From positions 1 to 64,000 of the forward strand of contig CAADHD010000018.1 of assembly GCA_900696575.1 (NCBI GenBank): a DNA stretch of 64,000 nt, in the 5' to 3' direction. This DNA comes from an uncultured Bacteroidota bacterium. GTDB taxonomy: Bacteria; Bacteroidota; Bacteroidia; AKYH767-A; OLB10. Shown one piece after another: positions 1 to 64,000 of this stretch; position 1 is the stretch's first letter; every line of letters starts with the position of its first letter. The translations under genes and the position numbers were made by a program. Below the pieces are notes generated by a model. The model was given only the letters and a program-made list of their open reading frames with translations. It was not told the origin of the DNA and did no database searches.

Positions 1-2
1 CA

Positions 3-188
3 GGTGAAATTGAAAAAGCGGAGTTGTATAACCTGCTTGGTGAAAAGGTGATTGCACAACGGGTAACCCGCAGCGAAATCCGCCTAAGCATGAACACTGC
101 CACACTGCCATCCGGCATTTACTTAGTGGCTGTGTATAAAACCAACGGAAAGTGTATGGCGGCAAAGGTGATGGTGCAGAGAGAGTGA
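3..188 (+). CDS. C-terminal end of a type IX-secreted protein (5' truncated)
   Basis: Open from the left edge of the window and ending at TGA 186-188; only the last 61 residues are present. They read as a Por secretion-system (T9SS type A) C-terminal sorting domain: a strand with 'ELYNLLGEKV', the turn 'LPSGIYLVAVY', then a final 'KCMAAKVMVQ' strand, the layout by which Bacteroidota proteins are exported across the outer membrane and anchored or released. The passenger domain lies outside the window, so its function is unknown. A purine-rich GTGAGGAGAGGG tract follows the stop codon. Confidence 0.8.
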   Translation, partial: GEIEKAELYNLLGEKVIAQRVTRSEIRLSMNTATLPSGIYLVAVYKTNGKCMAAKVMVQRE

Positions 189-284
189 GGAGAGGGATAG
201 AACGATGGGGCAACAGAATACAGAAATTTTTAAGGGCGGAAATAAAAAGATGATGACGCTATCTGGTCGCCAATCAGTTCCATC

Positions 285-1469
285 TCATCCTCCGAAAGCA
301 TTCAACCCTGTAACATCCATGCCTGTAATGAGCAAGTGTATATCATGAGTGCCTTCGTAAGTAATTACGCTTTCGAGGTTCATCATGTGCCGCATAATGG
401 GATATTCACCGGTTATGCCCATGCCGCCCAGCATCTGCCTTGCATCGCGGGTTATTTCGAGTGCCATATTTACATTATTTCTTTTGGCCATGGAAATTTG
501 CTGAGGCGTAGCGCGGTTTTCATTTTTTAAAACGCCAAGGCGCCAGGCTAACAACTGGGCTTTGGTAATTTCGGTAATCATTTCGGCTAATTTTTTCTGC
601 TGTAACTGAAAAGCGCCAATAGGTTTGCCGAATTGAATGCGTTCCTTAGAATAACGCAGGGCTGTATCGTAACAATCCATGGCAGCGCCAATAGCTCCCC
701 AGGCAATTCCGTACCGGGCGCTGTTCAGGCAGCCAAGCGGGCCTTTAAGACCTTTTACATTCGGCAGAATGTTCTCTTTAGGAACTTTTACATTATCAAA
801 TACCAGTTCACCCGTAGCGCTGGCCCGAAGGCTCCACTTGCCATGCGTTTCGGGAGTAGAAAATCCTTTCATTCCGCGTTCCACTATCAGCCCTCTTATT
901 ACTCCTTCTTCGTCCTTGGCCCATACCACAGCAATATCAGCAAACGGAGCATTGCTGATCCACATTTTGGAGCCGTTAAGAACAACATGATCTCCTTTAT
1001 CTTTTATGTTTGTAAGCATGCCTCCGGGATTACTGCCAAAGTTGGGTTCTGTTAAGCCGAAACACCCCATCCATTCGCCTGTGGCCAGTTTGGGCAGGTA
1101 TTTTTTTCGCTGTTCATCGCTGCCATAAGTGTAAATGGGATACATAACCAGAGAACTCTGAACCGAAGCCGTACTGCGAATGCCGGAATCACCCCGTTCA
1201 ATTTCCTGCATAATCAATCCATAAGAAATCTGGTCAAGCCCACCGCCTCCGTATTCCTGAGGAATGTATGGCCCAAAGGCTCCTATTTCAGCCAATCCTT
1301 TTATCAGGTGTTTCGGAAACTCAGCCCGCTGAGCATACTCTTCAATAATGGGTGATACTTCGCGCTTTACCCATTCGCGAACACTGTTGCGCACTAATTT
1401 ATGTTCATCAGTAAGCAATTCGTCTATCTGATAATAATCAGGGCTTTGAAACAAATCGGTTTTTGCCAT
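285..1469 (-). CDS. gcdH: Glutaryl-CoA dehydrogenase-type acyl-CoA dehydrogenase
   Basis: 394 aa, full length for the family. FAD enzyme expected to oxidise and decarboxylate glutaryl-CoA to crotonyl-CoA in lysine/tryptophan/hydroxylysine breakdown, passing electrons to ETF. The protein resembles mitochondrial GCDH more than generic acyl-CoA dehydrogenases: 'SVQSSLVMYPI', 'GCFGLTEPNFGSNPGG', 'WSLRASATGEL', 'ARYGIAWG' and the C-terminal 'MNLESVITYEGTHDIH'. Catalytic base by alignment is Glu372 in YEGTHD. ATG at 1467-1469 is supported by a TACATTTG -7 box (1498-1491, minus strand) about 21 nt upstream. It is transcribed alone and divergently from icd. Substrate assignment rests on motif resemblance; another short-branched acyl-CoA substrate is possible. 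Confidence 0.88.
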   Translation of the reverse strand: MAKTDLFQSPDYYQIDELLTDEHKLVRNSVREWVKREVSPIIEEYAQRAEFPKHLIKGLAEIGAFGPYIPQEYGGGGLDQISYGLIMQEIERGDSGIRSTASVQSSLVMYPIYTYGSDEQRKKYLPKLATGEWMGCFGLTEPNFGSNPGGMLTNIKDKGDHVVLNGSKMWISNAPFADIAVVWAKDEEGVIRGLIVERGMKGFSTPETHGKWSLRASATGELVFDNVKVPKENILPNVKGLKGPLGCLNSARYGIAWGAIGAAMDCYDTALRYSKERIQFGKPIGAFQLQQKKLAEMITEITKAQLLAWRLGVLKNENRATPQQISMAKRNNVNMALEITRDARQMLGGMGITGEYPIMRHMMNLESVITYEGTHDIHLLITGMDVTGLNAFGG

Positions 1470-1490
1470 GTGTTGTCATCTTAAAGGCAG

Positions 1491-1498
1491 CAAATGTA
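1491..1498 (-). promoter_or_regulatory. -7 promoter element of gcdH (TAnnTTTG)
   Basis: On the minus strand this reads TACATTTG, an 8/8 match to the Bacteroidota primary-sigma -7 consensus TAnnTTTG, ending 21 nt before the ATG. I see no clear TTG/TTTG -33 element at the usual distance. Confidence 0.5.
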
Positions 1499-1540
1499 TT
1501 TAAAACAAGAGGCGGCCTCTTCTGTCTCGCAAAAATCATG

Positions 1541-1548
1541 TAGGTTTG
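1541..1548 (+). promoter_or_regulatory. -7 promoter element of icd (TAnnTTTG)
   Basis: TAGGTTTG, an 8/8 match to the TAnnTTTG consensus, 30 nt upstream of the icd ATG in the 109-bp divergent gap with gcdH. No convincing -33 element. Confidence 0.45.
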
Positions 1549-1578
1549 TGCTGTACCTGAAATATAAAATCATCCATC

Positions 1579-2895
1579 ATGACTGAACAAAAAATAACCA
1601 TTGCCAATGGTAAACTCAATGTACCCGACCAGCCTGTAATTCCTTTTATTGAAGGAGATGGAACCGGCCCTGATATTTGGGCTGCTTCTGTACGCGTAAT
1701 AGATGCTGCCGTAAAACAGGCCTACAAAGGCAAGCGTAAAATTATATGGAAAGAGGTGCTTGCCGGTGAAAAAGCTTTTAACCAAACAGGCAACTGGCTT
1801 CCCGATGAAACCCTGGCTGCTTTTAAGAATTATCTGGTAGGAATTAAAGGCCCGCTGACAACCCCCGTAGGCGGAGGAATCCGTTCGTTGAATGTTGCCC
1901 TTCGTCAAATGCTTGATCTATTTGTGTGCCTGAGGCCGGTACGCTGGTTTAAGGGGGTGCCGTCTCCGGTAAAAAATCCCGGAGCAGTGGATATGGTTAT
2001 TTTCCGCGAGAACACCGAAGATATTTATGCAGGCATAGAATATCAGGCAGGAACAGCCGATGCGCAGAAGATTCTTGATTTTCTGGCGAAAGAATTTCCC
2101 AAAGCATTTGAAAAAATCCGATTCGGAACAAAAGAAAAATCCAGTGAGTGGCTTAAACAATTAGAAAGCATAGGCGCTCCATCACGTAATGCAGAAGTGA
2201 TGGTAGGTGTAGGCATTAAACCGGTAAGTTACTTAGGAACAGAAAGGCTTGTTCATTCAGCCATCAGCTATGCCGTTAAGCATAAACGTAAGAGCGTAAC
2301 GCTGGTACACAAGGGCAACATTATGAAATTTACCGAGGGCGGATTCCGCGACTGGGGTTATCGTATTGCCAAAGAAATGTTTGGTGCGGTTGAAATTGAT
2401 GGTGGTCCATGGTGTCGCATTCCGGAAGGCAAACCCGGAGCAGGCATTGTGATTAAAGATGCCATTGCCGACATAACGCTTCAGCAGGTGCTTACCCGTC
2501 CCGAAGATTTTGATGTAATTGCAACCCTCAACTTAAACGGTGATTACCTGAGCGATGCTCTTGCTGCACAGGTAGGCGGTATCGGAATTGCACCGGGAGC
2601 CAACATCAACTACATAACAGGCCATGCCATTTTTGAAGCTACGCATGGCACAGCGCCCAAGTATGCAGGGCAGGACAAAGTAAATCCGGGTTCTGTAATT
2701 CTTTCAGGCGCCATGATGCTTGAGTATATGGGATGGCAGGAAGCCGCTGATCTTATCTATAAGGGAATGGAAAGCAGCATTGCTGCCAAACGTGTAACCT
2801 ATGATTTTCACCGGCTGATGGATAATGCTACGCTGTTAAAATGTTCTGAGTTTGGCGATGAAATAATCCGCAATCTCGAACCTGTTACGGCTTGA
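1579..2895 (+). CDS. icd: NADP-dependent isocitrate dehydrogenase
   Basis: 438 aa. TCA-cycle enzyme converting isocitrate to 2-oxoglutarate and CO2. It is the E. coli Icd type rather than the monomeric or eukaryotic type: N-terminal '[14 protein letters not shown]', substrate loop '[13 protein letters not shown]' with Ser103 at the position phosphorylated by AceK in E. coli, '[14 protein letters not shown]', and the C-terminal '[19 protein letters not shown]' nucleotide-binding segment. Length and motifs are intact. The ATG start follows a TAGGTTTG -7 box. Only 24 bp separate it from the downstream GH3-family gene on the same strand, so the two may be cotranscribed, though nothing known links their functions. 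Confidence 0.95.
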
Positions 2896-2919
2896 TGATT
2901 TTCACAATCCGATTTAGAG

Positions 2920-4458
2920 ATGCCGGTACTCGGTAATATCATCAAAAAGGGGATAGGGCTGCGGCATAAAATGCAGCTTATCAGGCGTACACCTGAGAAA
3001 ATGCAGAAACGCGAGCTGCGAAAACTGCTCCGCAAAGCACAGATGACACTTTTTGGAGAGACTTACCGTTTTCAGGAAATAGCAGGCAGCACCAACATGA
3101 TTAACAAATTCAAACTGATGGTTCCGGTGCACGATTACAACTCCATCTTCTCACGCTGGTGGAATAAATGCCTGCACGAAGAAGAGAATGTCTGCTGGCC
3201 CGGTAAAGTGAAATACTTTGCTCTTAGTTCGGGAACCAGCGAATCGTCCAGTAAGCACATTCCCGTAACGCGCGAAATGGTGAAGGCCATTCAGAAAACT
3301 TCCATCAGGCAAATTATCAGTCTGGCCAATTATGATATTGATAAAAAAATTTTTGAAAAAGGAATTCTGATGCTGGGAGGGAGTACGCATCTGAATCAAA
3401 ACGGCAGTTATTTCGAAGGCGACCTGAGCGGTATAACGGCCAGCCAGATTCCATTCTGGTTTCAGCATTTTTATAAACCCGGAAGAAACATCTCGCGCAA
3501 AAAAGACTGGAATGAAAAACTGGATGAGATAGTTTTAAAAGCCCGCGACTGGGATATCGGGGTAATTGTAGGCGTACCGGCATGGCTTCAGTTGCTTCTG
3601 GAAAAGGTGATTGCCCATTATCATGTAAAACACATACATGAAATATGGCCTAATCTTTCCATTTACTGTCATGGCGGAGTTTCGTTCGAGCCCTACCGTA
3701 AAAGTTTTGATGCCTTGCTTGGCAAGCCGCTTATTTATATTGAAACCTATTTAGCCTCTGAAGGGTTTATTGCATATCAGGCAGAACCCGAATCCAACCT
3801 GCGTTTAGTTCTTGATAACGGAATCTTTTTTGAATTCATCCCCTTTAACCAGGAGAATTTTAATGCAGACGGAGATCTTATCCGCAAGCCACGCACCCTT
3901 ACGGTGGGTGAGGTAGATGAGCAAACCGAATATGCCATTCTTCTTTCTACCTGTGCCGGGGCATGGCGCTACCTGATTGGCGACACGATAAAGTTTACGA
4001 ACAAAGAAAAATGTGAAATCATCATTACCGGACGAACCCGCCATTTTCTTTCCCTGTGCGGTGAACATCTTTCGGTGGATAACATGAATAAGGCTATTGA
4101 AATGGTTTCGGAAGAATTGGATATTAATATAAATGAGTTTACCGTTTCCGGAATAAAATACCAGAACCTGTTTGCCCATAAGTGGTTTGTAGGAACGGAT
4201 GTGCCGGTAAATTCAGAACAACTGAAAATCCTGATTGATGAGAAGCTGAAAATCCTGAATGATGACTACCGGGTGGAGCGTACTTCAGCATTAAAAGAAG
4301 TAATAGTTGAGGTTATTCCACAACAGTATTTTTATGATTATCTGGAGTCAAAAGGCAAACTGGGAGCACAGAATAAATTTCCGCGGGTTATGAAACAGCA
4401 GCAAACCGAAGAGTGGGAAAAATTTATCAGTAAACGCAGGTCAGAAGCCATGATATAA
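2920..4458 (+). CDS. GH3 auxin-responsive promoter family protein (acyl-adenylate-forming)
   Basis: 512 aa, near the usual GH3-family length. GH3 proteins are ANL-superfamily enzymes that adenylate a carboxylic acid; plant members conjugate jasmonate or auxin to amino acids, while the substrates of the Bacteroidota homologues are unknown to me. The sequence shows the ATP-binding motif 'SSGTSESSSK' (residues 103-112), an N-terminal basic segment, the mid-domain 'GVPAWLQLLLEKV', 'ETYLASEGFIAYQ', and the carboxylate/ATP region 'YRLIGD'-like 'WRYLIGDTIKFT' followed by 'GRTRHFLSLCGEHLS'. It lies directly downstream of icd. Family membership is clear; the reaction and product are not. Confidence 0.85.
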   Translation: MPVLGNIIKKGIGLRHKMQLIRRTPEKMQKRELRKLLRKAQMTLFGETYRFQEIAGSTNMINKFKLMVPVHDYNSIFSRWWNKCLHEEENVCWPGKVKYFALSSGTSESSSKHIPVTREMVKAIQKTSIRQIISLANYDIDKKIFEKGILMLGGSTHLNQNGSYFEGDLSGITASQIPFWFQHFYKPGRNISRKKDWNEKLDEIVLKARDWDIGVIVGVPAWLQLLLEKVIAHYHVKHIHEIWPNLSIYCHGGVSFEPYRKSFDALLGKPLIYIETYLASEGFIAYQAEPESNLRLVLDNGIFFEFIPFNQENFNADGDLIRKPRTLTVGEVDEQTEYAILLSTCAGAWRYLIGDTIKFTNKEKCEIIITGRTRHFLSLCGEHLSVDNMNKAIEMVSEELDININEFTVSGIKYQNLFAHKWFVGTDVPVNSEQLKILIDEKLKILNDDYRVERTSALKEVIVEVIPQQYFYDYLESKGKLGAQNKFPRVMKQQQTEEWEKFISKRRSEAMI

Positions 4459-4496
4459 TTTTTTTTGAATACGCTACTGTAATGCCCTATTCGTTT

Positions 4497-4523
4497 CACT
4501 CCTCACCAAGCACTCCTCACCAA
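4497..4523. repeat. Two-copy 13-nt direct repeat in a pyrimidine-rich spacer
   Basis: CACTCCTCACCAA occurs at 4497-4509 and again at 4511-4523, a 14-bp period, within a pyrimidine-rich spacer (about 4495-4567) ahead of the LysE-family gene. The complementary flavour, GTGAGGAG, also appears just after the first gene at 185-192. It is not part of any gene. Confidence 0.6.
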
Positions 4524-4567
4524 TTTTTATTACCTCTTCCTTTACACCTCTCAACTCTACCCTCCAT

Positions 4568-5191
4568 ATGCAGGATGCTATTCTGAAAGGTATTGCGCTC
4601 GGGTTAGTCATTGCTATCATGATTGGTCCGGTGTTTTTTTTTATCCTTAATACCAGCATCAAAAAAGGATTTTCTTCTGCGGCACTGGCCGCTTTCGGAG
4701 TGATGCTGAGCGATGCATTTTTTATTGCACTGGCTTATTTCGGAAGCTCGGTACTGCTTTACCTTAACGAACATCAGCAAACAGCATCCATAACCGGAGG
4801 AATGGTAATTGCGGCTTATGGAACTATTCTTATTATCCGCGAAGCGCGGGTAAGCGCTCGCTCGCTCGAATTGCCCGAAGAAAAATCAAAACCTGCTGCG
4901 TATGTCCTCAAGGGGTTTTTACTTAACTCCATTAATCCTTCCGTATTGCTTTTCTGGATGGTGGTTGCAGGAACCATCCCTGTTAAAGAACAATACAGCC
5001 AGACTGAAACCATTACCTTTTATGCCTGCACACTCATTACCATTCTCTCTACCGATTTTCTGAAAGCCTGGAGCGCCACACGACTTCGGAATATCGTAAC
5101 CGCAAAATTTCTCATCTGGATGAACCGTATTGCCGGCAGTGTATTGATTATTTATGGAATTAGCATGGTGTTGAAGGCTCTGAGAGGATAA
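4568..5191 (+). CDS. LysE family translocator (amino acid/small metabolite exporter)
   Basis: 207 aa inner-membrane protein with about six hydrophobic segments. The N-terminus 'GIALGLVIAIMIGPVFFFIL' carries the G-x-x-x-GP pattern typical of LysE/RhtB exporters, followed by a cytoplasmic loop (about residues 95-115, charged) and a second half beginning 'FLLNSINPSVLLFWMVV', matching the family's conserved 'NPxxxxFW' motif. Such proteins export amino acids or related metabolites with proton exchange; the substrate cannot be read from sequence. Transcribed alone after a 109-bp pyrimidine-rich spacer and convergent with the SDR gene. Confidence 0.82.
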   Translation: MQDAILKGIALGLVIAIMIGPVFFFILNTSIKKGFSSAALAAFGVMLSDAFFIALAYFGSSVLLYLNEHQQTASITGGMVIAAYGTILIIREARVSARSLELPEEKSKPAAYVLKGFLLNSINPSVLLFWMVVAGTIPVKEQYSQTETITFYACTLITILSTDFLKAWSATRLRNIVTAKFLIWMNRIAGSVLIIYGISMVLKALRG

Positions 5192-5226
5192 TTTCCACCC
5201 GATGTCCTGCAATCTCCTTGCCTTCT

Positions 5227-6030
5227 TTAAAAAGGCGCCCCGGGTTCCCGTTTCAGGTTTTTGTAAATGATAGTATCAAGCCATGACGGGAAAAACTTTT
5301 TCAGCCACACGGTAAGTTTTCCTTCTGTTGTCAGTACAATTTCTCGTTTGCGCTTGATCACGGCATCATAAATTCTATCCGCTACCATTTCTGCTTTCAT
5401 CAATTTCCCTTCTTCCCGAGGCGATTCGCCCTGAATGGTTCCGTCTTTCGATAATGCCATGTTTCTGATGTTGCTTTCTGTAAATCCCGGACAAACCGTA
5501 AGCACATGCAAGCCGGTGTTAAGGTTTTCAATACGCAGCGATTCGAGAAATCCTTCCAAAGCAAACTTCGATGCCGAATAGCCGGTTCTTCCCGGCAAGC
5601 CCGCCTTTCCGGCTATGGACGAAATGCCGGCCACCGTACCCTTATTCTTCAGCAGATAAGGCAAGGCAAATTTCGTACAGTAAACCGCTCCCCAGAAGTT
5701 GGTGTTCATCAGCTGCTTCAGCACAGCCAATTCCGTTTCGCTGAAAGCCGCCCTCATACTAATTCCCGCATTGTTAATCAGTACATCCATCCTCCCGAAT
5801 TTTCTGATGGTTTCTTCCGTCAGTCTTCTGCAATCATCTTCCTTTCCAACATCCACTGCAACCGGCAACACCTCTGTATTAATTTTTTTTATTTCCTCAG
5901 CAGACTTGATAAGCCTTTCTTCATCCCGTCCGCTTATCGCCACATTAAAGCCCATCCGTGCAAACTTCATTGCACAGGCTTTCCCGATGCCTGAACTTCC
6001 TCCTGTAATTACAACCGTTTTTTTATTCAT
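5227..6030 (-). CDS. Short-chain dehydrogenase/reductase (classical SDR)
   Basis: 267 aa NAD(P)H-dependent oxidoreductase. Cofactor motif TGGSSGIG at residues 9-16, NNAG at 86-89, catalytic Ser138, Tyr151 and Lys155 (YSASK), then 'CPGFTESNIRN'. A basic residue after the glycine motif ('SGRDEERL') favours NADP(H). The C-terminal tail (about 215-267) is longer and basic ('GKLTVWLKKFFPSWLD'), resembling SDRs that act on lipidic substrates at the membrane (DHRS7-like); that is inference. Its ATG overlaps the stop of mlaF by 4 nt, so it is the last gene of an mlaE-mlaF-SDR operon, which also suggests a lipid connection. Confidence 0.88.
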   Translation of the reverse strand: MNKKTVVITGGSSGIGKACAMKFARMGFNVAISGRDEERLIKSAEEIKKINTEVLPVAVDVGKEDDCRRLTEETIRKFGRMDVLINNAGISMRAAFSETELAVLKQLMNTNFWGAVYCTKFALPYLLKNKGTVAGISSIAGKAGLPGRTGYSASKFALEGFLESLRIENLNTGLHVLTVCPGFTESNIRNMALSKDGTIQGESPREEGKLMKAEMVADRIYDAVIKRKREIVLTTEGKLTVWLKKFFPSWLDTIIYKNLKREPGAPF

Positions 6031-6785
6031 GACTGAGCCTGCTGGCGGAAGGCACGCATCATCTTACTTGCAAACACAAATTCTTCCAGTTCTTTAATAT
6101 CGCTTTTTATCAATTCTGCTGCCGAGCCTTCAAACCATTTCTTGCCTTTATAAATGAAAATAATTTTTTCTCCGGTTTCCACTACCGTATTCATATCGTG
6201 TGTGTTAACGATGGTGGTCATTTTAAACTCTTCCGTAATCTCTTCAATCAGCCGGTCAATTACCAGAGAAGTTTTAGGGTCAAGCCCGCTGTTCGGCTCA
6301 TCGCAGAAGAGATACTTAGGCTGGTTCGCTATTGCACGGGCAATAGCCACACGCTTTTTCATTCCACCGCTTATTTCTGCAGGATACAAATGGCCTACAT
6401 TCACTAAGTTAACCCTGTTCAGACAAAACTCAACCCTGTCAACACGTTCCTTGTAACTCATTTTCGAAAACATACTTAGCGGAAACATCACGTTCTGCTT
6501 TACCGTCATCGAGTCAAACAAAGCTCCACCCTGAAACAGCATACCTATTTCCTGCTGTATAGGTTTGCGCTCTTTATGGCTTAAAGCCGTAAAACTTTGT
6601 CCGTCATAAATCACTTCTCCCTCATCAGGCTCAAATAATCCTACCAGGCATTTCATCAGCACCGTTTTTCCAGAGCCGCTGGCGCCAATAATCAGGTTTA
6701 CTTTGCCCGGCTCAAACGAGCAGGTAATATCCTCAAGCACCGTATTGCTTCCAAACCGTTTGGTGATGCTTCTTCCTTCTATCAT
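6027..6785 (-). CDS. mlaF: ABC transporter ATP-binding protein, MlaF-like (lipid transport)
   Basis: 252 aa ATPase of an MlaFE-type phospholipid ABC transporter. Walker A GASGSGKT at 34-41, signature 'ISGGMKKRVAIARA' (the ISGGM variant is typical of MlaF rather than LSGGQ), Walker B plus 'FCDEPNSGLDP', and an H-loop 'VNTHDMNTVVETG'. It overlaps the permease gene upstream and the SDR gene downstream by 4 nt each. The substrate-binding MlaD is not adjacent, so it must be encoded elsewhere if the system is complete. Expected role: moving phospholipids between inner and outer membrane to keep outer-membrane asymmetry. Confidence 0.9.
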   Translation of the reverse strand: MIEGRSITKRFGSNTVLEDITCSFEPGKVNLIIGASGSGKTVLMKCLVGLFEPDEGEVIYDGQSFTALSHKERKPIQQEIGMLFQGGALFDSMTVKQNVMFPLSMFSKMSYKERVDRVEFCLNRVNLVNVGHLYPAEISGGMKKRVAIARAIANQPKYLFCDEPNSGLDPKTSLVIDRLIEEITEEFKMTTIVNTHDMNTVVETGEKIIFIYKGKKWFEGSAAELIKSDIKELEEFVFASKMMRAFRQQAQS

Positions 6786-7522
6786 ACCAGCAGCAATTGA
6801 GTACAGATATAATCAAACAACAGAATCAAAATGTTGCTGAACACTACGGCACGTGTGCTTGCCTTGCCTACTTCGAGTGCTCCACCGCGCGTAAAATATC
6901 CCTGATAAGAAGCTACGCTCGTAATAATGAATGCAAAAACCACCGTTTTTATCAATGCAAAAGTTACATTAAAAGTAACAAACGAATCCTGCAATCCTTT
7001 CAGATAGTCGGCCGAAGGGCAGGCTCCTGTCATATCACCGGCAAGCCATCCGCCTAATATCCCAACAAACATGCTGATGAGTACAATAAAAGGAAGGATT
7101 AAAACCGCAGCCACTACCTTAGGAAGAACCAGAAAACTTGATGAATTAATTCCCATTATTTCCAGCGCATCTATCTGCTCGGTTACCCGCATGGTGCCTA
7201 TCTCCGAGGCTATACTGGAACCTATCTTCCCGGCCAGCACCATCATGATTACCGTAGGCGAAAACTCAAGGATGATACTATCGCGCGCCACTATTCCGAT
7301 AGCCGAAAGCGGCACCAGGGGGTTCACTATGTTATAGGCGCTCTGTATCGTAATGACCGCCCCCATAAAAGCCGAATTAACCGCCACAATGCCCAGCGAC
7401 CCGAACCCCATGGCATCCATCTCCAGAAAAATCTGCCTCATATAAATACGGAACCGTTCGGGCTTCTGCACCAGCCTCGCCATAAAAATCCAGTATTGCC
7501 CTATCGAAAAAATGTACCTCAT
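6782..7522 (-). CDS. mlaE: ABC transporter permease, MlaE family
   Basis: 246 aa with the start chosen here (ATG 7522-7520); an upstream ATG at 7627 would give 281 aa. I prefer the shorter form because it begins 'MRYIFSIGQYWIFMARL' as MlaE homologues do, matches the usual length of about 245-260 aa, and is preceded by a TACTTTTA -7-like box (7540-7533) that would lie inside the longer frame. Features: an amphipathic N-terminal interfacial helix, 'GSLGIVAVNSAFMGAV', the family motif 'LGKIGSSIASEIGTMRVTEQIDAL' region (about residues 120-150) and several membrane spans. It forms the membrane channel with MlaF. Confidence 0.87.
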   Translation of the reverse strand: MRYIFSIGQYWIFMARLVQKPERFRIYMRQIFLEMDAMGFGSLGIVAVNSAFMGAVITIQSAYNIVNPLVPLSAIGIVARDSIILEFSPTVIMMVLAGKIGSSIASEIGTMRVTEQIDALEIMGINSSSFLVLPKVVAAVLILPFIVLISMFVGILGGWLAGDMTGACPSADYLKGLQDSFVTFNVTFALIKTVVFAFIITSVASYQGYFTRGGALEVGKASTRAVVFSNILILLFDYICTQLLLV

Positions 7523-7627
7523 TTTCGGGGGATAAAAGTAGGGAATGGAAGGAAGTGAGAGCACCGGAAAGCTATCTCTGTAGCAATGTTGGTGTTTTTG
7601 CAGGAGGCAGGCGAGTATGTCTTTCAC

Positions 7628-7977
7628 TCCTTGCTTCCGGCTATTCTCAATTGTTCCGTAAATCCCGCAATGAAACCTGCGGGAACTGACACACGGTGCT
7701 TTAAGGAAACCTCTAAAGCGCTAAAAAAGTTACTGTATGTTGAATTGCAGTAGGTAGTTGCAGCGTTTGATGGCTTTTTTATACGTTGAGCAATTTGTGA
7801 TGTAGGCTTAAGTTCTTTTTAAAAGCAAAAATCAATTTGTTATTAATTTTTTTAAGGATGAATATGCGATGATTAAAAAACTTTTCAGCGATACTGTGTT
7901 TTCCTTTTGGCAGATGGCTGATTTTGCGAAATGCCCCTGGCACCTTTATACAGGCTTATCGCGTATGGCAGATACAG
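7628..7977. other. Intergenic region, no gene recognised
   Basis: 350 bp between the longest mlaE frame and the stop of the Na/Pi symporter gene, AT-rich with several T tracts. It has a 6-bp inverted repeat CCCGCA/TGCGGG (7664-7669 and 7678-7683) with an 8-nt loop but no adjoining T-run, so I do not call it a terminator. I see no supported ORF, tRNA or conserved RNA. Confidence 0.5.
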
Positions 7978-9543
7978 CTACTCTGTAACCTTATGATTAA
8001 ATACCCGCTCTGTTTCCATTGCTAACAACTCATTTGAATTGCCTATTTCGCGTATCAGGTTCATAATGCCTGCATAATCAATATCCGCTTCTGTTATCCT
8101 TTTGAAAAGCTCATTTACCTTGTTGTTGTACAGTGCAAAAAGATCCTGCCTTAGGTTTCTTGCTTCAGACCGCATGCCGGAATCAGGGTTATTTAACAGT
8201 TCATCCACCATACGGTAAAATGCCAACTGTTTTTCTTTAATGAGCAAATGAAACCCGTACTTATCATCTACTGAACTGTTGCGCAGTGCATCGTAATTGT
8301 GTTTTACATCTTTAACATCCTTTACGGCTAAAGACCAGTTTCTCACTGCTGATGATAATTCGCTCAACATTTCCGATTCCTTTTTATTCATGATTTGCTG
8401 ACCGGTAATCAGGTAAAACCGTGTGATTTCATTTTCATATTCCTTAAGCGCTTCGTATGAGGATGAGCCATTCTCAAAAAAATCTTTCAAAGTTTCAAGG
8501 GTTTTATGGGCGAAGAGTTTTACTTCCTTACTTAATGCTTCTATGGCCGATACCACTTCCGTTGGGTTAGTCTGGTCAATGTAGGTTGAATGGTTGCCGC
8601 TTGTGGCGTTTACCAGGCTGTCAATCCACCGTGTAAAAGGAGTAAGCAGCGGGGTAAGCATCACTATGCCGGCTAAGTTCATCATGCTTTGAAAAAAAAC
8701 CAGGGCAATAAGCGTATCGTTAACATCAATGATCTGATTAATGATCTTGAAATAAAACCGCCAAAACAAAACCGCCATGCTTACCTGTATAACATTGATA
8801 GCCAAATGAGCATAGCCTGTTTTCTTTTTGACGGCATTGGCATTAACAGTGCCTATCATGGCCGTAACGGTAGTGCCTAAATCAGATCCCATTACCATAA
8901 AGACAGCCTGTTCAATGCTCAGGATTCCGGCTGATAATGCCGACAGGTAGATGGCAACACTGGCCGAACTTGACTGAATAGCAGCCGTAAGCAGAAAGCC
9001 GGTAAGCAAAAACATAACAAGAGGTTTACCTTGCAGTGCAGAAACATTAAACCCTTCTGCTATTGATACAAAGCTGTCTTTCATAAATCCCAGCCCCATG
9101 AAAATAAACCCAAAGCCCATGAGAAATTTGCTGAAGTGAAGCAGGCGTTCTGTTTTCAGGAAGATGGTTCCCAGTCCGCCAAGGGCAATAACGGGTAGCA
9201 CAACTGTTTGAATGTTCAGTTTAAACCCCAGCAACGAAACCATCCAGCCGGTAAAGGTGGTGCCGAGGTTAGCACCGAGTATGATACCAATTCCGTTTTT
9301 AAGGCCAATGATTCCTGCTCCGGTAAACGACATGACGAGCAGCGTAACCAATGTACTGCTTTGCAGGATGGCCGTGGTGATGGTTCCGGAAGCAACAGCC
9401 TTAACAGGATTGGCTGTATGCTTGCGTAAGAAGATTTTGAAAGTACGGCCGGTCAGCTTGCTGATGGCTTCTTCCATCAGTTTCATGCCAAAAAGAAAAA
9501 GACCAAGACCTGCCAGCAGCGGCCACCATTCTATCGAGCTCAT
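7978..9543 (-). CDS. Na/Pi cotransporter family protein (NptA/PhoU-domain)
   Basis: 521 aa. Two inverted membrane repeats each carry the SLC34-type QSS signature: 'TAILQSSTLVTLLVMSF' near residue 60 and 'AAIQSSSASVAIYLSAL' near residue 190, with 'LGANLGTTFTGW' and 'MGSDLGTTVTAMIG' following. The last about 200 residues are hydrophilic and helical, the PhoU-like cytoplasmic domain common in bacterial members. Expected to import phosphate with sodium (or regulate phosphate flux). Its ATG (9543-9541) directly abuts the stop codon of the site-2 protease gene with no spacer, so they form a two-gene operon. It is not linked to the high-affinity pst genes at 26-38 kb. Confidence 0.9.
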   Translation of the reverse strand: MSSIEWWPLLAGLGLFLFGMKLMEEAISKLTGRTFKIFLRKHTANPVKAVASGTITTAILQSSTLVTLLVMSFTGAGIIGLKNGIGIILGANLGTTFTGWMVSLLGFKLNIQTVVLPVIALGGLGTIFLKTERLLHFSKFLMGFGFIFMGLGFMKDSFVSIAEGFNVSALQGKPLVMFLLTGFLLTAAIQSSSASVAIYLSALSAGILSIEQAVFMVMGSDLGTTVTAMIGTVNANAVKKKTGYAHLAINVIQVSMAVLFWRFYFKIINQIIDVNDTLIALVFFQSMMNLAGIVMLTPLLTPFTRWIDSLVNATSGNHSTYIDQTNPTEVVSAIEALSKEVKLFAHKTLETLKDFFENGSSSYEALKEYENEITRFYLITGQQIMNKKESEMLSELSSAVRNWSLAVKDVKDVKHNYDALRNSSVDDKYGFHLLIKEKQLAFYRMVDELLNNPDSGMRSEARNLRQDLFALYNNKVNELFKRITEADIDYAGIMNLIREIGNSNELLAMETERVFNHKVTE

Positions 9544-10644
9544 TTAAGCAACGGTTTCATTTTTTTCGAGTGCATTCTTTATCATCACAAACTCAAGAAT
9601 ATTTTCAGTGTCAAGCACTCCTGTCATCTGTCCGTTTTCGGTTATCACAGCCATGTCGGTGCGCTGTTCGGTCATCTTACGGTAAGCTTCTTCAACAGGC
9701 AAGGATGACTCAATGTGCATTACCCCGGGTTTCATGACATCAGAAATACGGGCATGCTGACCGTTTTCGGCCAGGGCGCGGATGATGGCTTCGCGGTTAA
9801 GTGTACCGGCCGGATGGCCGTTATCGGTAACCAGAAATGTTTTGCATTGGCCGTTCAGTATTTTATGAACAGCATCGCCAATGCTTTGATTAACATCGAG
9901 GGTTTCGTATTTCTGCATGGTAATTTGTCCGGTAAAATTTCCCTTCAGCACATGGCCGGTGCGAACGCTTTCTAATTCGGCCTGCGCACCAAGCATCACA
10001 AACAAACCTATAAAAATAAGAAAAGGGTTTACATAGAAACCGGCAAACACAAATCCTGCAGCCAGTATCTGTCCGGTACGGGCTGCTATCAGGGTAGCTT
10101 TAACACGTGGTATGCGCATAGAGAGTAAAGCACGTAATACTCTTCCTCCATCCATCGGAAAAGCAGGGATAAGGTTGAAGACCGAGAGCCAGATATTGAT
10201 CATAAAAAAATTGAGCAGAAAATTATCAGCGTTAATGCCGGACATCAGTTGCTCTTCGGCCTGCTGCTGTGTTTCGGGAAAGACAACTAAAAGACTGCAT
10301 ACAACAGCAATCACCACATTTACTGCAGGGCCGGCCAGGGCAACCACTAACTCTTCCGATGGCTTTTCGGGCATGCGCTCAAGGCGCGCCACACCGCCAA
10401 TGGGCAACAGCGTAATGTCCTTCGTTTTAATGTGATAACGTTTGGCTGCCGTGGCATGCCCTAACTCATGCAGAAACACGGTGCCGAAAATACACAGCAC
10501 AAAAGCCACCATCCACAGCATTTGCGAGGCATCCTGCCCTGAGCGGTAACTGCTGAACATGATAAACAGGATGAGAATGGAAAACGTCCAGTGAATAAAC
10601 ACGCCAATGCCGCCAATTGTCCCGAGCCTGAAGGAGCCTTTCAT
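9544..10644 (-). CDS. Site-2 protease family protein (M50) with CBS domains
   Basis: 366 aa from the ATG at 10644 ('MKGSFRLGTIGGI'); the frame stays open to 10734 but the extra 30 residues are hydrophilic and absent from family members I know. Intramembrane zinc metalloprotease: HELGH at 59-63 in a transmembrane helix, 'LPIGGVARLERMP' and the third-ligand motif 'NLIPAFPMDGGRVLRALL'. The C-terminal third (about residues 230-360) contains a pair of CBS modules ('ISDVMKPGVMHIESSLPVEEAYRKM'-type region), which usually sense adenine nucleotides. Likely cleaves a membrane-bound regulator or remnant signal peptide; the substrate is unknown. First gene of an operon with the Na/Pi symporter. Confidence 0.88.
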   Translation of the reverse strand: MKGSFRLGTIGGIGVFIHWTFSILILFIMFSSYRSGQDASQMLWMVAFVLCIFGTVFLHELGHATAAKRYHIKTKDITLLPIGGVARLERMPEKPSEELVVALAGPAVNVVIAVVCSLLVVFPETQQQAEEQLMSGINADNFLLNFFMINIWLSVFNLIPAFPMDGGRVLRALLSMRIPRVKATLIAARTGQILAAGFVFAGFYVNPFLIFIGLFVMLGAQAELESVRTGHVLKGNFTGQITMQKYETLDVNQSIGDAVHKILNGQCKTFLVTDNGHPAGTLNREAIIRALAENGQHARISDVMKPGVMHIESSLPVEEAYRKMTEQRTDMAVITENGQMTGVLDTENILEFVMIKNALEKNETVA

Positions 10645-10796
10645 AGTTTTGATTTTTGTTGATTGGGTAAAATTAAAGAACAGCCGCCATCTGTAAAGTT
10701 GTTTTAATTCAAAGTTGATTATCTGCTTTTCCATGTGCAGTAATCCACTGCCATCCCTGCTACTTTTTAACTACGTTTGAGCCTGAAATTTTTATC

Positions 10797-11990
10797 ATGT
10801 CAGTCGAAATAAAAGTTCCAAGTCCGGGCGAAAGCATTACCGAAGTTCAGATAGCACGGTGGCTTAAAGCCGATGGCGATTATGTTTACCGCGAAGAAGA
10901 GATTGCCGAGATTGATTCGGATAAAGCCACGCTTACCATAGCAGCCGAAGCCGATGGGCAATTAAAAATTTTAGCGAAAGAAGGAGAAACCATTCCTGTC
11001 GGTTCGGTTATATGCACCATTGATACCCATGCGAAAGTTCCTGAGAAAAAACCTTTACCGAAACAGGAACCTGCCAAAGCGCAGGCAACGCAACCGAAAG
11101 CTGCCGCTGTAGCCACACCTAAAGTTCAGGCAACGCCTCTAGCAGCCAAACTGATGCAGGAAAATAAACTTGAGCCATCGCAGGTAAAACCGGCCAAAGG
11201 CAGCAGGCGCATAACCAAAAATGATGTGCTGAAAATGATAGAGCAGCCCGCTGAAAAATCGCGGAACGAACGCAGGGAAAAAATGACCATGCTCCGAAAA
11301 AAAGTAAGCGAGAGGTTGGTGGCTGTAAAGCAGCAAACGGCCATGCTCACTACGTTTAATGAAGTGGACATGCTGCCCATAACAGAGCTTCGAAAAAAAT
11401 ACAAGGATGCCTTTAAAGAGAAGCACGGAGTTGGCCTTGGCTTTATGTCATTCTTCACCAAAGCAGTTTGCATAGCTCTTGAAAAATTTCCGGCCGTTAA
11501 TGCCCGTATTGAAGGCGATGAAATCGTTTATCATGATTATTGTGATATAGGCATAGCTGTGAGTGCCCCTAAAGGGCTGATGGTTCCGGTAATACGCAAT
11601 GCCGAAAACCTGACGTTAGCCGAAACAGAAGAACAGGTGATGAATCTTGCTTCGCGTGCGCGCGATGGAAAAATAACCATTGAAGAAATGACAGGCGGAA
11701 CATTTACCATCACCAATGGCGGAGTGTTTGGTTCCATGCTTTCAACGCCCATCATCAATCCGCCACAAAGCGCCATCCTTGGTATGCACAACATTGTGGA
11801 AAGGCCGGTTGCGGTTAGCAGCCAGGTGGTCATCCGCCCTGTGATGTATGTAGCCCTGAGTTATGACCATCGCATTATTGACGGCCGTGAGTCTGTTGGT
11901 TTTTTAGTAACCGTAAAGCAACTGCTCGAAAATCCGGTGAAGATGTTATTACAGGGCAACGACCCCGAAAAACTGTTGCTTGGTTTGTGA
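10797..11990 (+). CDS. odhB: Dihydrolipoyllysine-residue succinyltransferase (2-oxoglutarate dehydrogenase E2)
   Basis: 397 aa. Domains in order: one lipoyl domain (1-75) with lipoylated Lys43 in EIDSDKATL; an Ala/Pro/Lys-rich linker; a peripheral subunit-binding domain (about 112-150, '[19 protein letters not shown]'); and the catalytic acyltransferase domain with His358 and Asp362 in '[10 protein letters not shown]'. One lipoyl domain and '[16 protein letters not shown]' point to the succinyl-transferring (SucB/OdhB) type, not pyruvate dehydrogenase E2. The E1 partner (sucA/odhA) is not adjacent. It is transcribed divergently from the site-2 protease gene and 62 bp ahead of the flavoprotein gene on the same strand. 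Confidence 0.92.
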
Positions 11991-12052
11991 ATTTTAAAAA
12001 TCAGGTTCTGCATTATCGGGGGTTTATAGAATTCATGGCATGATGATAACCC

Positions 12053-13201
12053 ATGAGCGACATGACAGATTACGATGTTGTGATAGCCGGAGCAGGCCCT
12101 GCCGGAACAGCCTGTGCGCTCGAACTTCGTAAACACAACCTGAAAACAGCATTGATTGATGCACATGCTTTTCCGCGCGATAAGGTTTGCGGAGATGCGA
12201 TTCCGCACCGGGCTGTTAAAACAATTAAACAAATTGCCCCTGAACTTTATCGGCAAATAAGAACCGAGCCGGCCATGATGCCATCAACAGGCTGTCGCAT
12301 TGTTTCCCCATCAGGAAAAGAAATTGAAATCCGATTCAGCCTTGAAGGTTACATCTCCAAACGACTGGACTTTGATTATCTGCTGCTTCAGCATTTACTG
12401 GAAACCCGATCGGTTGATTTTTATGAGGAAGAAAAAATAGTTTCTGTAAACTCTTCGGAAGAAAAAGCGGAAGTCATTACCAATAAGCGGTTGCTCCGCT
12501 CTAAACTGATTATAGGCTGCGATGGGGCTCATTCAGAGGTGAGAAAAAATCTGATGGGCAATTTCATAGACCCGGCACATTACTGCGGTGCCGTACGCGG
12601 ATATTTTAAGGGAATAGAGAAAGTGAAAGAAGGTTTGATGGAGATTCATCTGTTCAAACAGATGCCGTATGCCTATTTCTGGATTTTTCCGTTGCCTGGC
12701 GGATGGGCAAATGTCGGATTGGGAATGCTCAGCGAAAAAATTTCAGCACAGAAAATTAACCTGCGCAAAACCATGCAGGAATTAATTTCAGGAAGCTCTT
12801 CCATGGGTGTGCGTTTTAAAAATACCGTCATGAATGGTGAGATAACCGGATTCGGATTGCCACTGGGTTCTTTACGCAGTACTCTTTCGGGCAACCGGTT
12901 TATGTTATGCGGAGATGCAGGCTCACTCATTGACCCTGCTACTGGCGAAGGAATCGGCAATGCCATGCTCAGCGGTATGCTGGCTGCACAGCAGGCCGTA
13001 AAGTGTTTTGAAAAAAATGATTTCAGCAGAAAATTTTTGAACCGTTATGATGAGGAAGTATATCGCAGATTAGGAAATGAATTTAAAAGCAAATACCGGC
13101 TGCAGCTGCTTATCGGCAGCAAACCTTATCTGGCAGACTGGGCAATCAGTGCTGCGCAAAAGTTTCCGTGGTTAAGGAAACAGATGCAGAAACTTTTCTG
13201 A
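12053..13201 (+). CDS. Geranylgeranyl reductase family FAD-dependent oxidoreductase
   Basis: 382 aa flavoprotein. Rossmann FAD motif 'VVIAGAGPAGTACALEL' with GAGPAG at 13-18, the family's 'FPRDKVCGDAIPHRAV' segment, and a second FAD motif 'LCGDAGSLIDPATGEGIGNAM' (around residues 285-303). Members reduce geranylgeranyl chains (chlorophyll, archaeal lipids) or act on menaquinone and other prenyl or aromatic substrates. The Bacteroidota version is usually unassigned, so the family call is firm and the substrate open. An alternative ATG at codon 4 would shorten it slightly. It converges with uvrD, with 5 bp between stop codons and no obvious terminator. Confidence 0.82.
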   Translation: MSDMTDYDVVIAGAGPAGTACALELRKHNLKTALIDAHAFPRDKVCGDAIPHRAVKTIKQIAPELYRQIRTEPAMMPSTGCRIVSPSGKEIEIRFSLEGYISKRLDFDYLLLQHLLETRSVDFYEEEKIVSVNSSEEKAEVITNKRLLRSKLIIGCDGAHSEVRKNLMGNFIDPAHYCGAVRGYFKGIEKVKEGLMEIHLFKQMPYAYFWIFPLPGGWANVGLGMLSEKISAQKINLRKTMQELISGSSSMGVRFKNTVMNGEITGFGLPLGSLRSTLSGNRFMLCGDAGSLIDPATGEGIGNAMLSGMLAAQQAVKCFEKNDFSRKFLNRYDEEVYRRLGNEFKSKYRLQLLIGSKPYLADWAISAAQKFPWLRKQMQKLF

Positions 13202-13206
13202 AATGG

Positions 13207-15522
13207 TTAAACAATTTTAAGTCTGGCAAACTTGAGCAGCAGTTGCTTGTTGCCATGCCCCTGAAAAAACACCGTGGCTTTAGCATCGGGGTGGTTGCCC
13301 TCAATACTCATAACCTTCCCCTGCCCGAATCGCGCATGAATCACTTCTGCGCCCACTACTATATCCTTAGGGTCATCGGCATCAAAAGAAATTTCAGGGT
13401 GTGGTGAAGCGGTTTTGTAAAGCGGCTTAAATCTTCCCTGTTTATTATTGAACTGATTCTTAAACCAGCCTTGTCTTTTTTCTGCGCCATGATTCCATCC
13501 TTCATTTTCTTCATTGTTATGGGAGACTGCCGGCTGGTCAAGATACTCTGGCGATATTTCTTCGAGAAAACGGCTGGGCTCACTGTGGGTTAAATTTCCC
13601 CATCGGTAACGCGTAGCGGCATACGAAAGGTAAAGTTTCTTTTCGGCACGGGTAACAGCAACGTAAAACAATCTTCTTTCTTCTTCAAGGTCTTCGCGCT
13701 CATTAAGGCTGAGCATGGAAGGAAAAAGGTTTTCCTCCAGTCCTGCCACAAATACCTGTTTAAACTCCAGCCCTTTAGCCATGTGAACGGTCATGAGCGA
13801 AATGTGGTCGGCATTGTCATCCTCTTTTTTGGTTTCATTATCGGTGAGCAAAGCTATGTCGCTCATAAAGGCATCGAGTGTTCGCGAATCATCGCCTGTA
13901 GCTTCTTCCGAAGGAGCAGGCAAAGCAGTCTTTCCGGTTTCGGTAAACTCGCGAATGGCATTCAGCAACTCCTGAATGTTTTCATAACGGCTTACCCCTT
14001 CCGGAGTTTTATCACTGTAGAGTTCGTGCAGCAGCGTGGTTTGTTTGGCAATGTAAGTGGCTAAATCATAAGCGGCATGAGTTGGCAACATCACATGAAA
14101 ACTTTTAATCATGGCGGCAAATGCCGAAATTTTTTCGCGGGCTGCCGTTTGAATTCCTGTTTTATATTGGTCAATGTTATTAATCACTTCCCAAACACTC
14201 ACTTCCGCCTCTCCGGCTGCAGCAATAAGCCTGTCAACAGAAGTATTTCCGATTCCGCGTGCAGGATAATTGATAACTCTGCGCAATGCTTCCTCATCAT
14301 GCGGATTGATAGCCAGGCGGAAATACGCCAGCAGATCTTTCACTTCTTTACGTGCATAGAACGAAAGACCGCCAAAAATTCTATATGGAAGATTTCTTCT
14401 TCGCAAAGCTTCTTCAATAGCACGCGATTGGGCATTGGTTCGGTACAACACGGCAAAATCATGATAGCGGAACTGATGAGTCATACGCTCGCTGTAAATC
14501 AAATCAGCTATTATGCTTCCTTCTTCATTATCGCTTAAGGCGCGCAGCATTTTAATTTTATGTCCTTGCTCATTGGCAGTCCAAACCACCTTGGGCAACT
14601 GGTTTCTATTGTTGCTGATGATGCTGTTGGCCGCATTTACAATGTTGGAAGTGGAACGGTAGTTCTGCTCCAGCTTAAAAACTTTATGATCGGGATAATC
14701 TTTTCCGAAAGTCAGGATATTTTCAATGTTTGCTCCGCGGAAAGCATAAATACTTTGCGCATCATCGCCCACCACGCAGATGTTTTCATGTCGTGCAGCC
14801 AGTCGTTTTACAATCATGTACTGCAAACGGTTCGTATCCTGAAACTCATCCACCAGCAGGTAATGAAACCTCCCCTGATATTTATGCAGCAGGTCAGGAA
14901 ATTTATCAAGCAGCAGGTAGGTGTTGTAAAGCAAATCATCAAAATCCATTGCGCCTGATTTGAAGCAGCGTTTGCAATACAATTCATACAGTTTCCCCAT
15001 CATAGGCCTTCCTGCCTGCTGGTCGCTAGTCATCAGTTCTTCATCCTGCAGGTATTCGCGCCAGGAAAGCAGATTGTTTTTTGCGCTTGAAATACGGGCC
15101 AACACCGTTGATGGTTTGTAAGTTTTATCGTTCAGGTTATTTTCTTTCAGGATGGCTTTTAGAAGGCTTTTCGAATCATCGGTATCATAAATGGTGAAGT
15201 TGGATGGATAGCCAAGCCTTTCGGCATCGGCCCTGAGCAGCCGCGCAAACACCGAGTGAAAAGTTCCCATCCACAGATTGCGTGCTTCATTACCGGCCAG
15301 TAAGGCAATACGGTCTTTCATTTCGCGGGCAGCTTTATTGGTAAACGTAAGCGCCATTATCTGAAAGGCATCGGCTCCCAGGTTCAACAAATGGGCAATG
15401 CGGTAGGTCAATACTCTTGTTTTACCTGAGCCTGCTCCGGCAATAATCATCACCGGGCCTTCCGTACATTCAACAGCCTGACGCTGTGGTTCGTTTAGCT
15501 CGTTTAAATAATCCTGATTCAC
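13207..15522 (-). CDS. UvrD/PcrA/Rep-type ATP-dependent DNA helicase
   Basis: 771 aa SF1A 3'-5' helicase. Motif I GAGSGKT at 29-35, motif Ia 'LTFTNKAAREMKDR', motif II DEFQ at 225-228, motif III 'GDDAQSIYAFRGA', motif IV 'LEQNYRSTSNIVNAAN', motif V 'MTVHMAKGLEFKQVF' and motif VI 'VAVTRAEKKLYLSYA'. The C-terminus has the Tudor-like 'VGAEVIHARFGQGKVMSIEG' segment that binds RNA polymerase in PcrA and UvrD. The start is GTG (15522-15520): the in-frame N-terminus 'MNQDYLNELNEPQRQAV' is exactly the family start, and a TACATTTG -7 box ends 4 nt before it. Roles: nucleotide-excision repair, replication-fork and transcription-conflict resolution. Confidence 0.93.
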   Translation of the reverse strand: MNQDYLNELNEPQRQAVECTEGPVMIIAGAGSGKTRVLTYRIAHLLNLGADAFQIMALTFTNKAAREMKDRIALLAGNEARNLWMGTFHSVFARLLRADAERLGYPSNFTIYDTDDSKSLLKAILKENNLNDKTYKPSTVLARISSAKNNLLSWREYLQDEELMTSDQQAGRPMMGKLYELYCKRCFKSGAMDFDDLLYNTYLLLDKFPDLLHKYQGRFHYLLVDEFQDTNRLQYMIVKRLAARHENICVVGDDAQSIYAFRGANIENILTFGKDYPDHKVFKLEQNYRSTSNIVNAANSIISNNRNQLPKVVWTANEQGHKIKMLRALSDNEEGSIIADLIYSERMTHQFRYHDFAVLYRTNAQSRAIEEALRRRNLPYRIFGGLSFYARKEVKDLLAYFRLAINPHDEEALRRVINYPARGIGNTSVDRLIAAAGEAEVSVWEVINNIDQYKTGIQTAAREKISAFAAMIKSFHVMLPTHAAYDLATYIAKQTTLLHELYSDKTPEGVSRYENIQELLNAIREFTETGKTALPAPSEEATGDDSRTLDAFMSDIALLTDNETKKEDDNADHISLMTVHMAKGLEFKQVFVAGLEENLFPSMLSLNEREDLEEERRLFYVAVTRAEKKLYLSYAATRYRWGNLTHSEPSRFLEEISPEYLDQPAVSHNNEENEGWNHGAEKRQGWFKNQFNNKQGRFKPLYKTASPHPEISFDADDPKDIVVGAEVIHARFGQGKVMSIEGNHPDAKATVFFQGHGNKQLLLKFARLKIV

Positions 15523-15526
15523 AAGG

Positions 15527-15534
15527 CAAATGTA
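15527..15534 (-). promoter_or_regulatory. -7 element of the uvrD-type helicase gene, 4 nt from the start codon
   Basis: On the minus strand TACATTTG (8/8 to TAnnTTTG) is followed by CCTT and then the GTG start codon. This places the expected transcription start on or next to the start codon, so the mRNA would be leaderless or nearly so. Confidence 0.55.
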
Positions 15535-15737
15535 GGGCTTGAAATGCGACAGTGATTAACTTTTTACTTTGATTTCTCAATAACCATGGATGCATAAACT
15601 CTCCATTGCTCCCGGCTCCCTTTAGGGATTCAGGGTGCGGCAAGTTAATGGACTAATCCGTTTTCAGTTGAATTAAAATCTCAAATGTTTGTTAAGATAA
15701 AACAATGAACAACTTCGTCCGTTACTTTTGCATATCA

Positions 15738-16247
15738 ATGAAACTGTTACTTCTTATTCCGTTAATTTCCTTTGCACTTTCATCGTGTGCGCAGCAACCC
15801 AAAACGCATCCTGTTATGAATAATTCCAATGAGCAAACCATTCAGCTCTCCGAAAAAGAATGGAAAGAAAAACTAAGTCCCGAGCAATACCATGTGCTGC
15901 GTGAAAAAGGAACAGAGCGGGCATTTACAGGCAAATACTACATGAATAAAGAAAAAGGCGTGTATGTATGCGGTGCCTGCGGAAACGAATTGTTTACCAG
16001 TGAGATGAAGTTTGATTCTCACTGCGGCTGGCCCAGCTTTGACCGCGAGATAGCAGGAGGAAAAATAAAAACGGAAACCGACTATTCGCATGGCATGATC
16101 CGAACCGAAATCATGTGTGCACGCTGCGGCTCTCACCTGGGGCATTTGTTTGATGACGGCCCTACCGAAACCGGTCAGCGCTATTGTGTCAATTCGCTTT
16201 CGCTCGATTTCAAGAAAGACTCAACCGGTACTTCCGTTAATAAATGA
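15738..16247 (+). CDS. msrB: Peptide-methionine (R)-S-oxide reductase MsrB, lipoprotein
   Basis: 169 aa from ATG 15738 (an upstream in-frame ATG at 15705 adds 11 residues). The chosen start gives a clean lipoprotein signal 'MKLLLLIPLISFALSSC' with the lipid-modified Cys17. MsrB reduces methionine-R-sulfoxide in oxidised proteins; the lipoprotein signal places it in the envelope. It has two zinc CxxC pairs ('CGAC', 'CARC'), 'DSHCGWPSFDREI', and the catalytic Cys in 'RYCVNSLSLDF'. A TACTTTTG -7 box at 15723-15730 ends 7 nt before the chosen ATG and lies inside the longer frame, supporting the shorter start. The stop overlaps the next ATG by 4 nt (ATGA), indicating an operon with the DinB-like gene. 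Confidence 0.93.
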   Translation: MKLLLLIPLISFALSSCAQQPKTHPVMNNSNEQTIQLSEKEWKEKLSPEQYHVLREKGTERAFTGKYYMNKEKGVYVCGACGNELFTSEMKFDSHCGWPSFDREIAGGKIKTETDYSHGMIRTEIMCARCGSHLGHLFDDGPTETGQRYCVNSLSLDFKKDSTGTSVNK

Positions 16248-16687
16248 GCCGAAGCGCTGAACTGCTTTTTCTTTTTAAACGCGATTTCGAATTGCTTCGC
16301 AAAGAGCTGAAGCAATTCAGCCCCGAAGAAAAACTCTGGCAGGTTACAGGAAGCATCACCAACAGTGCCGGTAATCTTACCCTTCATTTATGCGGAAACC
16401 TGAGGCACTATATCGGTGCTATCCTTGGCGGCAGCAGTTATGTACGCAACCGCGAGGCTGAATTCAGCATCACAAACTTTCCGTTGAGCATCTTGCTGCA
16501 ACTGATAGATGAAACCGAAAGAGAACTGGAGTATGCTTTTCAAAAATTATCGAATGCCGGTCTTGAAAAAGTATTTCCCTTAGAAGTCCTCAACCGTAAA
16601 TGGATTACCGAAACATTCATCATCCACCTTTACGGTCATTTTAATTACCACCTTGGCCAGATTAATTACCTGAGAAGGGTTCTGTAA
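16244..16687 (+). CDS. DinB-like four-helix protein (DUF1572/DinB_2 type)
   Basis: 147 aa, predominantly helical. The three family-typical histidines are visible: one in 'LTLHLCGNLRHYIG' (about residues 48-57) and two in 'IIHLYGHFNYHLGQINYLRR' near the C-terminus, which usually form a metal site in the DinB/YfiT fold. The function of such proteins is mostly unknown; some are thiol-dependent transferases. Translationally coupled to msrB by a 4-nt overlap, so a role in oxidative or thiol stress is an attractive but unproven guess. Confidence 0.78.
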   Translation: MSRSAELLFLFKRDFELLRKELKQFSPEEKLWQVTGSITNSAGNLTLHLCGNLRHYIGAILGGSSYVRNREAEFSITNFPLSILLQLIDETERELEYAFQKLSNAGLEKVFPLEVLNRKWITETFIIHLYGHFNYHLGQINYLRRVL

Positions 16688-16847
16688 TCTTATCCACCTG
16701 TCCCCTACAGCCTTCTATCTGTCCCTTTGGGTTTGAATTTCACCCCTCAGGTTGACACCGGCCACTTTTATTTTCAGTTTATCCCATTATTCAGCACCGG
16801 GATATAAGGAGAAATAGATTCGCCCTGAATTGAAAATCAAAAAACGT

Positions 16848-17534
16848 ATGGAAACATTTTTCAAAATCAACTTAGCCATTCACATCGTGGCAGGTTTTAC
16901 AGGATTTTTTATGGCTCCCGTAGCCATGATAGTTAAAAAAGGAGGCAAGGCTCACCGTCAGTGGGGTTGGGTATATGTATGGGCTATGGGCATTGCTGCA
17001 CTTACGGCCCTGCTTACTTCAGCTTTTAAAAACAACTGGTTTTTTATTTCACTTGCAGTGTTCAGCTTTTATGCGGCTTTTGCCGGAGTACGGGTGTTGA
17101 AACATAAAAAGATTCACCTTACCGGCAGAGTTCCGTTTATTGACTGGATGGCCGCCATACTCAACATTGCTTTCAGTTTGTGTTTGGTAGTTCTTGGCAT
17201 CATCAACCTGCCCGGTGCGTTCGGATATATTTCCATCACCTTTGGTACCATCGGCATAATGAACGGAAGCCGCGACATAAAACGATTCGTTTTAAAGAAA
17301 GAAGAAAAACAGCGCTGGCTTTTTGAACATATAGGCGGCATGCTCGGAAGCTACATAGCTGCTTTGTCAGCTTTTTCAGTCAACAACCTCAATTTTGAAT
17401 GGATGCCACAGGTAGCCACCTGGCTATGGCCAACGGTGATTGGTGTTCCGCTGATGATGCGGTGGATGAATTATTACAAACAAAAACTGAGCAGGGGCAA
17501 AAGCCTGAATGAATTGGTAAAAACAAATTATTGA
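16848..17534 (+). CDS. DUF2306-like multi-pass membrane protein
   Basis: 228 aa from ATG 16848; a TTG six codons upstream (16830) is the only longer option. Six or so hydrophobic spans: 'INLAIHIVAGFTGFFMAPVA' at the N-terminus, then the conserved loop 'KKGGKAHRQWGWVYVWAM', which is the signature of the DUF2306-type bacterial membrane proteins (His-Arg between spans 1 and 2), and a later 'WLFEHIGGMLGSYIAALSAF'. The conserved histidines suggest haem or metal binding, but the function is not known. A gap of 160 bp separates it from the DinB-like gene, and an inverted repeat follows its stop. Confidence 0.7.
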   Translation: METFFKINLAIHIVAGFTGFFMAPVAMIVKKGGKAHRQWGWVYVWAMGIAALTALLTSAFKNNWFFISLAVFSFYAAFAGVRVLKHKKIHLTGRVPFIDWMAAILNIAFSLCLVVLGIINLPGAFGYISITFGTIGIMNGSRDIKRFVLKKEEKQRWLFEHIGGMLGSYIAALSAFSVNNLNFEWMPQVATWLWPTVIGVPLMMRWMNYYKQKLSRGKSLNELVKTNY

Positions 17535-17544
17535 AGATTTCAAC

Positions 17545-17572
17545 AGGTGGTTGATAAATATCAACTACACCT
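17545..17572. repeat. Near-perfect 12-bp inverted repeat downstream of the DUF2306-like gene
   Basis: AGGTG-GTTGATA-AA-TATCAAC-TA-CACCT folds into a 12-bp stem with a 2-nt (TA) bulge and a 2-nt AA turn. No T-run follows directly, so it is either a weak terminator for the upstream gene or an operator for the secreted-protein gene starting at 17622. Confidence 0.5.
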
Positions 17573-17621
17573 AAGCCATTCTTACTTTAATTAGCCTCCA
17601 CAAATCAAAACACAAAATCTT

Positions 17622-18968
17622 ATGAAAAAAATCATTCTCATCGCTGCTTTGGCGGCAACCGTCATGTTTATGCATGAAACACAAGCTCAGAACTGGAGCC
17701 TAACCGGAAATGCAGGCACTAACCCTGCAACCAATTTTATCGGCACCACAGATAACAAAGCATTAAAATTCAGAACCAACAATCAGGTGCGAATGACTTT
17801 GAGTACAGTAGGCCGTTTGGGAATTGGCGTTGGCAATCCTCTGTATCGTCTTGATGTTGCCGGTGGTACTGCTGCTGCTGATACTGCTCCTGTTATAAAC
17901 GCATTGGTTAAAAAAACCGGAAACAATGATATTATTGGTATTCGCTCAACCTCTGCTCCGGCTGTTGGCTGGGGAATTGGCATGGAAGGAAACGGGAATT
18001 ATATTGGTTTGGTTGGAAATGGCGGAACATTTGGTATCGTTGGCGCCAGTGGTATGACCGGAGTTTCAGGAGAAGCAAGTGACCTTTCCGGTTCTATTGA
18101 TTTAACCGGAGTACAAGGATTAACAGCAGGAGGTAACACCGGCATAGGTGTTTACGGTTCTGGATTTGGAAGCACCCTGGCTGATTACGGAGTATTTGGT
18201 GATCAGCAAGACACCGCTTCCAGTGATTATGCAATTGTAGGCTTGGGAGATGTATTTGCCTGGCGCTACTTTATTGCATCCGACCGCAAACTGAAAAACA
18301 ACATTCAGCCGGTTACCAATGCATTGGATAAAATAAGAAACATTCATGCCTCCACTTATACTTTTAATCAGGCACAATATGCCGGCAAAAAACTTCCCTG
18401 GGGAACACACATCGGTTTCATGGCTGATGAAGTGGAGCAGGCATTTCCTGAGCTTGTAAAAAATACTGTTCTTCCGGCAGGTGTTACACGCAGTGAAAGA
18501 GGAAAACTGGATATTCATACCATTGAAAATGTAAAAGTGGTTAACTACCTCGGATTAATTCCCATTATTACCGAAGCGGTTAACGAACAACGCGCTATCG
18601 TTGAACAGAAGGATGCTGAAATAGCTCAGCTTCGTTTTCAGTTGCAAAACCTCGAGCAAAGACTTGCCGCTCTTGAATCAGCGCGTAAAGGATCAGGTAA
18701 CACAACAGAAACTCAAGGCCGCCTGAATCAAAATCATCCCAATCCTTTTAATCAGCAAACTACCATTTCATTTTCACTCCCCGAAAATGCAGGTAAAGGA
18801 GTTCTTGAAGTTGTGGATGTAAATGGCCGCGTGATAAAATCTTTTTCCGTTAACGGAACAGGGCAGGTCGAACTTAAAGCCCGTTCGCTTTCTCCGGGTA
18901 TTTACAATTACCGTCTTATTACAAACGGACAAACGCTGGATTCAAAACAGATGGTGGTTACTGAGTAA
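17622..18968 (+). CDS. Secreted protein with S74 intramolecular chaperone domain and T9SS sorting domain
   Basis: 448 aa. Signal peptide 'MKKIILIAALAATVMFMHETQAQ' region (1-23), a Gly/Thr-rich beta-structured passenger (24-215, tail-fibre-like), then a peptidase S74/endosialidase chaperone domain starting 'ASDRKLKNNIQPVTNAL' with the autocleavage dyad Ser220 and Lys225 (spacing +5 as in endosialidases). 'GFMADEVEQAFPELV' follows, then a coiled coil ('QRAIVEQKDAEIAQLRFQL', about 325-352) and a C-terminal T9SS sorting domain from 'LNQNHPNPFNQQTTISFSL' to the end. S74 domains trimerise and fold fibre proteins, then cut themselves off. A sorting domain placed after the chaperone is noteworthy, since cleavage at Ser220 would separate it from the passenger. 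It is followed by a strong terminator. Confidence 0.85.
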   Translation: MKKIILIAALAATVMFMHETQAQNWSLTGNAGTNPATNFIGTTDNKALKFRTNNQVRMTLSTVGRLGIGVGNPLYRLDVAGGTAAADTAPVINALVKKTGNNDIIGIRSTSAPAVGWGIGMEGNGNYIGLVGNGGTFGIVGASGMTGVSGEASDLSGSIDLTGVQGLTAGGNTGIGVYGSGFGSTLADYGVFGDQQDTASSDYAIVGLGDVFAWRYFIASDRKLKNNIQPVTNALDKIRNIHASTYTFNQAQYAGKKLPWGTHIGFMADEVEQAFPELVKNTVLPAGVTRSERGKLDIHTIENVKVVNYLGLIPIITEAVNEQRAIVEQKDAEIAQLRFQLQNLEQRLAALESARKGSGNTTETQGRLNQNHPNPFNQQTTISFSLPENAGKGVLEVVDVNGRVIKSFSVNGTGQVELKARSLSPGIYNYRLITNGQTLDSKQMVVTE

Positions 18969-18992
18969 CACAAACATTATCTCTCATCTGAC

Positions 18993-19032
18993 AGAAGCAG
19001 TCCTGCCCATAGCGGGGCTGCTTCTTTTTTTT
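18993..19032 (+). terminator. Rho-independent terminator after the S74/T9SS gene
   Basis: AGAAGCAG (18993-19000) pairs with CTGCTTCT (19018-19025), with an inner partly paired loop, and eight T residues run to 19032. It sits 24 nt after the stop codon. Confidence 0.85.
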
Positions 19033-19054
19033 AGCTGACTGCATTAGGGCTTCC

Positions 19055-19062
19055 TATCTTTG
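19055..19062 (+). promoter_or_regulatory. -7 element of lysS (TATCTTTG)
   Basis: TATCTTTG, 8/8 to TAnnTTTG, 19 nt before the lysS ATG and just after the preceding terminator, so it is well placed to start a new transcript. No clear -33 element. Confidence 0.55.
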
Positions 19063-19081
19063 GCCTCCATTATCAATCAGC

Positions 19082-20632
19082 ATGTCCATCCATTTATCAG
19101 AGCAGGAATTATTACGCAGAGAAAAACTCCGCGAGCTTACCGAAGCCGGCATCAATGCCTATCCGCCCGAAGCATTTCCGATCAACATTTCAGCATCGTT
19201 TATTCAGGAAAATTTTTCTGCCGGAAATGCCGATGATCCCCGGTTCAAAAATGTTTCCCTTGCCGGGCGCATCATGAGCATCCGCGATATGGGCAAAGCC
19301 TGCTTTGCCGTTATTCAGGATTTTACCGGCCGCATTCAGCTTTATATCAAACGCGATGAAATCTGCCCGGGCGAAGACAAATCGCTTTACGACCGTGTAT
19401 GGAAAAAACTCACCGACATTGGCGACATCATCGGGGTAACAGGTTATGTTTTCAAAACCAAAACCGGAGAAACCTCCATTCATGTTTCAACCCTGCAATT
19501 GCTTTGCAAAGCCCTGAGGCCTTTGCCCATTGTTAAAGAAAAAGAAGGCGAAGTGTATGATGCCGTTACCGACCCTGAGTTCCGATACCGGCAGCGCTAT
19601 GCCGATTTAATTATCAATCCTCATGTGCGCGAAGTGTTCGTTAAACGCACTAAGATGGTCAATGCCATGCGCGATTTCCTTAACCGTCATCATGCTCTTG
19701 AAGTGGATACTCCTGTGCTGCAAAACATTCCGGGCGGAGCTGCCGCACGGCCATTTATTACTCATCACAATGCACTGGATGTTCCTTTTTACCTGCGCAT
19801 AGCCAACGAGCTTTACCTCAAACGTCTTATTGTCGGTGGTTTTGATTTTGTCTATGAATTCAGCCGCAACTTCCGCAACGAAGGAATGGACCGCACCCAC
19901 AATCCCGAATTTACCATCCTTGAGTTTTACAAAGCCTACGAAGATTATTTCTGGATGATGGATATCACTGAGAAGTTGTTGGAGCATACAGCTATATCCG
20001 TTAACGGAACAACAGAAGTTACAGGCGGTGAACACACCATCAGTTTTAAAGCGCCATTTCGCAGGGTAGCGTTGTTTGATGCCATTAAAGAGTATGCCGG
20101 TGTTGATGTATCGGATAAAACAGAAGACGAACTGCGTAACCTCTGCCGTTCGCTCCATTTGCATGTTGACAATACCATGGGCAAAGGCAAAATGATTGAT
20201 GAGCTGTTTTCAGCATTCTGCGAAAAGCATTTCATTCAACCCACATTCATTACTGATTATCCTGTAGAGATGAGTCCGCTTACCAAGAAGCACCGCAGCA
20301 AACCCGGCCTTGTAGAAAGGTTTGAACTGATGATTAACGGAAAAGAAATTGCCAATGCCTACACCGAACTGAATGACCCTATTGATCAGCGCGAGCGTTT
20401 TGAAGAACAGGTAAAACTGAAAGACCGTGGCGATGACGAAGCCATGTTTATTGATTACGATTTTCTGCGCGCTCTCGAATACGGCATGCCGCCAACCACA
20501 GGAATCGGTTTCGGTATTGACCGCCTGTGTATGCTCATGACCGGCCAGCCTTCCATTCAGGATGTGCTCCTGTTTCCGCAAATGAGGCCGGAACCTAAAC
20601 CTGCTGAAACCATTAAAGAAGAAAGCGAATGA
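19082..20632 (+). CDS. lysS: Lysyl-tRNA synthetase, class II
   Basis: 516 aa. Charges tRNA-Lys. N-terminal OB-fold anticodon-binding domain (about 50-160, 'VSLAGRIMSIRDMGKACFAV'), then the class II core: motif 1 region 'TKMVNAMRDFLNRHHALEVDTP', motif 2 'FRNEGMDRTHNPEFTILEFY' and motif 3 'GIGFGIDRLCMLMTGQPSI'. Length and motif spacing are normal for bacterial LysRS. The start ATG is preceded by TATCTTTG. Its TGA overlaps the ATG of the following SPOR-domain gene by 4 nt. Confidence 0.97.
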   Translation: MSIHLSEQELLRREKLRELTEAGINAYPPEAFPINISASFIQENFSAGNADDPRFKNVSLAGRIMSIRDMGKACFAVIQDFTGRIQLYIKRDEICPGEDKSLYDRVWKKLTDIGDIIGVTGYVFKTKTGETSIHVSTLQLLCKALRPLPIVKEKEGEVYDAVTDPEFRYRQRYADLIINPHVREVFVKRTKMVNAMRDFLNRHHALEVDTPVLQNIPGGAAARPFITHHNALDVPFYLRIANELYLKRLIVGGFDFVYEFSRNFRNEGMDRTHNPEFTILEFYKAYEDYFWMMDITEKLLEHTAISVNGTTEVTGGEHTISFKAPFRRVALFDAIKEYAGVDVSDKTEDELRNLCRSLHLHVDNTMGKGKMIDELFSAFCEKHFIQPTFITDYPVEMSPLTKKHRSKPGLVERFELMINGKEIANAYTELNDPIDQRERFEEQVKLKDRGDDEAMFIDYDFLRALEYGMPPTTGIGFGIDRLCMLMTGQPSIQDVLLFPQMRPEPKPAETIKEESE

Positions 20633-21000
20633 AAATCTTACTGATGCTTAGTTTTATGTTTTGCGTTCAGGTTGCCCTCAGCCAAAACCCCGACAGCCTT
20701 GTACAAATGTTAGTGCAAAAACACATTGCCCTCAATTCAGCCAAAATGACCATGCCCGGTTTCCGTGTTCAGATTTTTTCATCCGGCCAACGAATCCCTG
20801 CCAACGAAACCCGCTCCAACTTTATGCGCAATTATGCAGGCATACCGGCTTACATGCTTTACCATCAGCCCAATTTTAAAATCCGAATTGGCGATTGCCG
20901 TACTCGACTGGAAGCATTGAAACTTTTATCGCAGGTGCAAAGAGATTATCCCAATGCATTTGTGGTGAAGGATGAAGTAAAGCTGCCGGAGTTGAAGTAA
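20629..21000 (+). CDS. SPOR domain-containing periplasmic protein
   Basis: 123 aa. Signal peptide 'MKILLMLSFMFCVQVALSQ' (1-19), a short helical spacer, then a single SPOR-like domain (about 43-118): 'FRVQIFSSGQRIPANETRSNF', 'YQPNFKIRIGDCRTRLEALKLL' type beta-alpha-beta layout, ending 'PNAFVVKDEVKLP'. SPOR domains bind denuded glycan strands of peptidoglycan, often at the division septum. Translationally coupled to lysS by a 4-nt overlap, an arrangement with no obvious functional reason. It converges with the NorB-like gene. Confidence 0.8.
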   Translation: MKILLMLSFMFCVQVALSQNPDSLVQMLVQKHIALNSAKMTMPGFRVQIFSSGQRIPANETRSNFMRNYAGIPAYMLYHQPNFKIRIGDCRTRLEALKLLSQVQRDYPNAFVVKDEVKLPELK

Positions 21001-21014
21001 GCCCGTAAAGATTT

Positions 21015-22346
21015 TTATTCGTCATGCCCGGTGCCTGTAATAGCTTTATTCATTAAAGCCATAGCAGCTATTATGAGTCCTGCCATCAAAACAAAACCCG
21101 AAACAGCAAACCATTTCATAACGGGCAAGGCCTCATTCATCATGATGTAAAACTTTGAGGTATTACCAGGTTGCAAATGCAGTGCACGGTGAATACCCAG
21201 AAAAATAATCACCGCCCAGAAAACAGGAAGAGCAAAGTTGACACTCCGGAATCCGAAAGCCAGCCAGCGGTTGCCATGTGGCGATTGATCTTTGAGAAGA
21301 AAGAAAGAAAGGGCGGCCAGCAAAATCATGGTATTTATTCCGATAGTCGCTCCCATGGCATGGGCTACGGTAATGTAGGTGCCGTGTGTGTAATAATTGA
21401 TGGCAGGCACCGAAATTAAAATAGCAAGAATCAGATTGAGGAATATCCAGATGTCTGCTGCCGTAAAAAACCATACGGATATTAAATGTTTATTCTTAAC
21501 GGCATTTGATAGTGTTATTCGCCAGTTCAGCATGATGTTGCCGAGTATAAGCAACTCTGTCATGCTGATAATAAAGGCTGTGTTTTTAATGACAGATGAG
21601 GCAGGAACTATATAAGTATGATGCCCCCAGTTAAAAAGCAAATTGATAAGCCCGAGAAAATAAAAAAAGAATGTAATGCGGCTGCGGGCTGTTTCTTTAT
21701 TACCGTTTATTTTTTCCATCACAAAAAAAGCCGTTCCGTAAATCAGCATATTCCATGAACCGACCAAAGCCCCAAGCGATTTCCATTGCACTGTAATATC
21801 TCTGACTGCATTCCCGCCAAACCAGGGGATGAGCCATAAAAAAGATTCGCTGTAGGCCACTACAAAGGAAATGATGCCGGTAGTCCACATCCATAAATAT
21901 ACCGGCCAGGGGCCTTTTATTTTAACGGAATGCCTTAGGAAGATGTATAAAAACAGCAGCCATGTAAGCAATACAGGAATACCTAACCAAACAGGATATT
22001 CGAAGTATTCACGGCCTTCGAAATTTCCTATGGAAATGTTTATCAGAATCAGCACAGCCGTAACACCAAACAACAATACATGAAAATTTTGCAGCGTTTT
22101 TTTATTGTTTTGAGTTCCGGTAAACCGGGAAATGAAAAAATAAATACAGGCTAATGCTGCTGCCAGTATCCAGTTTAATACTAAATGCACATGCAGCGGG
22201 CGACTAATGTAAAATGGTAACTGATGATTTAACAAACCAGGAAACAGATATTGTAATGAAGATAAAAATCCTACTAATACACCGGCCATTAAAAAGAATA
22301 ATGCCACTTTGGCTAAGGCATGGCCGGTATTATTTATCCTGAACAT
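21015..22346 (-). CDS. NorB-like haem-copper oxidase superfamily subunit I with substituted ligands
   Basis: 443 aa, about 12 transmembrane spans. Start taken at ATG 22346 ('MFRINNTGHALAKVALFF'); the frame extends to 22430 but that part overlaps the cytochrome gene. By alignment to NO reductase NorB: low-spin haem His in 'RPLHVHLVLNW' (His52/54); the His-His pair of the non-haem metal is His242-His243 ('NWGHHTYIV'); the high-spin haem ligand is His329 in 'THGTYITVAHAM'. Two usual ligands look changed: Asn199 where NorB has the third metal His ('HLWVEG' becomes 'NMLIYG', also Glu to Tyr203), and Met331 where the second low-spin haem His is expected. It forms a unit with a NorC-like cytochrome. 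A divergent NO reductase or an oxygen-reducing variant are both possible. Confidence 0.8.
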   Translation of the reverse strand: MFRINNTGHALAKVALFFLMAGVLVGFLSSLQYLFPGLLNHQLPFYISRPLHVHLVLNWILAAALACIYFFISRFTGTQNNKKTLQNFHVLLFGVTAVLILINISIGNFEGREYFEYPVWLGIPVLLTWLLFLYIFLRHSVKIKGPWPVYLWMWTTGIISFVVAYSESFLWLIPWFGGNAVRDITVQWKSLGALVGSWNMLIYGTAFFVMEKINGNKETARSRITFFFYFLGLINLLFNWGHHTYIVPASSVIKNTAFIISMTELLILGNIMLNWRITLSNAVKNKHLISVWFFTAADIWIFLNLILAILISVPAINYYTHGTYITVAHAMGATIGINTMILLAALSFFLLKDQSPHGNRWLAFGFRSVNFALPVFWAVIIFLGIHRALHLQPGNTSKFYIMMNEALPVMKWFAVSGFVLMAGLIIAAMALMNKAITGTGHDE

Positions 22347-22740
22347 TTGATAAAAATCTTTCTTCTTCCCATAAAGATGCAGAAGTGTTATAAGTCGAAG
22401 CGGTGCTGCCAACATACTCCAGATAAGCAATCAAGCAACCGGTTTCCTCCTTACTTAAAATAAAATCGGGCATCTTTTCAGTTCCGTTAGTAATGAATGA
22501 ACGTGCATACTCTTTCCCTTTTCCCGGTTCAAAGCATACATACGTAAGGTCGGGGCCCATAAAACCTCCCAACCCGTAAAGCTGATGGCAGGCAATGCAG
22601 TTTTTATTTTGAAAGATGATTTTCCCTATGGCTGCTTCCCTGTTTATGGCAGCTCCCCGTGTTCCAGCCGTATAGGTATAAAAACTGAACAGTAAAGCTG
22701 AAAGCAAAATGACCGCAAGAACCCATCGGTATTGATTCAT
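22330..22740 (-). CDS. NorC-like membrane-anchored cytochrome c
   Basis: 136 aa. One N-terminal transmembrane anchor ('WVLAVILLSALLFSFYTYT', 6-24), then a mono-haem cytochrome c domain: 'GKIIFQNKNCIACHQLYGLGG' region with the CxxCH motif at Cys48-Cys51-His52 and the axial Met90 in 'TEKMPDF'. The sequence after the haem site ('GGFMGPDLTYV') follows the NorC pattern. It overlaps the start of the NorB-like subunit by 17 nt, so the two are one operon and presumably one complex, with this subunit delivering electrons from the periplasm. Expressed divergently from the tryptophanase gene across a 121-bp gap. Confidence 0.87.
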   Translation of the reverse strand: MNQYRWVLAVILLSALLFSFYTYTAGTRGAAINREAAIGKIIFQNKNCIACHQLYGLGGFMGPDLTYVCFEPGKGKEYARSFITNGTEKMPDFILSKEETGCLIAYLEYVGSTASTYNTSASLWEEERFLSNVQDK

Positions 22741-22861
22741 GGCGCAATGCTAAAACGTCATTATGCTCACTTTACATGATTAAAATCAAGCATCATCAGT
22801 AATTAGTTAAGCGTGCAGGTTGAAAACAAAAATCAAATTCGCCTGCATAATTTTTTTAAGT

Positions 22862-24232
22862 ATGAAAACCATCATCGAACCTTTTAAAATTAAAATGGTT
22901 GAGCCCCTCCGCATGTCAACCCGTAATGAACGCGAAACATTTCTGAAAAATGCTTTTTACAATCCCTTCCTGCTTACCAGCGATCAGGTCATTATTGATT
23001 TACTGACCGACAGCGGCACTTCGGCCATGAGCGCAGCCCAATGGGGCGGAATGATGCAGGGCGATGAATCGTATGCCGGAGCCTCAAGTTGGCTGAAAAT
23101 GGAAAAAGTAATCCGTGCACTTACCGGCCATGAATTTATTTTCCCCACACATCAGGGTCGGGCAGCAGAACGAATTCTTTATGGATACCTCGGCAAACCC
23201 GGAAAAGTTTTCATCAGCAACACTCATTTTGATACTACCCGTGCCAACATTGAATTTACAGGAGCCGAAGCCATTGACATTCCTTCCCCTTCTGACCCCG
23301 ATAGCGATTTCCCCTTTAAAGGAAACATTGACCTAAATAAGCTGGAAGAACTATTGAAACAGTATGGAAAAAATGTTGCCGGAGTAATCATCACAGCAAC
23401 TAACAACAGCGGTGGCGGCCAGCCCGTAAGCATGGAAAACATGAAATCAGCTTCAGCGCTTTGCAGAAAACACAGCGTGAATCTATTTCTTGATTGCTGC
23501 CGCATTGCCGAAAACAGTTGGTTTATCCGCCTGCATGAAAGCGGCTATCAGAACAAAACCTGCAAATCAATAGCTCAGGAAATGTTTGGTTATGCCGATG
23601 GCGCTATAATGAGTTTGAAAAAAGACGGACTGGTTAACATGGGCGGATTCCTTACGCTGCGCAATAAAGAATTAGCCGATGCATGCCAGAATCTGCTCAT
23701 CATTACCGAAGGGTTTATTACTTACGGAGGTTTATCAGGAAGAGATATGGAAGCCATTGCTCAAGGCCTTGAAGAAGTTTTTGATCATGATTATCTGCAC
23801 TACCGCATTACCAGCACAGGATTTCTTGGCAAAGGGGTAAAGGCGCTGGGTGTTCCTGTGGTTTGGCCAATTGGCGGGCATGCGGTTTATGTTGATGCCG
23901 CTGCGTTTTACTCTCACATTCCTGTCCATCATTATCCTGCTCAGGCCTTGGTGTGCGAGCTGTATTTAGCCGGTGGCATCCGTGCTGTGGAAATTGGCTC
24001 TGTAATGTTTGGTAAATATGATGATGATGGCAACCTCATTCCTGCCAGGCGCGAACTTGTAAGGCTGGCCATTCCAAGACGGGTTTACACGCAAAGCCAT
24101 ATTGAATACGTGATCGAAGTGTTTGAAGAACTTTCAGCAAACCGCCAAAAGACAACCGGATTAAAAATCATAAAAGAGCCGGCATTCTTAAGGCATTTCA
24201 CCTGCCATTTCGAAAAAACCGGAGCAGCTTAA
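22862..24232 (+). CDS. tnaA: Tryptophanase-type beta-eliminating lyase
   Basis: 456 aa from ATG 22862, which gives the family N-terminus 'MKTIIEPFKIKMVEPLRM'; the frame is open 14 codons further but that segment is not conserved. PLP enzyme splitting L-tryptophan to indole, pyruvate and ammonia. Motifs: 'IDLLTDSGTSAMS', 'PTHQGRAAERILY', the PLP lysine in 'MSLKKDGLVNMGG' and 'AQALVCELYLAGGIRAVEIGS'. The last motif matches tryptophanase; tyrosine phenol-lyase has an Arg where Ile occurs in VEIGS. Tryptophanase is favoured over tyrosine phenol-lyase on this residue, but biochemical confirmation is lacking. No leader peptide (tnaC) or tryptophan permease is adjacent. Confidence 0.87.
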   Translation: MKTIIEPFKIKMVEPLRMSTRNERETFLKNAFYNPFLLTSDQVIIDLLTDSGTSAMSAAQWGGMMQGDESYAGASSWLKMEKVIRALTGHEFIFPTHQGRAAERILYGYLGKPGKVFISNTHFDTTRANIEFTGAEAIDIPSPSDPDSDFPFKGNIDLNKLEELLKQYGKNVAGVIITATNNSGGGQPVSMENMKSASALCRKHSVNLFLDCCRIAENSWFIRLHESGYQNKTCKSIAQEMFGYADGAIMSLKKDGLVNMGGFLTLRNKELADACQNLLIITEGFITYGGLSGRDMEAIAQGLEEVFDHDYLHYRITSTGFLGKGVKALGVPVVWPIGGHAVYVDAAAFYSHIPVHHYPAQALVCELYLAGGIRAVEIGSVMFGKYDDDGNLIPARRELVRLAIPRRVYTQSHIEYVIEVFEELSANRQKTTGLKIIKEPAFLRHFTCHFEKTGAA

Positions 24233-24279
24233 ATAAGTTCAGGAAATTAGCCGCCCGTAAATTTTACTTTTCGGGCGAA

Positions 24280-24927
24280 ATGAAATTTCTGTTTATTGCT
24301 TTCATCACCTTCTGCAGCAGCCTTTCGCATGCACAGATTTTGGACACCCTCCGCTTCAGCTTAAAACAGAAGCCGCGCGTCTTTTTTCAGATTGACACTT
24401 ACAATTCTTTTGTATCAAAAGAGCCGGCCAATACATTCGGGCTTCGGGGCGGATTGGAATATAACCGAAGGGTGAGGTTTGGTATCGGGTTTTATAATCT
24501 TGCCTCTGATATTGTGAAGAGAAAACTTATCACCGGAGTTTTTGCAAACGATACCCTTTTAAATACTAAGCTCGAACTTAATTTTATTCCGCTCAGTGCT
24601 GAATATATTTTTTACAATAAATACCCATGGGAAATCAGTGCGCAGACAGCATTGGGAATCGGCTCCTCTTATTTTTTCTACTTTAACCCTCGCGGAGAAA
24701 AGTCAAGGATTGATGAGAAAGATATTGCCCTGATGGTGATAGCCGGAGGCACACAGTATAAAATTACACGCTGGCTGGGAATTGGTTCCGGGCTGGGTTT
24801 TCGGGTCATGCTGAAAGATAACAGCAGCATTGATGAAAACTTCAACAGCATTATTTACAGTTTGCAGTTGCGCATTTTCCCCGGTGCTATTTACAGGGCA
24901 ATTTTCAAGAAAGAAGGAAGAGACTGA
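24280..24927 (+). CDS. Predicted outer-membrane beta-barrel protein of unknown function
   Basis: 215 aa. Signal peptide 'MKFLFIAFITFCSSLSHAQ' (1-19) and then alternating hydrophobic/polar strands with aromatic ends ('RVRFGIGFYNLAS', 'LELNFIPLSAEYIFY', 'IYSLQLRIFPGAIYRAIF'), typical of small Bacteroidota outer-membrane barrels. I do not recognise a named family. A TACTTTTC -7-like box (24265-24272) ends 7 nt before the ATG. It lies 47 bp after tnaA on the same strand and may have its own promoter. Its stop directly abuts the convergent stop of the EamA gene. Confidence 0.65.
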   Translation: MKFLFIAFITFCSSLSHAQILDTLRFSLKQKPRVFFQIDTYNSFVSKEPANTFGLRGGLEYNRRVRFGIGFYNLASDIVKRKLITGVFANDTLLNTKLELNFIPLSAEYIFYNKYPWEISAQTALGIGSSYFFYFNPRGEKSRIDEKDIALMVIAGGTQYKITRWLGIGSGLGFRVMLKDNSSIDENFNSIIYSLQLRIFPGAIYRAIFKKEGRD

Positions 24928-25818
24928 TCAAATAAGGGATTTGGCTTTCTGATGTGTAAACCATATTCCGGCAAATATCATCATGGCGGTAATCAGGTGA
25001 ATCCGTTGCGGCAAGCCTTCACCAAATAAAACCGAAAACATGGCAGCGAATAAAGGTTGCAGATAAATATAAACGCTTACCTGCGAAGCGTCCAGTTCGC
25101 GCAAAGCAAAAATGTTGAATAAGTAAGCCAGAAAAGTAGTTGCCAATATCACATAAACAACCGACAGCCAGAGGCCGAAGTCCATCTCTGCCCATCGTGC
25201 AACCATCAGTTCCTCTGTTCCGAAAAACAAAACCGGAACAGAGCCAAAAAGAAAAGTCCATTTCATAACCGTAAGCGGATGAAAACGCATCATCAGGGGT
25301 TTTACAATCACTAAGAAAATGGCAAACGAAAGTGAGTTGATCAACACCATCAAATCGCCCATGGCCGATTGCATGCTGAAGGCGGAGTTACCTCCTGAAA
25401 GAATAAGCAGCGAAGCTCCTGACAGGGCTAGTATGATTCCTGCAGTTTTTGAAAAAGAAATTTTTTCGCGGATAAGAAAATGTGCTATCAATAAAACCAA
25501 AACAGGATTGGTAGTCATAATCAGAGCTGCATTGATGGGGACCGTGAGATTAAGCCCTGCAAAAAACAACAGTTGATTGATAGCCACTCCAAACAACCCG
25601 CAGAGGGCAAGACGAATAAAATCTTCTTTGCGCAGTTTTTGCTTTTCACTTACCAAAGCCGCACTTACCCAGAATAACAGGCAGGCAAAAACAACTCGCA
25701 CCAACACAAAACCCAAAGGCAGTATAAATTCGGGCATTGCTTTTTTGGCAATGGAATAATTAGCTCCGTAAATAAGGTTGGCCGAAAGGACAAACAAATG
25801 AGGCCGAAGTTTTTTCAT
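24928..25818 (-). CDS. EamA/DMT family transporter
   Basis: 296 aa with ten hydrophobic segments in two EamA repeats (1-140 and 150-290), the drug/metabolite transporter fold. Hallmarks: 'SANLIYGANYSIAKKAMPE' at the N-terminus, 'PINAALIMTTNPVLVLLIAHFL' closing repeat 1, and 'VSVYIYLQPLFAAMFSVLFG' closing repeat 2. Likely exports a small metabolite; the substrate is not deducible. Its start codon overlaps the stop of the upstream ArsC-like gene by 4 nt. Confidence 0.87.
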   Translation of the reverse strand: MKKLRPHLFVLSANLIYGANYSIAKKAMPEFILPLGFVLVRVVFACLLFWVSAALVSEKQKLRKEDFIRLALCGLFGVAINQLLFFAGLNLTVPINAALIMTTNPVLVLLIAHFLIREKISFSKTAGIILALSGASLLILSGGNSAFSMQSAMGDLMVLINSLSFAIFLVIVKPLMMRFHPLTVMKWTFLFGSVPVLFFGTEELMVARWAEMDFGLWLSVVYVILATTFLAYLFNIFALRELDASQVSVYIYLQPLFAAMFSVLFGEGLPQRIHLITAMMIFAGIWFTHQKAKSLI

Positions 25819-26177
25819 TTGCCGGAATTACGGATAGCTTCTTTTGCAGCAGCAATATTTTTTGGCGAGTTGCCGATAAAAATTTTGTCCTTAACAATAA
25901 TTACCGGCCGTTTCAGAAAGGTATATTCTTTAAGAATCAACTCGCGGTAATCGTTTTCGGTGAGCTTCTTTTCATTCAGTCCCCATTGGCGGTATTTCAT
26001 GGCAATGCGGCTGAAGAGCGCTTCATAACTGCCCGCCCTTATTTTCATTTCGTCAAGCTGTTTTGCTGTGATGGGGGCTGTTTTAATATCCTGCAGAGTA
26101 ATATTTTCGGGGGGGTTTATTTCCTTCAGGATGCGCTGGCAGGTGGTGCAAGCTGAGAGATGATAAATCCTTTTCAT
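25815..26177 (-). CDS. ArsC/Spx family protein
   Basis: 120 aa, thioredoxin-like fold. N-terminal CxxC (Cys10, Cys13 in 'SACTTCQRIL'), then 'DIKTAPITAKQLDEM', and the conserved 'EYTFLKRPVIIVKDKIFIGN' segment carrying the Arg-Pro pair of the ArsC/Spx/YffB family. Whether it is an arsenate reductase or a YffB/Spx-like redox or regulatory protein cannot be settled: a CxxC rather than a single Cys is more Spx-like, but no ClpXP or arsenic-resistance genes are nearby. Translationally coupled (4-nt overlap) to the EamA transporter and divergent from the porin-pstS operon. Confidence 0.82.
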   Translation of the reverse strand: MKRIYHLSACTTCQRILKEINPPENITLQDIKTAPITAKQLDEMKIRAGSYEALFSRIAMKYRQWGLNEKKLTENDYRELILKEYTFLKRPVIIVKDKIFIGNSPKNIAAAKEAIRNSGK

Positions 26178-26224
26178 ATCGGATTAAGGGGTCAATTATA
26201 GCGTAATGTTAACAGAAATCCTTA

Positions 26225-26296
26225 TTAACATTAAAGTAACATTACGATAACAATGCTCTAATCCTTCGCTAACTTTTTTGCAATGTTATCTTAACA
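26225..26296 (+). promoter_or_regulatory. Candidate Pho box: 11-bp-phased TTAACA-like repeats upstream of porin-pstS
   Basis: TTAACA (26225-26230), GTAACA (26236-26241) and ATAACA (26247-26252) recur every 11 bp. The phase continues through weaker CTAATC (26258) and CTAACT (26269) to another perfect TTAACA at 26291-26296. Eleven-bp direct repeats are the architecture of PhoB boxes, and TTAACA-type hexamers are the B. subtilis PhoP box. The location in front of a phosphate porin and pstS fits. Assignment to a Bacteroidota PhoB homologue is inference. An ArsC-like gene reads the other way. Confidence 0.6.
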
Positions 26297-26325
26297 TTGA
26301 GCCAATTTTAAACCAATCCCTTTGT

Positions 26326-27618
26326 ATGAAAAAGTTAAATCGCTTAATAATGGGTCTTATTCCCTTAACATTGTTAACATTTTCGGCTAATTCACAAAGC
26401 CAAACAGACACAGTTTTGCAGTCCGTTAAAAAACTGGAAACTGAAATTGCGGCTATGAAAAAGGCCAAAGTATCCGGCTATATTCAGACTCAGTACCAGA
26501 TTGCCGATACGGCAGGAATCAAATCCTATTCAGGAGGCGATTTTAAAGAAGGTGTTGACAACCGTTTTATGGTTAGGCGCGGAAGAATAAAGGCAGACTA
26601 TAAAAGCAAAGGCGTACAAACTGTGCTACAAATTGATGTAACCGAAAAAGGGCTGGCTATAAAAGATGCCTATATTTCCTTTTCACCTTTATTGCTGAAT
26701 GCAGTTACATTTACTGGCGGAATGTTTAACAGACCGTTTGGTTATGAAATTTCCTATTCATCATCCATGCGTGAAAGTCCTGAGCGCGGACGCATGTCAG
26801 GCATCTTATTTCCGGGCGAGCGTGACTTAGGGGCAAAAATTACTTTACATGGCCCCGAAAAAAGCAAATGGAATTTTCTGACACTTGAAGCAGGTCTGTT
26901 TAACGGAACAGGAGCACCAAAAGCTGGTACCGATGCCTCGGATTTCGACTCCTTCAAAGATTTCATCGGTCGCATGGCGCTGTCAAAATCTTTTAAGGAA
27001 GGAAACATTAAAGCCTCCGTTGCCGGCTCTTATTACCACGGAGGCTGGGCTCAGGATACCGTATTCAATTTTACCATTGGTCAGATTAATGACAGCACAT
27101 CAGGATTTGTAAAAAGCTCAGGTAAAGTTAAACGGTTTACCAAAGCGGAACGCGAATATGCCGGAGCCGATGCACAACTGGCCTTTCAGTCAGCTTGGGG
27201 CAAAACTGTTTTACGGGCCGAATACATTGCAGGCCGCCAACCCGGCAACAGTAAAAATTCTGACAGTCCGCAGGCACGTCCTGCCGATAATACCTACTTC
27301 CGGAAATTCAATGGCGCTTATTTCTATTTTATTCAAAGCATAAAGGAAACAGGCTTGTCGGTTGTTCTGAAGTATGACTGGTTCGACCCGAACTCCGATA
27401 TGCAGGGGAATACCATTGGCAAAACAGGAAACAATACTTCACAGGCCGATTTAAAATACACCACTCTTGGCAGCGGCTTACGATATGATTTAAAAGGCGG
27501 ATTAAGTTTTACGGCATGGTATGACATGGTGAAAAACGAAACAACACAAAACATAGAAGGATATCAAAAAGACATAAAGGATAATGTAATCACTCTCCGG
27601 ATGCAACTAAAATTTTAA
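26326..27618 (+). CDS. Phosphate-selective porin O/P family outer-membrane protein
   Basis: 430 aa from ATG 26326, which opens a standard signal peptide 'MKKLNRLIMGLIPLTLLTF'; the frame is open to a TTG at 26278 that lies inside the repeat operator. After the signal comes a short coiled coil ('VLQSVKKLETEIAAMKKA'), then a long beta-barrel: 'GYIQTQYQIAD', 'NRFMVRRGRIKADYKSKGV', 'GGMFNRPFGYEISYSSSMRESPERGR' region and a final strand ending in Phe ('NVITLRMQLKF'), as expected for an outer-membrane porin. OprO/P-type porins admit phosphate or polyphosphate under starvation. It is 18 bp upstream of pstS, so one operon. Confidence 0.88.
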   Translation: MKKLNRLIMGLIPLTLLTFSANSQSQTDTVLQSVKKLETEIAAMKKAKVSGYIQTQYQIADTAGIKSYSGGDFKEGVDNRFMVRRGRIKADYKSKGVQTVLQIDVTEKGLAIKDAYISFSPLLLNAVTFTGGMFNRPFGYEISYSSSMRESPERGRMSGILFPGERDLGAKITLHGPEKSKWNFLTLEAGLFNGTGAPKAGTDASDFDSFKDFIGRMALSKSFKEGNIKASVAGSYYHGGWAQDTVFNFTIGQINDSTSGFVKSSGKVKRFTKAEREYAGADAQLAFQSAWGKTVLRAEYIAGRQPGNSKNSDSPQARPADNTYFRKFNGAYFYFIQSIKETGLSVVLKYDWFDPNSDMQGNTIGKTGNNTSQADLKYTTLGSGLRYDLKGGLSFTAWYDMVKNETTQNIEGYQKDIKDNVITLRMQLKF

Positions 27619-27636
27619 ACTTAAAAACCATAAACA

Positions 27637-28659
27637 ATGAAAAAAACAATGATGATGATTACGGCAGTGCTGCTGATGGCAGGCTGTGGCGGACAAAAAA
27701 CTGAACAACAAAATGATGCCGGTCAAACCCTTACTGGCGAAATAAGAATTGACGGGTCAAGTACCGTTTATCCGGTTTCGGAAGCGGTAGCTGAAGACTT
27801 CAGGGGCATTTTCCCAAAAGTAAATGTTACTGTTGGTGAATCAGGAACAGGAGGCGGTTTTAAAAAATTCGGGCGTGGCGAAACAGACATAAGCAATGCT
27901 TCAAGGCCTATCAAAGCCGGAGAGGATTCTATTTGCAGGGCAAATAACATTGAGTACATTGAACTGCCGATATGCTATGACGGACTGGCTGTTGTTGTAC
28001 ATACGCAAAACAACTGGGTAGATAAAATGACCGTTGCTGAATTGAAAAAACTATGGGAGCCTGCTGCTCAGGGCAAGATTATGCGCTGGAATCAAATCCG
28101 ACCCGAATGGCCGAATCAGGAAATTCATTTATTTGGTGCCGGAACCAACAGCGGTACTTTTGATTATTTCACCGAGGCCATAGTAGGCAAATCGAAAGAA
28201 AGCCGGGGAGATTATACTGCCAGCGAAGATGACAATGTGCTTGTGCAGGGAGTAGCCAGCGATAAGTTGGCATTAGGATTTTTTGGTTTGGCTTATTATG
28301 AGAACAACAGGGATAAGCTCAAAATTATTCCGATAGATGATGAAAACGAAGCTAATGGCGCAGGGGGTATAATCCCGAATCTGGAAACCGTACGTAATGG
28401 CACCTATCAGCCGCTTTCGCGGCCATTATTTATTTACATTAATAAAGCTTCTATACAAAGGCCTGAAATGAAGATGTTTGTTAATTACTACATTGAGCAT
28501 GCACAAAAACTGGCGGAAGAAGTAGGTTATGTTGGCTTGCCTGATAATATTTATCCGTTAGTAAAAAACCGGATAGAAAAACAGGTAACCGGAAGCATGT
28601 TTGCCGGAATAAGCGATGTGGGCGTAAGCATGGAAGATCTGTTGGGCAAAATGGATTAA
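27637..28659 (+). CDS. pstS: Phosphate ABC transporter substrate-binding lipoprotein PstS
   Basis: 340 aa. Lipoprotein signal with Cys17 ('VLLMAGC'), then the PstS/SphX type phosphate-binding fold: 'IRIDGSSTVYPVSEAVAEDF', phosphate loop 'GESGTGGGFKKFGRGETDISNASRP', and 'GAGTNSGTFDYFTEAIVG'. The short 'DGSSTVYP' loop is characteristic of the SphX-like subgroup with wide occurrence in Bacteroidota and cyanobacteria. It binds orthophosphate at the outer face of the inner membrane for PstCAB. Cotranscribed with the porin and closed by a bidirectional-looking hairpin. The rest of the transporter lies 6.3 kb away at 34992. Confidence 0.94.
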   Translation: MKKTMMMITAVLLMAGCGGQKTEQQNDAGQTLTGEIRIDGSSTVYPVSEAVAEDFRGIFPKVNVTVGESGTGGGFKKFGRGETDISNASRPIKAGEDSICRANNIEYIELPICYDGLAVVVHTQNNWVDKMTVAELKKLWEPAAQGKIMRWNQIRPEWPNQEIHLFGAGTNSGTFDYFTEAIVGKSKESRGDYTASEDDNVLVQGVASDKLALGFFGLAYYENNRDKLKIIPIDDENEANGAGGIIPNLETVRNGTYQPLSRPLFIYINKASIQRPEMKMFVNYYIEHAQKLAEEVGYVGLPDNIYPLVKNRIEKQVTGSMFAGISDVGVSMEDLLGKMD

Positions 28660-28675
28660 TGTCCTTTCTCATTTT

Positions 28676-28717
28676 AAAACTCCGTAACGTGCAGGTATTG
28701 CCGCTACGGAGTTTTTT
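28676..28717 (+). terminator. Terminator after pstS, overlapping the end of the convergent sensor-kinase gene
   Basis: AAAACTCCGTA (28676-28686) pairs perfectly with TACGGAGTTTT (28705-28715), followed by T residues to 28717. The stop codon of the opposing kinase gene (28704-28706) lies inside the right arm. In the minus direction only four T residues follow the stem, so it may terminate both transcripts, more weakly on that side. Confidence 0.82.
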
Positions 28718-31700
28718 CATTTGCACCTCGGCAGTGAAAAGAAAGTTTTTCAATCAAAATCGCTGAATCAAAAGGCTTGGAAATATAATCATCCATCCCG
28801 GCATTAAGGCAACGTTCGGCTTCTGATTTTAATGCCCCTGCCGTCATGGCAATAATCATTGTATTGTTTTTGGGTTCAGGCAGTTCCTGGCGGATAATGC
28901 GGGTTGCTTCATATCCGTCCATGATGGGCATTTGAATATCCATCAGTACAACATCATATTCATTTTGCCTGATTTTTTCGACAGCCGCTTTTCCGTTTGC
29001 TGCAACATCAACTGAAATTCCGGGGAGGTGAAACTGCAAGGTGTCAATGGCAACTATCTGGTTTAATTCATTGTCTTCGACCAATAAAATTTTCAGTTTG
29101 CTCAACGCAGTTGAAACATCGGCCAGTTTGTTTTCCGGAATGCGGATGTTGGAAGAATCGGTTACTTCCAAAGGAATGATGAATGAAAAAACAGAGCCTT
29201 GATTCTGCTTACTAATCACAGAAATTTTGCCGCCATGCAACTCGACCAACTGTCGGGAAATTGTTAGTCCAAGTCCTGTCCCGCCAAATTGCCGGTGCGA
29301 ATTTGCATCAGACTGAGAAAAGCTTTCAAAGATTATCTCCAACTGGTTTTCGGGAATACCAATGCCGGTATCAGAAACCGTAAACCTGATATTTTTTACA
29401 TCGGGGACAACATTGCCATTGGCATCTACATGGTTTCCAAGGTTCAAGCAATCAACCGTTACGCTGCCTTCATGTGTAAATTTAATAGCATTGCCGACCA
29501 TGTTAATCAGCACTTCGCTGATGCGCACAGGATCTCCGATAACAGCCACCGGAACATTATCATTGACCATACACTTAAAATCCAGCTTCTTCTCTTCTGC
29601 CTTTAATTGAAAGGTTTCAAACAAATCATTCATCAGTTCGCGGATATTAAAAGGTACAAATTCCAGTTTCATTTTACCCTCTTCAATTTTTGAATAATCA
29701 AGAACATCGTTAATGATAACGAGCAGGTGGTCTGAAGAGCGGTTGATGGCATCAAGGTATTTTTTCTGGTCATTGCGCGGATTTTTGGCCAGCAGCAATC
29801 GTGTCATGCCCACAATGGCATTCATTGGAGTTCGTATTTCATGACTCATGTTGGCCAGAAACTGCTGTTTGATTTTAGCCGACCGAGAAGCAAACTCTCT
29901 TTCTTTTTCTTTTCTCACGGTCTGGATTCGCATATACACCACCAGGTAAATTAACAACGACACCAGAAGAAATGCTCCCAGTTTTGCATAAATGGTTTTA
30001 AACCATGGCGGATTTATCGTGAGCATTATTTTCAGTCCGTCAGGATTCCACACTCCGTCATTATTCGAGCCGGTTACATTAAAAACATAATCGCCCGGGC
30101 TCATGTTGGTAAAACTTACATAGCGCCTGTTGCCGTTATTTACCCAATCGGTATTAAGGCCTTCGAGCTTGTACCGGTATTGATTTTTTTTGGCGTTTAT
30201 GTAATTGAGTGCTGCAAATTCAAACGAGAAAAAATTTTCATTGCTGTTCAATACTAATTTGTTTTGGGTGGTAAGTGAAAAAAATTTATCGGGATATGCG
30301 CCATCAAAAACAGAGTTGTCAAAAATTCGGAAGTCGGTTATTACTATGGGTGGAACATAAGTATTTTTAGTTATTCGTTCGGGAAGAAAGGAATTAATAC
30401 CGTTGATGTTTCCGAAAAAAATTTCTCCATCGGCTGTTCGGAAAGCAGATCCCTGATTAAAAGCGTTGCTTTTAAGCCCGTCATTCACATCGTAATTGGT
30501 AAAAGTTTCGGTTCGAATGTTAAACCGGCTGAGGCCGTTGTTGGTAGAAAGCCAGAGATTTCCGTTACGATCATCAATAATGGCATAGATAACATTGTTG
30601 GGCAATCCGTTGGCCATAGTGTAATGCTTAAAAGAGTTTGTGAGCGGGTCAAACCTGTTAAGTCCTGTTCCGTTAGTTCCGACCCAGATGGTACTGTCAG
30701 GTGTTTGGGCAAGGGAGGAAATACGGTTCCCGCTGAGGCTGGAAGGGTTTCGGGGCTGATTTAAGAAAATGGTAATATCTTTCGTTTTGCTATGGATGAA
30801 GTTCAGCCCGTCTTCGGTTCCTACCCAAATGTTTCCCGAAGCATCCTGCATCAGGCAGCGGATAATGCCATTGGAAATTCGATGGTTGGCGGGTTTATTA
30901 CTGTTAAACTTAATAAAAACTTTGTGCGAAACCGGGTCAATTCCATTCAGTCCTGAAGATGTCCCCGCCCAGATAATGCCTGATTTATCTTCCATCAAAG
31001 CAAAAATCATCCGTCTGCTGAGGGAAGAATCATCACCGGCAATGGGAAGAAGGGTTGTAAATGCCGGATTTAAACCAACCTCTTTTCCGGCAGCAGAAAT
31101 TTTTTTTTGAAGTTCATTTTTTTGCAGAAGGCTTAGTCCTTTAACGGTTCCAACCCATAAATTATCATTACGATCCTTAAGCATTGAAAGAATGATATTG
31201 TCGGCAAGCTGAGTTTCTGAATTGGTGTACCGCTGAATCCGGTGCGTTTTCTGTGTTAGTAAATTCTTCAGGCAAAGCCCGCTATTATCTGTTCCGGCAA
31301 TCAGCCATTCTTTGTAAGTCAGCAAAGCCGTTATAGAAACAGGTTTTTCATTACCCTCGGAAAACAGAGACAAGGTGTTGAAATTTTCCTTGCTCGGATT
31401 ATAGATGCTGACTCCCAAATCGGTTCCTGCCCATATTAAACCTGCACGGTCTTCAAAAAGCGCATAAACCTGATTATTGATCAGGCTGCCCGGCTGCAAA
31501 GAGTTATGAAAATAGCTTTGCTGAAGAAAAATTTGTTCACCTTGTAAAGTTTTTCTGTATTGATGCCTAAGTAATCCGTTGCCATTAGTGGCCAGCCAAA
31601 TATTATCAGACTTGTCATGCATATAACATAACGCTTCATTCGCCTTATTATCGTAAAAAAAAGGCTTAATGTGGTATTTATTGGCAGCATAGGAGATTCT

Positions 31701-32507
31701 GTAAATAGTTCCATTAGCAACCATTGCCAGAACAGATCGCGGGCCGGCAGGGTCGCTGATAAGCATTTCGGGAATCAGGCTGTTCTTAATGGCCGGATCA
31801 AAGTTATCACTGGCGTTTTCCATTTGCCAGGCATGGTTTTTATTGTTCCGGAAAATGCGCTTTATGCCATTGGTATAACCCAGCCACCCTTCGTTAGGAG
31901 AATTAAAAAAAACCGAATAAAACCACTTTGATTCGGGGTCTGAATCCCAGTCTTTGATATATACAGGCACGAATTCGCAATTAAATTGATAATTATTTCT
32001 ATTTTCTGAAACAGAAACTTTAAAAATCCCGGCACGGTAAGAAGTTGCCACCCAGATATTGTTATCATAGTCAGCAGCAATATAAAAAATTTCCAGTTTT
32101 CGGGGAGCATCAGGAGCAGTCCTGTTCAGGTCTATCTTGAGGAACCTTTCGGTTTTATGATCATAAAAATTCAATCCATCGAGGGTTCCTGCCCATAGTC
32201 CTCCTTTACGGTCAACCAGTAAACGGTAAATAAAATTATTGGAAAGAGAGTTTGTGTCGCCAGGTATTTGATTAAACACTTTGAAAGACAAACCATCATA
32301 CCTGTTCAGGCCATCGGTAGTACCAATCCAGATAAATCCGGTCGAATCCTGTACAATAGCACGGATGCTGCCGGAAGAAAGGCCATCTTCTATGGTCAGG
32401 TAGTCAAAACGTATATTGAATTGTGCGTGGCCGGAATAACAACCCTGCATCACTATAACAGTGATTAGGAAAAACAGCCGGTTGTTAAAACGTGTAAACT
32501 TTTGCAT
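28704..32507 (-). CDS. Hybrid two-component system sensor histidine kinase (Reg_prop/Y_Y_Y, response receiver)
   Basis: 1267 aa. Signal sequence with possible lipobox or signal-peptidase site at 20-29; a periplasmic sensor of about ten Reg_prop repeats ('GFIWIGTTDGLNRYDG', 'GLIWAGTDLGVSIYNP', 'NIWVGTEDGLNFIHS' and more) forming two beta-propellers up to about residue 725; a Y_Y_Y domain ('YRYKLEGLNTDWVNNGNRRY'); one transmembrane helix near 841-860; HisKA with phospho-acceptor His889 ('MSHEIRTPMNAIVGM'); an HATPase with 'DTGIGIPENQ' and 'GGTGLGLTISRQL'; and a C-terminal receiver with Asp1190 ('VVLMDIQMPIMDGYEA'). There is no AraC-type output domain, so unlike classical HTCS proteins it must signal to a separate regulator. 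It lies downstream of three lipoprotein-type genes on the same strand. Confidence 0.93.
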   Translation of the reverse strand: MQKFTRFNNRLFFLITVIVMQGCYSGHAQFNIRFDYLTIEDGLSSGSIRAIVQDSTGFIWIGTTDGLNRYDGLSFKVFNQIPGDTNSLSNNFIYRLLVDRKGGLWAGTLDGLNFYDHKTERFLKIDLNRTAPDAPRKLEIFYIAADYDNNIWVATSYRAGIFKVSVSENRNNYQFNCEFVPVYIKDWDSDPESKWFYSVFFNSPNEGWLGYTNGIKRIFRNNKNHAWQMENASDNFDPAIKNSLIPEMLISDPAGPRSVLAMVANGTIYRISYAANKYHIKPFFYDNKANEALCYMHDKSDNIWLATNGNGLLRHQYRKTLQGEQIFLQQSYFHNSLQPGSLINNQVYALFEDRAGLIWAGTDLGVSIYNPSKENFNTLSLFSEGNEKPVSITALLTYKEWLIAGTDNSGLCLKNLLTQKTHRIQRYTNSETQLADNIILSMLKDRNDNLWVGTVKGLSLLQKNELQKKISAAGKEVGLNPAFTTLLPIAGDDSSLSRRMIFALMEDKSGIIWAGTSSGLNGIDPVSHKVFIKFNSNKPANHRISNGIIRCLMQDASGNIWVGTEDGLNFIHSKTKDITIFLNQPRNPSSLSGNRISSLAQTPDSTIWVGTNGTGLNRFDPLTNSFKHYTMANGLPNNVIYAIIDDRNGNLWLSTNNGLSRFNIRTETFTNYDVNDGLKSNAFNQGSAFRTADGEIFFGNINGINSFLPERITKNTYVPPIVITDFRIFDNSVFDGAYPDKFFSLTTQNKLVLNSNENFFSFEFAALNYINAKKNQYRYKLEGLNTDWVNNGNRRYVSFTNMSPGDYVFNVTGSNNDGVWNPDGLKIMLTINPPWFKTIYAKLGAFLLVSLLIYLVVYMRIQTVRKEKEREFASRSAKIKQQFLANMSHEIRTPMNAIVGMTRLLLAKNPRNDQKKYLDAINRSSDHLLVIINDVLDYSKIEEGKMKLEFVPFNIRELMNDLFETFQLKAEEKKLDFKCMVNDNVPVAVIGDPVRISEVLINMVGNAIKFTHEGSVTVDCLNLGNHVDANGNVVPDVKNIRFTVSDTGIGIPENQLEIIFESFSQSDANSHRQFGGTGLGLTISRQLVELHGGKISVISKQNQGSVFSFIIPLEVTDSSNIRIPENKLADVSTALSKLKILLVEDNELNQIVAIDTLQFHLPGISVDVAANGKAAVEKIRQNEYDVVLMDIQMPIMDGYEATRIIRQELPEPKNNTMIIAMTAGALKSEAERCLNAGMDDYISKPFDSAILIEKLSFHCRGANEKTP

Positions 32508-32597
32508 GAAGTATAAAAATTTTACGAGCAGTTGAGGTGGAACTCACTCCGGAAATACCTGAATGATTTGCAGACCGGTATTTAAATTCAGCATGTT

Positions 32598-33149
32598 TTA
32601 AAATAGTTGTTTATTCTGTTCAGCAATATAAATAGTATCCAACAAGTGTATATTAAATGTGAATTCCTGCAACTGACCTGTTTCCATAGCCATTATTCTT
32701 ATGCTGCGGGTTTGGCCTGAAGGATGCAGTGGAAAGACAAAATCGGTTTCGTTAAGCAGTTTAACGTGGGATGAGGGTAAGCCTGTTCCCAGCGAATCGA
32801 GCTTATCAATCAGTACGGCACGGGGCGAAAACATTTTCAGGCGGCCTATCTCCATGTTGTTTTTATCCAGATATATCATTTGAAAATTGCCATCTGGTCT
32901 GTTAAATTTTTTTCTGGCACGGCCCGGAATCTTGTAAATTTTATTATCGGCTAACTGATAGGTATTGTCCTTATATTTCAGCTTTACAACATAATGGGCT
33001 ATCCGGTCGTCTTGGAAGTAATAAGGATTAAACGGAGAGCTTTCCGGTATTCCTTTAAGAGGGGAAGATGTATCATTTGTTTTAATACACGAAACAAACG
33101 CGAATACGGGTAATAAAAAAAACCATGATACGATATGCAGGTTTTTCAT
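32598..33149 (-). CDS. Lipoprotein of unknown function paired with the M64 peptidase
   Basis: 183 aa. Lipoprotein signal ending at Cys21 ('VFAFVSCIK'), followed by a mixed beta domain with no motif I recognise ('DRIAHYVVKLKYKDNTYQL', 'KIPGRARKKFNRPDG', 'QTRSIRIMAMETGQLQEF'). Its start codon overlaps the stop of the M64-type peptidase gene by 4 nt, so the two are translated from one mRNA and could be partners or enzyme and inhibitor. It lies 90 bp upstream of the hybrid sensor kinase. Confidence 0.65.
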   Translation of the reverse strand: MKNLHIVSWFFLLPVFAFVSCIKTNDTSSPLKGIPESSPFNPYYFQDDRIAHYVVKLKYKDNTYQLADNKIYKIPGRARKKFNRPDGNFQMIYLDKNNMEIGRLKMFSPRAVLIDKLDSLGTGLPSSHVKLLNETDFVFPLHPSGQTRSIRIMAMETGQLQEFTFNIHLLDTIYIAEQNKQLF

Positions 33150-34303
33150 GGCATTGAATATTCTTCCATGTAATAATTAACGGCTTCACGGCAACAGGGC
33201 CCGTATTCCACTATAGAGATACCACTCAACCCCATGATACACCCTTCGTACGGGCACAGAATATAACAACGGTTGGCCATAATGTCAGCATCCTGAACAA
33301 GTACCATGTTTTTAGCCGGAACATTAATTCTGCGCGCATATTCGCGGGCGTTATTTTCATTGTTCCAGTTATTGGGTTTAGTATTATTCGGGAAGTATTT
33401 TCCGTGTTCGTATTCATCTCCCAGCCCGAATAAGGCATGTCCCAGCTCATGCATAAAGGAACCTTTATAAAAAATCCGGGAAGTAAACTGTCTTGTCTCC
33501 AGCTTTGTTACTTCCCTGTCATATTCCTGCTGATGAATATAGGCAAAAGCATCACAAAATAAAATCTCGGAACTATTCTGCGGATTTTCAAAATTTCCGT
33601 TAGTGGTGTAGTTGTATTTCCCCTGCACAGGATTGATAAAGAAGTTGAATTTATCAAATTGTTTGCGGGTGGACCGATCTAATAAAACTCCGTTTTTAAT
33701 AAATTCCCTGACTGACATATAGAAGTATGGCAGATAGTCGTTGCCCGGAAGCCTAAGAAGATCCGGTAAATCCGATTCGGCCACAAACAGCAGGTTGCAT
33801 GCCCTGTTCACATCGGCTGTTGCATAAACCGGAATAGGTTGTTTCTTGTGCAACGGAATCTCGGTCTCAGCGGTCTCAGCCGGATAATACGGTTTGGTAG
33901 CAAAGGTTACCCGATGGGTGTATGCATCGCTTTCTTTTTCCGGAGTTACTTTAATAGTATAAGTAACAACGGCATTAAGCGGAAAGCCTTCTGCATGGCT
34001 ATAAATAACCGGCAGGTTAATGGTATCACTTTTATGCCATGTATGATTAAGGACGATTTGTTCGGGATCGGTTTCCGATGAGGTTTTATTTACTGTGCGG
34101 TAAGTAATTTGGAGGTCCACTTTACTCAGGCTAAATTGGCTGTTAAGAAAAAACAAACCAAAAGAAACCGGTGTGTTATAGTCAGGATAAATTGGGTTGT
34201 GGATGGCCAAGGTTTCAGGCTTTATTTTATCCTGATGGCAACCAGTAATAAATATTGCCTGCAACATCAAAAGCATCCAAGGGTAGTATTTGTTGCGGCA
34301 CAT
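33146..34303 (-). CDS. M64-family-like zinc metallopeptidase lipoprotein
   Basis: 385 aa. Lipoprotein signal with Cys22 ('AIFITGCHQ'), an N-terminal beta region (about 30-150) and a C-terminal peptidase domain with His285-Glu286, His289 and Asp296-Glu297-Tyr298 in 'MHELGHALFGLGDEYEHG'. The HExxHxxxGLxDEY pattern is that of IgA peptidase M64 (C. ramosum type) and its widespread Bacteroidota homologues. Upstream 'RACNLLFVAESDLPD' and 'SEILFCDAFAYIHQQE' follow the same fold. Several Cys residues near the C-terminus ('CYILCPYEGCIMG', 'GPCCREA') may form disulphides. Probably surface-exposed; the substrate is unknown and need not be an immunoglobulin. Confidence 0.82.
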   Translation of the reverse strand: MCRNKYYPWMLLMLQAIFITGCHQDKIKPETLAIHNPIYPDYNTPVSFGLFFLNSQFSLSKVDLQITYRTVNKTSSETDPEQIVLNHTWHKSDTINLPVIYSHAEGFPLNAVVTYTIKVTPEKESDAYTHRVTFATKPYYPAETAETEIPLHKKQPIPVYATADVNRACNLLFVAESDLPDLLRLPGNDYLPYFYMSVREFIKNGVLLDRSTRKQFDKFNFFINPVQGKYNYTTNGNFENPQNSSEILFCDAFAYIHQQEYDREVTKLETRQFTSRIFYKGSFMHELGHALFGLGDEYEHGKYFPNNTKPNNWNNENNAREYARRINVPAKNMVLVQDADIMANRCYILCPYEGCIMGLSGISIVEYGPCCREAVNYYMEEYSMP

Positions 34304-34361
34304 AAAGAGTATGATTTAAACCGGGGTATGAAAAAAATCACGCCCCGGGAGTTTTAAAAAT

Positions 34362-34805
34362 TCAGGAGCATTTAGTTGAAGGCGGACAGGTAGGCCCCTG
34401 CGGATCGTCATCTCCGGTTACATCAAAATATTCCTCTGTATTTGATGGGGTAATTCCTTTGGCCATAATTATAAATTTATTGGCTGCCACATCTTTGCCA
34501 ATGATGAGATACCGGTGCTGGTAAGGCCCTTTCTGAGAGAACAAGTACAATTTGCATTGATTTACGTTTACTCCTTTAATGTACCCCAGATTATCATTTT
34601 CGGCCGCTAATACGGCTGCTTTGGCTTCATTAGCGTCCATAGGGTTAAATCCGTCAGGACTGCAACCGGAAGGCAACCCGGGACACTCATCCGGTTTAAT
34701 CATTCCGAAGTCATTTCGGCATTTTTGTTCAGAACAATTGCAGCTGCTCAGCAGGAACAAGCCCGCAATCATGAATAGCGTGAGAAAGATTTTTGAGTTC
34801 TTCAT
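34362..34805 (-). CDS. Small Cys-rich lipoprotein, unknown function
   Basis: 147 aa. Lipoprotein signal 'MKNSKIFLTLFMIAGLFLLSSC' region with Cys22, then a Cys-containing stretch ('CNCSEQKCRNDFGM', 'PGLPSGCSPDG'), a beta-rich middle ('NVNQCKLYLFSQKGPYQHRYL') and a tail with CPPSTKC. No family recognised. It is the first gene of a minus-strand block (this gene, M64 peptidase, small lipoprotein, hybrid kinase), 58 bp ahead of the peptidase, and is divergent from pstC. Confidence 0.62.
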   Translation of the reverse strand: MKNSKIFLTLFMIAGLFLLSSCNCSEQKCRNDFGMIKPDECPGLPSGCSPDGFNPMDANEAKAAVLAAENDNLGYIKGVNVNQCKLYLFSQKGPYQHRYLIIGKDVAANKFIIMAKGITPSNTEEYFDVTGDDDPQGPTCPPSTKCS

Positions 34806-34967
34806 ACGTTTTTGGTTTTTGTTTGATATGTGCTACAATGTTACAGGGCAAAATCAAGTCCGCCAAACTTTACGATACCGTGTTTTCCCTAATTCTGTTC
34901 TCTTTTTTTGAATCGGCTGCATTACAACATATTACAATCTCTTAAAACTGTACTGATTTCCGAATGA

Positions 34968-34975
34968 TATATTTG
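34968..34975 (+). promoter_or_regulatory. -7 element of the pstCAB-phoU operon (TATATTTG)
   Basis: TATATTTG, 8/8 to TAnnTTTG, ending 16 nt before the pstC ATG. About 20-45 bp upstream lie two ATTACAA repeats (34921 and 34931, 10-bp spacing) and CTTAAAA (34941); they resemble the porin repeats only loosely. Confidence 0.5.
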
Positions 34976-34991
34976 GCGACCTCCTTAACTT

Positions 34992-35867
34992 ATGAAATGG
35001 AAAGAAAAACTGATTGAGTCATTCCTTGTATTCAGCGGCTCAATCGGCATCCTTACAACGCTTGGCATTATAACGGTGCTGCTTTATGAGGCTGTTCAGT
35101 TTTTCAGCGAAGTTTCTATAGTTGATTTTTTAACCGATACAGAGTGGACTCCCCTCTTCGCCAATAAGCGATTCGGCATTATGGCGCTCCTGTCAGGCAC
35201 ATTGCTCACAACTTTAATTGCCATCGTCATTGCTCTGCCTTTAGGTTTAATAATAGCTATCTATCTTAGCGAATATGCCGACAGCAGGCTAAGGGCATAC
35301 ATAAAACCCTTGCTCGAAGTGCTGGCATCTATACCAACCGTTGTTTATGGTTTTTTTGCTCTTACCGTAGTAACTCCGTTTCTGCAGAAGTTTATCCCCG
35401 AACTGGCCGGATTTAATGCACTTTCGCCAGGCATTGTAATGGGGGTGATGATTATTCCATTAATCTCTTCCTTAAGCGAAGATGCTCTTTATGCAGTTCC
35501 GCGGTCGCTGCGCGAAGGAGCTTATGCGCTGGGCTCTTCAAAACTACAAACGTCATTCCGGGTGGTATTACCTGCTGCTTCGTCTGGCGTGGTAGTATCG
35601 GTTATTCTGGCTATTTCAAGAGCTCTTGGCGAAACTATGATTGTAGCAATAGCAGCCGGACAGCAGCCGCGCTTAACGTTTAATCCGCTTGTGCCTATCG
35701 AAACAGTTACTACTTATATCGTTCAGGTAAGCCTGGGCGATGTGCCCCAGAATTCATTGGAATATAAAACCATTTTTGCCGCAGGCCTCAGTTTATTCGT
35801 ATTTACTTTTATATTAAACAACATCAGTTATTTCATTAAAAAGAAATACACGCAGAAATATGAATAA
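34992..35867 (+). CDS. pstC: Phosphate ABC transporter permease PstC
   Basis: 291 aa, about six transmembrane spans with a long first periplasmic loop. The permease signature is 'REGAYALGSSKLQTSFRVVLPAASSGVV' region with 'ISRALGETMIVAIAAG', the conserved Gly-Glu-Thr that couples to the ATPase and forms the phosphate path; also 'GLIIAIYLSEYAD'. It pairs with PstA to form the channel. The 3' end overlaps pstA by 8 nt. It is the first gene of pstC-pstA-pstB-phoU, separated from pstS by a minus-strand insertion-like block. Confidence 0.95.
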   Translation: MKWKEKLIESFLVFSGSIGILTTLGIITVLLYEAVQFFSEVSIVDFLTDTEWTPLFANKRFGIMALLSGTLLTTLIAIVIALPLGLIIAIYLSEYADSRLRAYIKPLLEVLASIPTVVYGFFALTVVTPFLQKFIPELAGFNALSPGIVMGVMIIPLISSLSEDALYAVPRSLREGAYALGSSKLQTSFRVVLPAASSGVVVSVILAISRALGETMIVAIAAGQQPRLTFNPLVPIETVTTYIVQVSLGDVPQNSLEYKTIFAAGLSLFVFTFILNNISYFIKKKYTQKYE

Positions 35868-36717
35868 CGAGCAGAAAAAAAACCTGAAGAACAATCTCTT
35901 CAAAGCAATGGCTATTTCTGCCACGCTGTTTGGGTTGTTTATTCTGGCTGTACTCCTTATTTCTATTGTTATTGACGGGTTTGGCAGATTAAGCATGAGC
36001 TTTTTTACTGATCTGCCATCACGCAAAGCCGATCAAGCAGGAATTTATACCGCATGGACAGGCACCCTGTGGATTATGATAGTAACCGCGCTTTTTGCTT
36101 TGCCGGTAGGAATAGCTGCCGGTATTTACCTGCAGGAATACGGACGAAAAAACAAGTTTGCTTCATTTGTTGACATCAATATATCTAATCTGGCCGGAGT
36201 TCCTTCCATTATTTACGGTTTGCTGGGTCTTGAGTTTTTTGTGCGCTGGTGCGGTTTGGGTCAAAGCATCCTTTCAGGCAGTCTTACTTTGGCATTACTC
36301 ATTTTGCCAATCATCATTGTAAGCACCCGTGAAGCGCTTAAAGCCGTTCCCGATACTATTCGGGAAGCCTCTTATGCCCTTGGTGCTTCCCAGTGGCAAA
36401 CCATACAACATCAGGTGTTGCCGGCTGCTTCGGGTGGAATAATGACCGGTGTTATTTTATCGCTCTCCCGCGCTGTAGGCGAAACCGCCCCTCTGATTGT
36501 GGTGGGCGCTTTAACATACGTTCCGTTTGCCCCATCAAACTGGAACGACTCATTTACCGTATTGCCAATTCAGATTTTTAACTGGGCATCACGTCCTCAA
36601 CAGGATTTTTTGGTGAATGCCGCTGCCGGAATTATTGTTTTGCTTGTAATCACTTTCCTGATGAACGGAACAGCCATCTATCTTCGCAACCGGTGGCAGA
36701 AAAAAATAAAATGGTAA
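35860..36717 (+). CDS. pstA: Phosphate ABC transporter permease PstA
   Basis: 285 aa, six membrane spans. Motifs: 'GIAAGIYLQEYGRKNKFA', 'NLAGVPSIIYGLLGLEFF', 'REASYALGASQWQTIQHQVLP' region and 'LSRAVGETAPLIVVGALTY'. It overlaps pstC by 8 nt and abuts pstB with no spacer (TAA then ATG), so the stoichiometric partners are translationally coupled. Complete and of normal length. Confidence 0.95.
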   Translation: MNNEQKKNLKNNLFKAMAISATLFGLFILAVLLISIVIDGFGRLSMSFFTDLPSRKADQAGIYTAWTGTLWIMIVTALFALPVGIAAGIYLQEYGRKNKFASFVDINISNLAGVPSIIYGLLGLEFFVRWCGLGQSILSGSLTLALLILPIIIVSTREALKAVPDTIREASYALGASQWQTIQHQVLPAASGGIMTGVILSLSRAVGETAPLIVVGALTYVPFAPSNWNDSFTVLPIQIFNWASRPQQDFLVNAAAGIIVLLVITFLMNGTAIYLRNRWQKKIKW

Positions 36718-37482
36718 ATGATGTTAACCCGATATAAAATAGAAACACGCGATTTGCACCTGTACTATGGCGACTTTCATGCGCTGAAAGGAATCAATAT
36801 TCACATGGAAGCTAATACGGTAACGGCCCTGATAGGCCCCAGCGGCTGCGGCAAATCTACTTACCTGCGCACCCTTAACCGCATGAACGACCTTATTGAA
36901 GGGGTAAGAATTACAGGTACCACACTGATTGACGGCAAAAACATTTACTCGCGCGATATAAAAATTGATGAGTTGCGTAAAAAAGTCGGCATGGTGTTTC
37001 AGAAACCGAATCCTTTTCCCAAGAGCATTTTCGAAAATGTAGCTTATGGCTTGCGGGTAAATGGAATCAATCATAAAAAGTTTATCGAAGAGCGGGTTGA
37101 AAGGTGTCTTCATCAGGCTGCTTTGTGGGATGAAGTGAAGGATAAGCTTCGTAAATCAGCTTTGAGTTTATCGGGAGGGCAACAACAACGGCTTTGTATT
37201 GCCCGGGCCTTAGCCATTGAGCCTTCTGTAGTGCTGATGGATGAACCGGCCTCGGCTCTTGATCCGATTTCAACCGCTAAAATTGAAGAACTTATTTACG
37301 AACTCAAAAAAAACTACACCATCATCATTGTTACTCATAACATGCAGCAGGCAGGAAGAGTAAGCGACAAAACCGGATTTTTCTACCTGGGTGAGTTAAT
37401 AGAATTTGATGATACCAAAAAAATATTCACTAATCCTGCCGAAATTCGTACTCAGAATTATATCACCGGCCGTTTCGGCTGA
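36718..37482 (+). CDS. pstB: Phosphate ABC transporter ATP-binding protein PstB
   Basis: 254 aa. Walker A GPSGCGKS at 40-47 with the PstB-specific '[11 protein letters not shown]' after it, '[20 protein letters not shown]' Q-loop region, signature '[16 protein letters not shown]', Walker B '[14 protein letters not shown]', and the His switch '[13 protein letters not shown]'. Energises phosphate import by PstCA. Two ATGs stand in tandem (36718 and 36721); the first directly follows the pstA stop. Confidence 0.96.
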
Positions 37483-37499
37483 TTTTAAACGCTAGCAAA

Positions 37500-38165
37500 A
37501 TGACACATCTCGATACCGAATTAAAAGCGCTGAAGGAAGATATGCATGAAATGTTCAGGCTTGTCCTCTCACAGCTTGAAAAATCAAAAACCGCATTAAT
37601 CAGTCTTGATAAAGATCTGGCGCGCGAAGTCATTGTGAACGAAAAGCGGGTCAACTCATTTGAATTGAAACTTGACCGCGATTGTGAAAACATTATTGCG
37701 CTTTTTAATCCCGTAGCGGTTGACCTGCGCTTTGTGCTGGCATCGCTAAAAATAAACTCCAACCTCGAACGCATTGGCGATATTGCCGATGGTATTGCCA
37801 AGTTTGCGCTTAGCATTAAGCTTATGCCCGAAAAAGAGTTGCTTGAAAAAACCCGTCTGGTCGAAATGTTTGATGTGTCGCTCGAAATGATGCGCGATGT
37901 AATGGCTGCTTATGAAAACGAAGATACCAAATTAGCACGCAGCGTATTTAAGATGGATGATGTGCTTGACGAAATAAACCTGAATGCCAGCACATCCGTG
38001 GCCGAGTTTATTAAGTCCCATCAGGACCGTATTAACCAGAGCCTTTATGCACTTTCTACCATCCGTAAATTGGAGCGCGTAGGCGACCAGTGTAAAAACA
38101 TTGCCGAAGAAATTATTTTTTATATTGAAGCTAAAGTATTGAAGCACAGCAAAAAATTAAACTGA
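37500..38165 (+). CDS. phoU: Phosphate signalling/transport regulator PhoU
   Basis: 221 aa, two three-helix PhoU repeats. Hallmark metal-binding and contact sequences: 'LEKSKTALISLDKDLAREV', 'LFNPVAVDLRFVLASLKINSNLERIGDIADGIAK' region with the E-R-x-G-D motif, and the second-repeat 'TIRKLERVGDQCKNIAEEI'. It mediates inhibition of PhoR/PhoB signalling when phosphate is plentiful. It is 17 bp after pstB and closes the operon; its last 9 nt overlap the convergent HAD gene. No phoR/phoB genes are in the window. Confidence 0.94.
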   Translation: MTHLDTELKALKEDMHEMFRLVLSQLEKSKTALISLDKDLAREVIVNEKRVNSFELKLDRDCENIIALFNPVAVDLRFVLASLKINSNLERIGDIADGIAKFALSIKLMPEKELLEKTRLVEMFDVSLEMMRDVMAAYENEDTKLARSVFKMDDVLDEINLNASTSVAEFIKSHQDRINQSLYALSTIRKLERVGDQCKNIAEEIIFYIEAKVLKHSKKLN

Positions 38166-38801
38166 TTGCTGTTGCCCTTCAAGCCATTCAGGAAGAAATT
38201 TTTCCAGAACCGTTTTAGTTAAATCCAGATGCAGGGCTGTTAATCCTGCCCGCCAGGCTCCTTCCACATGCTGAATGCTGTCGTCAATAAATACAGTTTC
38301 TTCATAACTCAGATTATTTTCGCTCATCACCTTGTTAAAAATTTCCGCATCGGGTTTGCGCATGCCTACCTGAAAACTCAGGTAAATCTTTTCAAAAATT
38401 TTTTCGAGGCATCGCTCTCCGAACCGAACACTGAGTTTGGCAGTAAAATAGCGGGTATGGATACTGTTGGTGTTGCTGAGCAGAAATAAGCGATACTTTT
38501 TCTTCAGCTCATGCAGAAAATCCATTCTGGCCTGCGGAATACTGTTCACCATACTGTTCCATGCTGTATCTATCTGATCATCGGTTATTCCTTCAGGAAG
38601 GTATTTTCTTAGTTTATCCCGGAATTGCTCATCGGTTATGCTGCCTTTTTCAAAATCATCAAAAAAAACGGCTTGTTCTTTTTTTGAATAAAGATTTTCA
38701 AACTTTTCCGCCCCTGACTTTCGGAACGATTCAGCCACCCGGTGATAATCCACATCAATTATTACCCCGCCAAAATCGAGGATTATGTTTTTCACTTTCA
38801 T
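38157..38801 (-). CDS. HAD-IA family hydrolase, YihX-like
   Basis: 214 aa from ATG 38801 ('MKVKNIILDFGGVIIDVDY'); the frame is open to 38864 but those residues look untranslated. HAD motif I nucleophile Asp9 in LDFGGVIID, cap region 'FEKGSITDEQFRDKLRKYL', motif II 'LFLLSNTNSIHTRYF', motif III 'VGMRKPDAEIFNKVM' and motif IV 'VFIDDSIQHVEGAWRAG'. Overall it matches E. coli YihX, an alpha-D-glucose-1-phosphate phosphatase, closely enough to suggest sugar-phosphate dephosphorylation. The usual second Asp of motif I is Gly, as in this subgroup. Convergent with phoU (9-nt overlap). Confidence 0.85.
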   Translation of the reverse strand: MKVKNIILDFGGVIIDVDYHRVAESFRKSGAEKFENLYSKKEQAVFFDDFEKGSITDEQFRDKLRKYLPEGITDDQIDTAWNSMVNSIPQARMDFLHELKKKYRLFLLSNTNSIHTRYFTAKLSVRFGERCLEKIFEKIYLSFQVGMRKPDAEIFNKVMSENNLSYEETVFIDDSIQHVEGAWRAGLTALHLDLTKTVLEKFLPEWLEGQQQSV

Positions 38802-38925
38802 AAAAAAGGTGCGCAAATAAATGGAAGAAAGAAAACAGAAAAGCATATAAGTTCTAAAACACATTTATCCGGTAATGTAAAATCATTTTTCTCTTTAGTT
38901 TAAACAGGTTCCTATCTTTCGCCTC

Positions 38926-39915
38926 ATGATTAACCACTGGCTTGGCTTTACCGTCTGTCTTGTAGTAGTGCTGCTGGCCGGCAGCCGGCTTCCGTACTAT
39001 GGAGATATGCTTGCAGAAAAAACCGGCCTCAGCCGGGCCTTCATCGGCCTGTTTCTGATGTCAGTTGTTACTTCCATCCCCGAAGTAATGGTGGGATTCA
39101 GCGCAGCAGTAATTGTTAAGTCAGCCAATCTGGCTGTGGGCGATATTCTCGGAAGCTGTGCTTTTAATTTATGCTTGCTTCCGCTTATGGAAATGCTTTC
39201 AAAATCTTCTAAACCATTGCTGACACGGGTTTCCAATACACACATGCTGGCTGCTTCGCTTAGTATTGTATTGCTGGCTTTAACCGGAGCCGGTATTTTT
39301 ATATCGGGCAGTATTATGATTCTCCCGTTTATAGGGCTGAACAGCGTTCTTTTTGCATTGATTTACTTTCTGTCCCTGCGGATGATTTACCGGCAGCAGT
39401 CGGTTCATTCTGTCCCCGTTCGTAAAAATCAACAAACATCTGTACTTACAGTCAGGCAAATACTCATCCGATATTTTCTGTTCGCACTGATTACGGTAGC
39501 TGCCGCCCTGATGCTTCCTTATTTTGCAGAAACTATTGCCGTTGAAACAGGCTTAAGTTCTACTTTTGTTGGAACTATTTTTCTGGCCATCTCTACTTCA
39601 TTGCCCGAAGTGATTGTTTCTATAGCAGCAGTACGCATGAACTCCGTTGACCTGGCTGTTGGAAACATTCTGGGCAGCAACATCTTCAACATTTTTATTC
39701 TGTTTCTTGACGATGTTTTTTATTCCAAAGGCTCTCTTCTGGCCGATGCTTCTGATACAAATCTGATTACAGTATTTGCAACCATCATTATGTCGGCTGT
39801 TATCATTGTAGGTATAACATTCCGAACCCAAACCAAGCGTTACCTGCTTGCCTGGGAATCTGTTCTAATCATTATTCTTTATCTGTTAAACATGTTCCTC
39901 CTCCTGCACCAATAG
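38926..39915 (+). CDS. CaCA-family sodium/calcium exchanger-like protein
   Basis: 329 aa with ten predicted membrane helices in two inverted halves. The alpha-repeats are visible: 'FIGLFLMSVVTSIPEVMVGF' then 'NLAVGDILGSCAFNLCLLP' in the first half, and 'FVGTIFLAISTSLPEVIVSI' then 'DLAVGNILGSNIFNIFILF' in the second. The conserved Glu of SxPE and the Ser/Asn of GSN coordinate Ca2+ and Na+ in this family; the first repeat has Gly-Ser-Cys instead of Gly-Ser-Asn. The ATG lies 5 nt after TATCTTTC (38913-38920), one mismatch from the -7 consensus. Confidence 0.88.
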   Translation: MINHWLGFTVCLVVVLLAGSRLPYYGDMLAEKTGLSRAFIGLFLMSVVTSIPEVMVGFSAAVIVKSANLAVGDILGSCAFNLCLLPLMEMLSKSSKPLLTRVSNTHMLAASLSIVLLALTGAGIFISGSIMILPFIGLNSVLFALIYFLSLRMIYRQQSVHSVPVRKNQQTSVLTVRQILIRYFLFALITVAAALMLPYFAETIAVETGLSSTFVGTIFLAISTSLPEVIVSIAAVRMNSVDLAVGNILGSNIFNIFILFLDDVFYSKGSLLADASDTNLITVFATIIMSAVIIVGITFRTQTKRYLLAWESVLIIILYLLNMFLLLHQ

Positions 39916-39970
39916 CAATGCACCTGCTTCCTGCTTGCGTTTCACTATCTCTTAGCTGCCAACTACATCC

Positions 39971-39978
39971 TATCTTTG
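39971..39978 (+). promoter_or_regulatory. -7 element of mnmG, 4 nt from the start codon
   Basis: TATCTTTG (8/8 to TAnnTTTG) followed by CCCC and the GTG start of mnmG. The same 12-mer, TATCTTTGCCCC, stands in the same position in front of purL at 44743. Confidence 0.58.
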
Positions 39979-39982
39979 CCCC

Positions 39983-41851
39983 GTGGTTCAGTATGATGTT
40001 ATTGCAGTTGGAGCCGGTCATGCCGGCTGCGAGGCCGCTGCTGCAGCCGCTCGCCTTGGCTCTAAAGTTCTTGTTGTAACCATGAACATGCAAACCATCG
40101 GTCAGATGAGTTGTAACCCGGCCATGGGGGGCATAGCTAAAGGCCAGATAATCAGGGAAATAGATGCGCTTGGGGGCCTCTCAGGAATCATTACCGATAA
40201 AACTGCCATCCAGTTCCGGATGTTGAATCGTTCTAAAGGTCCGGCTATGTGGAGCCCCCGTTCGCAAAACGACCGATGGCGATTTGCTGAAGAATGGCGA
40301 TTGGCATTGGAGCGCATTCAAAACATTAACTTTTACCAGGATATGGTCTCCTCCATTATAGTTGAAGGAAACAAAGCAACCGGAATTATTACCGCAACGG
40401 GCGAAACCTTTAAAGCCAAAGCTGTGGTATTGACTAACGGCACTTTTCTTAACGGACTTATACATATTGGCGAAAAACACTTTGGTGGCGGCCGTGCCGG
40501 AGAAAAAGCAGCAACCGGAATTACAGCTTCATTAAATGCTCTTGGCTTCCGTTCCGGACGAATGAAAACCGGCACTCCTCCCCGAATTGACGGAAGAACC
40601 ATTGACTATTCAAAAATGGAAGAACAGAAAGGCGATGTAAATCCAGGCAAGTTTTCATTCAGCGATGAAACCCGGCCGGTTGAAAACCAAATGAGTTGTT
40701 TTATAACCTATACCAACTCTCGGGTTCATGATGCTTTGCGCGAAGGTTTCGGCCGTTCTCCAATGTTTAATGGTGCTATTGAAGGCACAGGGCCACGATA
40801 TTGCCCCTCCATCGAAGATAAAATTATCCGTTTTTCAGAGCGTGAGCGTCATCAGCTTTTTGTTGAGCCGGAAGGAAGACAAACCATCGAAATTTACCTT
40901 AATGGCTTTTCTACTTCGCTTCCTATCGAAGTTCAGCAGAAAGCCCTTAACCTGATTCCTGGACTTGAAAAAGCTAAAATTTTCCGGCCGGGATATGCCA
41001 TCGAATACGATTACTTCCCCCCCGACCAACTTCATCATACACTTGAAACAAAACTGATTGAGAATCTCTACTTTGCCGGCCAGATTAACGGAACAACCGG
41101 CTATGAAGAAGCCGCTTGCCAGGGTCTGTTGGCAGGCATAAATGCACATTTGAAAATTAACGAAAGAGAGCCTTTTATTCTTAAAAGGCACGAAGCTTAC
41201 ATTGGTGTGCTGATTGACGACTTGATTACAAAAGGAACAGAAGAGCCCTACCGCATGTTCACTTCCAGGGCCGAACACAGGTCTTTGCTTAGGCAAGATA
41301 ATGCCGACATTCGTCTTACGCCCCTTGGTTTTAAAATGGGACTTGCCTCTGAAGAACGTTACAATAAAGCCCTGCGAAAACAGGAACAGGCAGCACTTTT
41401 AACAGAGTTCATGAAGGAGGTAAACATTACCCCCGAAGAAGCCAACCCAATGCTCGTTTCACGTGAAACCGATGCCCTTTCAGTAAAAACAAAACTTCAC
41501 AACTTATTACTCAGACCTCAGGTTTTTATGGATAACCTTGTCTCTGTTTCAGAACCACTTAGCGCTTTTCTTAGCGATAATTGTATATCCAATGATGTTA
41601 TTGAAGAGGCTACCATAAACATCAAGTACAACCATTACATTGAAAAAGAAAAGGAGTTTGCCGAACGTCTCAATCGCTTCGAAGACATTATCCTCCATAC
41701 CGATTTTAACTACCATGACCTGCCTTCTTTAAGCTATGAAGCAAGGCAGAAGCTCACTAACATTAAACCCCGTACTATTGGCCAGGCTTCGCGCATCAGC
41801 GGAGTTTCTCCTGCCGATATTTCTGTGCTCCTCGTTTATGTCGGTAAATAA
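39983..41851 (+). CDS. mnmG: tRNA uridine-5-carboxymethylaminomethyl modification enzyme MnmG (GidA)
   Basis: 622 aa, normal length. FAD- and NADH-dependent partner of MnmE that modifies the wobble uridine (cmnm5U34). FAD motif 'VIAVGAGHAGCEAAAAAARLG' region at the N-terminus, 'MSCNPAMGGIAKGQIIREIDAL' region, 'KTGTPPRIDGRTIDYS', and the C-terminal helical MnmE/tRNA-binding part ending 'SRISGVSPADISVLLVY'. The start is GTG, placed 4 nt after TATCTTTG; no in-frame ATG gives the proper N-terminus. A parS-like palindrome is embedded at 41455-41470, coding Val-Ser-Arg-Glu-Thr. The methyltransferase gene overlaps its end by 14 nt. In many bacteria gidA neighbours oriC. Confidence 0.97.
   Translation: MVQYDVIAVGAGHAGCEAAAAAARLGSKVLVVTMNMQTIGQMSCNPAMGGIAKGQIIREIDALGGLSGIITDKTAIQFRMLNRSKGPAMWSPRSQNDRWRFAEEWRLALERIQNINFYQDMVSSIIVEGNKATGIITATGETFKAKAVVLTNGTFLNGLIHIGEKHFGGGRAGEKAATGITASLNALGFRSGRMKTGTPPRIDGRTIDYSKMEEQKGDVNPGKFSFSDETRPVENQMSCFITYTNSRVHDALREGFGRSPMFNGAIEGTGPRYCPSIEDKIIRFSERERHQLFVEPEGRQTIEIYLNGFSTSLPIEVQQKALNLIPGLEKAKIFRPGYAIEYDYFPPDQLHHTLETKLIENLYFAGQINGTTGYEEAACQGLLAGINAHLKINEREPFILKRHEAYIGVLIDDLITKGTEEPYRMFTSRAEHRSLLRQDNADIRLTPLGFKMGLASEERYNKALRKQEQAALLTEFMKEVNITPEEANPMLVSRETDALSVKTKLHNLLLRPQVFMDNLVSVSEPLSAFLSDNCISNDVIEEATINIKYNHYIEKEKEFAERLNRFEDIILHTDFNYHDLPSLSYEARQKLTNIKPRTIGQASRISGVSPADISVLLVYVGK
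41455..41470. other. parS-like ParB-binding site 1 (within mnmG)
   Basis: The 14-bp perfect palindrome GTTTCACGTGAAAC (41456-41469), flanked by C on both sides, matches the 16-bp bacterial parS consensus TGTTTCACGTGAAACA at 14 of 16 positions. It is coding sequence in mnmG. It lies 399 bp before site 2. Confidence 0.7.
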
Positions 41852-42776
41852 TGCGTTTCACGTGAAACAGGCGCAGGAATCTCTTTCTGCTTGCCCGGTT
41901 TGTAATGCTTCTCTAAACGCCTTTATCTCTGCCAAAGACTTTACCGTTTCACATGAAACATTCGGCATTATGAAGTGTACAGACTGCTCTCTTCTTATTA
42001 CCAATCCAAGACCCGACATTAATTCCATCGGCAAATACTACCAAAGCGAAGATTACATCTCACACTCCGCCACTTCAAAAGGGTTGATTAATAAACTTTA
42101 CAAAACAGCCAAATCATTCAGCATTAACAATAAATGCAGATTGGTTTTAAAAATCTCAGGCAAAAAGACCGGACAAATACTTGACTACGGCTGCGGGCGT
42201 GGCGATTTTATTCTTTCCATGAAACAGAAAGGCTGGGTTATTAATGGGGCAGAGCCTGATGAAAAAGCTGCACAAGCCGCAAGCCTGCAATGCAGCATAA
42301 AAATTATTTCGCCCGATGATGTTTTCTCCTTGCCCGACTCATCCTTTGATGTTATTACCCTCTGGCATGTTCTTGAACATGTTCACCGGCTTAACGAAAC
42401 CGTTGCCAAACTAAGAACGCTACTTAAGCCTGATGGCATTCTCATTATTGCCGTTCCCAATTACGAAAGTTTTGATGCCCGATTCTATAAAGAACATTGG
42501 GCTGCGTTTGATGTTCCCCGCCATCTTTATCATTTCAGCCATAAAGCCATGAATGCTATGCTCAAGCAACACCATTTAAATTGCTTTGTGGTAAAACCTA
42601 TGGTACTCGATGCATTTTATGTATCCATGCTCAGCGAGAAATACCGCCACTCTGCTTTGGGGATAATAAAAGGCTTTTTAATTGGCTTGTTATCTGATAT
42701 TCAAGCAATTACAAGTGGCAATTGGTCCAGTTTGATTTATGTTTGCCATTCCGGAAATCATCATCATAATTCATGA
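41838..42776 (+). CDS. Class I SAM-dependent methyltransferase with N-terminal zinc-binding segment
   Basis: 312 aa from ATG 41838 ('MSVNNAFHVKQ'), overlapping mnmG by 14 nt; the frame is open upstream inside mnmG but that would be overprinted. An N-terminal Cys4-type segment ('CPVCN', 'CTDC', about residues 19-50) is followed by a Methyltransf_11/23 core: SAM motif 'ILDYGCGRGDFILSM', acidic motif 'INGAEPDEKAAQ', 'FDVITLWHVLEHVHRLNET' and 'LLKPDGILIIAVPNYES'. This zinc plus methyltransferase layout is common in polysaccharide or glycolipid gene neighbourhoods. It is coupled by 4 nt to the DUF354 gene. Two parS-like sites lie in its first 41 codons. The substrate is unknown. Confidence 0.83.
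   Translation: MSVNNAFHVKQAQESLSACPVCNASLNAFISAKDFTVSHETFGIMKCTDCSLLITNPRPDINSIGKYYQSEDYISHSATSKGLINKLYKTAKSFSINNKCRLVLKISGKKTGQILDYGCGRGDFILSMKQKGWVINGAEPDEKAAQAASLQCSIKIISPDDVFSLPDSSFDVITLWHVLEHVHRLNETVAKLRTLLKPDGILIIAVPNYESFDARFYKEHWAAFDVPRHLYHFSHKAMNAMLKQHHLNCFVVKPMVLDAFYVSMLSEKYRHSALGIIKGFLIGLLSDIQAITSGNWSSLIYVCHSGNHHHNS
41854..41869. other. parS-like ParB-binding site 2 (start of methyltransferase gene)
   Basis: CGTTTCACGTGAAACA matches the parS consensus TGTTTCACGTGAAACA at 15 of 16 positions and contains the full 14-bp palindrome. It begins 3 nt after the mnmG stop codon, inside codons 6-11 of the methyltransferase gene. Confidence 0.8.
41945..41960. other. parS-like ParB-binding site 3 (degenerate)
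   Basis: CGTTTCACATGAAACA, 14 of 16 to the parS consensus; the central CG is changed to CA, which breaks perfect symmetry and could weaken ParB binding. It is 91 bp after site 2. Confidence 0.55.
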
Positions 42777-43828
42777 GCCGACCGCATAAAATCCTCTTTT
42801 ATCTCGGCCATCCGGCTCATTATCATTTTTTCAGCCGTGTATTCAAAACGCTCAACCCTGAGCAATACACCATCGTCATTAAAACCAAAGATGTTCTCGA
42901 GCAATTACTCCGCGAAAACAACTTACCCTATGTCAACATTGATGCAGAAGCCATGGGAGCTGGCCGCAGCTTTTTACGCATGCTTGCCGACCTGCTTAAC
43001 CGTTCTTATCAAATCGGCAAACTGGCACGTAAACATCGTGCCACCCTGTTAGTCGCCAGTGCTGTTGAAGTGGCAGTAATCGGGAAGATATTCCGCATCC
43101 CTTCCTATGTTTTTTTTGAAGACGACTTCGAAAAAATAAAACCCTTTGCAAAAATTGCCGGCCCGCTGGCCAGCCATCTTGTTTGCCCCGATTGCTGCAG
43201 TGCATGGAAATGGAATCATAAAAAAATCGGTTATAACGGATATCATGAACTGGCCTATTTGCATCCCGATCATTTTACACCTGATGAAAGCATTGCTTAC
43301 CGCGTTCTCAAAAAAGGAAAAAAGAATTTCCTGCTCCGCTTTTCGCAATTAGGAGCCTATCACGATAAGGGCATCTCTGGGCTTACCGATGATAAAGCCA
43401 ATCTGCTTGTCAGCATGCTCAGTCCTCATGGACGGGTTATGATTACCTCTGAGCGCCCCCTGCCGCCATCGCTCGAACCTTACCGCATCCAAATCAAAGC
43501 ATCCGATATTCACCACGTGCTTGCTTTTGCCGATATTTATATTGGCGACAGCCAAACCATGACTGCCGAAGCAGCCGTACTCGGAACTCCGGCCTTACGT
43601 TATAACGATTTTGTAAGAGAGTTGAGCTATCTCGAAGAACTGGAATTTCGTTATGATCTTACTTATGGTTTCAAAACTACCGATTTTGACGGCCTCCTTA
43701 ACAAAGCCCGCCAGCTCCTCACCATGCCCGATATAAAAAATACCTGGTCTGTAAAACGAAATAAAATGCTCACCGAAAAAATCAATGTGGCAGCATTTTT
43801 TACAGAAGTGCTTACAAAAACAAAATAA
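42773..43828 (+). CDS. DUF354 domain-containing protein (GT-B glycosyltransferase-like)
   Basis: 351 aa. Begins 'KILFYLGHPAHYHFFSRVF', the DUF354 N-terminal motif, with 'IKTKDVLEQLLRENNLPYV', and ends with a C-terminal nucleotide-sugar-like region 'HVLAFADIYIGDSQTMTAEAA' followed by 'LGTPALRYNDF'. The S-x-T-x-x-x-E-A-A-x-x-G-x-P pattern is shared with MurG/WecB-type GT-B folds. Proteins of this family occur in capsule and lipopolysaccharide loci of archaea and bacteria. Translationally coupled to the methyltransferase (ATGA overlap), so the pair probably acts on the same glycan or glycolipid; no other surface-polysaccharide genes are adjacent. Confidence 0.78.
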   Translation: MSRPHKILFYLGHPAHYHFFSRVFKTLNPEQYTIVIKTKDVLEQLLRENNLPYVNIDAEAMGAGRSFLRMLADLLNRSYQIGKLARKHRATLLVASAVEVAVIGKIFRIPSYVFFEDDFEKIKPFAKIAGPLASHLVCPDCCSAWKWNHKKIGYNGYHELAYLHPDHFTPDESIAYRVLKKGKKNFLLRFSQLGAYHDKGISGLTDDKANLLVSMLSPHGRVMITSERPLPPSLEPYRIQIKASDIHHVLAFADIYIGDSQTMTAEAAVLGTPALRYNDFVRELSYLEELEFRYDLTYGFKTTDFDGLLNKARQLLTMPDIKNTWSVKRNKMLTEKINVAAFFTEVLTKTK

Positions 43829-44041
43829 TAAAAGAATCTACCAGCATTGTTACAAAACCCCAAAAACGTAACGATTCTATTCCATAATTTTTTATGCATG
43901 AGCCCCGTTTGCAGTTCTTTGCAAGCGGTTGTTTTCTGTTGCAAATCCCGCTATTTTAAGAGGGAGCTTTCACCCCCCGCCTTTTCACACATTCCCTTAC
44001 ACATGCTGGCTGAGTTTCAATCCGGCATGGTCAGTTACTTT

Positions 44042-44116
44042 TTCCCCTCTGTGTGTACACTTGTGTGAATGCGAGAGGGGGCGCGTTTGTTTGTACGGCT
44101 GCAGGGATGTGTCCTT
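44042..44116. repeat. Imperfect REP-like repeat, copy A
   Basis: Shares with copy B an opening TTCCCCTCTGTG, a central GCGAGAGGGGGCGCGTTTG and a TGCAGG...TGTGTCC ending. CCCCTCT (44044-44050) and AGAGGGG (44074-44080) can pair as a 7-bp stem, with GTGTACAC as a small palindrome in the loop. Confidence 0.65.
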
Positions 44117-44194
44117 TCCGTCATAACAAACCTATACCTAAAAATCGTCACTGCTATCTCGTCAGTAATGTTTAACGGGTGATATCCCCTCTAC

Positions 44195-44270
44195 TTCCCC
44201 TCTGTGCTGTAGGCTTTGCGCGCTGGCGAGAGGGGGCGCGTTTGCTTGTGCGGATGCAGGTGTGTGTCCA
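44195..44270. repeat. Imperfect REP-like repeat, copy B
   Basis: Second copy, 153 bp downstream of copy A in the same orientation. CCCCTCT (44197-44203) pairs with AGAGGGG (44229-44235). The stems are conserved while the loop differs, which is what a selected RNA or DNA hairpin would show. Confidence 0.65.
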
Positions 44271-44362
44271 TTTTCTTAACCACACATACAATACCTCGCC
44301 TGTTACATCGTGCTTGTCATGCCGAGGTAAGAGGCATCTCCCCCAAACATTCCCGTCAGGCA

Positions 44363-44392
44363 TTTCCCAACGGTAGCCAACGGTTCCCAACG
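44363..44392. repeat. Triple 10-bp tandem repeat
   Basis: Three 10-bp units TTTCCCAACG, GTAGCCAACG, GTTCCCAACG in tandem, immediately followed by ATTTTTTAATTA. Confidence 0.6.
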
Positions 44393-44500
44393 ATTTTTTA
44401 ATTATTTCATTTTCAGATACTTAAATCGCAGGCCTCCATTTCTAACCCGCAAAACCACTCCATAAGCCCTTTACATCCACAAATAATCTGTTCTCCGGCA

Positions 44501-44563
44501 GGAGTATTCACTTACTCAAAAGGGGTATTTCGTTAGCGGGCAGGGGTATTTCATTTATCATCA
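44501..44563. repeat. Three 21-bp-spaced GGGGTATTTC-TTA units upstream of purL
   Basis: GGAGTATTCACTTA (44501), GGGGTATTTCGTTA (44522) and GGGGTATTTCATTTA (44543) recur every 21 bp exactly, two helical turns, 180-240 bp before the purL -7 box. Same-face phasing suggests a multi-site protein-binding element. Confidence 0.6.
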
Positions 44564-44742
44564 ACAGTTTACCGTTTCTCGCCTTCGCGTAATTCCTTTG
44601 CGCCCATCCCTGATTCATTCCTCTCCTTCCATATCCGTTCTACCCCCTCCCATATTCCCTCCTTTGCGCAGGGTATGCAGTTAATTCATAAATCAAAAAT
44701 TGTGAGTCCTTAATCGTGCATCCTCATCTTATTCCCCCCTGC

Positions 44743-44750
44743 TATCTTTG
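44743..44750 (+). promoter_or_regulatory. -7 element of purL, 4 nt from the start codon
   Basis: TATCTTTG followed by CCCC and the ATG at 44755. The 12-mer TATCTTTGCCCC is identical to that before mnmG. It lies inside a longer purL frame starting at 44716, which rules against that start. Confidence 0.58.
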
Positions 44751-44754
44751 CCCC

Positions 44755-46989
44755 ATGAGTCTTGCTACCGAACAGAAACCAACCCTCGAAACCGCAATAA
44801 ACCTCGGCCTCCTCCCCGAAGAATTTGAAAAAATAAAATCCATTCTTGGCCGCGAACCTAACTTCACAGAGCTTAGCCTTTACTCCGTCATGTGGAGCGA
44901 GCATTGCAGCTACAAAAACTCTATCCGCTGGTTAAAAACCTTACCTAAAGAAGGGCCTCACATGCTTGCCAAAGCCGGAGAAGAAAATGCCGGGCTGGTG
45001 GCCGTTGATAACAACCTTGCCTGCGCTTTCAAAATCGAATCGCACAATCACCCTTCCGCTATCGAACCTTACCAGGGCGCAGCTACCGGTGTGGGCGGAA
45101 TTAACCGCGATATTTTTACCATGGGCGCACGGCCTGTTGCACAATTAAACTCTCTCCGCTTCGGCAATATCAATAACGAGCGGACGAAATACCTCATCCG
45201 CGGAGTGGTCAAAGGAATTGGCGATTACGGCAATGCTTTCGGTGTACCTACCGTTGGCGGTGAAGTCTTTTTTGATGATTGTTACAACATCAACGTCCTT
45301 GTAAATGCCATGAGTGCCGGCATTGTAAAAAAAGGGAAAACCGTCTCTGCCATTTCTTACGGTGCGGGCAACCCGGTGTTTATTGTTGGCAGCGCTACCG
45401 GCAAAGACGGCATTCACGGAGCCACCTTCGCTTCAGGCGATTTGCACGAAGACTCTGCCGAAGACCTTCCCAGCGTTCAGGTAGGCGACCCCTTTACCGA
45501 AAAACTGCTGCTCGAAGCTACCCTTGAACTTATTGATACCGGGGCCGTTATTGGCATGCAGGACATGGGTGCTGCCGGCATCATCTGCTCTACTTCCGAA
45601 ATGAGTGCCAAAGGAAAACACGGAATGAACGTGTGGCTCGATAAAGTGCCGCTGCGTCAGGCCAACATGCTCCCCTGGGAAATCTGCCTTAGCGAATCGC
45701 AAGAGCGTATGCTGGTAGTTGCTAAAAAAGGAATGGAAGAAGTTGTTCAACAAGTATTCGATAAATGGGATTTAAACTGCACACAGATTGGAGAAGTAAC
45801 CGAAGGCCATGACTTGAAATTTTACTTCAGAGGAGAACTATCAGCTCAGGTTCCGGCAGAAAGCTTAGTGCTGGGCGGTGGCGCTCCCGTTTACGAACGC
45901 GAATTCACCGAGCCTGCCTACATGCAGCTTAACCGCGCCTTCAATCCCAAAACCGTACCCGTACCCGTTGATTTAAAACAAGTGGCAGTTCATTTATGCA
46001 CTCATCCCAACATTGCCAGTAAACGCTGGGTCTATCAGCAATACGACTCCATGGTGGGAACTATCAACATGTCATCCAACCGCCCCAGCGATGCCGCCAT
46101 TGTTAATCTTAAAGAAAGTGACAAAGCCCTTGCCTTAACCGTTGACTGCAACTCCCGCTATGTTTATGCCGATGCCGAAACCGGTTGCGCAATTGCCGTT
46201 GCCGAAGCAGCGCGTAACATTGTCTGTTCAGGAGGCATACCTTCGGCCATTACCAACTGCCTGAACTTCGGTAATCCATACAACCAAGAAGTGTATTGGC
46301 AATTTGTCCATGCCATTAAAGGAATGAGTGCAGCATGCACAAAATTTCAAACTCCCGTAACAGGCGGAAACGTGAGCTTTTACAATCACTCAAAAACTGG
46401 CGATAAGGAAATTCCTGTTTTCCCAACTCCCACCATCGGTATGCTCGGCATTCTGAAAGATAAAAACCGCATGATGACTCTCGATTTTAAACAGCCTGGC
46501 CATGCTGTTTTTCTGATTGGTAAAACCACCGATGATTTCGCTTCCAGCGAATACCTTTATTCATTTCACAGCATCAAAAACTCTCCAGCTCCTTATTTCA
46601 ACCTCGATGAAGAGCTCCAAATGCAGCAGGTCATCATTCAGCTTATTGAAAAGGGTTTGATTGCTTCAGCACACGATGTAAGCGATGGAGGCCTGTTCAT
46701 CACTTTGCTCGAATCGTCCATGCCCCGCAATCTCGGTTTTGATATCAGTACCGATGAGGATATACGCAAAGATTCCTTCCTCTTTGGCGAAGGGCAGGGC
46801 AGGGTGGTGGTAAGTGTCAGTGAAGAAAACCTTGATGCCTTTGTGGATATCATTGCCGAAGCCGGCATTGATTTCATCAACCTTGGAACAGTTACTCAGG
46901 GAGAAATAAAGATTGACAGCGAAGATTTCGGAAATGTTTCCTGCTACAAAGAACTTTACGACACGGCTCTAGAAAAAATCCTGAATTGA
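44755..46989 (+). CDS. purL: Phosphoribosylformylglycinamidine synthase subunit PurL
   Basis: 744 aa from ATG 44755. This is the small, multi-subunit type PurL that works with PurS and PurQ (neither is here) to convert FGAR, ATP and glutamine to FGAM in purine synthesis. Motifs: 'PNFTELSLYSVMWSEHCSYK' region, 'IESHNHPSAIEPYQGAATGVGG' region, 'GVPTVGGEVFFDDCY', 'QDMGAAGIICSTSEMSAKG' and the ATP-binding 'GEGQGRVVVSV'. Preceded by the repeat island; overlaps xth by one nucleotide (TGATG). Confidence 0.95.
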   Translation: MSLATEQKPTLETAINLGLLPEEFEKIKSILGREPNFTELSLYSVMWSEHCSYKNSIRWLKTLPKEGPHMLAKAGEENAGLVAVDNNLACAFKIESHNHPSAIEPYQGAATGVGGINRDIFTMGARPVAQLNSLRFGNINNERTKYLIRGVVKGIGDYGNAFGVPTVGGEVFFDDCYNINVLVNAMSAGIVKKGKTVSAISYGAGNPVFIVGSATGKDGIHGATFASGDLHEDSAEDLPSVQVGDPFTEKLLLEATLELIDTGAVIGMQDMGAAGIICSTSEMSAKGKHGMNVWLDKVPLRQANMLPWEICLSESQERMLVVAKKGMEEVVQQVFDKWDLNCTQIGEVTEGHDLKFYFRGELSAQVPAESLVLGGGAPVYEREFTEPAYMQLNRAFNPKTVPVPVDLKQVAVHLCTHPNIASKRWVYQQYDSMVGTINMSSNRPSDAAIVNLKESDKALALTVDCNSRYVYADAETGCAIAVAEAARNIVCSGGIPSAITNCLNFGNPYNQEVYWQFVHAIKGMSAACTKFQTPVTGGNVSFYNHSKTGDKEIPVFPTPTIGMLGILKDKNRMMTLDFKQPGHAVFLIGKTTDDFASSEYLYSFHSIKNSPAPYFNLDEELQMQQVIIQLIEKGLIASAHDVSDGGLFITLLESSMPRNLGFDISTDEDIRKDSFLFGEGQGRVVVSVSEENLDAFVDIIAEAGIDFINLGTVTQGEIKIDSEDFGNVSCYKELYDTALEKILN

Positions 46990-47750
46990 TGCGTATCATT
47001 TCCTGGAATGTAAACGGCCTGCGCGCCATCTGGAAAAAAGGCTTTCCCGAATGGTTTGCCCATGAAAAACCCGACATCCTGTGCCTGCAGGAAACCAAGG
47101 CCCAGCAAAACCAGCTTTCGGAAGAAATGATAAAATTCAACGGCTACCGCAGTTATTTTTTTTCGGCCGAGAAAAAAGGATACAGCGGAGTGGCTGTTTA
47201 TTCATTACATAAACCCAAACGCGCTAAAGCCGGTTTAGGATTACCCGAGTACGATTGCGAAGGAAGGGTAATAGAACTGGAGTTTGACAATTTTATTTTG
47301 TTCAATGTTTATTTCCCAAACGGAGGCCGTGGTCCGGAGCGCGTAAAATACAAACTTGATTTTTATGAAAAAGTATTTAAACAGGCCGAACTCCTGCGCA
47401 AACATCAACCCAACATCATCATTACCGGTGATTACAACACCGCTCATAAAGAAATTGATCTGGCCAGGCCAAAGGAAAACGCCAACACCACAGGATTTTT
47501 GCCTGAAGAGCGCGCCTGGATTGATAAAATAATTGAGATGGGCTATGTGGATATATTCCGCAGATTCAATCAGCAACCCGGGCAATACACCTATTGGGAC
47601 CAGATAACCCGTGCCCGCGAACGCAACGTAGGCTGGAGGATTGACTATTTTATGGTTACCCGCGAAATGGAAAAGATGATAACTGATGCTGTCATTCACG
47701 CAGAAGTAATGGGCAGCGACCATTGCCCTGTAGAGATAAAGCTTAAATAA
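46989..47750 (+). CDS. xth: Exodeoxyribonuclease III (xth family AP endonuclease)
   Basis: 253 aa from ATG 46989, overlapping the purL stop by one nucleotide. Mg2+-dependent endonuclease/exonuclease/phosphatase fold: 'RIISWNVNGLRAIWKKGF', 'DILCLQETKAQQNQL', 'YSGVAVYS', 'IIITGDYNTAHKEIDL', 'YTYWDQITRARERNVGWRIDYF' region and the C-terminal 'VMGSDHCPVEIKL' with the catalytic Asp-His. It incises at abasic sites in base-excision repair. It is the XthA/ExoA type rather than the Neisseria NApe type. Coupled to purL, a common chance pairing in operons of this phylum. Confidence 0.93.
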   Translation: MRIISWNVNGLRAIWKKGFPEWFAHEKPDILCLQETKAQQNQLSEEMIKFNGYRSYFFSAEKKGYSGVAVYSLHKPKRAKAGLGLPEYDCEGRVIELEFDNFILFNVYFPNGGRGPERVKYKLDFYEKVFKQAELLRKHQPNIIITGDYNTAHKEIDLARPKENANTTGFLPEERAWIDKIIEMGYVDIFRRFNQQPGQYTYWDQITRARERNVGWRIDYFMVTREMEKMITDAVIHAEVMGSDHCPVEIKLK

Positions 47751-47805
47751 ATACCGGCAAATGCTGGCGCGCGTTTGCAACGCATGCCTCTATTTTTATT
47801 AAAGG

Positions 47806-48789
47806 CTATCTCATCGCAAAATCCGATTCCATTACTTTATTTTCTCCGTTCTGATAAAGGGCATACGGAAAAGTTGGCTTGATGGAATAAGCTCCGTGCT
47901 CCCCGTTTTTATTGATAGCCAGATAGCCTACCTGATCATTGTGTGCTCCCGGAATTTTGTCCAGTATTCTGCGGATGGCTTCCTTACAGGCTTCCTGAGG
48001 GGTAAGCCCATAACGCATCAGTTCTACAATAAGAAATGAACCCAGTGTTTTAAGAACATGTTCGCCAAGACCTGTGGCACAGGCTCCGCCTGCTTCATTA
48101 TCTACATACATACCGGCTCCGATGATGGGGCTGTCGCCAACACGGCCATGCATTTTAAAGGCACGTCCGCTGGTAGTGCACGCTCCCGAAATGTTGCCCT
48201 TCTTATCAATAGCCAGAATGCCGATGGTATCATGGTTATTTTTACTGACTTTCGGAGTGTATTTGTTCTCCTTCATCCATTCCTGCCATGCTCTTTTGGC
48301 TTTTTCGGTAAGCAGATTTTCTTTTTTGAAACCGTTTTCCAGGGCAAACCGCAAAGCCCCTTCACCGGAAAGCATAACATGAGGTGTTTTTTCCATGACC
48401 AGCCTTGCCACACTTACGGGATGCCTGATGTGTTGCATAAAAGTAACCGAGCCGGCATTGCCCTGATGATCCATGATGCAGGCATCGAGCGTAACATTAC
48501 CATCACGATCGGGATAGCCGCCATAGCCTACGCTGGTGTCTTCAGGGTCGCCTTCAGGAACACGTGCCCCCGCCTCAACAGCATCAAGTGCACTTTTGCC
48601 ATTCATGATCTGCTGCATGGCTGCATCGGTAGCCTTTCGGTTGTCCCATGTGGCAATTACCAGCGGCCCGCTGCCGGCTGATGACAATGTCATGACGTTC
48701 TGAGCCAATCCCTTTTTGAAAAGCAAAGGCAGGGCAGCTGTTCCTGTAAGAGCGGAAAGAAGGAACTTCTTACGGTTTATTTTTTTCAT
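47806..48789 (-). CDS. Exported N4-(beta-N-acetylglucosaminyl)-L-asparaginase family hydrolase
   Basis: 327 aa Ntn-hydrolase of the T2 family. It has an N-terminal export signal 'KINRKKFLLSALTGTAALP' (basic then hydrophobic; a Lys in place of one Arg, so at best a Tat-like signal). The autoprocessing site is before Thr188 in 'NNHDTIGILAID', giving the N-terminal nucleophile of the beta chain, followed by 'GNISGACTTSGRAFKMHGRVGDSPIIGAG' region and 'NEAGGACATGLGEHVLKTLG'. This matches flavobacterial aspartylglucosaminidase, which removes N-linked glycans from asparagine; plain asparaginase activity is the alternative. It is 5 bp downstream of the superoxide dismutase gene on the same strand. 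Confidence 0.88.
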   Translation of the reverse strand: MKKINRKKFLLSALTGTAALPLLFKKGLAQNVMTLSSAGSGPLVIATWDNRKATDAAMQQIMNGKSALDAVEAGARVPEGDPEDTSVGYGGYPDRDGNVTLDACIMDHQGNAGSVTFMQHIRHPVSVARLVMEKTPHVMLSGEGALRFALENGFKKENLLTEKAKRAWQEWMKENKYTPKVSKNNHDTIGILAIDKKGNISGACTTSGRAFKMHGRVGDSPIIGAGMYVDNEAGGACATGLGEHVLKTLGSFLIVELMRYGLTPQEACKEAIRRILDKIPGAHNDQVGYLAINKNGEHGAYSIKPTFPYALYQNGENKVMESDFAMR

Positions 48790-48794
48790 ACGAT

Positions 48795-49523
48795 TTATGA
48801 TTTCATGGCCTCATCATACCGTTTCATTACTTCATCCCAGTTAACCACATTCCACCATGCATCCACATACTCATAGCGTTTATACTGATACTTGAGGTAG
48901 TATGCATGTTCCCATACATCGAGGCAAAGAATGGGTGTTCCTCTCTGGTCGGCAACATCCATCAACGGGTTATCCTGATTGGGTAAGGAGAAAAGGTTAA
49001 GCCGCTTTCTGTCATTCACCACCAGCCATGCCCAACCAGAGCCAAATCGGCCTAAAGCAATTTCGGCAAACTTGCGTTTGAACTCTTCGAAGGAATTGAA
49101 CTGTGCCTTGATGGCATCGAGCAGCGCCCCCTCGGGTTCTTTCTTTCCAGCCGGTTTCATAATTTCCCAGAACATGACATGATTCCAGTGGCCGCCAGCA
49201 TTGTTGCGGATTTTAGGAGAAGCCGCACTGATGTATTGAAACAGATCTTCGAGTTTCAATGGAACATCAATGTGAGACTCCGCAAAGGCCACATTCAGAT
49301 TGGCTACATAAGCATTGTGATGAAAGTTGTGATGAATGCGCATGGTTTCCCTGTCAATCCATGGTTCCAGGGCATCGAATGCATAAGGCAAAGGCGGTAA
49401 CTGAAAATTATTTTGCGGAAGGATGAAAAGATTTTCTGCTTTTGCAGCTATCGGATAAAGCCCGGCTGCAGCAGCGAGCATGGCGCTTTTGCGTAGAAAG
49501 TCTCTGCGTGATGAAGGATTCAT
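48795..49523 (-). CDS. Exported Fe/Mn superoxide dismutase with Tat signal
   Basis: 242 aa from ATG 49523; the frame runs on to 49571 but the shorter start puts a twin-arginine signal ('SSRRDFLRKSAMLAAAAG', Arg6-Arg7) at the N-terminus. Mature part: alpha-hairpin domain with 'IHHNFHHNAYVANLN' (ligand His64), 'NNAGGHWNHVMFW' (His115), and C-terminal 'CLDVWEHAYYLKYQYKRYEY' (Asp202, His206). Fe versus Mn preference cannot be decided safely. Tat export means the enzyme is folded with its metal in the cytoplasm and protects the periplasm or surface. Forms an operon with the biotin carrier gene upstream and the asparaginase gene downstream. Confidence 0.9.
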   Translation of the reverse strand: MNPSSRRDFLRKSAMLAAAAGLYPIAAKAENLFILPQNNFQLPPLPYAFDALEPWIDRETMRIHHNFHHNAYVANLNVAFAESHIDVPLKLEDLFQYISAASPKIRNNAGGHWNHVMFWEIMKPAGKKEPEGALLDAIKAQFNSFEEFKRKFAEIALGRFGSGWAWLVVNDRKRLNLFSLPNQDNPLMDVADQRGTPILCLDVWEHAYYLKYQYKRYEYVDAWWNVVNWDEVMKRYDEAMKS

Positions 49524-49536
49524 ATTGTTTAAATTT

Positions 49537-50043
49537 TTATTGAAACTGAATGAGGATTTCGTTTTTTTCAACGGCTTGTTTGGGTTTAACTTTTACTGAT
49601 GCCACGGTACCTGTGCCTGTAGCCTTAAGTACGTTTTCCATCTTCATGGCTTCGAGGGTAAGGAGGGCATCGCCCGGATTAATCTGCTGGCCTTCTTTCA
49701 CAAGGATATTGACAACCATGCCCGGCATCGGAGCTTTAAGGTCGTTTGCTTTATGAGTGCCGGCCGCATCCATCCCCAGCCGGTGAAGCAGGTCATCGTA
49801 TTGATCTTTCAATTGAACGGTATATTCTTTTCCGTTTACGGCAAGCGTTACGGTTTTGGCGACTGTATCGCTGTCAATAATTTCAACCGAATAATTTTTA
49901 TGGTTGATGATAGCATGAAAACTTCCTTCCTTAAACTGAATAATCTCCGGCTTTATTTCTTCATCATTGAGCCTCCATTGCCCTGATGATTTAAGTTTTT
50001 CAACCTTAAATTCTTTGCCGTTAACGGTGGCTTTGTAAATCAT
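49537..50043 (-). CDS. Biotin/lipoyl attachment domain protein (biotin carboxyl carrier protein)
   Basis: 168 aa. C-terminal biotinyl domain (about 95-168): 'LKAPMPGMVVNILVKEGQQI' and the biotinylation site 'TLEAMKMENVLKATG' with Lys134. The N-terminal part ('MIYKATVNGKEFKVEKLKSSG', then 'YSVEIIDSDTVAKTVTLAVNGKEY'-like strands) is a small beta domain as in the stand-alone carrier subunits of Bacteroidota acyl-CoA (propionyl/methylcrotonyl) carboxylases. No carboxylase or carboxyltransferase gene is adjacent, so it probably works with subunits encoded elsewhere. It is 13 bp upstream of the SOD gene. Confidence 0.88.
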   Translation of the reverse strand: MIYKATVNGKEFKVEKLKSSGQWRLNDEEIKPEIIQFKEGSFHAIINHKNYSVEIIDSDTVAKTVTLAVNGKEYTVQLKDQYDDLLHRLGMDAAGTHKANDLKAPMPGMVVNILVKEGQQINPGDALLTLEAMKMENVLKATGTGTVASVKVKPKQAVEKNEILIQFQ

Positions 50044-50281
50044 GAATTAAAAAATGCCTGCCGAAATTAGTGGTTTTAAGGGTGTGGGAAAAATGAAGGC
50101 TGAAAATCTGTGTTATACTGAGTAAAATCTGAAATTATTTTATCGGGAATATTATTGCAGTAAAGACATATATAATCAAAAAAAAACTGATTAACTATCC
50201 CTGCCATCCATACGGAAGGAAGAAGAAGTTGCTTTTGCAATAAGGAGTAAAAAAGAATTAGTGCCGACCGGAAAGGATTCT

Positions 50282-53200
50282 TTACATCTTACTCGCCACC
50301 GTAACCACGCCAGCACCATGATAACTGCGGTAATTGCCATCGTACATGGCATCGGCCATAACGGGGCCCATGATAAAGCGGCCGGATGACACGGCACGAA
50401 CCATGTAATAAAAGTGGTGGGTTTTGTTCGAAATGGAAGTGAAAAAGTGAATGCGGTCATCACGCACATCCATATAATCATAATCGGCAAGGTCTTTAAT
50501 CCATTCCATGCCGGGCAGAGCCGTAAGGCGTGGGTTTTCTATTTCGAAACCGGCCGGAAGCAAATCAGCAATGGCAATGTTTTCAATACGGCTGCGCTCA
50601 GTATTGTTAAGCGTAATTTTCACAACAACAAGATCGCCCTGATTGAAGGTAAGGGTTTGCACAGGCTTGCCAAAGCGGTCGTAAAAGGATTTACGTACCT
50701 GCAGGTAGCTGTCTTCCTGTTTAAACGACCCATCACCGGTTATACCTTCGCTTTCCCAGAAATAATAAAGTTTTCCACTGCCGCTCATACTGATTTCAAA
50801 CGCACTGACATCGCCTGTTGCAAGTATGGTTTTATCTTCGTTTTTGAGTTCATATATTTTGTTGTTGGCTTTGACGGTAGCGGTAAAGTCGCCTGTCTGT
50901 TGCTGTTTCATGACTTTGCCAAGAGCGAGGAATGCAAAAGCGCGCTCCTGAGTAGAGAGGTAGTTTTTTTTACGTAATGCTTCGCTGAGATGGCGTGTCA
51001 TCTGTTGCACCTGCGGATGGCCGGGGTCTGAACTGAGAAGCGCATTAAGAGCCAGTGCTTCATCGCGTATGTATGAACTGAAGGAACCTCCTGTTTCGCG
51101 TGTGGCCTTTTCGGTAAACGCTGGGGGAAGAAGCGATTGAAAACTTCTGCGGTCGCCAATAATCAGATAAGAGGAAGCCAGCAAATAGCGCGAATCTTCC
51201 GTCAATACTTCGGGTTTTGATTTGTAATAGTTCATGGAAGAAAGGTCGGCTTGGCCTGCAAGAGCGAGAACATACAGCGAATAAAGATTTTCGCGCGAGG
51301 CCAGTTGGTGTTTTACTTTTCGCATTTGGGAATCATAAAACCAGTATTCGTTTTCAGAATGTTGCTTTACGCGTGTTTGCATGTAGCCGGTTAATCCGTC
51401 AAGAAGTGATGAAGGAACATCATAGCCTGCCTGCCTTGCTTCAATAAGAAAGTGTGCGGCATAAATTGTAGCCCACCAGTTCTCTTCATTACCCCCTGGC
51501 CAGTAAGCTAATGAGCCATTGTAACGCTGCATGGTTTGCAAGCGGCTGATGGCTGCGCGTACATTGACCGATATATTGATAACCCCGCCCGGTTTGTTTT
51601 TGATTTGTTTTACAAGATCGGCATAGTAAAGCTGAGGGAAAGCGATGGAGATAGTTTGTTCAGCACATCCGTAAGGATAGTCGAGCAGGTACTGAAGCTG
51701 GTCTGCAAACTGAACAACAGGCGAGCGCGCAATGATGAGTTTGGAAGAAACACTGGAAGGGATGTACCGGTGGCTTAGGAACACTTTGGTTTTCTTTCCC
51801 GGTTCAACCACTCCGTATCCGCTTACTTTTTGAAGCGAAGCAGGAGGGCGAATGGTGATATCTGTTTTTTCTGAAAATGTTTTTCCTGATGATTTGGCCG
51901 ATACTTCAACAGAGGCATTTCCGGTTTGACGTTGAGCCGTTAATTTAAAAACAGTGCGGCCTTCCTGATTGGGCTGAATGGACAACGCAGCATCGGGCTT
52001 ATCAATAACAGTGAGCGGACCCGTAATTTTAATTTCTGGATTGAGCATTACAGGCTGAGCTGTGGTATTTGAAAAAGTAACGGGCATAATCAGGGTATCG
52101 CCCGGGCTGAAGAAGCGCGGCAGGGATGAACTGATGACAAGAGGGTCGGCCACACGGATATTGTGAACTGCGCTGCCGAAGGAATTGTTGTTCCATGCTA
52201 CAGCCATTACGCGCAGGCTTCCTGAGAATTGCGGAATGTCAACAGTATAAACAGCCTCTCCATTGGCATCGGGAGTCAAAATCCCGCTCCAGAACGAAAC
52301 AAGGTTAACCCGTTTGCTGGTTAACGGGTTCACACGTTTTTGCAGAGCTGCCATCATATCGCCACCAGCGCTTGACTTGCGGATGCCATACTCTGGCATC
52401 AGAAAAGGATAGATGTCGGCCGGCAGGGTTTCGAGTGCGCGCTTCTGATAAAAGTAATTGTATGCATCAGGAGATGGGGTATTTCGTATTTGCATAATGC
52501 CTTCATCAACTACAGCAACAGTCATTTCAACTCTCCGCCCCGCTTCGGTTTTCAGTTTGATGGTTTGTTTTGTTTTGGAAAGCGATTGGTCAACCGCTTC
52601 AATTTTCAATGGCAGTTTGTTTTTATCCGTTTCTACCATCAATGGTTTGAAGCCATGCGCAACGGTAAGCGGCACACTGTTATCGCTTGCCGGACGGAAG
52701 AGGGTGGCGGTGATATACACATTCGGAATCTGCCCGGCATGAACAGGCAAAATCAATTGCGCTGATTTTTTATCGGTATTAAGGTAATGGTAACTCATTA
52801 CACGATTACGCTCAACGGTAACCAGCATCCTTCCTGCAAACGGAGTTTTAAAAAGGACTTTGGCTTTATCGCCCGGTTTGTAAATCGCTTTGTCAAATTC
52901 AATATCAATGCTGCCTTCGGTATTTACCTCAAAGCTGGTGGAGGAAGAGCTTCCCCATCCGTAAGCATAAAAGTTTTCTTCAACAAACACATCGCTGCCC
53001 GGCTTGCCCATGCGTACAAGATATTCGCCCGATTCATTCGGAGTAAAATTCATAACGAAGCCGCTCTTCGGAATGCTGATGGTTTTCTTTGAAAGCGAGC
53101 GTTCCTGTTTCTGTGATACATAGCGGTACGAACCATAAGTACGCTCAATGGCTGTATGCCAGTCAATCTTGACGACTTCTATCTGTACATTATCAGCAAC

Positions 53201-55675
53201 CGCTGCATTTCCGTTTTTAGCGGCAGCCGCAAAAGCTATTTGCATTGGAGTGCGTACATCAAAATAAGGTGCCGGAAGTTTTATTCCGTAAAACACGTCC
53301 TGAGTGAACAGGTCGAATTGATTCATGCGGTTAACCGGTCTTCCGGTTTCATCAAATACGGTAAGCGTTGCGCGCCCTTGCAGAAGACCATTGTCAGCCC
53401 AGGATGCATCGGGTTTCATATCGAAGTAAAGTTTGCCTTCGCTATCGGTTTTGCCTTGCAATAACTGTTTTGGAAATTCTGCCTGTTGTTTCTGTTTGAT
53501 GTTGAAATTGTAATCAGGAAATTCTTTACTGTGAAAGTTTTTTCGGTTGAAAGAAATATCAAGTTCGTAATTACGGTCAGCAGCGGGCGAGCCGAAAAGA
53601 TTTATTGCTTCTGCAGAAACTTTGATGGAATCATTTAAGGTGTAAAACGGTTTCATTTCCATCATCTTCACATTGATTCTGTCAGGCATAAACTCTTCCA
53701 CGCTGATGGTTCCCCATCCAATCAGTACATCATTTCCGGTATAGGCATTCAGCGTATAAAAACCGGTAAGCGATGAGGCGGGAATTTCGAAACTGAAGTC
53801 GGCTGCGCCCTGAGCCGTTAAGTTTTTGCGGAGCATGACCAATTGCTGCGAAGCGGGTGTTAGAACTGTTAGTTTTACCGGTTCACCGGATACAGGCATC
53901 ATGCGCGGAGTGCGTACTATCAGGTTGCAGTTCACTTTTTCACCCGGGCGGTAAAGTTCTCTTTCAAAGTAGAGATAGGCCTCCAGGCCATTGGGGGTGT
54001 CGCGTTTGCCGCCAACATCAAAGCGCGAGGTTTCGTTGCGGTGATCGTTAAAGACGAGATAGCTGAAATCGTCTGCAGTACCTGCCGTAATCATGCCGAC
54101 TGAAAAACCGGACAAATCGTTTTTGGTGTTTTTAAAAACAGCAACCCCTTCATTGTTGGTGCGGGCCGTATGCAGTACCTGATTGTTGGTGCTGATAAAA
54201 CTTACTTCGGCATTGTTAACAGGGGCAGTTGTGCTGAGTGAGTTTACAAATACCGTAGTTTCATCTTTTGCATTACGGGCTATGATTCCCATATCGGAAA
54301 CAGCCAGCAGCTTTGTAACATTAATCCATTGATCTGTTTCGGAGGCTGCTCTTACAAGATATATTCCTTTGAATTGTTTCTGACCGGCAGGCATAATCTC
54401 AATGAGGTTAATTCCGCCCTGCTTCGGAAGATTTTTTACTTCATAAACTTTTTCATACACCATTTCCGCAAGATGGCTGATGCTGCTGCTTGAGAATTCA
54501 TAGGCCAACTTATCGCCATCCCAGTTGCGATAGCGGTGGTCGGCAAGTAAGGAGAGAATATTGTTGGCAAATACTTTTTGAACTGTTACACGGATTTTAT
54601 CAATATTCAGAATCCTTAATCCGGCCTGCTTGCCGTCTTTTAGAGAAAGAAACTGTCCTTTAAAGGAAACAAAGCTAAGGTAAGGATCGGGCTGCGCAAA
54701 GCTGATGCTGTAGTTGAAATTGTCAGACAGCGAATAGCCGAAGATGCTCCGGAGTTTCTGATTTATGGTGAGGCTGTAATTGTCTATGGTATTAAAATCG
54801 CCAGTGATGGAAAACCCTTCGTTTGATTCGCTCACTGTAAAATTAACTTTCGGATAAATCGTAATGGCTTCCTGAAGTGAGGACGGAATGACAGACTGGT
54901 TGGATGAAACATGAATAAATATCCGTCCGGCATCAAAGCCTGTTTCCACATGCGTAATTTCAAATTGGCCGGGCGGAGCAAGGGTGCCGCTTGCTTTCAT
55001 ATCGTGACCTGAAACAAAGGAGCTGTTGGCGCACCTCAATCCTTTTTTAAAAAGCAGTTCCACAGGAACCGGACTCACCGGCATTTCGCCTGATTGGATA
55101 TTCAGCAAAAAAGAAACCTGATTGCCCGACAGTTGAGGGACAGAAGAAACTGCGGCCGTTGCGTTGTTCAGATAAACGGTGAACCAATCAGCCGTTTCGG
55201 GCTTTTCAATTTCATAATTAAAAGTTACCAGCGCTCGTACTGCTGGCAACCCGGTAAACGACTTAACCCATGAGAGCGAAACGGATTCTGCATTGAGCCA
55301 GGGTGTATGAAAATCAAAAGAAGGAGGAGTGCCCGACCATCGGCTGTTACTAAGTTTCAGAACAGCGTCATTAAAAGTGGCTTTGTATGCCGTTGACGGA
55401 CTGAAAGGCTGCATCGGAGAAAAAGTTAACTCACCGGCAGCCGACCACCGGTACATGCCTTTAACTGCTGGCGAAAAATTTATATAGGCAGTTGTATCCC
55501 ATAGATTGATTATTGAATCCGCCACCAGGGATTTATTGAATCTGAACACAAGGTTTTGCTGCTGCTGGATTTCATCCGTAAAATTTTTTGAGATGATTTT
55601 TATTTCCTCGGCTCCCTGCCTACAGGAAACCATTAGCAACAACACAGCAAAAAATGCAATACGAAAGGCTTTCAT
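50282..55675 (-). CDS. Alpha-2-macroglobulin family lipoprotein with intact thioester
   Basis: 1797 aa. Lipoprotein signal with Cys18 ('VLLLMVSCRQ'), many macroglobulin-type beta domains, a bait-like region ('TPSPDAYNYFYQKRALETL' area) and a thioester domain with Cys1337 in 'YPYGCAEQTISIAFPQ', i.e. the complete GCxEQ motif. The alpha-alpha barrel continues with 'LQTMQRYNGSLAYWPGG', and the C-terminus ends with receptor-like beta domains ('LLPAGFEIENPR'). These bacterial proteins are thought to trap attacking proteases covalently at the cell surface or in the periplasm. Its usual partner, penicillin-binding protein 1C (pbpC), is not adjacent. Transcribed alone between 238-bp and 152-bp gaps. 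Confidence 0.92.
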   Translation of the reverse strand: MKAFRIAFFAVLLLMVSCRQGAEEIKIISKNFTDEIQQQQNLVFRFNKSLVADSIINLWDTTAYINFSPAVKGMYRWSAAGELTFSPMQPFSPSTAYKATFNDAVLKLSNSRWSGTPPSFDFHTPWLNAESVSLSWVKSFTGLPAVRALVTFNYEIEKPETADWFTVYLNNATAAVSSVPQLSGNQVSFLLNIQSGEMPVSPVPVELLFKKGLRCANSSFVSGHDMKASGTLAPPGQFEITHVETGFDAGRIFIHVSSNQSVIPSSLQEAITIYPKVNFTVSESNEGFSITGDFNTIDNYSLTINQKLRSIFGYSLSDNFNYSISFAQPDPYLSFVSFKGQFLSLKDGKQAGLRILNIDKIRVTVQKVFANNILSLLADHRYRNWDGDKLAYEFSSSSISHLAEMVYEKVYEVKNLPKQGGINLIEIMPAGQKQFKGIYLVRAASETDQWINVTKLLAVSDMGIIARNAKDETTVFVNSLSTTAPVNNAEVSFISTNNQVLHTARTNNEGVAVFKNTKNDLSGFSVGMITAGTADDFSYLVFNDHRNETSRFDVGGKRDTPNGLEAYLYFERELYRPGEKVNCNLIVRTPRMMPVSGEPVKLTVLTPASQQLVMLRKNLTAQGAADFSFEIPASSLTGFYTLNAYTGNDVLIGWGTISVEEFMPDRINVKMMEMKPFYTLNDSIKVSAEAINLFGSPAADRNYELDISFNRKNFHSKEFPDYNFNIKQKQQAEFPKQLLQGKTDSEGKLYFDMKPDASWADNGLLQGRATLTVFDETGRPVNRMNQFDLFTQDVFYGIKLPAPYFDVRTPMQIAFAAAAKNGNAAVADNVQIEVVKIDWHTAIERTYGSYRYVSQKQERSLSKKTISIPKSGFVMNFTPNESGEYLVRMGKPGSDVFVEENFYAYGWGSSSSTSFEVNTEGSIDIEFDKAIYKPGDKAKVLFKTPFAGRMLVTVERNRVMSYHYLNTDKKSAQLILPVHAGQIPNVYITATLFRPASDNSVPLTVAHGFKPLMVETDKNKLPLKIEAVDQSLSKTKQTIKLKTEAGRRVEMTVAVVDEGIMQIRNTPSPDAYNYFYQKRALETLPADIYPFLMPEYGIRKSSAGGDMMAALQKRVNPLTSKRVNLVSFWSGILTPDANGEAVYTVDIPQFSGSLRVMAVAWNNNSFGSAVHNIRVADPLVISSSLPRFFSPGDTLIMPVTFSNTTAQPVMLNPEIKITGPLTVIDKPDAALSIQPNQEGRTVFKLTAQRQTGNASVEVSAKSSGKTFSEKTDITIRPPASLQKVSGYGVVEPGKKTKVFLSHRYIPSSVSSKLIIARSPVVQFADQLQYLLDYPYGCAEQTISIAFPQLYYADLVKQIKNKPGGVINISVNVRAAISRLQTMQRYNGSLAYWPGGNEENWWATIYAAHFLIEARQAGYDVPSSLLDGLTGYMQTRVKQHSENEYWFYDSQMRKVKHQLASRENLYSLYVLALAGQADLSSMNYYKSKPEVLTEDSRYLLASSYLIIGDRRSFQSLLPPAFTEKATRETGGSFSSYIRDEALALNALLSSDPGHPQVQQMTRHLSEALRKKNYLSTQERAFAFLALGKVMKQQQTGDFTATVKANNKIYELKNEDKTILATGDVSAFEISMSGSGKLYYFWESEGITGDGSFKQEDSYLQVRKSFYDRFGKPVQTLTFNQGDLVVVKITLNNTERSRIENIAIADLLPAGFEIENPRLTALPGMEWIKDLADYDYMDVRDDRIHFFTSISNKTHHFYYMVRAVSSGRFIMGPVMADAMYDGNYRSYHGAGVVTVASKM

Positions 55676-55771
55676 ATAGTTTGTTTGATTAAATCAATGT
55701 GTAAATGAAACTAAAGCGGATTAAAATTATTGAATCTTTCGTTAAATTTTTCCAGATAGCCCGAAGAGTTC

Positions 55772-55805
55772 TTTGTACATTCAAACTTAAAATCGTTTAC
55801 GTTTG
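55772..55805 (+). promoter_or_regulatory. Promoter of the AraC-family gene (-33 TTTG, -7 TACGTTTG)
   Basis: TTTG at 55772-55775 and TACGTTTG at 55798-55805, spaced by 22 bp; both match the Bacteroidota consensus. The ATG at 55828 is 22 nt downstream. Confidence 0.5.
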
Positions 55806-55827
55806 CAAGCCCAGATAACGTAAGCTA

Positions 55828-56760
55828 ATGGATACCACCGGCCTTAACCGGATTATTGAAGCCATGACGGTACATTTTCTTGTTGCCGAAACAAGAAAAG
55901 TTGTAAAGCCGGTATTCCTTAAAAACACCATTGAACAAAAGAGCGTCATAATTAAAATTGAACAGGGAGTTTTCTATGCGGATAAGTCATTGAATCCGGT
56001 GCCTGTAAACAGTTTTTATTTTGTGCCTTCCGGGCAGCCGGTGTTTTTTCAGCATGGAAAATCGGGCAGGGCGAAAGTTTTCGAAAACGAAGGTTTTGCT
56101 TCAGCCACCGAGCGCGAAGTATATCTCCGTCCTTTAAAAGACAGAAGTAAGAATCAGTTGACGGGCGATGTGTTTTCTATTGTTGGATTTGATGCCCGGA
56201 TATATAATACGGTTTCGTTTTTTCAGTTGCTTGGCTTGTCGCCTCTTTTCATTCCTGCCAGTCATGAATTAAGCGTGCTTATGGAGCTGATGATTAAGGA
56301 GCAGAATCGCGATAGCATTGGTAAAGGAAGCATGATTCATAACTTATTGAAAGAACTAACCATTCATATTATCCGCTTTGCATGGGAGCAGCGTAAGCTC
56401 AGACCACTTTTCGAAAATCTCAATGCCTTGCTTGATTACCGCTTGATAAAACTGATTCAGCATATTGAAAACAATCTTGCCTCCGATTTATCTAATGATA
56501 AAATGGCCGGTATTGCCCATATCTCCGTTGATTATGTAGGGCAGTTTTTTAAAAACTACATGGGCATCAAGCTGCAGGATTACATTGAAAACAAAAGACT
56601 TGACAAGGCTTATCATTTACTGCGCACCACCACGGATAACATACAGGGCATATCCATAAAAGTAGGGTTCCGCGATCAAGCATATTTCAGCCGCAGGTTT
56701 AAATTAAAATTCGGGGCCAGCGCCAAAGAAATCCGAAGGATGGGGCATTCCTTTGTTTAG
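55828..56760 (+). CDS. AraC family transcriptional regulator
   Basis: 310 aa. The N-terminal half (1-190) is an unassigned beta-rich sensor resembling a cupin-type effector domain, 'YFVPSGQPVFFQHGKSGRAKV'. The C-terminal 100 residues form the AraC DNA-binding domain: first helix-turn-helix 'NDKMAGIAHISVDYVGQFFKN', conserved 'MGIKLQDYIENKRLDKAYHLL', and second helix-turn-helix 'IQGISIKVGFRDQAYFSRRFK'. Targets are unknown. It stands alone on the plus strand, divergent from the alpha-2-macroglobulin gene, so it might control that neighbour, but nothing in the sequence proves this. It converges with pcrB (4-nt overlap of stops). Confidence 0.85.
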   Translation: MDTTGLNRIIEAMTVHFLVAETRKVVKPVFLKNTIEQKSVIIKIEQGVFYADKSLNPVPVNSFYFVPSGQPVFFQHGKSGRAKVFENEGFASATEREVYLRPLKDRSKNQLTGDVFSIVGFDARIYNTVSFFQLLGLSPLFIPASHELSVLMELMIKEQNRDSIGKGSMIHNLLKELTIHIIRFAWEQRKLRPLFENLNALLDYRLIKLIQHIENNLASDLSNDKMAGIAHISVDYVGQFFKNYMGIKLQDYIENKRLDKAYHLLRTTTDNIQGISIKVGFRDQAYFSRRFKLKFGASAKEIRRMGHSFV

Positions 56761-57491
56761 ACCGAATGTACCGCTTCGGCTATTTTGAAAATTTGTTCAG
56801 GATTTTTCTCAATTGAATTTCCAACTACAATTACATCAGCGCCTGCACGTGCTGCTGCTTTTGCTTTAGCTTCAGAATTTATTCCTCCTCCTACAATAAG
56901 TGGAATGGAAATTTCATTTTTCACTGCTTTTATCATCGCTTCACTTACCGGTTTTTCGGCTCCGCTGCCGGCATCCATGTAAATAAGTTTTAATCCTAGC
57001 ATTTGTCCGGCCAAAGCCGTATGAGCGGCCAGATCTGTTTTGCCATGCGGCAACGGTAATGTACCGCTGATGTACTGAACCGAAGTAAGCCTTCCGCTTT
57101 CAATAACCATGTAGCCGGTGGGAATAATTTCCATTCTGGTTTTCTTCAGGTGCGGAGCGGCTGTTACGTGTTTTCCTATCAGCAACTCAGGGTTGCGGCC
57201 CGAAATGAGCGAGAGAAAAAGAATAGCATCAGCCTTCTTATCAATTTGCATAACGCTTCCCGGAAAAAGCACCACAGGAATACTGCAGGCTTTCTTTATA
57301 TCCTTTATACAATCGCTGAATCCGCCATTGGAAATGTAACTGCCGCCAACAAAAATGAAATCGGTTTTGCATTTTTCTGCGTTACGGCAAAGCGCTATCA
57401 ATGACTTGCCCGAAATTTTATCCGGGTCAATCAGAAGCGCAAATTGTTTTCCGGTTTTTTCAACGGATTGGGTTATGCTTTTATAAATCAT
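56757..57491 (-). CDS. Geranylgeranylglyceryl/heptaprenylglyceryl phosphate synthase (PcrB/GGGPS)
   Basis: 244 aa from ATG 57491 ('MIYKSITQSVEKTG'); a TTG five codons upstream is the only longer start. TIM-barrel prenyltransferase joining glycerol-1-phosphate to a polyprenyl diphosphate by an ether bond, the first step of archaeal-type lipids. Motifs: 'LIDPDKISG', 'VGGSYISNGGF', 'VVLFPGSVMQIDKKADAILFLSLISGRNPE' region, 'YMDAGSGAEKPVS', 'LIVGGGINSEAKAKAAARAG' and 'VVGNSIEKNPEQ'. Bacteroidota homologues are known to make geranylgeranylglyceryl phosphate in vitro. The physiological product in this phylum is not settled. No other lipid gene is adjacent. Confidence 0.88.
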   Translation of the reverse strand: MIYKSITQSVEKTGKQFALLIDPDKISGKSLIALCRNAEKCKTDFIFVGGSYISNGGFSDCIKDIKKACSIPVVLFPGSVMQIDKKADAILFLSLISGRNPELLIGKHVTAAPHLKKTRMEIIPTGYMVIESGRLTSVQYISGTLPLPHGKTDLAAHTALAGQMLGLKLIYMDAGSGAEKPVSEAMIKAVKNEISIPLIVGGGINSEAKAKAAARAGADVIVVGNSIEKNPEQIFKIAEAVHSV

Positions 57492-57529
57492 TTTATTGCT
57501 TGGCAAATTTGCCTAAAATTTCCTGCAGG

Positions 57530-57558
57530 TTGTCATTTCATTAAAACCTGTATTTTCG
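57530..57558 (+). promoter_or_regulatory. Promoter of the M16 protease gene (-33 TTG, -7 TATTTTCG)
   Basis: TTG at 57530-57532 and TATTTTCG at 57551-57558 (7/8 to TAnnTTTG), spaced by 18 bp, which is near the usual Bacteroidota distance. The ATG is 43 nt downstream. Confidence 0.45.
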
Positions 57559-57601
57559 CTGACAATAACCCGGTATTCCCTAAATATAAAATCCACATCC
57601 A

Positions 57602-60334
57602 ATGAAAAAACTACTTATTTCCTTATTGGCAATAACATTGCTTGTTGCCCCCACTTCGGTTTATGCGCAAAAGAAACCTTCTGCCCCGAAAAAAATCACT
57701 TCCGTTGAAGGAATTACAGAGTATGAACTCAGCAACGGATTAAAAGTTCTGTTGTTTCCTGATCCCTCCAAGTCAACCATTACTGTTAATGTTACCTATC
57801 TTGTAGGTTCTCGTCACGAGGGTTATGGTGAATCAGGCATGGCTCACCTGCTCGAACATTTGGTGTTTAAGGGGACGCCCCGCCATCCTAACATTCCGCA
57901 AGAATTGACGGCCCATGGAGCACGCCCTAACGGAACAACCTGGTTTGACCGCACCAATTATTTTGAAACATTTTCTGCCACTGAAGAAAATCTTCGCTGG
58001 GCTTTAGATATGGAAGCTGACAGGATGATAAATTCCTTCATTGCCAAAAAAGATTTGGATAGCGAGTTTTCTGTTGTGAGAAACGAATTTGAGTCCGGAG
58101 AAAATGATCCCTCGGGGGTATTGATGGAGCGCGTTCTTTCTACTGCATATCTGTGGCACAACTACGGAAAGTCAACCATCGGATCAAAAGAAGATATAGA
58201 GCTTGTTCCCATTGAAAACCTGCAGGCTTTTTACCGCAAGTATTATCAGCCCGACAATGCTGTACTTACTGTTGCCGGAAAATTTGATGAAGCGAAAACA
58301 TTAGCCATGATTAATGAATACTTCGGTGTAATTCCAAGGCCAACCCGTGTGCTGCAGCCCACCTATACGGTTGAGCCTGCTCAGGATGGCGAACGCCACG
58401 TAACGCTGAGGCGCACCGGTGATGTGCAGGTAACGGCTGCCGGTTATCATATACCTGCAGGCGCTCATCCCGATTATCCGGCAGTTAATGTGCTTGCTGA
58501 TGTGCTTACCAATGAACCTTCGGGCCGTCTTTACAAAGCTTTGGTCGAAACCAAAAAAGCAAGCAGTGTTTACGGATTTGCATGGGCATTGAAAGATCCG
58601 GGGTATGCCTACTTTGCTGCTGAAGTACTTAAAGAAAAATCATTAGATGATGCCACCAAAACCATGCTGGATGTTTTTGATAACCTGAAAAACAATCCCA
58701 TTACTAAAGAAGAAACAGAGAGAGCAAAAAATAAATTCCTGAAATTTTTTGAACAAACTTACAACAACAGCGACCGTGTAGGGTTAACCCTGAGCGAATA
58801 CATTGCCAAGGGCGACTGGAGATTGTGGTTTCATTACCGTGATCAACTGGAAAAAGTAACTGCTGATGATGTAAACCGTGTGGCTCAATTGTATTTTAAA
58901 CCTTCGAACCGCACCACCGGCATATTTATTCCTGATCCTGCACCTGACCGCTCAATAATTACGGCTGCGCCTGACCCTGCTCAGATACTGAGAGATTATA
59001 AGGGCAAGCAGGCATTGGCTCAAGCCGAAGAGTTTGATCCTTCTCCGGCCAACATTATGGCAAGAACAAAAACCGGTGAATTTCCCGGTGGAGCGAAATA
59101 TGCTTTCCTGAGCAAGTCAACACGCGGAAACTCCGTTAATGTAAGTATGACCCTGCGGATTGGAAGCGAGAAAACGCTGGAAGGAAAATCTACGCTGGCC
59201 CAGTTTGCCGTTTCTATGCTGCGGAGAGGAACAAAATCAAAAACATTTCAGGAAATAAATGATGCGCTTGATGCGCTTAAGTCTAGTGTAAACATTTTCG
59301 GAAATGGCCAAACTATCAATTTATCAATACAATCAACAAAAGACAACCTGGCGCCAACCCTGAAAATTGTTTATGAAATTTTACGCGAACCTGTATTCCC
59401 TGCTGCCGAACTGGAGAAGCTCCGCGATGAAGAATTGGCCGGTATTGACCAGCAGCGCAGTGAGCCGCAAGCCATCGCTTCCATTATGTATGACCGCGCT
59501 GTAAATTCTTATCCGAAAAATCATTTCCGTTATACAATGGATTTTGATGAACAGGTAACCGCCATTAAAGCATTAAAACTTGAAGACATCAAAAAATTCT
59601 ATGCTGATTATTTTAATGCTGCCCATGCCACTGTTTCTGTAGTTGGCCATTTTGATGAGGCCGCCATAAAAACTGATCTGGAAAAAATTCTAAGCAACTG
59701 GACAGCCCCTGTTGCCTACACCCGTGCGCCATCCCAATACTTCAAACCATCTCCTCTTTCTAAAAAAATCAACACGCCCGATAAAGCCAATGCCATGATG
59801 CGTGCAGGCTTTAATCTCGAACTGAATGAAAATGATCCTGACTATGCTGCACTGCTGATTGGCAACTACATGCTTGGTGGCGGTTTTCTGAATTCGCGCT
59901 TAGCAGTGCGTATCCGCCAGAAAGAAGGAATAAGTTATGGAGTTGGTTCTTTCATACAAGCCGACCCGTTGGATAAAGCCGGATCGTTCGGAACATTCGC
60001 CATTTATAATCCTGATAATTCTGACAGACTTATTGAAGCCTACAAAGATGAACTTGATAAAATGCTGAGAGAAGGGTTTAAAGAAGAAGAATTGAAAGAT
60101 GCCGTGAAAGGCTGGCTGCAGAGCCGCAACGTAAGCCGCTCGCAAGACCGCGAATTGGTGGGCCGCCTGAACAACTACCTGTTCCTTGGCCGCACTATGC
60201 AATGGGATGCTGATCTGGAAAAAAAGATTGGCTCATTAACTACAGCACAGGTTAACGAAACTGTTAAACGCTGGATTAAACCGGATCAGCTTACCATCGT
60301 TCAGGCCGGAGATTTTGAAAGGAAGAAACCATAG
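57602..60334 (+). CDS. M16 family zinc metallopeptidase (two-domain, exported)
   Basis: 910 aa. Signal peptide 'MKKLLISLLAITLLVAPTSV' with cleavage near Ala22, then two M16 halves. The first carries the inverted zinc motif HxxEH (His82, Glu85, His86 in 'MAHLLEHLVFKGT') and the third ligand Glu162 in 'VVRNEFESGEND', 76 residues on, as the family requires. The second half (about 480-900) lacks the HxxEH and has the substrate-binding role, with the Arg/Tyr pair in 'LAVRIRQKEGISYGVGSFI'. It is therefore probably an active periplasmic oligopeptidase of pitrilysin/PqqL type. Followed by a strong terminator; transcribed from a TTG-N18-TATTTTCG promoter. Confidence 0.92.
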   Translation: MKKLLISLLAITLLVAPTSVYAQKKPSAPKKITSVEGITEYELSNGLKVLLFPDPSKSTITVNVTYLVGSRHEGYGESGMAHLLEHLVFKGTPRHPNIPQELTAHGARPNGTTWFDRTNYFETFSATEENLRWALDMEADRMINSFIAKKDLDSEFSVVRNEFESGENDPSGVLMERVLSTAYLWHNYGKSTIGSKEDIELVPIENLQAFYRKYYQPDNAVLTVAGKFDEAKTLAMINEYFGVIPRPTRVLQPTYTVEPAQDGERHVTLRRTGDVQVTAAGYHIPAGAHPDYPAVNVLADVLTNEPSGRLYKALVETKKASSVYGFAWALKDPGYAYFAAEVLKEKSLDDATKTMLDVFDNLKNNPITKEETERAKNKFLKFFEQTYNNSDRVGLTLSEYIAKGDWRLWFHYRDQLEKVTADDVNRVAQLYFKPSNRTTGIFIPDPAPDRSIITAAPDPAQILRDYKGKQALAQAEEFDPSPANIMARTKTGEFPGGAKYAFLSKSTRGNSVNVSMTLRIGSEKTLEGKSTLAQFAVSMLRRGTKSKTFQEINDALDALKSSVNIFGNGQTINLSIQSTKDNLAPTLKIVYEILREPVFPAAELEKLRDEELAGIDQQRSEPQAIASIMYDRAVNSYPKNHFRYTMDFDEQVTAIKALKLEDIKKFYADYFNAAHATVSVVGHFDEAAIKTDLEKILSNWTAPVAYTRAPSQYFKPSPLSKKINTPDKANAMMRAGFNLELNENDPDYAALLIGNYMLGGGFLNSRLAVRIRQKEGISYGVGSFIQADPLDKAGSFGTFAIYNPDNSDRLIEAYKDELDKMLREGFKEEELKDAVKGWLQSRNVSRSQDRELVGRLNNYLFLGRTMQWDADLEKKIGSLTTAQVNETVKRWIKPDQLTIVQAGDFERKKP

Positions 60335-60354
60335 CGGCTCTGATAAAAAGAATG

Positions 60355-60390
60355 AAACGGATGCAGCAGCTTGCATCCGTTTTTTATTTT
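60355..60390 (+). terminator. Rho-independent terminator after the M16 protease gene
   Basis: AAACGGATGCA (60355-60365) pairs perfectly with TGCATCCGTTT (60372-60382), loop GCAGCT, then a T-rich tail TTTATTTT to 60390. Confidence 0.9.
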
Positions 60391-60415
60391 AGGCCTGCAT
60401 ACCGCTTCTCTTGTT

Positions 60416-61744
60416 TTGAAAAAGTCTGAATTACGGTTTTTCTTCACTGCTTTATTTGTTGTTCTGTTACATGGTGCATTTTTTATTTATGCGTTAAATC
60501 AAAAAAACTATTACCTGCAACCCGATTCAACAGAATACCTGAACCAGCGTGATAACCTGCTTGAGTACGGAAGTTTTTATCAGGGAAACCCGGAAGAACC
60601 TCACCGGTGGTATTTAGAAACACGCAGGCCACCGCTGAACGGAATTGTGTTGGCTACCATAAAAAAAATCCATCCTTCAGATATTACTGTTCTGATTTTT
60701 CAAAACCTGCTGAGTTGTTTAGTTCTGATTTTTTTGCTGAAGATTTTAAAAAAACAGTATCCGGATTTTAACCTGCTGTTGCTGATTCCTCCGTTGATTT
60801 TTTTTCCTGCCCAGATGATTTACTCCAATTTCATTATGGCAGAGATGCTTTTTCAGGCACTGATCTGCACGGGGCTTTTTTTTCTTGCTCGGGCAGAAAA
60901 AAAACTGTTTCTGTTTTTTGTGTTCATCACCATGGCCGCATTTGTAAAACCCGTGCTTTATCTATTCTGGATTCCGGCTCTCATTATACTTGTGGTTTTC
61001 AGAAAAATTTCCCGATTAAGCCTGTTTCACTTTTCAGGGGCTGCATTGATGGCGGCAGCTGTACTCTTGCTTTCGTGGTTCAATTATCAGCGTACGGGAG
61101 TGTTTGCTTTTTCGTCTGCTTCAGAAAGTTTTCTTCCTGACTATGTAGTGTTGCCTGTAGTCCATGTTGCCGAAGGAAAAGAGAAGGCCAATGAAGTTCA
61201 TGCTTCGGTTCAACAAACTGCCCGGCAGAAAAAAAATTATACTGAATATCATCGTTCACTCATCAACCAAAGCATTAATGTCATAAAGCAATATCCATTC
61301 GCTACAGTAGTTTTATGGGCAAAAGGAATGGTATTGTTTTTTACTGATCCGGGCAGGTGGGATGTGCTGGCATTTCAGAATAAAAAACCGGAAGAACATC
61401 AGGATGGATTTTTTCACATATTGAAATCACAAGGTATAAGCAAAGCATTAAATCATTTGATGAATCAGGGGACTGGTTTAACGCTTTTCACGCTGGCAGG
61501 AACATTGATAAATGGTGTTCTCTTTTTCTGCTTCCTGATTTTTCTGAAGGATGAACGATATCCGTTTCTTTTCCGTCTGATGGCGGCTGTTATTGTTTTT
61601 TATCTGGCATTTATGACAGGGCCTATCGGTAGTGCCAGGTATCGTGTATCTGTTTTTCCTTTACTGTTGATGGCTCTTCCTTCCGGATGGTTTTATCTGA
61701 AAGAAGTTTTTGAAAAGTTCGCACTTGGTAAAAAGGCAGGTTAA
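60416..61744 (+). CDS. Multi-pass membrane protein, ArnT/PMT-like (GT39-type) glycosyltransferase candidate
   Basis: 442 aa with a TTG start at 60416; no in-frame ATG exists before residue 160, and the frame reaching back to 60371 would start inside the terminator hairpin. About ten membrane helices. The first periplasmic loop reads 'YYLQPDSTEYLNQRDNLLE' with an acidic Asp-x-x-x-Tyr and then 'RRPPLNGIVLATI', the layout of GT-C enzymes of the ArnT/PMT type, which use a lipid-linked sugar donor. Later loops are poorly conserved and the family match is weak, so the activity is a guess. It is directly upstream of lnt (24 bp), so probably in one operon. Confidence 0.6.
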   Translation: MKKSELRFFFTALFVVLLHGAFFIYALNQKNYYLQPDSTEYLNQRDNLLEYGSFYQGNPEEPHRWYLETRRPPLNGIVLATIKKIHPSDITVLIFQNLLSCLVLIFLLKILKKQYPDFNLLLLIPPLIFFPAQMIYSNFIMAEMLFQALICTGLFFLARAEKKLFLFFVFITMAAFVKPVLYLFWIPALIILVVFRKISRLSLFHFSGAALMAAAVLLLSWFNYQRTGVFAFSSASESFLPDYVVLPVVHVAEGKEKANEVHASVQQTARQKKNYTEYHRSLINQSINVIKQYPFATVVLWAKGMVLFFTDPGRWDVLAFQNKKPEEHQDGFFHILKSQGISKALNHLMNQGTGLTLFTLAGTLINGVLFFCFLIFLKDERYPFLFRLMAAVIVFYLAFMTGPIGSARYRVSVFPLLLMALPSGWFYLKEVFEKFALGKKAG

Positions 61745-61768
61745 ACATTTTTTACATCTTTGGCATTG

Positions 61769-63370
61769 ATGCTTAAGCGCCAAACCCTGTTTTATTTGTC
61801 GCCTGTCATTTTCGGATTGCTGCAATGGGCGGCATGGCCTCCGGCAGGATTTGCTCCGCTGCTTTTCCTATCCTGGGTTTTTATTTTTTATGCAGAAGAC
61901 TATACGCTGAAGTTCCGGTTATCAAAATGGAAATTGTTTTTCAATGTGTATGCTGCTTTCTTTTTATGGAACCTGCTTACCACATGGTGGGTCTATAATT
62001 CAACAGCATTCGGGGCAGGCGCAGCCATAATCTGCAATTCGCTTTTTATGGCAGTGGTTTTTATGCTCTATCACTCCACCCGAATAGCCACAAAAAATCT
62101 GATTGGGCGCTTTACACTTATTCCATACTGGATTGCTTTTGAGTATCTGCACCATCACTGGGATTTGTCGTGGCCATGGCTTTCCCTCGGTAATGGGTTG
62201 GCATCTTATCATCGCTGGATTCAATGGTATGAATTTACAGGTATGCAGGGAGGAACCTTCTGGATTCTGTGGGTTAACATTCTTATCTATCAAACGGTAA
62301 CAACTTTTTCAAAGCAAAACGTTTTGCCGAAAGCCGTACTCGCTACATCAGCGCTAATCATTCCTGTGGTTATTTCACTGTTGATATATCACAGCCATGA
62401 AGAGAAGGGCCGGGAAATAGCTGTGGTGGTGGCTCAGCCTAATGTGGATCCTTACCATGAAAAGTTTAACGGAACAGGGCGTGAACAGCTTGAGCGCATG
62501 TTGAATCTGGCAGAAACCAGAATGGATGATTCGGTTCAATTAGTGGTGTTTCCGGAAACTGCATTGCCAGACGGCATTTGGGAAAACAACATGGAAACGC
62601 ATCCACAAATTGACAGGATTCGTTCATTCTTATCAAACCATAAAAATGCTTCTGTCCTTTTCGGAGCAACGACATTGCGATTTTATGAAAACGATGAAAA
62701 AATTCCGGCCACGGCACGCAAGCATAAAATTGAAGAAGGGTATTATGACATTTACAATACTGCGCTGATGCTGTCATCCTCAACAGATAATTTGCAGGTT
62801 TATCATAAATCGAAATTAGTGCCCGGGGTAGAGAAGATGCCTTATCCTGCCGTATTCGGGTTTCTGGAAAAGTTTGCGATTGATTTAGGTGGAATGTCGG
62901 GCAGCCATGGAGTGGATAAAGAGCCTGTTGTATTTGAAACATCATCAGGTGTTAAAACAGCGCCTGTTATCTGTTATGAATCTATTTACAACGACTATCT
63001 GCGCAAGTACGTGAATAAGGGGGCAGAGATGATAGGCATAATTACCAATGACGGATGGTGGGGGGATACGCCCGGCCACCGGCAACATTTAGTGTATGCA
63101 AAAATTTCTTGTATTTCGCTCAGGCGAAGCGCAGCGCGCTCGGCCAACACCGGTATTTCTGCATTGATCAATCAGCGAGGAGATGTTGTTTTCCCGACTG
63201 AATACTGGAAAAAAGCCGTTATCAAAGATAAAATTCACCTGAATGATTCAAAAACCTATTATGCAAGGTTTGGAAATTTTTTTGCTTCTGCATCGCTTAT
63301 TTTTTCTGCCGCTCTGCTAATGCTGCTTCTTATCAAGAAAAGTTCCGCTCAATTTCAGAAAAAATCATAA
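61769..63370 (+). CDS. lnt: Apolipoprotein N-acyltransferase
   Basis: 533 aa from ATG 61769; the frame is open to a TTG at 61760, but that codon lies inside the -7-like box CATCTTTG (61755-61762), so ATG is preferred. Five to six N-terminal membrane spans carry 'FGLLQWAAWPPAGFAP', then a nitrilase-fold catalytic domain with the triad Glu263 ('VFPETALPDG'), Lys349 ('VYHKSKLVPGVEKMPY') and Cys402 ('TAPVICYESIYNDYL'). It adds the third acyl chain to lipoproteins, consistent with the many lipoproteins in this window. Its stop overlaps the convergent sorting-domain gene by 6 nt. Confidence 0.95.
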   Translation: MLKRQTLFYLSPVIFGLLQWAAWPPAGFAPLLFLSWVFIFYAEDYTLKFRLSKWKLFFNVYAAFFLWNLLTTWWVYNSTAFGAGAAIICNSLFMAVVFMLYHSTRIATKNLIGRFTLIPYWIAFEYLHHHWDLSWPWLSLGNGLASYHRWIQWYEFTGMQGGTFWILWVNILIYQTVTTFSKQNVLPKAVLATSALIIPVVISLLIYHSHEEKGREIAVVVAQPNVDPYHEKFNGTGREQLERMLNLAETRMDDSVQLVVFPETALPDGIWENNMETHPQIDRIRSFLSNHKNASVLFGATTLRFYENDEKIPATARKHKIEEGYYDIYNTALMLSSSTDNLQVYHKSKLVPGVEKMPYPAVFGFLEKFAIDLGGMSGSHGVDKEPVVFETSSGVKTAPVICYESIYNDYLRKYVNKGAEMIGIITNDGWWGDTPGHRQHLVYAKISCISLRRSAARSANTGISALINQRGDVVFPTEYWKKAVIKDKIHLNDSKTYYARFGNFFASASLIFSAALLMLLLIKKSSAQFQKKS

Positions 63371-64000
63371 ACGAATTACCTTGAATGATTTCTGGCGGCC
63401 ACCCATATTCACTGTCATCAGATAAGTTCCGGAAACCAAGAATGGAATGCTTAACTGCACAACTTGTTCAGGACTATTGACGCTTGTTTCGAAAACTTTT
63501 TTCCCATTCAGGTCAAACAAAGAAACGGTTGCCCGAGATTCTGTTTCTTTAAATAACAGAACGAACCGGTCTGAAAATATTCCGTTAAACAATTCAACCC
63601 AGGAGGACTGAGCTGATTTTATGGCTATGATATTTGACAGGTTTGTTTTTCCATCATAATCATTCTGCATAAGCCGGTAATAATAAACCGGCCTGCTTAT
63701 CTGCATGTCTTCAAATGAGTACTGGCGATAAGTAGTGGTAGTTCCGCTTCCGTTAACAAAACCGATGGATGAAAATTCTTTTCCATTATCAGAGCGCTGA
63801 ATCTCAAAGCCTCTGTTGTTAGACTCAGAGGCTGTTGCCCATTCGAGTAAATTGAAGTGGCCTTTGTTGGTTCCGCTGAAGAAAAGTAAACTTACCGGCA
63901 AAGGCGGATTGGTGGGCGCTATGATTTCAAAATCATCAACGGCAATGCCGGGGCCTGTTACTGTTACATCTGACTTAAATACCAGTCTGAAAGAAACAGA
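63365..64000 (-). CDS. C-terminal part of a T9SS-secreted protein (5' truncated)
   Basis: The frame is open across the right edge, so the N-terminus is missing; 211 residues are visible. The upstream end reads 'VTGPGIAVDDFEIIAPTNPP', a MAM/jelly-roll ending common in secreted Bacteroidota proteins. Then follows the characteristic linker 'LEWATASESNNRGFEIQRS', 'YRLMQNDYDGKTNLSNIIAI', and the C-terminal type A sorting domain ('VSLFDLNGKKVFET', 'FLVSGTYLMTVNMGG', 'RQKSFKVIRL'). Exported by the T9SS; the passenger function lies outside the window. Confidence 0.8.
   Translation of the reverse strand, partial: SVSFRLVFKSDVTVTGPGIAVDDFEIIAPTNPPLPVSLLFFSGTNKGHFNLLEWATASESNNRGFEIQRSDNGKEFSSIGFVNGSGTTTTYRQYSFEDMQISRPVYYYRLMQNDYDGKTNLSNIIAIKSAQSSWVELFNGIFSDRFVLLFKETESRATVSLFDLNGKKVFETSVNSPEQVVQLSIPFLVSGTYLMTVNMGGRQKSFKVIRL

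Follow-up and report, generated by a model that had tools for sequence, protein, structure and literature searches.

A candidate Pho box of 11-bp TTAACA/GTAACA repeats in register with the -7 element upstream of porin-pstS in an uncultured Bacteroidota bacterium

The window analysed here is a stretch of 64,000 nucleotides (positions 1 to 64,000 of contig CAADHD010000018.1, forward strand) from an uncultured Bacteroidota bacterium. Within it, an intergenic region of 148 bp (26178-26325) separates an ArsC/Spx-like gene from a divergently transcribed porin gene that is followed by pstS. This intergenic region carries six TAAC[A/T] words, five of which share a common 11-bp phase. The features on which the analysis rests are the following.

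25815-26177, reverse strand: ArsC/Spx-like gene, divergent, sharing the 148-bp intergenic region, without a strong box facing it
26209-26214, forward strand: TTAACA, out of phase by direct reading, probably outside the operator
26225-26274, forward strand: candidate Pho operator, 11-bp-phased TTAACA (26225), GTAACA (26236), ATAACA (26247), CTAATC (26258) and CTAACT (26269)
26277-26282, forward strand: -7 element of the promoter, TTTGCA, 52 bases on from the start of the first repeat (offset +52)
26291-26296, forward strand: TTAACA, in 11-bp register yet downstream of the -7 element, of uncertain role (weak profile matches, E 0.15-0.2)
26326-27618, forward strand: outer-membrane porin that opens the regulated unit, with 40-47% identity to the porins that precede pstS in relatives
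27637-28659, forward strand: pstS, phosphate-binding protein (TIGR02136, above cut-off)
34992-38165, forward strand: pstC-pstA-pstB-phoU, with an inserted hybrid kinase gene and three ORFs between it and pstS
L057:2762-3439: PhoB-type regulator (Response_reg and Trans_reg_C)
L057:3487-4524: PhoR-type kinase (HisKA and HATPase_c)

The porin matched no Pfam or NCBIfam model; its family, with homologues ahead of pstS in several relatives, is missing from both libraries. Most relatives have an uninterrupted run of pst genes, unlike the window, where pstS is split from pstCAB-phoU by the insert at 28704-34805. This insert comprises a two-component-propeller hybrid kinase (Reg_prop, HisKA and receiver domains, with no AraC domain found) and three ORFs on the reverse strand. 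Scanning the window with the matrix described below found no Pho box immediately ahead of pstC. As arsenate is a phosphate mimic, the ArsC/Spx-like gene could conceivably be co-regulated with porin-pstS. The phoB-phoR pair lies outside the window, from G000:C2:45761, and the genome holds both a PhoB-type regulator and a PhoR-type kinase as a cognate pair. The best NCBIfam models for the two proteins include PhoB and PnpS/PhoR, with scores below the cut-offs. We nevertheless call the regulator PhoB, because several relatives have a phoB, 70-78% identical to it, that is close to the pst cluster or divergent from it.

The original prediction had listed six hexamers, and all of them lie exactly where it placed them (26209-26214, 26225-26230, 26236-26241, 26247-26252, 26269-26274 and 26291-26296), the TTAACA at 26209 being off-phase as it had noted. 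Absent from its list was a further in-register copy, CTAATC at 26258-26263. Its reading of the element as 11-bp repeats stood, and its extent had to be redrawn: the functional unit runs from 26225 to 26282 and comprises the five repeats together with the -7 TTTG (26277-26280). Since we read the operator relative to this TTTG, the 26209 copy is excluded and the 26291 copy is doubtful. The latter copy forms the right-hand side of an inverted repeat with perfect arms, CAATGTTA-TCT-TAACATTG (26281-26299), which could be an opposed second PhoB contact, or chance. A Pho box has at least two direct repeats with an 11-bp period, and five in-register copies are found at 26225-26274. When the 148-bp intergenic region was shuffled 20,000 times with dinucleotides preserved, neither the five-in-phase pattern nor the exact triple arose, and 300 dinucleotide shuffles of the whole window likewise gave no exact triple. 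In a pattern scan of the 2.87-Mb genome, the zero-mismatch triple of [TGA]TAACA-N5 was unique, at 26225, and the second-best triple, with one mismatch, lay at G000:C2:45699, 35 bp 5' of the PhoB-type response regulator gene.

The motif was also recovered from relatives. From 18 other genomes, with this one left out, we collected the 250 bp preceding porin/pstS and phoB (27 sequences) and submitted them to an EM motif finder that makes no assumption of repeats. It returned TTAACATT (width 8), TTAACATTnagTTAACA (width 17, containing the 11-bp repeat) and TTAACAtTaa.TTAACAtT..g.TAAcA (width 28). The width-17 motif reached a log-likelihood ratio of 178, compared with 62-69 in six Markov controls. 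The matrix scored 28.0 at the window site and at most 10.3 over the rest of the window, leaving aside the remaining words of that intergenic region.

A sequence-only profile, R1, was built from 21 promoters of relatives and run over this genome, which was held out. With E-values that are rough by the search tool's own statement, the window site before porin-pstS ranked first (4.4e-6) and the phoB-phoR promoter second (2.8e-4), followed by C4:85981 (1.2e-3), C20:33745 (1.8e-3), C18:201755 (0.03) and C4:82613 (0.07). The original prediction would have been refuted by a motif scattered irrespective of phosphate genes, and this outcome did not arise: porin-pstS and phoB-phoR are the top two sites. 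Rank 3 precedes a T9SS-sorted protein weakly matching the lamin-tail family, and rank 6 an operon for lamin-tail, SdiA-regulated/phytase-like and Porin_O_P proteins; the two belong to one porin/phytase-like island. Three weaker boxes lie in this island (L072:8614-13774, on G000:C4) before the T9SS-sorted, phytase-like and Porin_O_P genes, making it a candidate extracellular phosphate-scavenging cluster. Rank 4 precedes a TonB receptor; three relatives (L041, L046 and L056) carry, between phoB and pst, receptors that share 52-55% identity with it across more than 900 residues. Rank 5 precedes an operon for a calcineurin-type, PlcP-like phosphoesterase and a glycosyltransferase. These gene types can be compared with Flavobacterium johnsoniae, in which Pi depletion induces phoB, a TonB receptor, a PlcP-type phosphoesterase, a glycosyltransferase and beta-helix proteins (PMC8115612). 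There, phoB also stands beside a TonB receptor, and homologous gene types follow the boxes here; the text of that paper describes no operator, the words 'motif' and 'promoter' occurring in it 0 times.

We then ran R1 on 149 genomes of the class and set the positions of its 86 matches at E <= 1e-3 against those of pstB and PhoB-like genes. Genomes outside the training set contributed 72 matches, of which 37 lay within 12 kb of pst or phoB; at E <= 3e-5 the proportion was 18 of 19. From region sizes we estimate that about 1% of randomly chosen positions would be so placed. Linked matches were mostly upstream of pst on the same strand, or between divergent genes. Kinship inflates such counts within families, and the breadth of the R1 matches, which span many families, outweighs the raw numbers. 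Matches occurred in 0/15 genomes without a PhoB match, versus 61/134 of the others; in the nearest relative, of the same genus (G001), pst, PhoB and the motif are all absent. The before-phosphate-genes placement of a Pho box is seen both at genome ranks 1 and 2, before phosphate-uptake genes and phoB, and class-wide. The remaining 35 of 72 matches had no pst or phoB neighbour under the thresholds used. We inspected four strong ones: the box in L101 precedes a homologue of the rank-4 TonB receptor, that in L099 a beta-helix-like protein related to one beside the pst cluster of relatives, and those in L100 and L084 have short ORFs only downstream. In distant genomes, strong boxes are followed by secreted beta-helix-like proteins that are related to one another (L080:1598 and L099:1578), and proteins related to them stand beside pst in L041, L045, L046, L049 and L056. 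These proteins are plausibly equivalent to the FI-FIII lipoproteins of F. johnsoniae.

The repeats also keep a fixed position relative to the promoter. The primary sigma factor of Bacteroidota has the consensus TAnnTTTG at -7 and TTTG at -33 (PMC7366714). Reading the window promoter, we found no -33 TTTG, and the four bases ahead of its -7 TTTG, CTTT, depart from TAnn. The missing -33 TTTG and -7 TA would fit an activator-dependent promoter. Among 29 promoters, the offset of TTTG from the motif start, counted with a matrix that does not include the -7 element, was 52 in 14 and 41 in 9 (23/29 together), every other offset being seen at most once. The phoB promoter of this genome has the offset of 41, and its TTTG sits inside a perfect TAnnTTTG (TAGTTTTG). 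Together with the 74 of the Bacteroidaceae described below, these offsets all equal 8 modulo 11, so that the repeats stand in fixed helical register with TTTG. A Pho box takes a fixed position in which it replaces the upstream sigma-recognition element, and here TTTG falls at +52, +41 or +74, the window sequence having no -33 TTTG. We also considered a second promoter formed by the TTAACA at 26291 and a TTTG at 26321 (offset 30, in register) and rejected it, as its start would fall at or after the ATG.

An experimental anchor is available in Bacteroides fragilis, whose recombinant PhoB (PhoRB, BF1575/BF1576) shifts a 512-bp pstC promoter fragment in EMSA, reported with neither footprint nor consensus, and whose pstC is down 428-fold in a phoB mutant (PMC3547664). 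We reached the B. fragilis pstC locus via a Bacteroides pstC homologue and read the promoters of strains Q1F2 and S82 (L147 and L148), the EMSA strain being YCH46. The PhoB-shifted promoter has the same 11-bp architecture and TTTG register as the window site: its repeats follow one another in strict 11-bp steps, then TTTG comes at +74. Unlike those of the window, they run GTAACA, GTAACA, GAAACA, TTCAAA, TTCACA, TTAATA. Six in-register repeats and TTTG at +74 were found in 51 Bacteroidaceae pstC promoters, with units that are GTAACA/TTCAAA-like and not pure TTAACA. Architecture is better conserved than sequence, and the Bacteroidaceae unit has drifted. The 28-bp matrix was discarded as a detector of these sites, since it scored below 7 at the pst promoters, and they were recognised by register, by hand. 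In one Bacteroides genome (L139, pstC-pstS intergenic region 5505-5720) the pst cluster is rearranged, pstS facing away from pstCAB and the box facing pstC.

The PhoP box of Bacillus subtilis consists of TT[A/T]ACA repeats with a spacing of about 5 bp. Hexamer and spacing are near-identical to those found here, whereas the phylum is another one and the promoter is of the sigma-A type and is not known to have a TTTG in fixed register. The cyanobacterial SphR box, CTTAACCT in at least three 8-bp repeats with a 3-bp linker (PMC1906773), shares the TTAAC core, the 11-bp period, the three or more repeats and the pst genes, and differs in its flanking bases (C..CCT) and promoter type. In Escherichia coli the Pho box is CTGTCAT in two or more 11-bp direct repeats (PMC4415409). 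It resembles the present element in its 11-bp head-to-tail repeats, its place directly upstream of a promoter where it replaces the upstream sigma element, its phosphate genes and the autoregulation of phoB. Unlike it, the present element has a TTAACA/GTAACA unit, a Bacteroidota promoter with TAnnTTTG at -7, and up to five or six repeats reaching the -7 element. The CTGTCAT consensus is not found here, in agreement with the original prediction, which had gone on to call the motif phylum-specific; that much was overstated, as the Bacillus PhoP and cyanobacterial SphR boxes have a similar core. What is already known for Bacteroidota is a PhoB regulon from transcriptomes and one EMSA. No published operator consensus for Bacteroidota PhoB was found in the literature searched, and nothing turned up on TTAACA with PhoP for this phylum.

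In our judgment, the repeats before porin-pstS are very probably the operator of a PhoB-type response regulator, that is, a Pho box of the TTAACA/GTAACA type serving a Bacteroidota promoter. The Pho box originally proposed for this site is supported by the two top ranks in the held-out scan, by 18 of the 19 best class matches and by the B. fragilis architecture. Binding and activation by PhoB in this organism, in a class-II-like manner, are what we infer from these data. Literature support for induction under low phosphate comes from B. fragilis and F. johnsoniae. Upon phosphate limitation, phosphorylated PhoB would bind the 11-bp repeats head to tail on one helix face, over a stretch that begins about 52 bp before the -7 TTTG and ends about 8 bp before it. 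Bound PhoB would stand in for the -33 element that is missing here and bring the Bacteroidota RNA polymerase to a promoter of the sigma-ABfr type (-7 TAnnTTTG), and the recruited polymerase would then transcribe porin-pstS.

Could the 11-bp TTAACA/TGTAAC repeats belong to another regulator of the OmpR/PhoB family, WalR- or RprY-like, whose regulon would include phosphate genes as one part among others? Regulators of the WalR type bind comparable TGTAAY repeats of 11 bp, the WalR box being TGTWAH-N5-TGTWAH before cell-wall genes, and the Bacteroides form TGTAAC-N5-TGTAAC resembles it. Tandem 11-bp binding is common to OmpR-family regulators, and the 35 class matches lacking pst or phoB nearby under the thresholds applied would also suit such a regulator. 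We regard this possibility as unlikely: the two top sites of the genome precede porin-pstS and phoB itself, cell-wall hydrolases account for 0/6 of the top genes, the motif co-occurs with a PhoB-type gene and in many genomes occupies the gap between phoB and divergent pst/TonB genes, and it was PhoB that shifted the B. fragilis promoter (PMC3547664). Still less credible is that the inverted repeat at 26281-26299 is the real element, as the site of a separate dimeric repressor or as an RNA hairpin, with the upstream repeats incidental. Its 8-bp arms are indeed perfect; arms of this length are expected by chance about once per window, and no such repeat was seen at the matching place in the relatives' promoters examined, where the direct repeats are conserved. 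A chance cluster of words without regulatory role, as AT-rich intergenic regions typical of Bacteroidota might yield, has a practically negligible probability, being at odds with the shuffles and already refuted by the conservation of sequence, phase and promoter distance across genomes.

Beyond this locus, the PhoB-operator reading would extend to a class-wide Bacteroidota Pho box placed in quantised 11-bp steps (41, 52, 74) relative to the -7 TTTG. We consider it likely that PhoB activates the sigma-ABfr polymerase from a strict helical face, taking over the function of the -33 element, and that phosphate regulons across Bacteroidia, TonB receptors and T9SS-exported proteins among them, can be predicted from sequence by way of the motif. 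The fixed -7 register makes contact between the activator and the phylum's unusual sigma factor directly testable. Once validated, the motif would allow phosphate-responsive genes to be predicted in Bacteroidota of gut, plant and marine habitats, among them those for porins, TonB receptors, phosphatases and lipid remodelling.

Follow-up and report, generated by a model that had tools for sequence, protein, structure and literature searches.

A predicted parS centromere at mnmG in a Bacteroidota bacterium, with sites that overlap coding sequence

Three palindromic sites clustered around the junction of mnmG (gidA) and the gene that follows it very probably serve the ParABS system of a Bacteroidota bacterium as its parS cluster, i.e., as the chromosomal centromere. 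A preliminary description of this DNA had proposed a parS centromere, and the proposal is supported by our analysis since these are the only sites with zero or one mismatch in the assembly, the same genome encodes ParA, a parS-type ParB, and SMC, and the position at mnmG is common in relatives. Judged from its sequence, the element is of a known kind, an ordinary ParABS centromere, at a position widely common to the sampled Bacteroidota. What we did not find in print, within the part of the literature that we searched, is the phylum-wide link between parS and mnmG, together with the imprint that the site leaves on protein sequence.

Three parS-like sites cluster at the end of mnmG

The stretch of DNA that we analysed, hereafter the window, covers positions 1-64,000 of contig C18 (224,693 bases) in a draft assembly of 2,870,907 bases and 35 contigs. 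The 14-mer GTTTCACGTGAAAC occurs twice in it (41456-41469 and 41855-41868), and a variant, GTTTCACATGAAAC, which deviates from a strict palindrome at its centre (CACATG), is found at 41946-41959. The three palindromes that had been described, and their match scores (2, 1, and 2 mismatches when compared to the parS consensus TGTTTCACGTGAAACA), were borne out. The sites and their host genes are listed in Table 1. Site 2 begins at the third base past the mnmG stop codon. The start codon of the methyltransferase is uncertain, being either ATG 41838, which overlaps mnmG, or GTG 41862, which is inside site 2, and two of the three sites are within reading frames, or all three if the gene starts at ATG 41838. 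A 16-mer scan of the window revealed no parS-like site upstream of mnmG, unlike in most named relatives.

Table 1. Candidate parS sites and the genes that surround or carry them (window coordinates)
Feature	Position	Strand	Description
parS site 1	41455..41470	.	CGTTTCACGTGAAACC, 2/16 mismatches; within mnmG codons 492-496, read V-S-R-E-T
parS site 2	41854..41869	.	CGTTTCACGTGAAACA, 1/16 mismatches; 5' end of methyltransferase frame, read F-H-V-K
parS site 3	41945..41960	.	CGTTTCACATGAAACA, 2/16 mismatches; CACATG-centre variant within methyltransferase gene, read V-S-H-E-T
mnmG (gidA), 622 aa, carries site 1	39983..41851	+	Pfam GIDA 548 bits, SAM_GIDA_C, GIDA_C_1st (residues 457-557)
Class I SAM-dependent methyltransferase gene, carries site 3	41838..42776	+	Pfam Methyltransf_23, 91.4 bits

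The cluster had been described as unlikely to arise by chance, which agrees with our shuffling experiments. The 14-mer with up to two mismatches has three matches in the window versus 0.24 expected, and none of 100 shuffles reached three. The 16-mer with up to three mismatches has three matches versus 0.37 expected, a number reached by 2 of 100 shuffles. The latter result is what can be said for a mere chance cluster of palindromes, which we consider extremely improbable in view of the 14-mer result, of the recurrence of all three positions in a genome of the same genus (G001, 76% MnmG identity), where site 2 persists only as a 3-mismatch remnant, and of the fact that the location is common across the order. 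Assembly-wide, copies are not evenly scattered: the 14-mer with zero or one mismatch was found only in these three places, all inside one 506-bp cluster, and a reversed control gave none. With up to two mismatches, there are 11 places versus 9 for the control, and the 8 places beyond the three sites are therefore background.

The genome encodes ParA, a parS-type ParB, and SMC

The single ParB match in the genome (C28:14000-14881; TIGR00180, 193.8 bits; Pfam ParB_N, HTH_ParB, and ParB_C) is on contig C28, which agrees with the earlier statement that there is no parB gene in the window. The genome thus has parB, and adjoining it, directly upstream and on the same strand, is a Pfam-confirmed ParA gene (C28:14887-15705). 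A full-length SMC (1014.7 bits) is encoded on contig C10, and dnaA is located on contig C25. When ParB was aligned to Noc and to ParB chains with known structure, its specificity positions (173, 179, 184, and 201) were found to be R-F-K-G. According to the accessible part of PMC7383237, R173 and G201 are absolutely conserved among extant ParB orthologs, and, with the residue roles given there, the R and G of this ParB occupy the two positions separating parS binding from NBS binding. A Noc binding site (NBS) does not fit since the Noc type is Q173, K179, K184, and R201, and the sole TIGR00180 match has R, F, K, and G.

In the mechanism that we propose, ParB would load on the three sites, slide, and spread over flanking DNA, and would recruit SMC. 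ParA would then pull the duplicated mnmG/origin region apart.

parS sites are found at mnmG across sampled Bacteroidota

We searched an order-level set of 42 genomes, including our own, defining a strict site as GTTYCACGTGRAAC. A GTTYCACRTGRAAC site is present in 36 of them (the reversed control gave 2 matches), and 37 have an mnmG match. In 35 of these 37 genomes, own included, a strict or CACATG-type site lies no more than 1.3 kb from mnmG. The two exceptions are G026, in which the mnmG match covers residues 3-321 and leaves the contig at base 2, and G032, where the site at mnmG has one mismatch. As for the five genomes without an mnmG match, no site was found in four, and the fifth has one of the CACATG type. 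Strict sites are almost all at mnmG, with 55 of 59 within 1.3 kb of the gene and 4 elsewhere, and CACATG-type sites are divided between mnmG (8/14) and other places (6/14). In the best 30 nearer loci, ranked by mnmG match score and drawn from the 56 of 61 genomes with a match (a sample that leans to close homologs), a strict site was found upstream of mnmG in 11 and at 0-60 bases past the mnmG stop in 21, own included.

As a side observation, an SMC above the family cut-off was found in all but two of 21 genomes; these two, G026 and G029 of the same order (family f4), reach a best E of ~1e-6. G029 has solely CACATG-type sites at mnmG and G026, whose mnmG is cut by the contig end, has none; SMC loss and parS decay may be linked in these two genomes.

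The same arrangement is seen in named species. In the best 80 of at least 590 candidate loci (L005-L084), a sample that again leans to close homologs, 68 have a strict site no more than 500 bp from mnmG, and in 6 more the usual upstream place is taken by a site with one mismatch. Strict sites number 159 in 228,116 bp near mnmG versus 13 in the 1,076,730 bp farther away in these best 80 loci. The remaining 6 of the best 80 (L022, L032, L056, L058, L060, and L074) lack a strict-family site, up to two mismatches being allowed, no farther than 600 bases from mnmG, and the rule is therefore not universal. Three of these six are titled Saprospiraceae or Lewinellaceae, and the sequence of L074 reaches just 224 bases upstream. 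In a whole-genome search of 18 named genomes, hand-picked from the best 80, strict sites were found in 16, with 1-9 sites each and 38 in total, all within 940 bp of mnmG. The other two, Dyadobacter and Runella, have no strict site, and in each of them mnmG is preceded by a site with one mismatch. With the reversed-pattern control, two of the 18 genomes gave a single palindromic place each. The maximum among the 18 is seen in Terrimonas ferruginea (G075, locus L076), where nine strict sites fall in the 1 kb that precedes mnmG.

Strict sites most often begin 20-90 bases ahead of the mnmG start (61 of the best 80 of at least 590 named loci), where a promoter or 5' leader would be expected, which would suit palindromes acting as transcription-factor operators that control mnmG and its neighbour rather than as a centromere. 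We regard this as very unlikely. This upstream site is absent from the window, and sites are also found just past the mnmG stop (0-60 bases past it in 43 of the same best 80 loci), within mnmG, and within the methyltransferase gene. Moreover, the sites have the sequence of the parS consensus, genomes with sites contain between 1 and 9 copies, and a cognate parS-type ParB is encoded. Since the common upstream parS sits where the mnmG promoter or leader is expected, ParB spreading might affect mnmG transcription.

The parS cluster is probably origin-proximal and lies apart from parAB and dnaA

The preliminary description had also placed the window close to the replication origin, a claim that is probably right. 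In its favour, the keto skew turns at mnmG/parS in 2 of 3 other Bacteroidota that were sampled. In Polaribacter sp. BM10, which has one chromosome of 3,254,403 bases, the switch of the sampled keto skew from negative to positive falls in the 2.39-2.49 Mb interval, which contains parS (2.450 Mb). Two samples have the wrong sign (2.22 Mb, positive on the negative arm, and 2.93 Mb, negative on the positive arm), and GC skew alone shows no clean turn at parS in this species. In Pedobacter psychroterrae, the keto skew changes sign in the same direction at 0.76-0.82 Mb, an interval that includes parS (0.794 Mb), and four samples (0.11, 1.26, 1.56, and 1.86 Mb) are wrong-sign or near zero. The keto-skew signal is weak in the third, an order-level relative (G038). 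On our own contig, the cumulative minima (49,186 for GC and 47,761 for keto) are less than 8 kb from the sites, which gives no sign of a distant skew minimum, but the swing is small, and a single contig does not represent a whole chromosome. Against the claim, DnaA boxes show no excess in the window, with 17 at up to one mismatch versus 16.6 expected, and so do not pinpoint the origin itself. We conclude that the parS cluster of this genome is probably origin-proximal.

In each of the 13 relatives that were searched for both genes, parB and dnaA are either on a different contig from the sites at mnmG or, where they share a contig with them, 0.68 Mb or more away; distances read from draft contigs need not be physical distances. 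In Polaribacter sp. BM10, dnaA is at 1.275 Mb and parB at 0.181 Mb. In Pedobacter psychroterrae, dnaA is 0.79 Mb from parS, and parB is on a different contig. According to the accessible text of PMC10653881, the usual neighbours of chromosomal parB across bacteria are gidA, mnmE, gidB, and yidC. The ancestral origin neighbourhood that it describes (parB, gidA, mnmE, gidB, and yidC) has gidA, i.e., mnmG, beside the partition region, as here, but in our genome parS is alone at mnmG, and the two par genes are encoded on C28 instead. Since mnmG and parAB are origin neighbours in many other bacteria, parS may have kept its place at mnmG while parAB and dnaA moved.

When compared to the chromosomal parS of ParABS systems (TGTTTCACGTGAAACA), the sites are alike in sequence, clustering, and genomic rarity, and in being accompanied by genes for ParA, ParB, and SMC; an origin-proximal placement is probable, being backed by skew in two relatives. 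They differ in that they are at mnmG, away from parAB and dnaA, two are in reading frames, and one has a CACATG centre. The accessible parts of two reports on Flavobacteriaceae assign origins to mnmG by Ori-Finder and GC skew (PMC12843772 and PMC11278836); mnmG is the origin locus there, as is probable here, and no connection to parS is made in those parts. In the available text of PMC11278836, dnaA is moreover said to be at odds with the skew, and the legend of figure 3 in this paper swaps oriC and ter relative to that text. A set of 12 gut bacteria, among them Bacteroides caecimuris and Muribaculum intestinale, was examined by Hi-C in PMC10197239, in whose accessible portion parS clusters and skew place the origins, and dnaA is not always there. 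parS clusters thus mark the origin in that study, and its accessible portion contains no statement on mnmG or on coding overlap; it reports that condensin homologs were not found in its two Bacteroidetes, whereas our genome encodes SMC.

In the literature searched, which was covered in part and included few subscription papers, we found neither a parS-mnmG link in Bacteroidota nor a protein change driven by parS. This includes the accessible parts of PMC10197239, PMC12843772, PMC11278836, PMC7383237, PMC7333895, and PMC10653881, in which parS is not joined with mnmG in Bacteroidota and no parS-driven protein change is described. We suggest that parS at mnmG might be used as a sequence-only origin marker in draft genomes and metagenome bins of Bacteroidota, in which dnaA can mislead.

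The in-frame sites track codons and, in MnmG, amino acids

Some parS sites elsewhere fall in coding sequence, e.g., in Bacillus subtilis spo0J. The preliminary description had stated that the sites constrain codon use and had suggested comparing the same mnmG codons in relatives. We made this comparison with an alignment of 110 different MnmG proteins (from the best 80 named and best 30 nearer loci, own included), and the statement proved right, even understated, since at the mnmG site the amino acids too track the DNA site. The codons of site 1 lie in the GIDA_C_1st domain (residues 492-496). A site with up to two mismatches is present at these codons in 4 of the 110 homologs, namely our own, G001 (same genus), G003 (same family), and G037 (same order); the next-best row has 6 mismatches. 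Exactly these 4 of the 110 have V-S-R-E/G-T at residues 492-496, positions that are mostly variable, with entropy percentiles of 83, 94, 94, 85, and 61 for V, S, R, E, and T, respectively.

Site 3 overlies a V-S-x-E motif of the methyltransferase, a homolog of which is present in 89 of the 110 mnmG loci (best 80 named and best 30 nearer), presence in the locus not necessarily meaning adjacency. Among these 89 homologs, all nine with V-S-R/H-E-T, own included, use the codons GTTTCACRTGAAAC, spelling GTTTCACGTGAAAC or GTTTCACATGAAAC. The chance of the GTTTCACRTGAAAC string from codon usage is 0.004-0.076 per homolog, probabilities that are not independent and must not be multiplied because the nine rows are related. 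V-S-x-E also occurs in 43 other methyltransferase homologs, where x is G in 21, K in 12, and H in two; of the last two, L107 (V-S-H-E-S) retains most of the DNA site and L099 (V-S-H-E-K) does not. The simplest reading is that the V-S-x-E codons are a near-parS string, which turns into parS once x becomes R or H.

These counts bear on whether the in-frame sites might be by-products of protein conservation, with V-S-R-E-T being needed for MnmG or methyltransferase function, rather than selected DNA. V-S-x-E is indeed a methyltransferase protein motif even without parS, as the 43 homologs outside V-S-R/H-E-T show. Nevertheless, we find this explanation highly improbable since V-S-R-E/G-T is restricted in MnmG to the homologs with the DNA site, at mostly variable positions, and since all of the V-S-R/H-E-T methyltransferases, although related, share one codon string spelling parS or its CACATG form.

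We then reconstructed the states of both in-frame sites on a gene tree of 38 MnmG proteins from which the five site columns had been removed, with L107, whose methyltransferase site has 3 mismatches, scored as site-less. There are at least 3 state changes for the mnmG site and 8 for the methyltransferase site, and 18 of the 35 inner branches are open, so that repeated gain is indistinguishable from an old origin with losses; repeated gain of in-frame sites is possible. When 395 genomes of the phylum were searched for the in-frame site together with the codons on either side of it, 5 matches were found; only that of the window is inside mnmG, and the other 4 are just upstream of the mnmG start.

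We therefore put forward as a tentative view, to which we give slightly less than an even chance, that the Bacteroidota centromere is anchored at mnmG, apart from parAB and dnaA, and has recurrently become embedded in the frames of mnmG and the next gene, at the same codons in different lineages, imposing V-S-R-E-T. If recurrent embedding and an imposed V-S-R-E-T are true, protein sequence would be shaped by a centromere. The locus offers a clean case in which a segregation site tracks codon choice and, in MnmG, amino acids, and the strength of the selection that keeps a centromere against protein constraint becomes testable.

Elsewhere in the window, an 887-base intergenic stretch (43829-44715) contains two copies of a 47-nt repeat, which are 87% alike and 155 bases apart.
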